Origin: Porticoccaceae bacterium
GTDB taxonomy: Bacteria; Pseudomonadota; Gammaproteobacteria; Pseudomonadales; Porticoccaceae
Direction: 5' to 3'
Length of the DNA: 37,978 nucleotides
Assembly: GCA_018663035.1 (NCBI GenBank)
Contig: JABJEX010000091.1
Location: 1 to 37,978, forward strand
A program made the translations under genes and the position numbers. Each line of letters opens with the position of its first letter. The stretch's first letter is position 1. The notes beneath the pieces were generated by a model that worked only from the letters and a program-made list of their open reading frames with translations, ran no database searches and had not been told where the DNA came from. This document shows, piece after piece, positions 1 to 37,978 of the stretch.

Positions 1-1
1 A

Positions 2-850
2 ATCCACCATATCTCCTGTCCCAATTATTACCGTGCTGAAGCTGGTGTAAGCGAGGCGGATTTTCTGGCAGCAAAGTTAAAAGAGCTGGAAGATAAAATT
101 CTAGAGGTGGGCCCCGACAAAGTAGCGGCATTTTTTGCCGAGCCAATTTTTGGTGCCGGTGGCGTGATTGTTCCACCCCAAGGCTATCATCGCGGGACCT
201 GGGATATCTGCCAAAAATACGATGTGCTCTATGTCTCCGATGAGGTAGTGACAGCCTTTGGCAGACTTGGCCACTGGTTCGCCTCCAAAGAGGTTTTTGA
301 CTTTCAGCCAGATATTATTTGCTCCGCCAAAGGTCTGACCTCTGGCTACCAGCCACTGGGAGCCACAATATATTCCAGCCGTATACATCAGGTAATCAGT
401 GAACTGGGGCATGGGCGTTGTTTCACCCACGGATTTACCTATTCTGGTCATCCCGTTGCCTGCGCTGCAGCCCTTAAAAATATTGAGATAATGGAACGCG
501 AACAGTTGCTGCCTCATGTGCAGGACATTGGGCCCTATTTCCAAGCACAGCTGCGAACTCTGGCAGATCTGCCTATTGTTGGCGATGTACGCGGCATGGG
601 GCTGATGGCCTGCATAGAATTTGTAAAAGACAAAGCCAGCAAGGAGCGTTTTCCAGAAGATTTAGATATTGGTAAGTGGGTATCCAATCAGGCAGATAGC
701 CGGGGCTTAATTGTGCGGCCGATTGTCAATCTCAATGTAATGTCGCCACCGCTGATTATTAATCGCCAACAGATAGATTTTATTGTGTCCACCCTGCGCG
801 AGAGTATTGTTGCCTGCGTGGATGATCTAAAACGTAATAACCATCTGTAG
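2..850 (+). CDS. class III (omega) aminotransferase, C-terminal part; 5' end outside window
   Basis: This is a PLP-dependent fold-type I aminotransferase of class III, which moves an amino group from an amine or omega-amino acid to a keto acid. The reading frame is open to the window edge, so the true start lies upstream; the GTG at 107 is internal. The cofactor aspartate sits in YVSDEVVTAFGRLG and the Schiff-base lysine in SAKGLTSGYQPLGA (codon 329-331). The C-terminal small domain follows (VRGMGLMACIEF). The pattern resembles putrescine/omega-amino acid:pyruvate transaminases of the SpuC type, but the substrate cannot be read from this part. It stops 84 bases before hslV, which has its own promoter, so it is probably not in that operon. 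Confidence 0.85.
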   Translation: MHHISCPNYYRAEAGVSEADFLAAKLKELEDKILEVGPDKVAAFFAEPIFGAGGVIVPPQGYHRGTWDICQKYDVLYVSDEVVTAFGRLGHWFASKEVFDFQPDIICSAKGLTSGYQPLGATIYSSRIHQVISELGHGRCFTHGFTYSGHPVACAAALKNIEIMEREQLLPHVQDIGPYFQAQLRTLADLPIVGDVRGMGLMACIEFVKDKASKERFPEDLDIGKWVSNQADSRGLIVRPIVNLNVMSPPLIINRQQIDFIVSTLRESIVACVDDLKRNNHL

Positions 851-871
851 AAGATTAATTCACTGCGCACT

Positions 872-899
872 ATTGATATTTAAGTACCTGACCCCATCT
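872..899 (+). promoter_or_regulatory. sigma-32-like heat-shock promoter of hslVU
   Basis: ATTGATA (872-878) and CCCCATCT (892-899) are separated by 13 bases. The second box fits the sigma-32 -10 consensus CCCCATnT exactly, and the first resembles the CTTGAAA -35 box. It lies 35 bases upstream of the hslV start. hslVU is a classic heat-shock operon in gammaproteobacteria, which supports the reading. No transcript evidence is available. Confidence 0.6.
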
Positions 900-934
900 C
901 TACTCTAAGCAAAAGATGAAAGGTAGTAATTGAG

Positions 935-1480
935 ATGGAACAGTATCGCGGAACAACCATTCTGTCTGTGCGCCGCAATGGCAAAGTGGTCATTGGTGGT
1001 GACGGTCAGGTCAGTCTTGGCAATACCATTATGAAGGGCAACGCCCGCAAAGTGCGCCGACTTTACAAAAATCAGGTAATCGCTGGATTTGCCGGCGGAA
1101 CTGCCGATGCCTTTACGCTTTTTGAGCGCTTTGAAGCCAAACTTGAGCAGCATCAGGGCAATCTCACCAAGGCAGCCGTTGAGTTAGCTAAAGATTGGCG
1201 TACTGACCGAATCCTACGCAAACTTGAAGCTCTTCTTGCCGTTGCAGATAGCGAGGCCTCTCTAATTATTACCGGTAACGGCGATGTGATTCAGCCCGAA
1301 GACGATCTTATTGCGATTGGCTCAGGCGGCCCCTTCGCACAGTCTGCAGCTAGAGCTCTTCTAGACAACACCGACATGGGCGCGCGCGACATTGTGGAAC
1401 AGGGGCTCAAGATCGCTGGCGATATCTGCATCTATACCAATCACAATAGAACTATCGAAGAATTAGATGCTAATGCTTAA
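935..1480 (+). CDS. hslV: ATP-dependent protease peptidase subunit HslV (ClpQ)
   Basis: Threonine peptidase that forms the double hexameric proteolytic core of HslUV and degrades unfolded or tagged cytoplasmic proteins. The 181-residue length fits the family. The conserved block [19 protein letters not shown] begins at Thr7, so the catalytic N-terminal threonine must be exposed by removing a six-residue leader (MEQYRG). In E. coli only Met precedes it; the longer leader is known in other proteobacterial HslV proteins. The GSGGP and NGDVIQPE segments are intact. ATG 935 is preceded by an AAAGG-like ribosome site. hslU follows 33 bases later, so the two subunits are co-transcribed. Confidence 0.97.
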
Positions 1481-1513
1481 AACAGCACTCACCCAATTCA
1501 GCCAGGTATCCTT

Positions 1514-2845
1514 ATGTCTCAAATGACCCCCCGTGAAATCGTTCATGAACTAAATCGCCATATTATTGGCCAGGACGATGCCAAACGCGCCGTAGCAATT
1601 GCCCTGCGTAATCGCTGGCGCAGAGCGCAACTCGATGAAGAGATGCGCAATGAAGTCACGCCCAAAAACATTCTGATGATCGGCCCCACTGGAGTGGGTA
1701 AAACGGAAATTGCCCGGCGTCTTGCTCGGCTTGCTAACGCACCCTTTGTAAAGGTCGAAGCGACCAAATTTACCGAAGTTGGCTATGTGGGTAAGGACGT
1801 CGAATCTATTATCCGCGACCTGGTCGAGACCTCGGTCAAACAACGTCGCGAGCAGGAGATGGAAAAGGTTGCTCAACGCGCTATGGACGCTGCCGAAGAG
1901 CGCGTACTTGACGCCCTTCTGCCTGCAGCGCGCAGTGCAGATGCCCAGAGCGAAAAGGAAAACTCAACAAGACAGATTTTCCGCAAGAAACTTCGTGAAG
2001 GGGCGCTTAATGAAAAAGAAATCGAAATAGAGCTCAGTCAGATTCCCGCCGGCGTTGAAATAATGGCGCCTCCAGGTATGGAGGAAATGACCAACCAGCT
2101 GCAAAGTATGTTCAGCAATATGGGCAAAGGCAAAACCGCCAACCGCAAGGTTACGGTGGCCGAAGCCCTAAAACAGCTGAAAGCAGAAGAAGCCGCTAAA
2201 TTGGTCAATGAAGAAAAGATTAAAGTCGCAGCTGTTGAAGCAGCTGAGCAAAATGGTATCGTTTTTCTCGATGAGATCGATAAGGTCTGTCGTCGAGGCG
2301 AAGGCAGCGGCGGCGCTGATGTCTCTCGAGAAGGCGTGCAGCGCGACCTCTTGCCTTTGATCGAGGGCAGTACGGTATCGACCAAATACGGCATGATTAA
2401 AACAGACCATATTCTGTTTATTGCCTCTGGTGCATTCCACCTGTCAAAACCCTCAGACCTTATCCCCGAGTTACAGGGTCGCCTGCCTATCAGAGTCGAG
2501 CTCAACTCACTGGAAATTAACGACTTGGAACGTATTCTGACTGAGCCAAAGGCCAGTCTCACAAGACAGTACTGCGAGCTAATGGCCACTGAGGGTCTCA
2601 GTATAGAGTTTACTCCTGATGGGGTACGACGCATGGCTGAGATTGCCTTTGAGGTTAATGAGGGGACCGAAAATATTGGTGCGCGACGCCTGCACACTAT
2701 ATTGGAGCGTCTGCTAGAAGAGATTTCCTTTGAAGCTTCAGATCTGGGTGCCAAAGGCGAGACCATCAGCATTGATGGTAACTTTGTCGATAGACATCTA
2801 GGCGAACTGGCCAGCAATGAAGATCTGACTCGGTTTATATTGTAA
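1514..2845 (+). CDS. hslU: ATP-dependent protease ATPase subunit HslU (ClpY)
   Basis: AAA+ unfoldase ring that binds, unfolds and threads substrates into HslV. The 443 residues match the family. Visible are the Walker A motif GPTGVGKT (57-64), the pore loop GYVGKD (90-95), the substrate-binding I domain (about 110-240), Walker B IVFLDE (249-254), and a sensor-2 segment with [10 protein letters not shown] in the C-terminal third. The protein ends in DLTRFIL, the C-terminal tail that docks into HslV pockets and activates the peptidase, so the pair should be functional. It is co-transcribed with hslV, and the next gene starts directly after its stop codon. Confidence 0.98.
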
Positions 2846-3223
2846 ATGCCCATTCCTACACGCATTTTAGTCAGTGAGAAAAAAGATGCTCTCATCCTTG
2901 AGTATCAAGGCGATGTGCGCTTTACCCTGCCTGCCGAGTACCTCCGCGTTTTTTCCCCTAGCGCGGAGGTGCGCGGCCATGGCAAGGGCCAAGAGGTCCT
3001 GCAAACTGGCAAGCGTCATGTTCTGATCAATAGGCTCGAGAAGTCTGGCAATTATGCTATCCAGATTACCTTTGACGACGGCCATGACTCAGGGATTTTT
3101 TCATGGGACTACCTGTTCGAGCTAGGTGCCAACCAAACCCCTAACTGGGCCGACTATCTGCGTAGACTTCACGAGGAAAATCAGTCCCGAGATCCCGACA
3201 TTCAGGTAGTTAAACTTTCCTGA
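2846..3223 (+). CDS. DUF971 family protein
   Basis: A 125-residue protein of the DUF971 family (also called gamma-butyrobetaine hydroxylase-like N-terminal domain). The typical segments are EYLRVFSPSAEVRGHG, GKRHVLINRLEKSGNYAI and SGIFSWDYLFELG. The same fold is found as a zinc-binding N-terminal part of some hydroxylases, and as stand-alone proteins linked in the literature to iron-sulfur metabolism. No catalytic role can be given here. The ATG follows the hslU stop (TAAATG) without any gap, so translation is probably coupled; this placement after hslVU is common in gammaproteobacteria. Family assignment is firm, function is not. Confidence 0.88.
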   Translation: MPIPTRILVSEKKDALILEYQGDVRFTLPAEYLRVFSPSAEVRGHGKGQEVLQTGKRHVLINRLEKSGNYAIQITFDDGHDSGIFSWDYLFELGANQTPNWADYLRRLHEENQSRDPDIQVVKLS

Positions 3224-3277
3224 ACCCCCTAACAACAGCTACAATACCCACCTGAATTTAATGAGATAGCTGTGCCA

Positions 3278-4024
3278 ATGTCCGACAAAACCACCCACTT
3301 TGGTTATAAAACCGTCAATGTTGAAGAAAAAGCTGGAAAAGTAGCTGAAGTCTTCCACTCAGTCGCAGGCAAATATGATCTTATGAATGATCTGATGTCA
3401 GGCGGTATCCATCGTCTATGGAAACGCATAACCATTGAGATGTCTGGTGTTCGCCGCGGTAATACTGTGCTGGATATTGCCGGAGGCACGGGCGATCTAA
3501 CGGCAAAATTCTCACGCATTGTTGGCCCCGAGGGGACTGTGGTACTGGCGGATATTAACGACTCTATGCTCAAGGTGGGTAGAGATCGTCTTATGGATCG
3601 CGGGGTGGTAAATAACATCCAGTTCTCGCAAGCTGATGCTCAGTACCTGCCGTTTCCCGACAATACCTTTGATGTGATTACCATCGCCTTCGGATTACGT
3701 AATGTGACTGATAAAGATCTGGCCCTTCGCTCCATGCTGAGGGTATTAAAGCCCGGAGGCAGGCTGTTGGTGTTGGAATTTTCGAAACCAGGCAACCCCC
3801 TATTATCAAAGGTATATGACACCTACTCGTTTAGTATTTTACCCAAGCTTGGCCAACTATTTGCCAGTGATGCTGATAGCTATCAGTACCTGGCGGAATC
3901 AATTCGCATGCATCCAGACCAGGCTACCTTGCAAGCTATGATGGATGAGGCAGGCTTTGCCAATACTGACTTTCATAATATGACCGGCGGCGTGGTAGCA
4001 CTGCACCGCGGAGTTAAGCCCTAG
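3278..4024 (+). CDS. ubiE: demethylmenaquinone/ubiquinone C-methyltransferase UbiE
   Basis: SAM-dependent class I methyltransferase that adds the ring C-methyl group in ubiquinone (and menaquinone) synthesis at the inner membrane face. The family signature [17 protein letters not shown] and the SAM loop [12 protein letters not shown] (about 64-75) are intact, as are [18 protein letters not shown] and the C-terminal [10 protein letters not shown] take ATG 3278 (248 residues); a GTG six bases upstream is the alternative, but the GAGA ribosome-site spacing fits the ATG better. The stop overlaps the ubiJ start by one base, so ubiE-ubiJ-ubiB form one operon. Confidence 0.97.
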
Positions 4025-4662
4025 TGATCTTCGGCGCACTGCAGGCCTCGGCTCTCGAGGGCCTTGAACAAATCATTAATGGCGTGCTTATCCATGACCC
4101 AGCCTCAGCGCAACAGCTGGCAAAAATGCAGGGTAAAATTATACTGATAGACAGCTCATTGCCAGCCATTCGCGTCGCTGTAGAGCCCAGCACTAAGGGC
4201 ATTATTCTGCATCATAACTGGCCAGATGCGGCAGATATCACAGTTACTGGCTCACTGGTGGCTATCGCTGGAATGGCCATCAATTCGGCTGAGACTGTTT
4301 CGCTATCTGGCACTGGTGTCAATGTGAGTGGGAACCTAGAACTGCTGCGCCAGCTCAATCAGATCATGGCAGGCCTAGATATTGATTGGGAAGCAGCGCT
4401 AGCAGAATTAGTCGGTGAGATTCCAGCTCATCTCATAGCAGAGAGCATCCGCAACTCAGCACAGTATCGCACCGCCGCGTTGCAACGCGCCCAAACAGCA
4501 CTGGCAGAGGTCTCTCAAGAAGAATTACGGCTGACGCCCAGTAAAAATGAATTTGATGAATTTATGGCATCAGTACGCCATGTGACTGCGGATATTGACC
4601 GACTGACCGCGCGTGCCAACAAGTTACGTCTTATGATTAAAGAAGGGGCGGCCAGCCAGTGA
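4024..4662 (+). CDS. ubiJ: ubiquinone biosynthesis accessory factor UbiJ (SCP2 domain)
   Basis: UbiJ is a non-catalytic lipid-binding partner of the soluble Ubi complex, in which the hydroxylation and methylation steps of ubiquinone synthesis take place. The 212-residue protein has an SCP2-like lipid-binding N-terminal half (about 10-110, with [20 protein letters not shown]) and a helical, probably coiled-coil C-terminal half ending in [16 protein letters not shown]. Assignment rests on this architecture plus its position between ubiE and ubiB, the standard gammaproteobacterial order. It starts at a GTG overlapping the ubiE stop by one base and overlaps ubiB by four bases (GTGA). The sequence is weakly conserved in this family, as expected. 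Confidence 0.92.
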
Positions 4663-6278
4663 CCAGACTTCGACGCCTCGCTAAAATTGCCCTTGTTGTG
4701 GGTAAGTACCGCCTCGACCTATTACTGCAAAAAGAGCACCTACCTTTCGCCATGCGCGCTCTACTAGCGCCAGCGGTGCTGTTTGGCAAGACTCAATTAG
4801 GCGGGGGTGAGCGTCTCAGGCTAGCGCTGGAAGAACTGGGCCCCATATTTATCAAGTTTGGACAACTACTGTCGACGCGGCCAGATCTGGTGCCGGCCGA
4901 TATCTGTGCAGAGTTGGCCCAGCTTCAGGACAGAGTCCCGCCTTTCTCGTCAAATATTTTTAAAAGTAATGTCGAGGCCGCACTACAGGGTAGTGTAGAC
5001 GATTTATTTTACAGTTTTGAGGCTGACCCCCTGGCATCCGCCTCGGTGGCACAGGTGCATGCGGCTGTCCTAGCTGATGGTCGGGAGGTAGTAGTAAAAG
5101 CAGTGCGCCCAGGCATCGAAAAAATTATCCGCCAAGATATAGCGCTGATGTACAGCCTTGCCGAGCTACTAAAAAAATACAGCGAAGATGGTCGTCGATT
5201 AAGACCACTGGAAGTCGTATCGGACTACGAGGTGGTGATTCTCGAAGAGCTAAATCTGCAATCAGAGGGCGCCAATGCTTCATTATTGCGCCACAACTGG
5301 GATGGCTCACCACTGCTGTATGTACCGGAGATTTACTGGCCCTACTCCAATCAAAATGTTCTGGTCATGGAGCGCATTTACGGTATCCCTGTGACCAATA
5401 TGACAGAGTTGGAAGCAGCTGGTGTCGATATGAAACTGCTGGCTGAACGGGGCGTAGAAATCTTTTTTACCCAAGTATTCGAGCACAACTTCTTTCATGC
5501 GGATATGCACCCTGGCAATATTTTTGTCGATGCTAGACAGCCAAAGGCGCCGAGTTACCTAGCCATCGACTGCGCCATTATGGGCTCGCTGTCAAACGAT
5601 GATCAGTTTTATCTAGCGCGCAATCTGCTGGCCATTTTTAATCGTGATTACCGACAGGTCGCCGAACTCCATATCCGCTCTGGCTGGGTACCCAAGGGCA
5701 CCCCTGTCAATGAGTTTACCGGTGCAATCCGCTCAGTCTGTGAGCCGATTTTCGAGCGACCTTTAAACGAAATATCACTTGGCCATATGCTGATTAATCT
5801 ATTTACCACAGCGCGGCGATTTAATATGGAAGTGCAGCCCTCGCTAGTGCTGCTGCAAAAAACCCTGTTGAATATTGAAGGGCTGGGCCGACAGATGTAC
5901 CCCCAATTGGATCTGTGGAGCACCGCTCAGCCATTTTTAGATAAATGGTTAAAAGATCGCTACTCACCCAAAAGTATAGTTAGGCAATTCAAACGGCATC
6001 TGCCTGATTGGTTGGAGCATCTGCCCCAGATACCACCGATGATATTTCAGGCCTTGCAGACAATGCAGCAGCCTCCAGGCCAGGTCAGTACCACTGCACC
6101 TGCGATTCATTCGGAAAGCCCGGCCAAATCCACTAAATGGCTCAACCGAATTGGTGCTGCTGTGACTGGTGTAGGCGTGGGTCTGGCATCCCCCCACTGG
6201 GCGGAATCCATAAGTCAGATTCCTGGTAGTAGCCTAATACTGATCAGCTTAGGGCTACTGTTACTGCTATTGCGCTAG
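4659..6278 (+). CDS. ubiB: atypical kinase/ATPase UbiB for ubiquinone synthesis
   Basis: UbiB-family protein kinase-like ATPase, membrane anchored, needed for ubiquinone synthesis, probably by handling the lipid intermediates. Visible are the KxGQ motif KFGQ (66-69), the alanine-rich loop [11 protein letters not shown] (126-136) replacing the kinase glycine loop, the lysine in VVVKAVRPG (about 147), [13 protein letters not shown] with the catalytic Asp and Asn, and hydrophobic segments in the last 45 residues. The metal-binding motif reads DCA (in [11 protein letters not shown]) where E. coli UbiB has DCG, a substitution at a normally invariant glycine. The 539-residue length is normal. Start GTG 4659 overlaps the ubiJ stop by four bases. 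Confidence 0.96.
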
Positions 6279-6303
6279 TTCGAGTTCGGCTATACTTGGC
6301 CCC

Positions 6304-6687
6304 ATGAACGATTACCTAGATCAAATTGCTTGGAACAGCGATGGCTTAGTGCCTGCCATAGCGCAGGATGCGGAGACCGGGTTGATTCTGATGGTGGCCT
6401 GGATGAATGCTGAGGCTCTCGAATTGACCGTGGCGGAAAACCGTGCAGTCTACTGGTCCAGATCCAGAGGCAAGCTTTGGCGCAAAGGCGAGGAATCTGG
6501 CAATGTTCAGCGCCTTAAAGAATTGCGCTTGGACTGTGACAATGACGTCATCATGATGCAGGTGGAACAGGTGGGTGGCATTGCCTGCCATACTGGACGA
6601 ACATCCTGTTTTTACTCAGTTTTGCAAGATGGTGAATGGCGAGCAGTGGATGGGGTAGTAAAAGACCCCAAGGAAATATACAGATGA
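6304..6687 (+). CDS. hisI: phosphoribosyl-AMP cyclohydrolase HisI
   Basis: Zinc- and magnesium-dependent cyclohydrolase that opens the adenine ring of phosphoribosyl-AMP, the third step of histidine synthesis. The 127 residues match the stand-alone enzyme. The metal-binding DCDND (77-81) and the zinc-binding CHTGRTSC (95-102) are present. In enterobacteria this domain is fused to HisE; here the two are separate genes overlapping by four bases (ATGA), as in Pseudomonas. A TATACT box lies just 7 bases before the ATG and no clear ribosome site is visible, so the mRNA may be nearly leaderless. Confidence 0.97.
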
Positions 6688-7028
6688 ACGAAACGGTACT
6701 TACCCAGCTCAGCCAGATACTTGAAGCGCGCAAAAGTGCGCCTGCAGATCAGTCATACGTAGCCAGCCTACATGCTCAAGGCCTCAATAAGATTTTAGAA
6801 AAAGTCGGTGAAGAGTCTATTGAGGCTATTCTGGCTGCGCGCGACGCTGAACAGAGTGGTGACAATAGTAAACTGGTGAATGAAACTGCCGACCTCTGGT
6901 TTCACAGTTTGGTAATGCTCTCCCATCTGGGCGAGAGTGCCGACTCAGTGCTTGCAGAATTGGCACGACGATTTGATGTATCGGGCCTTCAAGAAAAGGC
7001 TCAGCGAACTACTGATAAGGGGAATTAA
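6684..7028 (+). CDS. hisE: phosphoribosyl-ATP pyrophosphatase HisE
   Basis: MazG-like all-alpha pyrophosphohydrolase that converts phosphoribosyl-ATP to phosphoribosyl-AMP, the second step of histidine synthesis and the substrate supply for HisI. The 114 residues contain the family motif [20 protein letters not shown] and [14 protein letters not shown] with the metal-binding acidic residues. I place the start at ATG 6684, overlapping the hisI stop; a longer frame opens at 6636 inside hisI but adds no conserved sequence. tatA follows one base after the stop, giving the common hisI-hisE-tatABC arrangement. Confidence 0.97.
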
Positions 7029-7029
7029 A

Positions 7030-7230
7030 ATGGGTTTTGGTTGGCAAGAACTACTGATTATTCTAGTGATTGTGGCGCTGATCTTTGGCACCAAAAAGTT
7101 GCGCAATATTGGCACTGATCTAGGTGGCGCGGTAAAAGGCTTCAAGGACAGCGTTTCAAGCGACGCAGACTCTAACGCCGAGGCTGAAGAACCATCGAAT
7201 AACGGCGAGAAAAAAGATACCGCTGAATAA
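7030..7230 (+). CDS. tatA: twin-arginine translocase subunit TatA
   Basis: Pore-forming subunit of the Tat pathway, which exports folded proteins with twin-arginine signals across the inner membrane. The 66-residue protein has one N-terminal transmembrane helix ([16 protein letters not shown]), the [14 protein letters not shown] hinge and amphipathic helix, and an acidic, disordered tail ([12 protein letters not shown]). The ATG at 7030 lies one base after the hisE stop and is preceded by AAGGGG. It is the first of three tat genes in the standard order. Confidence 0.95.
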
Positions 7231-7233
7231 ACC

Positions 7234-7563
7234 ATGTTTGATATAGGGTTTTCCGAGTTACTGGTTATTGCCGTCATTACATTGATTGTGATGGGCCCCG
7301 AGCGCCTGCCAGAAACGGTGAGGACCATAGGTCTATGGGTAGGTCGCCTTAAACAGATGCTCAGTTCTGCTCGCAATGAGTTAGATAGAGAGGTGGGCAT
7401 GGGCGAAGTGCGGCGACAGTTGCACAATGAAAAAATTATGCGCGACCTAGAAAATAACAAGGCAACGCTGGAAGACGCCCTGCAGCAGAGCAAAGATCAA
7501 CTAGAAGAGGTTGCCACGGACATCAGCCAAGTGGCAGATGGCACAGGCGACAACAAAGCATGA
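7234..7563 (+). CDS. tatB: twin-arginine translocase subunit TatB
   Basis: TatB joins TatC to form the receptor for twin-arginine signal peptides. The 109-residue protein opens with MFDIGFSELLVIAVITLIV, followed by the conserved MGPERLPETVRTIGLWVGRLK, which separates TatB from TatA by its GPERLP hinge. A long amphipathic and probably coiled helix follows (about 30-100), with a charged tail. The start lies three bases after the tatA stop, and its stop overlaps tatC by four bases (ATGA). Confidence 0.96.
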   Translation: MFDIGFSELLVIAVITLIVMGPERLPETVRTIGLWVGRLKQMLSSARNELDREVGMGEVRRQLHNEKIMRDLENNKATLEDALQQSKDQLEEVATDISQVADGTGDNKA

Positions 7564-8303
7564 GTCACGAGCAAGAAGATCTCGCCAGTCAGCCTTTTAT
7601 GGATCACCTGATCGAATTTCGTGATCGCGTGCTGCGAATGTTTATCGCCGTGTTAGTCATTTTTGCTGGTCTGTTTTCTTTTAGCCAAGAGCTTTATCTG
7701 TATGTCTCAGAGCCCATAAGGGAATACCTACCGGCCTCTTCTACTATGATCGCCACAGAGGTTGCCTCGCCGTTTTTAACGCCCTTTAAGCTCACACTGG
7801 TGTTATCTCTGTTTGCTGCTATGCCCTATATCCTTTATCAGGTCTGGGCGTTTGTGGCTCCTGGTCTATATCAACGTGAGAAAAAAATCGTTCTGCCTCT
7901 GTTTTTGTCCAGCGTACTGTTATTTTATGGCGGTATGGCCTTCGCCTACTATGTTGTGTTTCCCTTGGTATTCATGTTTTTTACCAGCATTGCGCCAGAG
8001 GGTATTAGCTTGATGCCGGACATTCGCAGCTATTTAGACTTTGTTTTAAAGCTATTTTTCGCATTTGGTCTAAGCTTTGAGATCCCCATTGCAGTCGTCA
8101 TTCTGTCTTGGATGGGTGCTTTAGACCCAGATAATTTGGCTAAGAAACGCCCCTACGTCTTCGTGCTCTGCTTTGTCTTAGGTATGCTTCTCACTCCGCC
8201 GGATATTATTTCGCAGACCCTGCTGGCCATTCCCATGTGGCTGCTTTTTGAAGTGGGTATTTTATTTGGCCGCCTAGTAAAGCCCGCCAGCACAAAAGCC
8301 TGA
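7560..8303 (+). CDS. tatC: twin-arginine translocase subunit TatC
   Basis: Polytopic core of the Tat receptor that recognises the twin-arginine motif. The 247 residues contain the family start SQPFMDHLIEFRDRVLRM, six predicted membrane segments, and the conserved FVAPGLYQREKK and FGLSFEIPIAVVILSWMG segments. ATG 7560 overlaps the tatB stop by four bases. It ends the plus-strand run; the next gene converges from the minus strand with 38 bases between stops and no convincing terminator. Confidence 0.97.
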   Translation: MSHEQEDLASQPFMDHLIEFRDRVLRMFIAVLVIFAGLFSFSQELYLYVSEPIREYLPASSTMIATEVASPFLTPFKLTLVLSLFAAMPYILYQVWAFVAPGLYQREKKIVLPLFLSSVLLFYGGMAFAYYVVFPLVFMFFTSIAPEGISLMPDIRSYLDFVLKLFFAFGLSFEIPIAVVILSWMGALDPDNLAKKRPYVFVLCFVLGMLLTPPDIISQTLLAIPMWLLFEVGILFGRLVKPASTKA

Positions 8304-8341
8304 TTTCCCTTAACTTCGCTCTGCCGTAAACTTTTTAGCCA

Positions 8342-9385
8342 CTAGTCAGGCAAAGGAAAAAGACCCCGTTTAGCTGCACTGTAATGCTCCGCTCGGGCTC
8401 TTTTGGAGATTTCGGCATCTGGTACGGTAAATTCGAAGGCATGAAACCCACCGAGAAAAATTTCTAATTGGGTTTTCACCCTCGCGGCAGAAAGCCTTTG
8501 GGCATAATCACGATTTTCATCTACAAAGGCATCCACCGAGCCCACTGCTATGTAAGTAGCTGGTAAATCGGCCAGACACTCAGCGCGTGTGGCTGCTGCG
8601 TACTCAGACACATCTTGGTACTGCTGCTGGTCACTGTTATGGTCACGGCCCAAATAATATTTCCAGCCCATAAGGTTTGAGTCGCGATTCCACACTCTTG
8701 AATCAGTAATCATATAACTTGAGTCTGAGACATTTCGATCATCAATCATAGGGCAGAGTAAGAACTGAAATATCAGTTTGATCTCGGCGCGATCTCTGGC
8801 CAGAAGAGCTACGCCGGCTGCCAAGCCGGCACCGGCACTGATCCCCCCAATTGATAGGGCAGCGGGGTTCACACGCAATTGCTTATTATTTTCAGACAAC
8901 CATTTTAGAGCTCGGTAACAGTCCTCCACCGGCGCGGGAAACGGATGCTCTGGAGCTAATCTATATTCCACAGACACCAGTACGCAGCCCACCGACTTGC
9001 AAAGGTTGCGTGCTAGATAGTCGTCCTGCTGAAGGCTTCCTAAACAGTACCCACCACCATGTATCCAGAGCATTGCCGGCAGATCGGTAGCCTGTCCCTC
9101 AGGCCTGTATACCCGAACCTGTATCTCTGGTCCTTCGAGATCGACACTGCGAAGGCTAGGGCTTTGAGGGGCCCGCTGTGAAGAGAGCTCCAGATCATGC
9201 CCTGATGTTGCGGGTATCTGATAATCTGCAACCTCAACAGCCTCAACCGGCGGTAATTGCGCCATAAGTTGCGCACGCATCTTGGCAATGAGTTGACGGC
9301 TTTTATTAAGATCAGTCCACAGGTCTCCGGGTGGAAATTTTTCTAGGGCAAGTGCCAGCTCCGGGTCAACTAAATTGAGGTCCAT
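8342..9385 (-). CDS. alpha/beta hydrolase of the hormone-sensitive-lipase (GDXG) family
   Basis: A 347-residue esterase/lipase-like hydrolase of the HSL family (alpha/beta hydrolase fold 3). The oxyanion-hole motif HGGG (109-112), nucleophile motif GISAG with Ser183, Asp285 in VGSVDAFVDEN, and His315 in GGFHAFE make a complete catalytic triad. There is a long N-terminal cap region (1-80) and no signal peptide, so it is probably cytoplasmic. Such enzymes cleave short acyl esters; the natural substrate is not predictable. Its start is four bases after the upstream ychJ-like gene, so the two are co-transcribed. Confidence 0.9.
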   Translation of the reverse strand: MDLNLVDPELALALEKFPPGDLWTDLNKSRQLIAKMRAQLMAQLPPVEAVEVADYQIPATSGHDLELSSQRAPQSPSLRSVDLEGPEIQVRVYRPEGQATDLPAMLWIHGGGYCLGSLQQDDYLARNLCKSVGCVLVSVEYRLAPEHPFPAPVEDCYRALKWLSENNKQLRVNPAALSIGGISAGAGLAAGVALLARDRAEIKLIFQFLLCPMIDDRNVSDSSYMITDSRVWNRDSNLMGWKYYLGRDHNSDQQQYQDVSEYAAATRAECLADLPATYIAVGSVDAFVDENRDYAQRLSAARVKTQLEIFLGGFHAFEFTVPDAEISKRARAEHYSAAKRGLFPLPD

Positions 9386-9389
9386 AGAA

Positions 9390-9803
9390 CTACCTTCTCA
9401 ACAACGGAGAATCAGCAACCTGCTGAACCTCTCCTCCTATGTAAAACCACTGCTGGTCAATAAGAATAAAAATGGATTTTTCGTGCATTTCGCTGATGGT
9501 ATCGCCCTCTTGATACTTTGCCTTGAATTCAACCCAGCCTTGGTTACCACTTTTATCAGAGCCCAACACCTGTAACCCCAGCCAGTCTTGGTCTCGTCTA
9601 GAGAGCAGCGCTTCCGACAGACCCTTGGCCATAGGGGCAAACCAGGTTTTTAGTAGATAGCGACCGTAGCCACCAAGGGCATAGGCACTGTACCTTGAGC
9701 GCATTAACTGCTCAGGTGTCAATGCTGACTGCTGCTCCAAAAGCAAAGGCTCACAGCAAAAGGCAAAAGGTTTTTTACTGCAGCACACACATCTGTCGTT
9801 CAT
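9390..9803 (-). CDS. YchJ-like protein (SEC-C motif plus NTF2-like domain)
   Basis: A 137-residue member of the YchJ/UPF0225 family. The N-terminal cysteine cluster CVCCSKKPFAFCC resembles the zinc-binding SEC-C motif. The core carries LTPEQLMRSRYSAYALGGYGRYLLKTW followed by an NTF2-like beta region (GWVEFKAKYQEG). The function of the family is not established. It sits four bases upstream of the HSL-type hydrolase gene. Family assignment is good; no role is claimed. Confidence 0.9.
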   Translation of the reverse strand: MNDRCVCCSKKPFAFCCEPLLLEQQSALTPEQLMRSRYSAYALGGYGRYLLKTWFAPMAKGLSEALLSRRDQDWLGLQVLGSDKSGNQGWVEFKAKYQEGDTISEMHEKSIFILIDQQWFYIGGEVQQVADSPLLRR

Positions 9804-9847
9804 TAAACAAAGTTACCAAAGTTTTTTTATTAGTCTATCTTAGCCTG

Positions 9848-9880
9848 CCCTAGCCTGCCATAAGGTCAGGGTGCCTTTTT
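9848..9880 (+). terminator. hairpin plus U-run in the leader region of yajQ (candidate attenuator)
   Basis: CCCTAGCCT (9848-9856) can pair with AGGTCAGGG (9863-9871) with one mismatch and one G-U pair, around a 6-base loop. TGCC and five T residues follow. It lies between two divergent genes, upstream of yajQ and reading toward it, so it would end a leader transcript rather than a gene. The T-run begins four bases from the stem, which weakens the case. Confidence 0.3.
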
Positions 9881-9943
9881 ATTACCCTACCTCCACAGTC
9901 TGGTTTAAGATAGTCCCCAGTTAAATAAACAATGAGTATTAGC

Positions 9944-10429
9944 ATGCCAAGTCTAGATATAGTTTCTGAAGTCGACACCGCAGAAATACGCAATGCCACA
10001 GAAAACTCTACCCGAGAGCTGGCGACACGTTTTGATTTTCGTGGCGTTGACGCCAGTATCAGTTTAGCTAATGACATAGTGACCATTAAAACTGAAGCTG
10101 ACTTTCAATGTCAGCAACTGCTGGATATTTTTCGTACTCAGCTGATTAAGCGTAATATAGATCCAAGAATTATAGAATGCGACGAAGAATCTCTTCACAG
10201 CGGCAAGACCTTTTCATTAATGGTTAAGTTTAAGCAGGGAATTAGCAGCGAAATCAGTAAGAAAATTGTCAAGCTTATAAAAGACAAAAAACTTAAGGTT
10301 CAGGCGAGCATTCAGGGCGATCAGGTGCGAGTTACAGGTAAAAAGCGCGACGAGTTACAGGCTATTATGGCCATGGTGCGTGAAGCCGATCTGGGTCAGC
10401 CTTTTCAATTTAAAAACTTTAGAGACTAG
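9944..10429 (+). CDS. yajQ: YajQ family nucleotide-binding protein
   Basis: YajQ (UPF0234/DUF520) proteins are small nucleotide-binding proteins; some members bind cyclic di-GMP and act with transcription factors, and others have been reported to bind tRNA. The family start [11 protein letters not shown], the [12 protein letters not shown] segment, and the ending [33 protein letters not shown] (read in parts) are very close to E. coli YajQ. I choose ATG 9944 (161 residues) over ATG 9932, because it gives the family's usual N-terminus and has a GAG seven bases upstream. It is a single-gene unit converging on msrB. Confidence 0.95.
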
Positions 10430-10476
10430 GGTTAGCTCTCCAGTAGATTAACCGTACGAGAAATGCCCGATAGACT

Positions 10477-10854
10477 CTAATCCAGAGCTTCAAAGCGCAT
10501 GGAGATGCTATTGACGCAGTGCCGTATATTCTTGGTGGTAAAGCCTTCGCCCTCAAATACATGCCCTAAATGACCATCGCAATTAGTGCAGACAATCTCT
10601 ACACGCCGACCATCGGCGTCTGGGTAACGGCTCACAGCACCAGGTATTTCATCGTCAAAACTCGGCCAGCCGCAGTGTGATGGAAATTTATGCGCGGAGA
10701 GGTAAAGCGGTGCATTGCACTGCCTACACAGGTACCTGCCCTCTGCCTGATTGTCGGTATACTCGCCGACGAATGGACGCTCGGTACCTTTGTGAAGAAT
10801 TACATATTGCTCGTCTGCTGTAAGCTGGTTGTATTCTCTATCGCTCAATGTCAT
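10477..10854 (-). CDS. msrB: peptide-methionine (R)-S-oxide reductase MsrB
   Basis: Repairs oxidised methionine (the R-sulfoxide) in proteins using thioredoxin. The 125 residues show two zinc-binding CxxC pairs (C43/C46 in CRQC, C89/C92 in CTNC), the CGWPSF motif (61-66), HLGHVF, and the catalytic cysteine C113 in RHCVNSISM, where many relatives have RYCVNS. No signal peptide, so cytoplasmic. A strong AGGAG site precedes the ATG. The gene starts nine bases after the stop of the upstream kinase, so it is probably the last gene of the TPP-riboswitch operon. Confidence 0.96.
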
Positions 10855-10863
10855 CTCCTAATT

Positions 10864-11550
10864 CTAAAGTTGCACTGCCAGCCATAACTTGTCCATGGCC
10901 TGTTTGACCTGCAACAGAGCCTGCAATGACTCCTGTTGCTGATGGTTGTTAATATAATCTGCTCCATATAGACGCAGAAAATCTAGCCCTGGATGACCCA
11001 AGGCGGCGTATTCCCAATCGATAATAAACAGCCCCCTGTCAGTCTCGATTATATTCTCTGGCACCATGTCGTGATGGCAAATCACTGGATGCCAATCACC
11101 TTCGTCCACTAACTTAGCCGCCCGCTCTATATGCTCTCTTACCTGATCAGAGACCGTCTGACTGGACAGTTGACGAAGATACTGCTGGCAGTACTGCAAA
11201 TAGTTGCGTGGGCTATCCCCGGGCATTTCAATGTTTTGGACTCTGCGCAGCGCTGATGAGAGCGCCTCCATGGTGTGACTGTTTTTAAGGCTCTTTTGGC
11301 TAAGGGTTAGGCCGACTATGAACTCTGAAACCATGACCTCTGGACCAATTGAGTAGACCTTTGGAACAACCCCTGTTGGCTCCAATAGCTTGAGTATCTT
11401 TGCTTCGCGATGACGATCTATGCCGAGCTTGACACTGTCTGCAGAATTAACTCGTACGACTGCCTGAAACGCGCCAGAGGCCACTAGGAAGGTTTCATTG
11501 GTTCGCCCACCCACAAGCTCCTCTAGGACCTGGGGAGCCTCGGAAAGCAT
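10864..11550 (-). CDS. APH/choline-kinase-fold phosphotransferase, probable thiamine kinase
   Basis: Small-molecule kinase of the aminoglycoside phosphotransferase/choline kinase fold. It has the nucleotide loop LVGGRTNETFLV near the N-terminus, the catalytic loop VICHHDMVPENI (HxDxxxxN) and the metal motif IDWEYAALGHPGLDF. I place the start at 11550 (228 residues): an AGGAG sits eight bases upstream and the kinase fold begins right there. A frame opening at 11712 would overlap pnuT by over 100 bases. The family phosphorylates choline, thiamine or similar alcohols; position after a TPP riboswitch, TonB receptor and PnuT-like permease points to thiamine, as in E. coli ThiK. The substrate is inferred. 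Confidence 0.8.
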   Translation of the reverse strand: MLSEAPQVLEELVGGRTNETFLVASGAFQAVVRVNSADSVKLGIDRHREAKILKLLEPTGVVPKVYSIGPEVMVSEFIVGLTLSQKSLKNSHTMEALSSALRRVQNIEMPGDSPRNYLQYCQQYLRQLSSQTVSDQVREHIERAAKLVDEGDWHPVICHHDMVPENIIETDRGLFIIDWEYAALGHPGLDFLRLYGADYINNHQQQESLQALLQVKQAMDKLWLAVQL

Positions 11551-11581
11551 ATCAGAGTCTCCTATGTCCCACTGCTGCCAG

Positions 11582-12184
11582 TTAGATAGGGTCTGTTGTA
11601 GCAGTTGCTGCGTTCTGTTCGAAATAGCTGTTTCTCCAAGCAATATAGCCGACCACCGACAGGCCCAAGTATAACGTAAGCATAGCCGCGGTTTGATAGA
11701 GCTCTCTATCAATAAACAGATAGATGGAAACAGAATTAATAACCATCCAATAGAGCCAGTTTTCTACAACCTTCCGCGCCACCATCAGAGTAGTAACAAT
11801 ACTGGCCCAAGTGGTGAATGAGTCCAGATAGGGTAACTTGGCATCCGTGGTGACTGTTAAAAAATAACCGGATATTAGACTGGTCGACAGAGTCAGAACC
11901 ACAACGCAAAGGTGCTGCTGCGCAGTCCAGCGACAGAGGGGCAATCCCTGTTTAACTGTGCCACCCCGCTGCCATTGATACCAGCCATATACCGCCATTG
12001 CCATGTAGTAGACATTAAGAGCCGACTCCATATAAAGGCTAACATCGCCAAATATCCAAACGTAAATGGCAGTGCTAAAAAAGGCACAGTACCAGCACAG
12101 ACTATTTTCTTTCATGGCCAAGACGAGGTAGGCGATAGACAGGGCTACCGCCAGACTTTCAAGATTCAGCCATGCAAACATCAT
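11582..12184 (-). CDS. pnuT: PnuC-family transporter, probable thiamine permease PnuT
   Basis: Integral inner membrane protein of the PnuC family, which carries vitamin precursors (nicotinamide riboside for PnuC, thiamine for PnuT) by facilitated diffusion driven by intracellular phosphorylation. The 200 residues form about seven hydrophobic segments, with aromatic-rich motifs SALNVYYMAMAVYGWYQW and ENWLYWMVINSVSIYLF typical of the family. The ATG follows directly on the stop of the thiamine-binding gene (TAAATG). A TPP riboswitch upstream and a kinase downstream favour thiamine over nicotinamide riboside. Family is sure, substrate inferred from context. Confidence 0.85.
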   Translation of the reverse strand: MMFAWLNLESLAVALSIAYLVLAMKENSLCWYCAFFSTAIYVWIFGDVSLYMESALNVYYMAMAVYGWYQWQRGGTVKQGLPLCRWTAQQHLCVVVLTLSTSLISGYFLTVTTDAKLPYLDSFTTWASIVTTLMVARKVVENWLYWMVINSVSIYLFIDRELYQTAAMLTLYLGLSVVGYIAWRNSYFEQNAATATTDPI

Positions 12185-12433
12185 TTAAAGAGCCTCATAA
12201 CCAGGGATAATCTTGGCGACATAGATTGCCATATTGAACTCTCGATAACATTCGGCAATTGTCTCCTGCACAGCAGCCATGGCGTGCTCGAAGCTACCCT
12301 GCACCACAGTACTGGTTGGGAACGTGGAGACCTTAAGATTCTCGTACTGATTAATTTTTTGGATAAATCCATCAATGGGAGGAATAAAATCCTCCCGAGT
12401 GGGATACATACTTATATCAATGGTAACTTGCAT
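12185..12433 (-). CDS. YkoF/MTH1187-like small thiamine-binding protein
   Basis: An 82-residue protein resembling the YkoF/Thiamine_BP group, small ferredoxin-fold proteins of which several bind thiamine or hydroxymethylpyrimidine. Visible family-like features are the opening VTIDISMYPT, the central VSTFPTSTVVQGSF and a closing YVAKIIPG strand. It has no signal peptide and so should be cytoplasmic. A clear AGGAG lies five bases before its ATG. It lies 26 bases after the TonB receptor and its stop abuts the pnuT start, so it is firmly in the riboswitch-controlled operon. It may buffer thiamine between permease and kinase; that role is inference. Confidence 0.75.
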   Translation of the reverse strand: MQVTIDISMYPTREDFIPPIDGFIQKINQYENLKVSTFPTSTVVQGSFEHAMAAVQETIAECYREFNMAIYVAKIIPGYEAL

Positions 12434-12459
12434 GATCGCTCCTTATTCGCCAAGGACTG

Positions 12460-14553
12460 TTAAAAGTCATATTTGCCAGTCAGACCAAATACTCGCGGAG
12501 CGCCATACTGATAGTAGGGTTCAGTTTCGTACCCTTTGCGAGGATCGTTACCAAAGCTACCGAAGCCACGTACAATCACATCTTCATCGGTAAGGTTGCG
12601 ACCCCATAGAGATAGCTGCCAATCTCCAGTATCGTAAGTCAGATTGGCATTGAGTAGCTCATAGGATTGAGTCTTTGCACTGTGACGCGATGATAGGAAG
12701 AATTCATCCTTACCTTCGATATCCAGACCGACCGCAAGGCTGTCAGTTACTTGAAAGCTGGCGCCTAGCGCAAATTGATAGCTGGGAGCATGCGCCTGTT
12801 CTCTACCATCTAATGTCTCTGAAAGCGGCGTATCGAATTCTGTCTTGAGTAACCCGATACTACCAAACAGCGCCACAGTCTCGCTGGCAAACCAATTGAA
12901 CTCAAGTTCAGTACCCATATTAGTGCCCTTGGCAGCGTTGCCAAAATAGTCGGTGAAACTAGTCGCATTAGTCTCGTCGATGGGCTGCACAAGGGACTGC
13001 TTAATTTGAATATCATCCCTTAGCTGATAAAACACAGCCAACTGCGCCTGCAACGACCCATCCAACCAGAGCCCTTTTACACCGCCTTCAATATTCCACA
13101 TCTGTTCAGTGTCAAACTCACGATCTACGGCATCGAGAGCAGGGTCACTATTGACACCACCAGCTTTATATCCACGGGATACCAGACCGTAGACCATGGG
13201 TCCTGAAGCAGTCCTGTACTGCAGTGCAACACGAGCACCCCAGAGGTCTTCATCCACGCCGTGATCTATCATCTCAGAATCGCTGTAGTCAGCCTCTCGA
13301 TTCTCAAGTCGCAGTCCCGTCACCAGTGTTAGATTGGAAGATAGATGGCTGTCCAACTGCGCATAGATGGCCCGATTGCTAGTTTTAAAATCACTAACAA
13401 AATCACCGGCGGCAAAACTGTACTGTCTCAAAAGCGCCTCGTCCTGCTCTCGCCAATATGCCCCCAACACCCAGTCAGTGCTGCCATTCAAAATCTGTCC
13501 GCCATCCTTAGAGGTAAGACGCACATCTAGGCTACCGTTATGGCTATCGCGAATATAATTATCCACCGACTCATAGCCGTCATAGATGCAGACGAAATCA
13601 ACGCAGATATCGCTGTAAGTCCAGTCTTCGTCATAGCCATATTCAAGATTGTTATTGGCATAACTCAAAGTACTGGCTAGCTCGAAACTAGCATGGCCCT
13701 GCCAGCTACCCTGCAGTGCAACAGCAGTTGCCTCGTGGCGATCCTGGCCTGGGTTGTCTGACAATGTGTTACGGCTGTTATCCAGACTAAAGGCGTCATA
13801 GCCATTATCAGCTTCCACATGGAAAATCGTGAGCTTGAGGTTGGTATCCTCAGTAGCCTGCCAATCTAAAATAGATCTCAGACTCAGCTCATCAATATTG
13901 TTGGTGTCCGAGCGACTTAGAAAATCATTTTCAACATAGCCATCACTGCTGTGCTTTTGCACTGCCAATCTAAAACCAAGGTTGTTACTAAGCGGCCCAC
14001 CGACCCCAGCACTGAGGGTGCGGCTATTATAGTCAGCCAATGCGACCTCTAGATTGCCCTGTAACTGCTCAGAGGGCTGCACAGCTCGCAGACTTATCAG
14101 GCCAGCTAGTGCGTTAGCACCATAGAGGGTCCCCTGCGGACCCCGCAGTATCTCGACTTGCTGAATGTCCATCGTGGTGGCAGCTCCAGCTATTCCGGTA
14201 AAATCAATACCATCCACCATAATGCCGACAGAGGGATTGAGGGGTTCAATAAACTGACTGCGCTCACCAATCCCACGAATCTGGATAAAGCGCCCTCGGG
14301 ACGCGCCGCTAGAAAAATTCACATTGGGGGCCGAATTAAGCAGGTCCTCCAAATGCCTAGCTTGGCGCTTAAGGATCAATTTATTATCGAACAGGGAAAT
14401 ACTTGCTGCAGATTCCAAGACTGTGGAGTCTCGAAGATCACCGCTGACAATAACTTCGTCAATGCCTGTGTCGGCAGAAGCTAGGGGCGCAAAAAAGTAG
14501 CAGGTCAGCGCAAAAACAAGCGGTCTAGGTGTGGAAAAATTAGTGGTATTCAT
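12460..14553 (-). CDS. TonB-dependent outer membrane receptor, probable thiamine uptake
   Basis: A 697-residue TonB-dependent receptor. It has a signal peptide (cleavage probably after ASA, residue 27), a TonB-box-like IDEVIVSG (31-38), a plug domain with QIRGIGERSQFIE and VEILRGPQGTLYGANALAG, and a 22-strand barrel ending in a terminal Phe (LTGKYDF), the outer membrane assembly signal. It takes up scarce ligands using proton-motive force passed by TonB. A TPP riboswitch directly upstream and the thiamine genes downstream make thiamine or a thiamine precursor the likely ligand. A GAGG site lies eight bases before the ATG. Family certain, ligand inferred. Confidence 0.93.
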   Translation of the reverse strand: MNTTNFSTPRPLVFALTCYFFAPLASADTGIDEVIVSGDLRDSTVLESAASISLFDNKLILKRQARHLEDLLNSAPNVNFSSGASRGRFIQIRGIGERSQFIEPLNPSVGIMVDGIDFTGIAGAATTMDIQQVEILRGPQGTLYGANALAGLISLRAVQPSEQLQGNLEVALADYNSRTLSAGVGGPLSNNLGFRLAVQKHSSDGYVENDFLSRSDTNNIDELSLRSILDWQATEDTNLKLTIFHVEADNGYDAFSLDNSRNTLSDNPGQDRHEATAVALQGSWQGHASFELASTLSYANNNLEYGYDEDWTYSDICVDFVCIYDGYESVDNYIRDSHNGSLDVRLTSKDGGQILNGSTDWVLGAYWREQDEALLRQYSFAAGDFVSDFKTSNRAIYAQLDSHLSSNLTLVTGLRLENREADYSDSEMIDHGVDEDLWGARVALQYRTASGPMVYGLVSRGYKAGGVNSDPALDAVDREFDTEQMWNIEGGVKGLWLDGSLQAQLAVFYQLRDDIQIKQSLVQPIDETNATSFTDYFGNAAKGTNMGTELEFNWFASETVALFGSIGLLKTEFDTPLSETLDGREQAHAPSYQFALGASFQVTDSLAVGLDIEGKDEFFLSSRHSAKTQSYELLNANLTYDTGDWQLSLWGRNLTDEDVIVRGFGSFGNDPRKGYETEPYYQYGAPRVFGLTGKYDF

Positions 14554-14631
14554 AGCATGAGCCTCAGTAACAATGGTTAAGGAGACCCGGAGTCAAGAGA
14601 CGGAGTGAAGGGCAAAAAACCAGTAGTCCTA

Positions 14632-14704
14632 TTCCTACGCCGGTATAATCCGGATCAGGTTCAAAGGGTACTTCTCAGGTCTGTTTGGGACCGCCCCTTA
14701 GGAA
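14632..14704 (-). ncRNA. TPP riboswitch (THI element)
   Basis: Read on the minus strand, this is a THI-box aptamer. Stem P1 is TTCCTA (14704-14699) pairing perfectly with TAGGAA (14637-14632). The conserved CTGAGA core is at 14678-14673, the pyrophosphate/pyrimidine-binding core ACCCTTTGAACCTGATC at 14669-14653, and the closing GGCGTAGG at 14641-14634. Seventy-eight bases separate it from the TonB receptor start. TPP riboswitches normally shut off thiamine uptake or synthesis genes when TPP is plentiful. Confidence 0.95.
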
Positions 14705-14712
14705 ACGCAGTC

Positions 14713-14742
14713 ATGATATCACCACGTGGATTAATCTTTCAA
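14713..14742 (-). promoter_or_regulatory. sigma-70 promoter of the TPP-riboswitch operon
   Basis: On the minus strand, TTGAAA (14742-14737) and TATCAT (14718-14713) are 18 bases apart. The predicted start site, near 14705, falls directly at the 5' strand of riboswitch stem P1, as needed for a cotranscriptionally folding aptamer. It sits between the Tag-like gene stop and the riboswitch. Confidence 0.6.
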
Positions 14743-14757
14743 CAGAGCAAATAATAC

Positions 14758-15426
14758 CTAGACGGTGCAAGACAGAATGCGACTTATCTGACAGAGAGGC
14801 CGCCCAGACTCGGCCCGCAGATCCTCAAAAACCTGCTCTACCAGCTTCAAGTCACGCTGCGAGGTAGGACTAAATTTCTTCATAAAACCATGATTAATCA
14901 GAGCATCGCAGACATCCTTGGTCAGCAAAAATGTGTCTCGGCCCATACTTCGCAGCATCATTGGCCCAGTATTACCACCTAGACGCGAACCCTGCTTTTT
15001 CATCTCGAGCCAAAGGCCAGTGATATTATCCTCGGGCCAGTGGGCTATAAATTCAGCAAAGCTGCCATGGCTACGCTGACGATCGAGAACATAGACCGCA
15101 TTGTTGCGCACTGCAACAATCTTAGTGAAGTTGCGCACAATACTCTTATCCTGAGCCAAGGCTTCTAATTTCTCATCACTAAAGTGCGCCACAGCCAACG
15201 GATTGAACTCAGCAAAGGCAGTTTCAAATCCTGACCATTTATTATCTATCACGCGCCAAACAAACCCTGCTCGGAAAATACAGCGCGACATCATCGACAA
15301 ATAGCGCGAATCTGGCTGCTCGGCTAACTGCGCTGCGGTTTTAGGGCGGGGCAAAATCGCCTCGAGTAACTCGGTGCCACCACGATTGGCAGCGGCAAGT
15401 TTATAAAGAGCACTAAACGAGGTCAT
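14758..15426 (-). CDS. DNA-3-methyladenine glycosylase I (Tag)-like protein
   Basis: A 222-residue protein related to the Tag family of base-excision DNA glycosylases, which remove alkylated adenine. Family-like segments are SRCIFRAGFVWRVIDNKWSG, FETAFAEFNPLAVAHFSDE, and IVRNFTKIVAVRNNAVYVLD in the middle, matching the Tag pattern of helices around the base pocket. The usual N-terminal zinc-binding CxW start of E. coli Tag is not seen, so this belongs to a divergent subgroup and its activity is not assured. It lies just upstream of the thiamine operon, which has its own promoter, and is downstream of a LysE-type gene on the same strand. Confidence 0.75.
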   Translation of the reverse strand: MTSFSALYKLAAANRGGTELLEAILPRPKTAAQLAEQPDSRYLSMMSRCIFRAGFVWRVIDNKWSGFETAFAEFNPLAVAHFSDEKLEALAQDKSIVRNFTKIVAVRNNAVYVLDRQRSHGSFAEFIAHWPEDNITGLWLEMKKQGSRLGGNTGPMMLRSMGRDTFLLTKDVCDALINHGFMKKFSPTSQRDLKLVEQVFEDLRAESGRPLCQISRILSCTV

Positions 15427-15498
15427 GGAGATGATATCCTTTTGGGCAGGCTCTACTCTAGAGGGCGTAAGCTAACGTTGAGATTATTAATACCGGAT

Positions 15499-16155
15499 TT
15501 AAACAAAATTAGCCCTTAGCATACTAGCCATAAACTGGATAGAAATAATGAATAAAATAAAGCTAAAAACCTTATCCAAGATCCAACTATTACGTTGAAA
15601 CCTAATAATAGTACCGGACTGCGATAATAGTAAAACGACCAGAATGTACCAGAGCGCATCAACGCCACCGGCAATCGCGGTCAGAGCAAGTTTTTCCCAT
15701 GCTTCACTTTCAGGTCGCACAAACTGGCTAAATAAAGCTGTAAAAAACACCAGAATCTTTGGGTTCACCAATGCAATCAGAAAGCCATCTCGCGCTGCGG
15801 CCCAAGGTGATGATTGCACAGCCACTGCGATAGTAGGTTCTTTACGAGTTGATGCGAACGCAAGTTTGACCGCCATATAAAGTAAAAAAAGACTTCCGGC
15901 GAACTGAATCACATCAAAGACGACAGGATTTTTATCGACCGCTACCACCAACCCGAAAGCTGTTAAAAAAGCGAATAGCGCTATGCCAAGACCATGAGCT
16001 GAGGCGGCACACAGCCCTGCAACTTTACCCTGAGATACAGAGTGATTAACAATCAGTGCCAAGCTTGGGCCCGGTGACATTGCACCAAGCAGGCAGGCGA
16101 AAATCGCAGAGGCCCAAAAAAACCAATCTGAAGAACTGCCATAAAGTATGTCCAT
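15499..16155 (-). CDS. LysE/RhtB family amino-acid exporter
   Basis: A 218-residue inner membrane protein of the LysE/RhtB superfamily, which exports amino acids or related metabolites. The family motif is seen near the N-terminus (LLGAMSPGPSLALIVNHSVSQ, split over the first and second helices), followed by GKVAGLCAASAHGLGIALF and the central NPKILVFFTALFSQF segment. About six hydrophobic segments are visible. The substrate cannot be predicted. A 16-base palindrome lies 77 bases upstream of its start. Downstream comes the Tag-like gene after 72 bases. Confidence 0.92.
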   Translation of the reverse strand: MDILYGSSSDWFFWASAIFACLLGAMSPGPSLALIVNHSVSQGKVAGLCAASAHGLGIALFAFLTAFGLVVAVDKNPVVFDVIQFAGSLFLLYMAVKLAFASTRKEPTIAVAVQSSPWAAARDGFLIALVNPKILVFFTALFSQFVRPESEAWEKLALTAIAGGVDALWYILVVLLLSQSGTIIRFQRNSWILDKVFSFILFIISIQFMASMLRANFV

Positions 16156-16231
16156 AGGGGTTTTATACAGGCCTACAGGGATAAAACAAGTTTAATTTGA
16201 TCGTTGATATTGAGGCTCATAGCAATACAAG

Positions 16232-16247
16232 TAATACTTTAGTATTA
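16232..16247. promoter_or_regulatory. 16-base palindrome, candidate operator upstream of the LysE-type exporter
   Basis: TAATACT and AGTATTA flank two T residues, forming a perfect dyad. It lies in the 255-base divergent region between the exporter (minus) and the small repeat-containing ORF (plus). On the minus strand it would overlap the -35 region of an extended -10 box TGCTATGAG. It looks like a repressor-binding site; which protein binds is unknown, the nearby XRE regulator being one candidate. Confidence 0.45.
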
Positions 16248-16410
16248 GCTCGTAAGAACTATAGGAACTAGTCGCTTAATCAGTAAACTTAGTCGGGCTA
16301 AAGATTTTATATTTTTGTTTAAAGCCCGGAACGGACACCATGCGGCAGATGACCCTCTTGAAATAGCACTGCTATGCAAGACTATTTACCGACCTTAGGA
16401 AGTGTTGACC

Positions 16411-16650
16411 ATGGATTTAGCTACAGACATAACAGGCACTAAAATCGCAAGCTGCACTGATATCGCAAGCCGCACTGATATCGCAAGCTGCACCAATCAG
16501 CCAATACCACTAATATCTGGACCTTTGAATGGGCTATGTCTGCAGAGCGCCTTTGAAGGAGGGTTAGACAAGTTTATGGACTGCGTGAAAAGCCTGCCTT
16601 TAACGGAAAGACAAAGACTGCTGAAAACACTCCGCGAAAATATTAATTGA
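16411..16650 (+). CDS. small hypothetical protein with a repeat-encoded N-terminal part
   Basis: I do not recognise this 79-residue protein. ATG 16411 follows an AGGAAG ribosome site at good spacing; a GTG nine bases earlier is less likely. Residues 12-29 are encoded by three 18-base repeats (IASCTD, IASRTD, IASCTN). The C-terminal third, GGLDKFMDCVKSLPLTERQRLLKTLREN in parts, looks like an amphipathic helix pair. The gene converges on the XRE-type regulator and overlaps its end by eight bases. The tail pattern (V/I-x-x-L, acidic-Arg-x-x-Leu-Leu/Phe, ending in Asn) resembles the end of that regulator. It could be a real small protein or a chance frame. Confidence 0.5.
   Translation: MDLATDITGTKIASCTDIASRTDIASCTNQPIPLISGPLNGLCLQSAFEGGLDKFMDCVKSLPLTERQRLLKTLRENIN
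16444..16497 (+). repeat. three tandem copies of an 18-base repeat
   Basis: ATCGCAAGCTGCACTGAT is followed by a second copy with one change and a third with two changes, at 16444-16461, 16462-16479 and 16480-16497. The unit length is a multiple of three and keeps the reading frame of the small ORF, giving three six-residue repeats. Confidence 0.9.
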
Positions 16651-16987
16651 GCTCTTTGGTGACCTTATCAAAGAGCAGAGCGCGATCCTCTTCGCTCAAC
16701 GCTGAAATCCGACTGTAGAGTTCTTCGATAGAGCTGGCTTCTCTAGCCTCAGCCGCCTTACTGGGCGCCTGATAAAGAGACTCGGGTGTAACGCCAAAAT
16801 AATTAGCAATACGCACCACTGAGTCTCGGCGCGGCTCTCGCGTCACTTCGCTCAGAATGCGATTAATAGTCGGCTGCGGAACCCCTGTTGCGCGTGACAG
16901 TGCGCTTTGAGAAAGCTTTCTCTCGCGCATTAATTTTTCTAATTGTCTGCTGATATCAAGATTCATAGTTGGCATTATGCTATCCAT
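16643..16987 (-). CDS. XRE-family helix-turn-helix regulator
   Basis: A 114-residue DNA-binding protein with one Cro/CI-type helix-turn-helix: LEKLMRERKLSQSALSRATG followed by VPQPTINRILSE and RDSVVRIANYFGVTPESLY (about residues 16-73). The short C-terminal tail ends in SRISALSEEDRALLFDKVTKELN (read in parts), with no ligand or peptidase domain. It probably represses its own promoter or a neighbour. The start could be any of three ATGs at 16987, 16975 and 16966, all before the domain; I give the longest. The 3' end overlaps the convergent small ORF by eight bases. Confidence 0.88.
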   Translation of the reverse strand: MDSIMPTMNLDISRQLEKLMRERKLSQSALSRATGVPQPTINRILSEVTREPRRDSVVRIANYFGVTPESLYQAPSKAAEAREASSIEELYSRISALSEEDRALLFDKVTKELN

Positions 16988-17008
16988 TGCTATCCATCTC
17001 TGTATTAT

Positions 17009-17025
17009 TTTTAGACTAGTTTTAG
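17009..17025. promoter_or_regulatory. TTTTAG direct repeat in front of the XRE regulator
   Basis: TTTTAG occurs at 17009-17014 and again at 17020-17025, exactly 11 bases or one helical turn apart, 22-38 bases upstream of the regulator start. A small dimeric repressor could read both on one DNA face. This is only a pattern; no experimental support. Confidence 0.25.
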
Positions 17026-17081
17026 CTTAAAAGCGACACTTAAGTAATAGCATTAAACGGCACTGGATCGGCCTTCAAAGC

Positions 17082-17948
17082 CTAGGGCTTCTCAAGTATT
17101 GCGCTCAATAAATCAGGGCGGTCAGTGATAATACCGTCCACCCCCATTGTTATTAGTTGCTGCATTATATCAGGGTTATTTATGGTCCAGACATCAAGTC
17201 GCACATTGAGGTTATGCGCTGTTTGAATCAATGAGGGTGTAAGAACAGTAATGCCAGCATAACTCATGGGCACCTGCACTGAAACCGCGTTAGGACTCAG
17301 AAGATGTCCAAGACCGAGGCGACTTAGCACTACCATCAAAGCCACCTCAGACTCTCCCATGGAGGTGGGGATACTGGGACAGGTCTGACGAAAATATTCT
17401 AAAACAGAACTGTGGAAAGAGCCGACAACCACTTGATCCTCCAGACCATAATCTTTAACAAGCCGGCAAAGATGGTCTGCAACTCTAGTTTCAACCGGTT
17501 TCAGTTCAATAAGATAGCGACTTGAAGGCATACGCTTGAATAGAGACTCTAGAGTCGGAATAACAATACCAGCCGGCGCTTTGAGCCCAGGATAGTCTAT
17601 TTCATGAAACCCCACATCGAACTGCTGTATCTGAGCAAGGGTCATATCGGCAATCCTGCCAGTGCCATTAGTTGTGGTATCAATTATCGCGTCATGCCTG
17701 ACAACTAGCTGATTATCTGCCGTTAAGTGGACATCCAGTTCCAGAATATCCGTACCTACGGCCAGCGCATTGACCGCAGCCTCTAATGTATTGCCAGGCA
17801 TTAGGGCACGACCATTGCCATGGGCAATAACCTCAAATTGGTCTTTCTGATAAAAAGCCACAGATGCAACTGGGCCGGACCCTGGCACAATCAGTAGCCC
17901 TAAATAAATTAGTCCTGCGCAGGCAAGGGTAGAAAATAACCGCTTCAT
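17082..17948 (-). CDS. glycerophosphodiester phosphodiesterase (GDPD), membrane anchored
   Basis: Enzyme of the GDPD TIM-barrel family, which splits glycerophosphodiesters from phospholipid breakdown into glycerol 3-phosphate and an alcohol. The 288 residues start with an N-terminal hydrophobic segment (about 5-25) that should export or anchor it. Catalytic His43 and His85 (VVRHD) and metal ligands Glu70 and Asp72 in LELDVHLT are present. The first motif is unusual: AHGNG for the common AHRG, and PGNT (51-54) for PENT. The ending VDGIITDRPDLL is typical. A good AGGGG site precedes the start. It stands alone, downstream of acs. Confidence 0.9.
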   Translation of the reverse strand: MKRLFSTLACAGLIYLGLLIVPGSGPVASVAFYQKDQFEVIAHGNGRALMPGNTLEAAVNALAVGTDILELDVHLTADNQLVVRHDAIIDTTTNGTGRIADMTLAQIQQFDVGFHEIDYPGLKAPAGIVIPTLESLFKRMPSSRYLIELKPVETRVADHLCRLVKDYGLEDQVVVGSFHSSVLEYFRQTCPSIPTSMGESEVALMVVLSRLGLGHLLSPNAVSVQVPMSYAGITVLTPSLIQTAHNLNVRLDVWTINNPDIMQQLITMGVDGIITDRPDLLSAILEKP

Positions 17949-18046
17949 AGCGACCCCTTATATTTTATTTTTTTATACCTGCTAATCTTGTATCAGCAGC
18001 AGTTAAGTTAATGTTTTCCTGGCAACCGCTTCATCCAGATCAGTAT

Positions 18047-19984
18047 TTATCGGTTATGCCGATTATTAATCAGCTCATCAACAACGCTGGGATCAGCAAG
18101 GGTTGAAGTATCCCCCAAACTATCCAGCTCATTTGCGGCCACTTTGCGTAGGATCCTTCGCATAATCTTGCCTGAGCGGGTCTTGGGTAATCCCGGCGCC
18201 CATTGAATGATATCTGGCTTGGCTATAGGCCCTATCTCAGCGACGCACAGTGCAATAAGTTCTTGGCGCAACAGCTCATTGGGCTCCACATGGGCCATGG
18301 GTGTCACATAGCAATAGATGCCTTGCCCCTTAATGTCATGGGGATAGCCAACGACAGCGGCCTCAGCGATACTGTTGTGCAGCACTAGTGCGCTCTCAAC
18401 TTCTGCGGTTCCCATACGGTGACCGGACACATTGAGCACATCATCCACACGCCCAGTAATCCAGTAGTAACCATCCTCATCTCTCCGCGCGCCATCGCCA
18501 GTAAAGTAATAGCCGGGATAAGCACTAAAATAGGTATCTATACAGCGCTTGTGGTCGCCATAAACCGTTCTAATTTGACTGGGCCATGAAGTTTTAATCA
18601 TCAAAAGACCTTCGCCTGCACCCTTAATTTCCTCGCCTTCAGTATCTAAGAGCACCGGCTGAACACCAAAAAATGGCTGAGTAGCCGAGCCCGGTTTAAG
18701 ATCCGTCGCTCCTGGCAAAGGCGTTAGCATATGAGCACCTGTTTCAGTCTGCCACCAGGTATCCACAATAGGGCATCGCGAATCACCTACGACTTGGTAG
18801 TACCACTCCCAGGCTTCCGGATTAATTGGCTCGCCCACCGTGCCCAATAACTTTAGCGAGTTACGGGAGGTCTTCTCAACAGCCTCATTGCCAGCGGCCA
18901 TTAGGGCGCGGATTGCCGTGGGCGCGGTGTAAAACTGATTAACCTTATGTTTGTCGATCACCTGCCAAAAACGCGAGGCATCGGGATAAGTGGGCACGCC
19001 CTCAAACATTAGCGATATCGCACCATTACAGAGCGGCCCATAGAGTATGTAGCTATGCCCTGTAATCCAACCTACATCAGCTGTGCACCAATAGATATCA
19101 CCCTCTTTGTAATCGAAAGTATATTTGTGGGTCATCGCAGCCATCAATAGGTAGCCGCCGGTGGTGTGCATCACACCTTTGGGTTTACCGGTGGAGCCCG
19201 AGGTATAGAGAATAAACAATGGATCCTCAGCATCCATACTTTCGGGTTCGCATGTCGAGGCCACAGACTCAATCGCCTGGTGATACCAAATATCCCGGCC
19301 ATCAACCCAGTTAATTGCGCCTGAGGTGCGCTCTATAACCAAACAGCTGTGGACATTTGGACAACCTTCAAGCGCTTTGTCTGTATTCCCTTTTAGAGGG
19401 ATAGTCTTGCCACCCCGCACAGCCTCATCCGCTGTAATCACCACCTGACAGTCAGAATCTAAAATTCGATCTTTTAGGGCCTCTGGAGAGAACCCACCAA
19501 ACACGACCGAGTGCACAGCCCCAATTCTGGCGCAGGCCAACATTGCATAGGCAGCCTCAGGAATCATCGGCATGTAGATGCAGACACGATCCCCTTTTCT
19601 GACTCCACGATCTCGCAGCACATTGCCGAGCTGTGAAACTCGCTGGTGAAGCTCTCTATAGGTAATTATCTTGTCGTCTGTGGGCTCGTCACCCTCCCAT
19701 ATGAGAGCGGTCTGATCTGCGCGACTGTCCAGATGGCGGTCTATACAGTTGACCGCAACATTCAATTTTCCGCCCTCAAACCAACTGGCTTCACCAACAG
19801 AAAAGTCGGAGCGAGAGAGCGTCTGCCAAGGCTTATCCCAGGTCAAAAACGACTCCGCCTGCTGCGCCCAAAACTGCTCAGGTTGCTCAATGGACTGCAA
19901 GTACATCTCGCGATATTGCTCTTTATTGATAAAAGCCGTTTTTTGCCAGTGTGCAGGAACAGGATGCAACGGGAAATTAGACAT
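18047..19984 (-). CDS. acs: acetyl-CoA synthetase (AMP-forming)
   Basis: Converts acetate, ATP and CoA to acetyl-CoA through an acetyl-AMP intermediate, allowing growth on or recovery of acetate. Typical ANL-superfamily motifs are seen: [64 protein letters not shown], and the regulatory acetylation site [11 protein letters not shown] with Lys606. I choose ATG 19984 (645 residues, close to the E. coli length), where a GAGGG site is eight bases upstream; a frame open to 20023 adds 13 non-conserved residues. It is a single-gene unit downstream of hexR. Confidence 0.97.
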
Positions 19985-20037
19985 GATGATGGCCCTCTGG
20001 TATTGCTGGATAGACAGCGTCAACGCTTGTCAAAAGA

Positions 20038-20066
20038 TTGTTATGCATTTTTGGCACCCTCGTCAA
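20038..20066 (-). promoter_or_regulatory. candidate promoter of acs
   Basis: On the minus strand, TTGACG (20066-20061) and TAACAA (20043-20038) are 17 bases apart, leaving a leader of about 50 bases before the acs start. The -10 box is weak. The rest of the 259-base stretch between hexR and acs holds a short hairpin (CTCAA/TTGAG, 20182-20197 region) but no clear terminator. Confidence 0.35.
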
Positions 20067-20243
20067 CCGAGCGCCAGCCGCTGCGCACTGGCCTATAGCC
20101 CTGCCCGCCCGGACGACCTTTCGATAAATAGGTCAGGCTTTCTAGCGACCAAACCAGTCTAGTAGATTGACAACTGTTGACTCAAGATTTTTGAGGAGAT
20201 TGGCGCAGAATAACGGTTAAAAGTCGCGCAAAAGAATAACTTG

Positions 20244-21101
20244 CTAGCTTTCGCTACGATACCTTGTCGGCTTGAGACTATTCTTGATTTTCTCTAGATG
20301 AGGCAGGAAATCAGGCCCACGTCGCAGGGTCACACCTGTCGCTAGCACATCCAAAATAACCAGATGCACGATGCGTGAAGCCATAGGCATATATTCGTCA
20401 GTGTTTTCTGGCACATCCACATCGAGAGTTACACTGCTCATGTGGGCCAGCGGCGAATCAGCAGCGGTCAGGCCGATCACTGTAGAGCCGTTGCTGCGCG
20501 CAATTTCAGCAACCTCAACGACCTCTTTGGTGCGCCCAGTGTGAGAGATGATAAAGAACACATCCCCCGTCCCACCGGTCGAGGCGAGCATTCTCTGCAT
20601 CAGCACATCATCGTGACTGGAGACCGGCAGATTAAAGCGAAAGAATTTGTTTTCAGCGTCACGAGCAACCGAGCCAGAAGCTCCCAGACCGAAGAAGTAA
20701 ATACGTTTTGCCTGAATCAGACAATCGACCACCTGATTTACCCTTGGGTGACTAATCTTATCCCTCACAAGGGCTAACGTGTTAATAGTGCTGTCAATAA
20801 TCTTTGGGGTGTAACTGCCCACATCATCGTCTGGATCCACGTTGCGATTGACAAAGCGAATACCACTGGCCAAAGACTTTGCCAACTTGAGCTTAAAATC
20901 TGGGAATCCCGCAGCATCAAAGCGCTTACAGAAACGATTGACGCTGGGCTCACTGACGCTAGCTTTTTTAGCGAGGGTGGCAATGCTTGACTGGGTAGCC
21001 GCATCAGGGTCGGAAAGAATCACTCGGGCGACCTTAGCCTCAGACTTATTGAGCCCGGGCAGTGCATCTGTGATTACATTGATAAGATTCTGACTGTGCA
21101 T
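20244..21101 (-). CDS. hexR: HexR, RpiR-family repressor of central sugar metabolism
   Basis: Transcription factor with an N-terminal RpiR-type helix-turn-helix (ATLAKKASVSEPSVNRFCKRF, about 42-62) and a C-terminal sugar-phosphate isomerase (SIS) domain (RIYFFGLGASGSVARDAENK, IISHTGRTKEVVEVAE). In Pseudomonas and Shewanella HexR binds palindromes of the TGTAAT-N3-ATTACA type and lets go when the Entner-Doudoroff intermediate KDPG accumulates. Its 285 residues, its position divergent from gap, and HexR-like sites at gap and between edd and pgi support the name. A GAGGG site precedes the ATG. The divergent region also holds a half-site near its own start (21130-21136). Confidence 0.95.
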   Translation of the reverse strand: MHSQNLINVITDALPGLNKSEAKVARVILSDPDAATQSSIATLAKKASVSEPSVNRFCKRFDAAGFPDFKLKLAKSLASGIRFVNRNVDPDDDVGSYTPKIIDSTINTLALVRDKISHPRVNQVVDCLIQAKRIYFFGLGASGSVARDAENKFFRFNLPVSSHDDVLMQRMLASTGGTGDVFFIISHTGRTKEVVEVAEIARSNGSTVIGLTAADSPLAHMSSVTLDVDVPENTDEYMPMASRIVHLVILDVLATGVTLRRGPDFLPHLEKIKNSLKPTRYRSES

Positions 21102-21282
21102 GGCCCTACCCTCTAATTGGAATTTAGTTACGTAATTTAACCTAAGACTGCAGTCATTTTAGATATTTCAGCCTAAAAAATCCTCAAAAACTCTATTTTT
21201 GTAAAAAAATTCCGACATATAGTGAGAATAGGTAAATAGCTGACGTATTTTGGTAATTATACGTAATAAAACTCCGCATTCA

Positions 21283-21311
21283 TTGCTTAAAATCCTTGCT
21301 AAGTCTATAAT
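21283..21311 (+). promoter_or_regulatory. sigma-70 promoter of gap
   Basis: TTGCTT (21283-21288), a 17-base spacer and a perfect TATAAT (21306-21311). The start site should be near 21318, inside the HexR-like palindrome that follows, so repression by steric block is expected. Confidence 0.75.
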
Positions 21312-21314
21312 TTA

Positions 21315-21329
21315 CGTAATTTTATTACA
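21315..21329. promoter_or_regulatory. HexR-like operator at the gap start site
   Basis: CGTAATTTTATTACA matches the HexR consensus TGTAAT-N3-ATTACA at all but the first base. It begins four bases after the gap TATAAT box and ends 17 bases before the gap start codon. A second half-site, ACGTAAT, is found 53 bases upstream. Confidence 0.75.
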
Positions 21330-21346
21330 CATCAAAGACCCATACT

Positions 21347-22357
21347 ATGTACAAAATCGCTATCAATGGCTTTGGCCGCATCGGACGCAATATTGTTAGG
21401 GCTCTCTATGAGCGCCCCGACCTTCAGGACAAATTACAAATCGTCGCGATCAATGATCTGGGCGATGTCAATATTAGCGCTCACTTGCTGCAGTTTGACA
21501 CTGTGCATGGTCGCTTCAACCAGCAGGTTGAAGTTGGTGAAGATTCTCTGACTATTAACGGCGATAAGATTCGCTGGTTCTGCGAGCGCGACCCCGCCAA
21601 TATCCCCTGGGGCGACCTAGGTGTGGATCTGGTATGTGAATGTACTGGCGTATTCACCAGCCGGGACAAAGCTGCCCTGCATATCGCCGGCGGCGCAAAG
21701 AAAGTTCTGATTTCTGCACCGGGTTCCAATGTTGATGCCACGGTTGTCTATGGTATCAACGACAATGTACTGACCCAGAACCACCAGATTGTCTCCAATG
21801 CGTCCTGTACTACAAACTGTTTAGCGCCTCTGGTAAAGCCTCTACAGGAAGCTATGGGTATTCTGTCCGGCTATATGACCACAGTTCACGCCTATACCAA
21901 CGACCAACAGCTCAGCGATGTATATCATTCAGATGTTTACCGTGCGCGATCTGCAACCCAATCTATGATTCCTACCAAAACTGGTGCTGCGGCCGCGATT
22001 GCCGATGTACTCCCAGAATTAGCGGGCAAGCTGGACGGTCTGGCCGTTCGCGTACCTACCATTAATGTGTCATTGGTAGATCTAACATTTAACGCAGGCA
22101 GAGAAACCTCTGTTGAAGAGGTAAATCAGGTGCTTAAAGCCGCTGCTGACGGTGAGCTGAGTGAAGTATTAAGCTACTGTGACAAACCTCTAGTATCTGT
22201 TGACTACAACCATATCCCTTACTCCAGCAACTTTGACTCACTCCAAACTCGCGTCAATGGCTCCTTAGTGAAGGTAATGGCCTGGTACGACAACGAGTGG
22301 GGTTTCTCCAATCGTATGCTGGACAATAGTATTGCCCTATTGTCAGCGGAATCTTAA
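21347..22357 (+). CDS. gap: glyceraldehyde-3-phosphate dehydrogenase, type I
   Basis: Oxidises glyceraldehyde 3-phosphate to 1,3-bisphosphoglycerate with NAD, in the shared lower part of the ED route and glycolysis. The 336 residues show the Rossmann start [15 protein letters not shown], Asp37 in AINDLGD (NAD preference), and catalytic Cys154 in [10 protein letters not shown]. The [15 protein letters not shown] and [12 protein letters not shown] segments are intact. It is controlled by a strong promoter overlapped by a HexR-like site and is followed after four bases by pyk, so the two form an operon. Confidence 0.97.
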
Positions 22358-22361
22358 TTCC

Positions 22362-23807
22362 ATGCCCAGAAGAACTAAGATTCTCGCCACTCTGGGTCCC
22401 GGCACAAGCCATGAAGCTGGAATTCGTGAATTAATAATCGCCGGTGTTAACGTCTTTCGCCTGAACTTTTCCCATGGCAGTGCGGAAGAGCATAGTAAGC
22501 GAGCCGAGAGCATTCGAGCGATCAGTAAGTCTCTAAAAACGCCTGTGGGTATTCTCTGCGACATGCAGGGGCCAAAAATCCGCATTGGCAGTTTTGCTGA
22601 GGATAAAAAAATTGTTCTCACTGAGGGTGATAGTTTTCGACTAGACAGCCAGCTCGACTCCAACCTAGGCGACCAAAAGGCGGTATTTATTGCTGCAGAA
22701 CTGCTTGCAGACATAGATCAGAATGACATCTTACTTTTAGACGATGGTCGATTGACTCTAAAAGTTATAGAAAAAACAAACCATGCAGTGCAGTGTCAAG
22801 TCCTTCAGGGTGGCGTTCTCTCAAGCAAAAAAGGTGTTAATAAATTTGGAGGCGGTCTTTCTGCTGACGCCTTAACAGACAAAGATCGAGCTGATATAAA
22901 AACCGCTGCTGCACTAAATACAGACTACTTAGCTATCTCTTTTGTGCGTTCAAAGGAAGATGTAGAACTTACAAGACAGCTGCTCACAGACGCGGGTAGC
23001 AATGCTCATATTATCGCTAAGATTGAGCGAGCCGAAGCCATTACCGAAGAGTTTTTGCCAGGAATCATTGAAAGTGCCGATGGCATAATGGTTGCTCGCG
23101 GCGATCTGGGTGTAGAAATTGGTGACGCTAACTTGGTGGCGATACAGAAACAACTAATCGAAGCCGCTAACGCTGCTAACAAAGTTGTGATAACGGCCAC
23201 CCAGATGATGGAGTCTATGATCAGTGCCCCAACGCCAACCCGCGCTGAGGTTTTTGACGTCGCCAATGCCGTGCTAGATGGCACAGATGCCGTGATGCTA
23301 TCAGCGGAAACCGCTGTGGGTGATTTCCCTGTCGAGACTGTGAAGGCGATGGCTAGAGTTATTGAGGGCGCGGAAAAGCATCCTCTGGCTCAGCGTTCCA
23401 AGCACCGAATAGACCAGACATTTCAACGCATCGATGAGTCGCTAGCCCTGTCTGCTATGTATGTAGCCAATCATCTGAAAGGGGTGAAGGCGATTATCTG
23501 CATGACAGAAACCGGCTTTACGCCACTATTAATGTCTCGAATCACCTCCTCTCTGCCTATCTATGCCATGGCGCAAAAACTGGGTACCTGCGAGATAACC
23601 GCACTTTACAAAGGGGTTGTACCCATACCATTTGACACCTCAACGCTGGATCCCTCTGAGGTAAACCACTGCGCCGTGGAGACGCTTCGCGCCCACGACG
23701 CTGTGAGTGATGGCGATTTGGTTCTGATTACCAAAGGTGACTTCGTCAATGTCCACGGCGGCACCAACACATTAAAAATTGTTCGAGTGGGCGACACTAT
23801 TCGCTAA
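22362..23807 (+). CDS. pyk: pyruvate kinase
   Basis: Transfers phosphate from phosphoenolpyruvate to ADP, giving pyruvate and ATP, the last step of the ED/glycolytic route. The 481 residues begin MPRRTKILATLGPGTS; FRLNFSHG, CDMQGPKIRIG, the active-site block HIIAKIERAEAI, MVARGDLGVEI and TATQMMESMI are all present. I start at ATG 22362, four bases after the gap stop; a frame reaching back to 22332 inside gap adds nothing conserved. It shares the HexR-controlled gap promoter. The length and C-terminal regulatory domain look like the PykA (type II) group. Confidence 0.96.
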   Translation: MPRRTKILATLGPGTSHEAGIRELIIAGVNVFRLNFSHGSAEEHSKRAESIRAISKSLKTPVGILCDMQGPKIRIGSFAEDKKIVLTEGDSFRLDSQLDSNLGDQKAVFIAAELLADIDQNDILLLDDGRLTLKVIEKTNHAVQCQVLQGGVLSSKKGVNKFGGGLSADALTDKDRADIKTAAALNTDYLAISFVRSKEDVELTRQLLTDAGSNAHIIAKIERAEAITEEFLPGIIESADGIMVARGDLGVEIGDANLVAIQKQLIEAANAANKVVITATQMMESMISAPTPTRAEVFDVANAVLDGTDAVMLSAETAVGDFPVETVKAMARVIEGAEKHPLAQRSKHRIDQTFQRIDESLALSAMYVANHLKGVKAIICMTETGFTPLLMSRITSSLPIYAMAQKLGTCEITALYKGVVPIPFDTSTLDPSEVNHCAVETLRAHDAVSDGDLVLITKGDFVNVHGGTNTLKIVRVGDTIR

Positions 23808-23828
23808 CTTGAAAAACCGTCTCTTCCC

Positions 23829-23844
23829 AGGCCACGGAAGGCCT
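23829..23844. terminator. weak hairpin between convergent pyk and pgl
   Basis: AGGCC (23829-23833) pairs with GGCCT (23840-23844) around a six-base loop, followed on the plus strand by ACTTTATAT. It sits in the 55-base gap between the two stop codons and could act on pyk, but the stem is short and the T-run poor. Confidence 0.3.
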
Positions 23845-23862
23845 ACTTTATATCGGCAGAAG

Positions 23863-24552
23863 CTACTTCGCCCAATAGATTGAAAGAGGTGCAGCCTGTT
23901 GTTTGAGGATTGCACGAATAGGCAACTCAGCAACATCGTCACCCGCCTGCGCCGCCTGCAGTAAACTTTGTTTACCCGCACCACTGATATGAATGATCAG
24001 CTGTCGACTATTGAGCAACCGCGGTAGGGTTAAACTAATCCGCTGATGGGGCGCCTCTGTAGGTGTTACTGCTATCGCAGTGCGGCCGGAATCCATCGCC
24101 AATCCCAGTGGCAACGCCTCGGCGCCGGGAAACAATGAAGCCGTGTGACCATCATCCCCCATTCCAAGAATAACCACAGTGAATTGACCAATAGCGGCCA
24201 ACGCTAATTCAGTCTCCACTTCGCCTTCCAGAGCATTGTCAGCAGCGGTTTTTAGGGGAACAAAATCAGCATGACGAGCTTCATTGATCAACAGGTTTTC
24301 CCGCACTAGCTTTTCATTACTATCCTTGTGCTCGTTATTGACCCAGCGCTCATCAGCCAGAGTGACCTTGACCGAATGCCAATCCAGCATCTGTTGGGAC
24401 AGCAGCTGAAAAAAACCCATTGGTGTTCGGCCACCGGATACCACCAGAGAAGCCTTACCTTTAGCTGCTATATCATCAGCCAGCAGACCAGCCACTTTCT
24501 CAGCTAGCTCAATGTCCAGTGCAGAGGTATTTTCATATTCGAGGATTTCCAT
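23863..24552 (-). CDS. pgl: 6-phosphogluconolactonase
   Basis: Hydrolyses 6-phosphogluconolactone, the product of Zwf, to 6-phosphogluconate. The protein belongs to the glucosamine-6-phosphate isomerase-like lactonase family (DevB/SOL type): LVVSGGRTPMGFFQLLSQ, VTLADERWV and ILGMGDDGHTASLFPG are the characteristic segments. I place the start at ATG 24552 (229 residues), with a GAGGAG site five bases upstream; a frame beginning at 24570 overlaps zwf and lacks such a site. It starts two bases after the zwf stop, so the two successive enzymes are translated together. Confidence 0.95.
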   Translation of the reverse strand: MEILEYENTSALDIELAEKVAGLLADDIAAKGKASLVVSGGRTPMGFFQLLSQQMLDWHSVKVTLADERWVNNEHKDSNEKLVRENLLINEARHADFVPLKTAADNALEGEVETELALAAIGQFTVVILGMGDDGHTASLFPGAEALPLGLAMDSGRTAIAVTPTEAPHQRISLTLPRLLNSRQLIIHISGAGKQSLLQAAQAGDDVAELPIRAILKQQAAPLSIYWAK

Positions 24553-24554
24553 AA

Positions 24555-26012
24555 CTACTCCTCGTGCCAACTACGGTTGTCATTTTCAATAAGAATTTCT
24601 GCTTTGGCTGGGCCCCAAGAGCCGGCGCTATAGGTTTTGGTTCCAATATTCTTATCAGACCAGGCGTCTAGCAAGCGATCACACCAGCGCCAGGAAGCTT
24701 CAATTTCCTCGCGACTCACAAATAGCCACTGATCGCCTTTTATCACCTCTAATAATAGGCGCTCATAGGCATCGGGGATTCTTGAGTCAGTCTCAGAGTC
24801 AAAGAAATCTAGATTAAGGGTGCGCTTCTCAACGCCCATTCTCTGTTTGAGGCTCTGCCGCTTGGAGACCATTTCCAACTGAATACCCTCGTTGGGCTGC
24901 AAGTTAATAATCAACCGATTATTAGCTTCGCTATCAGTCTCCGGGAACAATGAATGCGGGTTGTCCTTATAGGTAATCACCACCTGAGTTACCTTGTCTT
25001 TCATACGCTTACCGGTACGCAAGTAAAAGGGCACGCCCGTCCAACGCCAGTTATCGACAAAGACTTTTAGAGCGACATAGGTTTCGTTGTTACTACTGTC
25101 ACCTGAGCAGCCCTCTTCTTCCATATAGCCAACAACAGGCTGACCTGAAATCCAGCCAGCGGCATACTGGCCACGCACAGCTTGGTCCGCAACGTTATCG
25201 CGATTAATGGGGCTCAGTGCACGTAACAGCTTGACCTTCTCAGCGCGAATTTCATCCGCTTCAAGAGAATTTGGCGGCTCCATGGCCACCATACAGAGCA
25301 GCTGCAAAAGGTGGTTTTGCACCATATCGCGCAACTGGCCAACCTTATCGTAGTAGGACCAGCGTCCTTCAATACCTACAGTCTCAGCGGCAGTAATTTG
25401 AATATGGTCAATGCAGCTGTTGTCCCATTGGGAATTTATCATGCGGTTGGCAAAACGTAGAGCCAACAAATTCTGCACCGTCTCTTTGCCCAGATAGTGG
25501 TCAATACGGTAAATATTGCGCTCGGGAAAATAACGACCCACGGTATCGTTGACTTCTTGAGAACTCTTTAAGTCGTGGCCAATGGGTTTTTCAAGCACAA
25601 TCCGAGATGTTTTAGCGACACAGCCGGCCTCATCAAGATGCTTGCAAATTGATCCAAAGATGCTTGGCGGGGTAGCCATGTAATAAACCATGGTGCGCTT
25701 ATCGATGGACCATTCTTTTAGTGCCGCAAACTGTTTCTTCTGAGAAAAATCAATTCGGATATACTGCAAGCGATGACTAAACCTACTCCAAACCTTTTCA
25801 TCCCAATCCGCCTCGCCTACAGTAGCTTTAAGGGCATCGTGGGTATGCTGAATAAAACTTACGCTGTCCATATCCTCTCGGGCCACGCCGGCAACACGAA
25901 CGCTGTCCGCCAACAACCCTGCTTTGTCTAGCTGATAAAGCGCTGGAAATAACTTCCGCTTAGAAAGGTCGCCTCGGGCGCCAAAAATAACCAGATCAAT
26001 ATTACTGCTCAT
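24555..26012 (-). CDS. zwf: glucose-6-phosphate 1-dehydrogenase
   Basis: Oxidises glucose 6-phosphate to 6-phosphogluconolactone with NADP or NAD, the entry to the ED and pentose phosphate routes. The 485 residues carry the nucleotide-binding GARGDLSKRKL (11-21), EKPIGHD (141-147) and the substrate-binding signature RIDHYLGKE (169-177). The start ATG is at 26012, 63 bases downstream of eda; this gap may hold a further promoter but none is clear. Together with pgl it feeds 6-phosphogluconate to Edd encoded upstream on the same strand. Confidence 0.97.
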   Translation of the reverse strand: MSSNIDLVIFGARGDLSKRKLFPALYQLDKAGLLADSVRVAGVAREDMDSVSFIQHTHDALKATVGEADWDEKVWSRFSHRLQYIRIDFSQKKQFAALKEWSIDKRTMVYYMATPPSIFGSICKHLDEAGCVAKTSRIVLEKPIGHDLKSSQEVNDTVGRYFPERNIYRIDHYLGKETVQNLLALRFANRMINSQWDNSCIDHIQITAAETVGIEGRWSYYDKVGQLRDMVQNHLLQLLCMVAMEPPNSLEADEIRAEKVKLLRALSPINRDNVADQAVRGQYAAGWISGQPVVGYMEEEGCSGDSSNNETYVALKVFVDNWRWTGVPFYLRTGKRMKDKVTQVVITYKDNPHSLFPETDSEANNRLIINLQPNEGIQLEMVSKRQSLKQRMGVEKRTLNLDFFDSETDSRIPDAYERLLLEVIKGDQWLFVSREEIEASWRWCDRLLDAWSDKNIGTKTYSAGSWGPAKAEILIENDNRSWHEE

Positions 26013-26075
26013 TATAAACCTCAGTGGTTCTGTACAACGTTAAGACTTTTTATACTGCATTTGGCCGTCTTTAGA

Positions 26076-26693
26076 CTAGCTTGCAAGCTCAACTGCCTCT
26101 CGCGCCAACTGCTCAATGTCGGCCCAGCGCTTTTGTTTAATTAACTTTGGCTGCGCGATCCATGAACCGCCCACACATAATACATTTGGAAGCGCCAAAT
26201 AATCCTTCACATTAGACAGCCCAATACCGCCAGTAGGGCAGAAACGTATATCGCCAAAAGGGCCCGCCATTGCCTTTAAAACAGGGGCTCCTCCAGCTGC
26301 CTCGGCTGGGAAAAACTTAAAATCGCGATGACCGTATTCCATACCACGCATCAATTCGCTAACTGAAGCAATGCCAGGTAAAAAAGGAATCGAGGACCTT
26401 TGCCCCGCCTGTAAAAGCGCGTCGGTTGCGCCAGGAGAAATCATAAACTGGCAGCCCAGATCTTCAGACAGCTTCATCTGCTGCTCGCTGCAAACTGTGC
26501 CAGTACCTACAATTGCCTCTGGAACATGCTTCACAATCTGCTTGATACCCTCAACCGCGGCCTCGGTTCGCAGGGTGACCTCTAAAACCTTCAGACCGCC
26601 AGCGACTAGCGCCTCAGCCAGAGGCACTGCATCTTCTACTAAATCTAAAGTAATAACTGGAATAACTGGGTTACCAGCTAACAAATTACGCAC
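26076..26693 (-). CDS. eda: 2-keto-3-deoxy-6-phosphogluconate (KDPG) aldolase
   Basis: Class I aldolase that splits KDPG into pyruvate and glyceraldehyde 3-phosphate, the second ED-specific step. The 205 residues contain Glu38 in VLEVTLRTEAA, the Schiff-base Lys126 in FKFFPAEAAGG, and RFCPTGGI with the phosphate-binding glycines. The start is a GTG at 26693, preceded by AAGGAG six bases upstream. It begins ten bases after the glk stop, within the edd-glk-eda run. It produces the gap substrate, linking this operon with gap-pyk. Confidence 0.97.
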   Translation of the reverse strand: MRNLLAGNPVIPVITLDLVEDAVPLAEALVAGGLKVLEVTLRTEAAVEGIKQIVKHVPEAIVGTGTVCSEQQMKLSEDLGCQFMISPGATDALLQAGQRSSIPFLPGIASVSELMRGMEYGHRDFKFFPAEAAGGAPVLKAMAGPFGDIRFCPTGGIGLSNVKDYLALPNVLCVGGSWIAQPKLIKQKRWADIEQLAREAVELAS

Positions 26694-26703
26694 TTACAAC
26701 TCC

Positions 26704-27678
26704 TTAAACTTGCTGTAGTTTTTTCGCCGCGCCCAATAGACCGAGATTGCTTCGGGTCACCAGATAGACGGGGATTGGTTTCATGTATTCAGCAAAACGA
26801 CCTTTGTCCTCAAACTTGGAACGGAAGGAGCTGCTGATAAAAAAGTCTTGGAAGCGAGGAATTACGCCTCCTGCAATGTAGATGCCACCCTGGGCGCCGA
26901 AGGTCAAAGCCAAATTGCCCGCTGCGGCACCCATGGCATCACAAAAAATATTCAGCGTCTGCTCTGCTTTTTCATCGCTTCCAGCCTGAGCTGCGGTAAC
27001 GATCTGCGCCGGGTCGTCAAATTTCGCCTGGGCACCCTGAATTGAGCAAAGCGCAGTATAAACATTGAGAATACCTTTGCCTGATAGAATCCTTTCAAGG
27101 CACACTCGGCCAAAAATCACTCGCAGACGCTCTACAACTGCATGCTGGACTTCATCCAGTGGCGCAAAATCAGCATGTCCGCCCTCGGTGTCGATGACAT
27201 GATAGCCATGGGCATGACGCACCAAACCCGCCACCCCCAAGCCAGTGCCTGCACCCAGAATACCAATCGGCTTGTTGTCCAAAGCTTCACCGCCGCCCAA
27301 TTTTACTAGATCATGGTCATCTAACTCGGTAATACCATGAGCCACCGCCTCAAAGTCATTGATTACCCAGAGGTTTTCACAACCTAAGAGGTTTTTAAGC
27401 TCAGCTTTATTAAACTGCCAATGACTATTGGTGAAGGAGATATTTACCCGATCTGCAGGGCAGGCGACTGCAAGACAGACGTTGGTAGGCGCATGATCCC
27501 AGCCAGTGGCCTCAGCGATCTCTGCCAGTAGCCCACCAATTAGATCAGAAAACTTAGGATACTCCTCAACGGAATGATGGAACTCATAGTTACTTTCGAG
27601 GCTGCCATCATTAGGTATCGCTGAAAATCTCGCGTTAGTACCGCCAATATCGGCAACTAGATTCCACGCCTGAGCCAT
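26704..27678 (-). CDS. glk: glucokinase
   Basis: Phosphorylates free glucose with ATP to glucose 6-phosphate, the substrate for Zwf. The protein belongs to the bacterial Glk (ROK-unrelated, E. coli type) family, with LVADIGGTNARF near the N-terminus, LGAGTGLGVAGLV in the middle, and EGGHADFAPLDE carrying substrate-binding residues. I choose ATG 27678 (324 residues), eight bases after a GAGG that overlaps the end of edd; a GTG three bases upstream is an alternative. Its presence means the cell can use unphosphorylated glucose without a phosphotransferase system, although no glucose transporter is seen here. Confidence 0.96.
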   Translation of the reverse strand: MAQAWNLVADIGGTNARFSAIPNDGSLESNYEFHHSVEEYPKFSDLIGGLLAEIAEATGWDHAPTNVCLAVACPADRVNISFTNSHWQFNKAELKNLLGCENLWVINDFEAVAHGITELDDHDLVKLGGGEALDNKPIGILGAGTGLGVAGLVRHAHGYHVIDTEGGHADFAPLDEVQHAVVERLRVIFGRVCLERILSGKGILNVYTALCSIQGAQAKFDDPAQIVTAAQAGSDEKAEQTLNIFCDAMGAAAGNLALTFGAQGGIYIAGGVIPRFQDFFISSSFRSKFEDKGRFAEYMKPIPVYLVTRSNLGLLGAAKKLQQV

Positions 27679-27681
27679 CAC

Positions 27682-29508
27682 TTAGGCCTCGCCAAACAGA
27701 TAGGAGGCGCCCTGCTCTGCACTGCTGATACGCTCGCGGTTAAGCGCAAACAGTTCACGTCCGCAGCCACGCTGCCCTGCGTTCGGCTGAGGTGCATTGT
27801 CGCGAGCTTCAAATTGCTCTAAATCACCCACATAAGCTAGCTCACCAGCTACACCATCAACACGTATGACGTCGCCATCGCGCACCTTGGCTAAAAGACC
27901 GCCACAGGCAGCTTCTGGTACCAAATGGATGGCCGCGGGCACCTTACCTGAGGCTCCCGACATACGGCCATCAGTGACAAGAGCGACCTTAAAACCTTTG
28001 TCCTGTAATGTTCCCAGGAACGGCATCAACTTATGCAGCTCAGGCATACCCAACGCTTTAGGGCCCTGATAGCGCACAACAATGACACAGTCTCTATCTA
28101 GAGACCCGGATTTAAATAGAGGCTCCAGGTCATCCTGAGCATCAAACACCACAGCAGGTGCCTCAACAATCTGATTCTCAGGCGCCACCGCAGACACTTT
28201 GATCATGGCGCGCCCAAGGTTACCGCTCATCAAACGCAGACCACCCTCTTTAGAGAAAGGTTTATCCACAGTGGTTAGCACCTGGGTATCAAGAGGTAAC
28301 TGAGGAGACTCAGACCAAACAAGCTTGTTGTTGGCATCCAATTTTGGCTCCTGAGTAAAGTCGGAGAAATTAGTGCCCCAAGACGTTTTCGCATCGCCGT
28401 GCATAAAACCACCGTCCAGTAGTTGGCGAAACATACAGCTGGTGCCACCAGCCGCATGAAAATGATTTACGTCTGCTTGGCCATTTGGGTAGACCTTGGC
28501 CAGTAGTGGCACTGCGGCACTGAGGTCGGAGATATCATCCCAGTTGAGGATTATTCCCGCCGATCGCGCCATAGCTACCAGATGCATACTGTGGTTAGTT
28601 GAACCCCCAGATGCCAGAAGTGCTACGGTGCCATTAACCACGGCGCGAGCATCAACTACCTCACCTACAGGACGGTAATCATTACCCAATGCAGTAATGC
28701 GCGCCAACTGGTATCCAGCTTCCATGGTCAGTTTTTCACGAAGGGGATTTTCCGGATTAACGAACGAGCTACCAGGCATCTGCAAACCCATGGCCTCGAG
28801 TACCATTTGGTTGCTATTGGCTGTGCCATAAAAAGTACAGGTGCCAGCGCTGTGGTAGGAATCAGACTCTGCCTGCAATAACTCATCACGGCCAATCTGG
28901 CCCTGTGCATAGAGCTGGCGAATACGCTGTTTTTCCTTGTTGGGCAGGCCTGTCTCCATAGGGCCTGCAGGCACAAAGAGTGCTGGCAGGTAGCCAAAGC
29001 TCAATACACCCATCACCAGACCAGGAACAATTTTGTCGCAGATGCCCAGCGCTAAGACGCCATCAAACATCTGGTGAGATAATGACAGTGCAGTACACTG
29101 GGCAATTAGGTCGCGACTCAGCAGGCTAAGCTCCATACCGTCCTGACCCTGGGTCACACCGTCACACATTGCCGGGACGCCGCCAGCGACCTGAGCGGTG
29201 CAGCCAATTTCTCGCATTGCTTGCTTTAATTTGTCTGGGTAAGTCGCGTATGGCTGGTGGGCGGAAAGCATATCGTTATAGGCAGTGACAATAGCCATAT
29301 TGCCCGCTTCCATGAGCTTAAGGCTGTTTTTGTCCTCTTCGCCACAGGCAGCAAAGCCATGAGCTAAATTGCCACAGCTTAATTTACCACGCTCTGGTCG
29401 ATTGCTATGATCCTCAGCGATTTGCTGTAAATAATCGTCACGCAATGCGGCGCTGCGCTCTATAATGCGCTGCGTAACTGCAGCAACTTGATGATTAATC
29501 TGGCCCAT
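27682..29508 (-). CDS. edd: 6-phosphogluconate dehydratase
   Basis: Iron-sulfur dehydratase of the IlvD/Edd family that converts 6-phosphogluconate to KDPG, the first ED-specific step. The 608 residues fit Edd rather than the shorter IlvD. Segments such as [57 protein letters not shown] and [19 protein letters not shown] carry the cluster cysteines and the active-site serine. It is the first gene of edd-glk-eda-zwf-pgl and its start faces pgi across 178 bases holding two HexR-like palindromes. Confidence 0.97.
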
Positions 29509-29527
29509 ATTGGCTCCGATTTAAAAG

Positions 29528-29557
29528 TTGACTAATTGTAACAAAATTACATAAATT
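29528..29557 (+). promoter_or_regulatory. candidate promoter of pgi
   Basis: TTGACT (29528-29533) and TAAATT (29552-29557) are 18 bases apart. The first HexR-like palindrome (29537-29551) fills the spacer, so repressor and polymerase could not bind together. The -10 box matches the consensus at only four of six positions. Confidence 0.4.
29537..29551. promoter_or_regulatory. HexR-like operator 1 between edd and pgi
   Basis: TGTAACAAAATTACA fits the HexR consensus TGTAAT-N3-ATTACA with one change (C for T at position 6). It lies 29 bases upstream of the edd start codon and inside the candidate pgi promoter, and overlaps TACAAT (29541-29536, minus), a possible edd -10 box. Confidence 0.78.
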
Positions 29558-29589
29558 GGCCATAAATAATCGATAAAACTGGCGATTAA

Positions 29590-29604
29590 TGTAATTAAAT
29601 TACA
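29590..29604. promoter_or_regulatory. HexR-like operator 2 between edd and pgi
   Basis: TGTAATTAAATTACA is a perfect 7-1-7 palindrome and an exact match to the HexR consensus. It starts exactly 53 bases after operator 1, about five helical turns, so both sites face the same side of the DNA. Confidence 0.85.
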
Positions 29605-29686
29605 TTATTGGGAGCCTTGAGCAATCCCATGAGTACCGCGATTTTACGCTCTAACCATTGAGTCTCAAACAGGAAATAATCTAAAG

Positions 29687-31279
29687 ATGAACCATAATGC
29701 TTATTCACCCACAGCTACTAGTGCCTGGTCCAAGTTGGAAGAAGCCGCCAGTGCTGAGGCGCCATCTATCACCGACCTGTTTGCCGCAGACCCTCAGCGC
29801 GCAAAAACCTATTCAATCAGTGTCGGCGAACTGTTTTTAGATTATTCAAAAAACCTGCTGAGTAACGACGTTTGGTCGCATCTGCAGGCACTGGCCGAGC
29901 AATCACCTCTGCAAAGTCATCGCAAGGCAATGTTTTCTGGTCAGGCTATCAACACTACAGAAAATAGAGCTGTGCTGCATGCTGCCCTGCGAGCAGAGCC
30001 GCAGGATGCCAAAACACAGCAGGAGACTGACAGAATTGCACAGGTTAAGAGCCAGCTCCAAGCGGTGAAAGAAGCCAGTGATAAAATCCGTAGCGGTCAG
30101 TGGCTGGGGAGCACGGGAAAAGCAATTACCGACGTGATCAATATTGGAATAGGTGGCTCCGACCTTGGCCCCAAACTAGCCTGCAAGGCCCTAGAAGAAT
30201 ATTCCCATCCAGATATCAATCTTCACTTTATCTCTAATGTTGATGGCGCTGAGATTCTTACGACCCTTAAAAAGCTCAACCCAGAAACCACGCTTGTGGC
30301 TCTGGCAAGCAAGACATTTACCACTCAGGAAACTCTGCTTAACGCCAAGACCGCCATTCACTGGTTTCAGCAGACTCTAGGGTTAGAAACCCCTCAATCC
30401 AGCAGTCACTTTGTAGGGCTTACCGCTAATGCAGCTAATGCCATGGCATATGGAATTCCGCAAAACCAAATTCTAGAGTTCGCTGAATGGGTGGGCGGTA
30501 GATACTCATTGTGGTCGAGCATTGGGCTTTCGATCGCTATAAGTATTGGCTTTGAACAGTTTGAAGCCATGTTGGCAGGTGCTCGAGAAATGGATCTGCA
30601 TTTCCAGAACGAACCAGTGCACAGCAATATGCCAGTTATCATGGCGCTGCTGGGCATCTGGTACAGCAATTTTTTGGGCGTACAGTCGACCGCTGTTATC
30701 CCCTACTGTGAACGTTTACTGCTACTGCCCTCTTACCTTCAGCAGCTGGATATGGAAAGTAATGGCAAATCCACCAGTCTGCAGGGAGAAGCGCTAGACT
30801 ACAATACTGGACCGATTCTCTGGGGCCAGACTGGCACCAATGGTCAACATGCATTTTTCCAGCTACTGCACCAGGGCACCAGAACAGTGCCGGTGGACTT
30901 TATTGCGGCCACCAAAGACAGCCTTAGTAACCCCGAACACCACAGAGTATTACTGGGCAATATGTTGGCTCAGGCCTCGGCATTAATGGCTGGTCAGGCT
31001 GCGCCTGATGGACAACAGCACAGATTCTATCCAGGTAATAAACCGTCAAATACTCTGCTGATGAATGAGCTATCGCCAAAGAACTTTGGCGCTCTGGTGG
31101 CACTTTATGAACACAGAGTGTTCGTGCAAGGCAGCATTTGGAATATCAATTCGTTTGATCAGTGGGGTGTCGAGCTAGGCAAGAAAATGGCTAACGAACT
31201 ACTGTCAGAGAACAGTCATGGCGCTGAATTTGACCCTTCAACAAAAGCACTGTTCGCCCATATTGCCGACAACAGTTAG
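29687..31279 (+). CDS. pgi: glucose-6-phosphate isomerase
   Basis: Interconverts glucose 6-phosphate and fructose 6-phosphate. In an ED-based organism it chiefly returns fructose 6-phosphate made by gluconeogenesis to the Zwf entry. The 530-residue protein shows [24 protein letters not shown], the signature [16 protein letters not shown] with catalytic Glu/Arg neighbourhood, MESNGKS and [17 protein letters not shown]. It is divergent from edd and shares the two HexR-like operators, hence probably co-regulated. Its 3' end overlaps the convergent ispH by four bases. Confidence 0.97.
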
Positions 31280-32211
31280 GAGCGCAGCTCCTTTGGCAGA
31301 GAGAAGCTAATATTTTCTACCACCCCGTCAAGCTCAAGGGGTGGCTTGGCCCCTAATTCTTCAAGGCGACTAATAACGTCTTTGACCAAGACTTCTGGCG
31401 CTGAGGCGCCAGCGGTCAATCCAATCGAGGTTTTGCCAGAAATCCAACTGGGCTGAATGTCCTCAGGACCATCGATTAAATAGGCCTCACAACCACAGCG
31501 CTCCGCCAATTCGCGCAAGCGATTGGAGTTTGAACTAGCTATCGACCCCACCACCAATACCAGATCAGACTCTATAGCGAGTTGCTTGACAGCATCCTGA
31601 CGGTTTTGAGTGGCATAACAGATATCGTCTTTTCTTGGCCCCTGAATCAGTGGAAACTTCTGCCGCAATGCATCTATAACAGTTGCGGTGTCATCCATAG
31701 ACAGAGTGGTCTGAGTGACAAAGGCGAGCTTAGCTGGATTAATAACCTCAAGCCGAGCAACGTCCGAGGCATTTTCAACTAGGTACATTTTGCCGCCCGT
31801 AGACTGATCGTACTGCCCCATGGTGCCCTCGACTTCTGGGTGACCGGCGTGACCTATGAGCACACATTCCATGCCATCCCCGGCATATTTAGTAACCTCA
31901 ATATGCACCTTGGTCACCAGCGGACAGGTGGCATCAAATACTTTCAGGTTGCGCTGCTTAGCCTCCTGCTGAACAGCCTGAGAAACACCGTGGGCACTAA
32001 AAATGACGATCACATCATCGGGAATCTCGTCTAATTCCTCGACAAATACAGCGCCGCGATTACGCAGTTTGTCGACGACAAATTTATTATGCACAACTTC
32101 GTGACGCACGTAGATTGGTGCACCAAAAATATCCAGCGCTCGATCAACTATGTCGATAGCGCGATCAACCCCGGCACAAAAGCCCCGCGGGTTCGCTAGC
32201 TTAATATCCAT
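31276..32211 (-). CDS. ispH: 4-hydroxy-3-methylbut-2-enyl diphosphate reductase IspH
   Basis: [4Fe-4S] enzyme of the last step of the MEP isoprenoid route, making IPP and DMAPP, the precursors for ubiquinone and undecaprenyl phosphate. The 311 residues carry the three cluster cysteines ([35 protein letters not shown]), the catalytic ENASDV/VTQTTLS region and [12 protein letters not shown]. The ATG overlaps the fkpB stop (ATGA). It is the final gene of ribF-ileS-lspA-fkpB-ispH. The end overlaps pgi tail to tail by four bases. Confidence 0.97.
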
Positions 32212-32651
32212 CAGTGCACCTGCTCCGGAGAAACGCTAATAATCTTGATGCGAAAAATAATATTCTTTCCTGCCAAAGGATGATTAAAGTCAATCATTAC
32301 TTCTTTATCGCCCACCTCAATAATAACGCCAGGCAGCTCACCATCACCATTTTGGAACGAGTAGATCGCACCAATCTCAAGATCTTCCTCAGCAAAATTG
32401 CCGCGCTCTACCGACTGTATATTTTGTGGGTTGTGCTGACCAAATGCGTTTTCTGGAGGAATAGTAAACTCTCGCTCATCGCCATCCACCAGTCCCATTA
32501 AAACAGCCTCAAACCCCAGTAGCAGATTGCCGTCTCCAACTTTGAATGTTGCTGGCTGGGATTCAAAATTGGAATCTACTACATGGCCATCTTCCAACGC
32601 CAGAGCGAAGTGAAGCTTGACGCTAGTGCCTGTATCTATAGCTATAGTCAT
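32211..32651 (-). CDS. fkpB: FKBP-type peptidyl-prolyl isomerase, SlpA/FkpB family
   Basis: A 146-residue peptidyl-prolyl cis-trans isomerase of the SlpA/FkpB type, a cytoplasmic folding catalyst. The FKBP core is split around an insert-in-flap domain: [20 protein letters not shown] and [19 protein letters not shown] on one side, [19 protein letters not shown] on the other, with [11 protein letters not shown] between. It is located between lspA (five-base gap) and ispH (four-base overlap), its usual gammaproteobacterial position. The E. coli symbol is fkpB; substrate proteins are unknown. Confidence 0.95.
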
Positions 32652-32656
32652 AATAT

Positions 32657-33172
32657 TTAATCGCTGTCTGTCGCAGAGTCTGCGGGCTGGTTAAAAAACC
32701 CATCAATTATTATAAGTACCGCACCTACTGTGATGCCGGCATCTGCGACATTAAAAGCGGGAAAATGCACCCCTGACCAGTGAAAGTCTAAAAAGTCGAC
32801 CACATAGCCTAGAGTCAGCCTGTCGTATAGATTCCCCAGAGCACCGCCTAGAATAAGGGCAAGAGCCAAGCCTTCTAACCTGCGTCCCTCTGGTAATCGA
32901 ACAATCCACAGGGAGATAATCAAACTCACCACGGCAGCTAGAATACTAAAGCCCCAACGCTGCCACCCGCCTGCATCACTGAGAAAACTAAAGGCCGCAC
33001 CATAGTTGTGAGCGCGCACTAAATTAAAGAAACTACTAATTACCTCGCGATCGCCATAGGCGTAACGCTCCATGACCCACAGTTTAGTCCATTGGTCTGA
33101 CAGCAAAACTACAGCTGCAATCGCAAATAGACAAAGCGTATAAGGTCGCAATCTAGGCACCAGTTTAAGCAT
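32657..33172 (-). CDS. lspA: lipoprotein signal peptidase LspA
   Basis: Membrane aspartyl protease that removes the signal peptide from prolipoproteins after lipid attachment. The 171-residue protein starts [10 protein letters not shown] and has four hydrophobic segments, [21 protein letters not shown] and [11 protein letters not shown]. The catalytic aspartates are Asp126 in YVVDF and Asp144 in [10 protein letters not shown] place the start at ATG 33172, overlapping the end of ileS by eight bases; the frame is open far upstream inside ileS but carries no LspA sequence there. Its position in ileS-lspA-fkpB-ispH is standard. Confidence 0.96.
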
Positions 33173-35996
33173 AGTATCGCGCTTCAGCTTGACCTGAGAT
33201 ATTGCTGATACAGCGACCGCAAACCTGCGGATGCTCGGAGTTACTGCCGACATCATCGATAAAGTGCCAGCAACGCACACACTTTTCTGCCTGTGAGCGC
33301 TGTAAGGACACTTTGAGACCATCCATAGAGGAGTCCTCCGCAGCTTGAGCCTCATCCATAGCAGCCAGAGAGGCCTTGGATGTGATGGTGACAAAACGCA
33401 ACTCATCACCCAACTTGGCCAGTGAATGATGGAGCGATTGATCGGCAAATACCTGAATATCCGCCTCCAAAGAGCCCTTCACATTGCCCTGATTGCGCTG
33501 TTCTTCAATCACCTTATTTATCGCTTCCTTGGCCTGCAAGATAACGGCCCAATCCTGTTGGCTAATAGCTTCATCGTCCGCGAGTCGCTTCAGTGGATAC
33601 CATTGAGCAACAAACACCGAACTACTGCGATCGCCGGGCATAAAGCCCCAGATTTCATGAGCGGTAAAGCTGAGGATAGGCGCAATCCAGCGTACAAAGG
33701 CCTCGGCAATCTGATGCAAAGCAGTCTGAGCAGAGCGTCGCGGCAGGCTATCTTCAGCACAGGTATAGATGCGATCCTTGATAATATCCAGATAAAAACC
33801 ACCCATATCCCGTACGCAAAAGTTGTGCAGCTTCTGATAAATCTGGTGGAACTGGAAATTGTTATAGTCGTTGATAATCTCTTCCTGCAACTGGGCTGCG
33901 CAGTCAATTGCCCAGCGATCCAGCGCCAACAGGTCGCCATGACCAACGCAGTGCACAGCAGGATCAAAGCCATCGATATTGGATAAGAAATACCGCGCCG
34001 TATTGCGGATTCGACGATAGGATTCGCCGGCACGCTTGAGGATCTCATCAGATACCGTCATCTCAGCACTAAAGTCGGCACTGGCAATCCAAAGTCGCAA
34101 CACGTCGGCACCCAGCTCGTTAATAACCTTTTGGGGAGGTATAACATTGCCGATCGACTTTGACATCTTGCGACCATTTTCATCCACGGTAAAACCATGG
34201 GTTAGCACCGCCTTGTATGGGGCAGTTCCATTGATCGCGATAGCAGTTTTCAAAGACGACTGGAACCAGCCGCGATGCTGATCCGAGCCCTCTAAATACA
34301 GGTCAGCAGGATACTGGAGCTCCTCGCGAGCATTTACCACAGAGGCATGGGTTACACCGGAGTCAAACCAAACATCCAGAGTATCCGTAACTTTTTGATA
34401 ATCCTCAGCATCAGCGCCAAGGATGTCAGTGGCATCTACCTCATACCAAGCATCTATGCCCTTGTCTTCTACCAACAGAGCGACTTTCTCAATAATCGCT
34501 GCAGTATCGGGGTGCAGCTCACCGGTTTGTCGGTGCACAAAAAGAGCAATGGGCACCCCCCAGGTACGCTGGCGTGAGACACACCAATCTGGACTGCCAT
34601 CAAGCATGCCTTCTATTCGCGCCTCACCCCATTCCGGGTGCCAGGCCACATCTTTAATCGCCGCTTTAGCCTTGTCTAAAAGTCCATTCTTATCCATAGA
34701 GATAAACCACTGCGGCGTAGCTCTGTAGATCAGCGGGGTTTTAGTGCGCCAGCAGTGAGCATAGCTGTGAGTGATTTTCCCACAGGCCATTAGGCGGTTG
34801 CGCTCACGCAGCACTTCAATAATATGGTCTTCAACCTTGTAGACATGCTCGCCAGCAAACAACTCGACATCGTCGCGAAACAGGCCATTGTCCATCACAT
34901 AGTTGAGGGTCCCGATACCGTATTGCTTGGCGACAGTAAAGTCTTCCATACCATGATCTGGTGCAGTGTGAACACAGCCGGTACCAGCATCCGTAGTGAC
35001 ATGGTCGCCCAACAGAACGGGAATATCACGCCTGTAGAATGGATGATCAGCAACGATATTTTCCAAGGCCGAACCCTGACAGGTTGCCAGGACAGCATAG
35101 TCTTCGATTTCAAGGCGCTGCATTACAGACTCAAGCAGTGCCTGAGCAAAGATCAGACGCACTGGGCCGGATGCTGTCCGACACTGCACTAGCGCATAAT
35201 CCAAATCAGCACCCAAGGAGATAGCTTGACTGCTGGGGATGGTCCAGGGTGTAGTGGTCCAGATTAAAACATTGACCGACCCTTCACCTGGCAGGCCCGC
35301 GAAGGCCATAGACAGTTTTTCCAGCTGTTCTGACGCAGATACTTGGTAGGCAACATCGATTGAAAATGAGGTTTTGTCCTGATATTCCACCTCAGCTTCT
35401 GCCAGAGCAGAGCCGCCAACCACACTCCAGTACACAGGCTTGTAGCCTTTTACTAGATGTCCGTTTGCGGCGATTTTGCCAAGAGCTCGGATAATATCTG
35501 CCTCGACTCCGAAATTCATGGTCAGATAGGGGCGCTCCCAGTCTCCAAAAACCCCGATGCGAATAAAATCTTTGCGCTGGCCCTCAACCTGCTTCATAGC
35601 ATAGTCGCGGCACTTTTGGCGAAACGTAGAATAGTCCACCTTGGCCCCAGCCTTACCGACTTTCTTTTCAACATTGTGCTCAATAGGCAGGCCATGGCAA
35701 TCCCAACCGGGGATGTACGGCGCATCAAAGCCACTCATAGTTCGTGACTTGACGACAATGTCTTTTAGGGTTTTGTTAACCGCATGGCCCAAATGAATAT
35801 CGCCATTGGCATAGGGAGGGCCATCATGGAGAATATATTTTTCACAACCGGCTCGAGCCTTTCTAATCTGCTGATAAAGATTATTATCTTGCCATTCTTT
35901 TAGAATGCCAGGCTCTCTCTGAGCCAAATTAGCTCGCATTGGGAAAGCCGTTGTTGGGAGATTCAGGGTTGCCTTGTAATCCATCGAGTCGCTCAT
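33165..35996 (-). CDS. ileS: isoleucine-tRNA ligase
   Basis: Class I aminoacyl-tRNA synthetase that charges tRNA-Ile and edits misacylated valine. The 943 residues contain [18 protein letters not shown] (HIGH-type motif HLGH), the editing domain with [14 protein letters not shown] and [20 protein letters not shown], and the C-terminal zinc finger (CVRCWHF and CGRC) of the bacterial type, not the mupirocin-resistant eukaryotic-like type. ATG 35996 has TAAGG five bases upstream; the gene begins seven bases after the ribF stop, so they are co-transcribed. Confidence 0.98.
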
Positions 35997-36003
35997 ATCA
36001 GCC

Positions 36004-36948
36004 TTAACTAAGATTCTTATTTACGCCTGCAAACCAGGCTCTAATTTTTTTGACATCTCGCTGGATACTTTCAACCAGTTTATCCAGCGTAGTAAATTTT
36101 TCTTCGTCGCGAATTTTGGCAACAAACTCAACCTCAATTCGCCGACCATAGAGGTCGCCTTTAAAATCCAACAGATGAACCTCTAAGATTGGCTTCACCA
36201 GATCGCCCAATGTTGGCCTTATACCCACGTTGGCAGCGCCCTGATATTCAACACCATCAATCTCCACAAGTACCGCATAGACCCCGCGGAGTGGTGCACT
36301 GTAGCGATTTAACTGCACATTAGCCGTTGGAAAACCCAGCTCACGACCCAGTTGCTGGCCATAGGCAACACGACCCTTTATCGAGAAAGGTCGCCCTAAC
36401 AGCTCGGCAGCCTGAGCAAAATCAGCACGCTCCAGCGTCTGACGCACCAGAGTGCTGCTAATGCGTTGACCATCAATGGTCAACGTCTCGGTGTCTTGCA
36501 CCTCAAAGTCATAGGCCTCGCCCATAGTCAACAGCATTGTGAAGTCACCACTGCGATCACAGCCAAACCGAAAATCGTCACCCACAATTAGGTGTTTGGT
36601 TCCCAACCCCTGAACCAAAACCCGCTCTACGAATTCAGCTGCAGTGAGGGCTCGTAACGTGCGATTAAATTGCAAGCAAACTACCTGATCTATGCCGAAC
36701 TCCAGCAGGGCATGAACCTTCTCTCGCAGTCTCATCAGTCTGGCTGGAGCTTTCTCGCCAGAGAAGAATTCTTGCGGCTGGGGTTCAAATGTCATAGCCA
36801 CAGAGGGCAGTCCAAGCTGCGCCGCTTTGTCTATAACCTGTTTGAGAATAGCCTGGTGGCCCAGATGCACACCATCAAAAGAACCAATGGTCACCACAGA
36901 TCGCTGATCGCCCGCCTGCAAGCCCTGCAGATCGCGAATAAAGGTCAT
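36004..36948 (-). CDS. ribF: bifunctional riboflavin kinase/FAD synthetase
   Basis: Phosphorylates riboflavin to FMN and adenylylates it to FAD. The N-terminal nucleotidyltransferase domain holds [12 protein letters not shown] (HxGH motif), [12 protein letters not shown] and [15 protein letters not shown]; the C-terminal riboflavin kinase domain holds [20 protein letters not shown] and [11 protein letters not shown] choose ATG 36948 (314 residues, as in E. coli). A GTG at 36987 would extend it by 13 residues, but a promoter -10 box at 37002-36997 puts the start site about 3 bases from that GTG, leaving no leader. Confidence 0.96.
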
Positions 36949-36996
36949 TTTATTAGGTTCTGAAGCCAACGTTATCACTCTTCCCACGGGTTTCAG

Positions 36997-37025
36997 AGTA
37001 TACCTAGCAACGGCACGAAAGGTAA
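36997..37025 (-). promoter_or_regulatory. sigma-70 promoter of ribF-ileS-lspA-fkpB-ispH
   Basis: On the minus strand, TTACCT (37025-37020) and TATACT (37002-36997) are 17 bases apart. This gives a leader of roughly 40 bases before the ribF ATG and separates the operon from murJ. No FMN riboswitch pattern is seen in the 128-base gap. Confidence 0.6.
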
Positions 37026-37076
37026 GGCATAGGCATAGATTGACCCACAGATTTTTGCAGCCTGCAGTTGATCAAC

Positions 37077-37978
37077 CTAGTGCTGAGAGGTCGTTGCCTT
37101 CGCGGGTGCGCGGAAGTTGGCCAATTTAAAACCAGTCGCCATTAAACAGGCAGCATAGGTAACAAAACCAAGCCCGCAGAGCAGGCCAATATTGAGGCAG
37201 CGTTGCCACCAGCTAAGCTGCTGCCAGACAACAGCTTGAGATAAAGCCAATTGGTCTGCAGCGACCATAAGCACAGCTATCATTAGGCTTACTGAGACAA
37301 ACAAACCCAGCCAAAAACGCAACCACTGCCCCGACGCAGTGTAAATGCCATTTTTGCGCAGATAGATAAACAGCAATCCAGCATTTATAAACGCAGATAC
37401 TGAGGTTGCAGCTGCCAACCCCAGATGACCAATTTGATAATAATGATGCAGCGGTAAAACAAACATCAGATTTAGAAACATATTAGAGACCATAGCAATC
37501 ACACCAATACGCACTGGCGTGCGCATATCTTGGCGCGCAAAAAATCCTGGCGCCAAGACCTTGATCAGCATAAAGGCTACCAAACCCACCGCATAGGCTC
37601 GAAGGCTTAGGGTCGCCATAGCCATATCTCTCACCGTCATCACATCGCCGTAGAAAAATAATGTCACCAATATGGGTTCGGCTAATAGCACCAGTGCTGC
37701 AGCAGCGGGGACCGCTATGATCAGGACCATTCTGAGCGCCCAATCTAGGGTATCCGAGAAGGCTTGCTTAGACTCCGAGGCATGATGGCGCGACAGGTTA
37801 GGCAGAATGACCGTCGCTATGGCTACTGCAAACACGCCCAGCGGCAGTTCAGAGAGCCGATCTGAGTAATACAACCAAGAGACGCTACCCGTGGGTAAAA
37901 AGGTAGCCAGCACAGTGTCCAGCAATAAATTAATCTGACTAACCGAGACCCCAAAAATCGCTGGCCCCATTAATGCCA
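37077..37978 (-). CDS. murJ: lipid II flippase MurJ (MviN), C-terminal part; 5' end outside window
   Basis: Inner membrane flippase that moves lipid II to the periplasmic face for peptidoglycan synthesis; MOP superfamily. The frame is open to the window edge, so the ATG at 37970 is internal. The visible 300 residues cover about the second half: SQINLLLDTVLATFLPTGSVSWLYYSDRLSELPLGVF (in parts) and IATVILPNLSRHHA are the family's most conserved segments; further on LAPGFFARQDMRTPVRIG. About eight membrane segments follow. Its position upstream of ribF is typical in gammaproteobacteria. Confidence 0.95.
   Translation of the reverse strand, partial: ALMGPAIFGVSVSQINLLLDTVLATFLPTGSVSWLYYSDRLSELPLGVFAVAIATVILPNLSRHHASESKQAFSDTLDWALRMVLIIAVPAAAALVLLAEPILVTLFFYGDVMTVRDMAMATLSLRAYAVGLVAFMLIKVLAPGFFARQDMRTPVRIGVIAMVSNMFLNLMFVLPLHHYYQIGHLGLAAATSVSAFINAGLLFIYLRKNGIYTASGQWLRFWLGLFVSVSLMIAVLMVAADQLALSQAVVWQQLSWWQRCLNIGLLCGLGFVTYAACLMATGFKLANFRAPAKATTSQH

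Follow-up and report, generated by a model that had tools for sequence, protein, structure and literature searches.

Operons in which a TPP riboswitch precedes the genes for the receptor OMthi/omr1, PnuT and a kinase were reportedly described by Rodionov et al. in 2002, and PnuT of Shewanella woodyi is said, following Jaehme et al. in 2018, to be a thiamine permease working by facilitated diffusion. The SAR92 clade was long classed under Cellvibrionales. According to the available text of two reports, Cellvibrionales are obligate B1 auxotrophs without thiE which express omr1 (PMC12442306), and in two SAR86 clusters omr1 is found with a nearby TPP switch (PMC10881298). In gut Bacteroidetes, the set of TPP-associated receptor, PnuT and phosphorylating enzyme forms a single operon in most genomes examined; in Bacteroides thetaiotaomicron without the biosynthetic operon, the need for thiamine rose about tenfold once either the TPP-associated receptor or pnuT was deleted, while single deletions remained without effect as long as biosynthesis was intact, and thiamine had little influence on the transcript levels of the two genes (available text of PMC5613172).

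The locus addressed here is situated in the window, the whole analysed stretch of 37,978 nucleotides from a Porticoccaceae bacterium, where a TPP aptamer is followed by five genes in series on the minus strand from position 14742 down to 10477:

14713 to 14742, minus strand: promoter-like site TTGAAA-18-TATCAT with an extended -10 (TG before the -10), 10 of 12 matches
14615 to 14708, minus strand: TPP riboswitch aptamer (RF00059, 77.1 bits, whole model)
12460 to 14553, minus strand: TonB-dependent receptor of 697 aa, type A (Pfam plug 65.8 bits and barrel 101.2 bits, both over the cut-off)
12185 to 12433, minus strand: 82-aa protein of predicted Thiamine_BP/DUF77/MTH1187 fold (Foldseek 2ibo, 2eky, 1vk8)
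11582 to 12184, minus strand: PnuC-family permease, PnuT-like (NMN_transporter PF04973, 165.8 bits, over the cut-off)
10864 to 11550, minus strand: APH-fold kinase, thiamine-kinase-like (ThiK/TnK; Choline_kinase 79.9 bits, APH 64.7 bits)
10477 to 10854, minus strand: msrB, peptide methionine (R)-S-oxide reductase (NF004036, 207.7 bits against a cut-off of 179)

An earlier sequence-only reading of the same DNA had named a receptor, a YkoF-like protein, a PnuC-family permease, an APH-fold kinase and msrB in this order; families, order and the intergenic gaps of 26, 0, 31 and 9 bases (receptor / small protein / permease / kinase / msrB) were reproduced on the sequence. The locus is very probably a TPP-repressed operon for the uptake and trapping of B1 in a B1-auxotrophic bacterium of the SAR92 clade. 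The TPP riboswitch is single in the window's genome, in which all 119 candidates were scored; among 22 congeners searched with at most 79 candidates scored per genome, one TPP aptamer was found in each of 20, the other two genomes being 71% and 75% complete. Nineteen congeners were retrieved for the comparison of the operon, with G013 omitted as its aptamer is located at a contig edge, and in three of them (G001, G004, G008) the sequence stops inside the operon before msrB. The identical five-gene order is kept in 16 of the 16 congeners whose stretch extends to msrB, including G009, whose msrB is truncated where the contig stops, and G016, whose receptor is split over two frames, and such conservation argues against a gene order that arose by chance.

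The genome that contains the window (2.02 Mb, rated 100% complete) was subjected to model searches for thiC, thiG, thiE and thiL, as the sequence-only reading had proposed, and equally for ThiN and thiamine pyrophosphokinase (TPK). No match was found in this genome for thiC, thiE/TMP synthase, ThiN and TPK, while the thiG model retrieved one borderline 90-residue fragment in a 328-aa frame with 22.9 bits (23.2 with neighbours; cut-off 23) versus 297-381 bits for the main ThiG matches of relatives. ThiL is encoded on another contig (C76, 331.9 bits), unlinked to the operon. As the precursors pyrimidine and thiazole cannot be joined by a known route without TMP synthase, intact thiamine or its phosphates would have to be taken up from outside, and the dependence on outside vitamin B1 that had been proposed from the operon is, as a dependence on intact B1, well supported by the gene content. 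Such an auxotrophy is expected rather than new, since Cellvibrionales have already been called obligate B1 auxotrophs (available text of PMC12442306). On the other hand, 'complete' is too strong a word for this thiamine salvage system, since the operon itself leads no further than thiamine phosphate and depends on a ThiL encoded outside it. Four congeners possess thiG fragments similar to the one described, with 27-28.5 bits.

Within the genus, thiC was found in one of the 22 congeners (G001), where thiC, thiG and a thiE-like frame are assembled together on one 9.1-kb contig. This contig has a GC content of 49.7%, with 46.4% for the operon contig of the same bin and 49.8% for the operon stretch of a congener; the bin has a rated completeness of 80% with 4% contamination, and contamination is a possible source of the thiC contig. 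TMP synthase was matched in the genus in G001 and, weakly, in G018 (31.3 bits with neighbours, cut-off 27).

The small protein encoded between receptor and permease is predicted to fold like DUF77/MTH1187 proteins, as the model (pLDDT 91, pTM 0.82) consists of a single beta-alpha-beta-beta-alpha-beta domain and the top 14 Foldseek rows comprise only SP2199, MJ1052, TM0486, B. cereus DUF77, YBL001c and MTH1187. On the sequence level, Thiamine_BP (PF01910) is matched with 20.7 bits, below the Pfam cut-off of 24.9, and the nearest proteins of solved structure include TM0486 (E 0.0041) and YkoF (E 0.13). The protein is probably cytosolic, since no signal-like N terminus is visible by eye, and might buffer free thiamine beside the kinase. 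Among the best 80 of 97 loci found for its relatives, the permease gene is also present in 67, and the small protein stands apart from permease and kinase in 13, all of them SAR86-titled, one of which (L136) ends 33 bases past the small-protein gene; a small protein that always resides in the operon was rejected on account of these 13 loci. In L143, L145 and L147, three of the 13 loci scanned for RNA families, the small-protein gene starts about 20 bases after a tRNA gene and no TPP switch was detected in the locus. Equally, a TPP switch was found in 9 of the 14 genomes that carry these 13 loci and L101, none of which is rated for completeness, and a receptor homologue follows the switch in all nine; in L101, likewise SAR86-titled, the small-protein gene is placed back to back with the TPP-receptor operon. 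The small protein is tied to thiamine uptake by the company it keeps in genomes and not by a fixed operon.

The last gene, msrB, also scored 142.4 bits with SelR and 108.1 bits, just under the cut-off of 113.05, with TIGR00357. It ends the operon in 16 of the 16 congeners and in 44 of the 80 wider-set loci (best 80 of 97); no msrB was detected in the stretches from G025, G030, G031 and G032. That msrB might be the only copy in the genome was rejected upon a second match on contig C97. The gene is without an evident role in thiamine salvage and has, to our knowledge, no place in it, and would be carried on the same transcript as the other operon genes. TM0486 has reportedly been linked to oxidative stress, and such a link would connect msrB with the small protein.

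In the leader, the aptamer covers model positions 1-105 of 105 of RF00059 and scores 77.1 bits, above the gathering score of 54.3 (E 1.1e-13), and RF00059 is the only Rfam family that reaches its gathering score within the window; the THI-box aptamer initially assigned to 14632-14704 is the core of this match (14708-14615). At the promoter-like site, TGnTAnnnT, corresponding to the extended -10, is seen by eye around a dozen bases upstream of the aptamer CCTAAGG in 20 of 20 genus leaders, but the -35 is not conserved by eye across these leaders, and the promoter score alone means little because 8 promoter-like sites were found in the region with 6.7 expected in shuffles. Between the aptamer and the start codon of the receptor, two alternative helices can be drawn that suggest a translational shut-off by TPP:

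14649 to 14656, minus strand: aptamer strand GATCCGGA, proposed anti-sequestor partner with 8-bp complementarity
14584 to 14591, minus strand: TCCGGGTC, proposed anti-sequestor partner, 8-bp complement to 14656-14649, shuffle fraction 0.007 (window)
14582 to 14588, minus strand: GGGTCTC, proposed 5' arm of the hairpin sequestering the Shine-Dalgarno, overlapping TCCGGGTC
14559 to 14565, minus strand: GAGGCTC, proposed 3' arm pairing with GGGTCTC, includes the Shine-Dalgarno GAGG

The Shine-Dalgarno is located 8 bases upstream of the receptor ATG at 14553. Anti-sequestor and sequestor helix are mutually exclusive, and the CCGG of the anti-sequestor helix is also used by the aptamer fold. Upon comparison with 300 shuffles of the linker, the anti-sequestor complement was equalled or surpassed in a shuffle fraction of at most 0.02 in 20 of 20 genus leaders, which are not independent because the congeners are related, and of at most 0.033 in four of five leaders from other families (G025, G030, G031, G034); in the fifth (G032), neither helix was found. 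As constraints of the aptamer itself already keep that side almost unchanged, the informative part consists of the changes of the end pair, which is A-U in 19 of the 20 genus leaders and in G030, C-G in G031 and U-A in G034, and which G005 and G025 have lost. Taken by itself, the sequestor helix is weak: its fractions are 0.047-0.137 in those 16 of the 20 genus leaders for which the correct start was used (G003, G006, G014 and G015, with a start chosen too far downstream, were left out), and a mismatch is seen by eye in G006 and G014. The computed free fold of -42.4 kcal/mol has the sequestor without the native aptamer, and -40.5 kcal/mol was computed with aptamer core and sequestor and -35.6 kcal/mol with the anti-sequestor. 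The whole leader is no more stable than its shuffles, and with a z of -0.23 whole-leader stability was rejected as support for a switch. With a conserved complement in a leader that is not unusually stable, a translational OFF switch by TPP can be considered likely rather than proven.

That the riboswitch ends transcription, intrinsically or in dependence on Rho, instead of masking the Shine-Dalgarno is unlikely, even though TPP switches can work at the level of transcription or of translation (available text of PMC5613172) and a run of six T at 14619-14614 coincides with the end of the aptamer match. The terminator scan of the minus strand did not find a hairpin before this run, for which reason a terminator at this position was rejected, and several congeners (G001, G004, G005) miss the T run but keep the anti-sequestor complement. 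A different objection addresses the two central genes, as the permease could be a true PnuC, a nicotinamide riboside transporter placed under a TPP riboswitch by chance, and the kinase could act on choline or another alcohol. The NCBIfam PnuC equivalog, which passes its cut-off on the permease (70.6 versus 42.45), would indeed give this name, and PnuC 4qtn is the only solved relative of the permease found by sequence; equally, Choline_kinase is the top Pfam match of the kinase, and choline kinases are its best solved relatives by sequence. This combination is nevertheless very improbable, given that the permease is the sole PF04973 match of the window's genome and that the full-length PF04973 matches of the genus, except for a second copy in G009, lie beside a TPP aptamer on the same contig. 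Furthermore, of 13 members of the order outside the genus, 8 possess thiC and the other 5 a PF04973 match over the cut-off, the two never occurring together (chance 1 in 1287), and the best NCBIfam match of the kinase is ThiK (TIGR02721; 96.7 bits, E 1.2e-27). As the TIGR02721 cut-off is 299.45, the kinase may be said to work like ThiK and not to be ThiK. Its membership in the APH/choline kinase superfamily is borne out by Pfam matches over the cut-off and by the catalytic motifs H-x-D-x4-N and DWE of this superfamily, whose residues H159, D161, N166 and D178-W179-E180 do not vary among the 18 sequences compared. In the permease, the W-x-x-W pair W143 and W146, a motif of the PnuC/PnuT family, is invariant in 17 of 17 sequences. 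The best evidence for a permease that serves thiamine, and hence might carry it, is the mutual exclusion of thiC and PF04973 together with the single PF04973 match and the single TPP switch. In G029, an order member outside the genus, a PF04973 fragment scored below the cut-off.

The receptor, with an N terminus that by eye resembles a signal peptide, would transport thiamine as judged from its TPP-switch context, and falls into three types (A, B, C) in the genus, with approximately 39-47% identity between types. Type B was found in G010, G012, G017 and G001. In the receptor tree (57 of 81 rows, three of them type B), type B forms one clade with an SH-aLRT of 100, whereas the backbone tree of small protein, permease, kinase and msrB (56 rows) puts the three B rows in three separate places, in supported sister pairs of type B with type A (L110/L111, L079/L069, L081/L082); G001 (L087) is absent from the backbone tree because its contig ends in the permease. 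B rows held together were rejected on the backbone tree with a p-AU of 4.8e-5, which is only indicative because this grouping was defined with the data already in view. The first pair corresponds to G010/G021, with an identity of 87% in permease plus kinase, 96% in msrB and 45% in the receptor, and the third to G012/G018, with 86%, 93% and 45%, respectively. Along the sister pairs, the leader shows a DNA identity of approximately 90-100%, which within the receptor is mostly 35-70% and rises again at the receptor end, the first breakpoint being near the start codon or the signal peptide and the second within roughly the final 10 to 20 codons (L110/L111, L081/L082; less sharp in L079/L069); the profile of G001/G022 looks alike in its drop and recovery. 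Conflicting trees and breakpoints near the two ends of the gene are the reasons why the receptor gene appears to have been exchanged as a cassette between species, while leader and downstream genes stay put. Ordinary sequence divergence, or differential loss of old duplicates, would be in line with types that are deeply split and all present at the same locus, and both trees come with long-branch warnings, one of which names the B rows with L101. It is, however, hardly probable that either would leave three supported backbone pairs differing in receptor type with an identity that recovers beyond the receptor; moreover, the receptor (E 1e-60) was found in 25 of 36 genomes at a single place in each (in G016 as two pieces of one gene; in larger genomes, only 31 first-look candidates were scored), and with one place per genome tandem duplicates were not seen. 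Type C is positioned on deeper, longer branches with less clear evidence.

Considering the operon as one for the uptake and trapping of B1, low TPP would leave the aptamer open, GATCCGGA would pair with TCCGGGTC, and with a free Shine-Dalgarno the operon would be translated. The receptor would move thiamine across the outer membrane with energy from TonB, the PnuT-like permease would carry it over the inner membrane by facilitated diffusion, free thiamine would be bound in the cytosol by the 82-aa protein and the ThiK-like kinase would trap it as thiamine phosphate, from which ThiL, encoded elsewhere, would make TPP. At high TPP, the aptamer would close and set GGGTCTC free, whose pairing with GAGGCTC would cover the Shine-Dalgarno and halt translation. 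Exchange of surface receptors is a known general theme, and a limited search of the literature, which is not proof of absence, yielded in the available texts no report of receptor exchange at a thiamine locus. It is tentatively put forward that the sole B1 receptor of SAR92 is an exchangeable surface module, with types A and B swapped by homologous recombination and receptor-using phages or bacteriocins as a likely driver. The conserved riboswitch leader or the signal peptide on one side, and the last codons and downstream genes on the other, might anchor recombination, so that only the receptor is swapped and the TPP switch stays in place together with the genes for binding protein, permease and kinase; an obligate B1 auxotroph unable to lose its receptor would have to replace it under attack by phages or bacteriocins. 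If true, receptor exchange would be a natural case of an essential nutrient receptor replaced in place and would bear on the ways in which vitamin auxotrophs deal with phages possibly entering through vitamin receptors. Since cultured strains of the marine SAR92 clade exist, the predicted strict dependence on intact B1, as opposed to its precursors, through a single operon is directly testable.

Compared with known systems, the permease is like PnuT in PnuC family membership, in the invariant W143/W146 and in TPP context, and thiamine would be its substrate as judged from the genomic context; the kinase is like ThiK/YcfN in its kept catalytic residues and in its best NCBIfam match, with a score far from the cut-off. 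The small protein has the predicted fold, the single-domain size and the thiamine context in common with YkoF of Bacillus and TM0486/MTH1187/MJ1052, and differs from them in a score below the Thiamine_BP cut-off; YkoF is about twice as long and is partnered by the YkoEDC transporter, whereas the small protein is paired with a PnuT-like permease. The Bacteroides system shares TPP aptamer, TonB-dependent receptor, PnuC-family permease and thiamine-phosphorylating enzyme (available text of PMC5613172); here, an APH-fold ThiK-like kinase replaces Tnr3, a DUF77-type protein is inserted between receptor and permease, msrB is terminal and no de novo pathway was found in the genome. The marine B1 auxotrophs are alike in omr1, expressed in Cellvibrionales and found with a nearby TPP switch in two SAR86 clusters, and in the available texts SAR92 is not named and neither a DUF77 gene in the operon nor receptor exchange is mentioned (PMC12442306; PMC10881298). 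Operons of this kind being already known, the present one is a further example of the TPP-receptor-PnuT-kinase arrangement, to which the DUF77-type gene in the operon, the terminal msrB, the conserved anti-sequestor complement and the apparent receptor exchange are additions; the operon itself is ordinary and the receptor exchange is its less expected part.

Upstream of the thiamine-related operon of the window lies a gene that remains its neighbour in some members of the genus:
window 14758-15426, upstream of the operon, methyladenine-glycosylase family member (Adenine_glyco, 64.4 bits)
Against the NCBIfam tag model, the same gene scored 40.6, far under the cut-off of 232.5.

The de novo gene thiC was absent from the 21 searched congeners of the G001 bin, but is present in G001 itself on a 9.1-kb contig (G001:C232, locus L068), where it occurs together with thiG and a thiE-like frame. 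This contig may stem from a contaminant or from acquisition of the pathway by G001. In another congener, G016, two overlapping frames on one contig (L052 / L073) make up the receptor gene, a split attributable either to a sequencing error or to a broken gene. A single contig of one bin (G009:C23) holds an additional copy of both the permease gene and msrB, perhaps the product of a strain mixture; locus L140, from the same isolate as G009 and probably the same contig, carries the small protein, permease, kinase and msrB genes together.

Contigs titled Bacteroidetes (L126) and Rhodothermales (L142) encode small proteins 68% and 62% identical, respectively, to that of the window, each together with the permease, which may represent either mis-binning of the contigs or transfer. 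In three loci from SAR86-titled genomes (L143, L145 and L147, around 5908-6246), a tRNA gene is followed some 20 bases on by the start of a DUF77-type gene, as though it had been inserted there.
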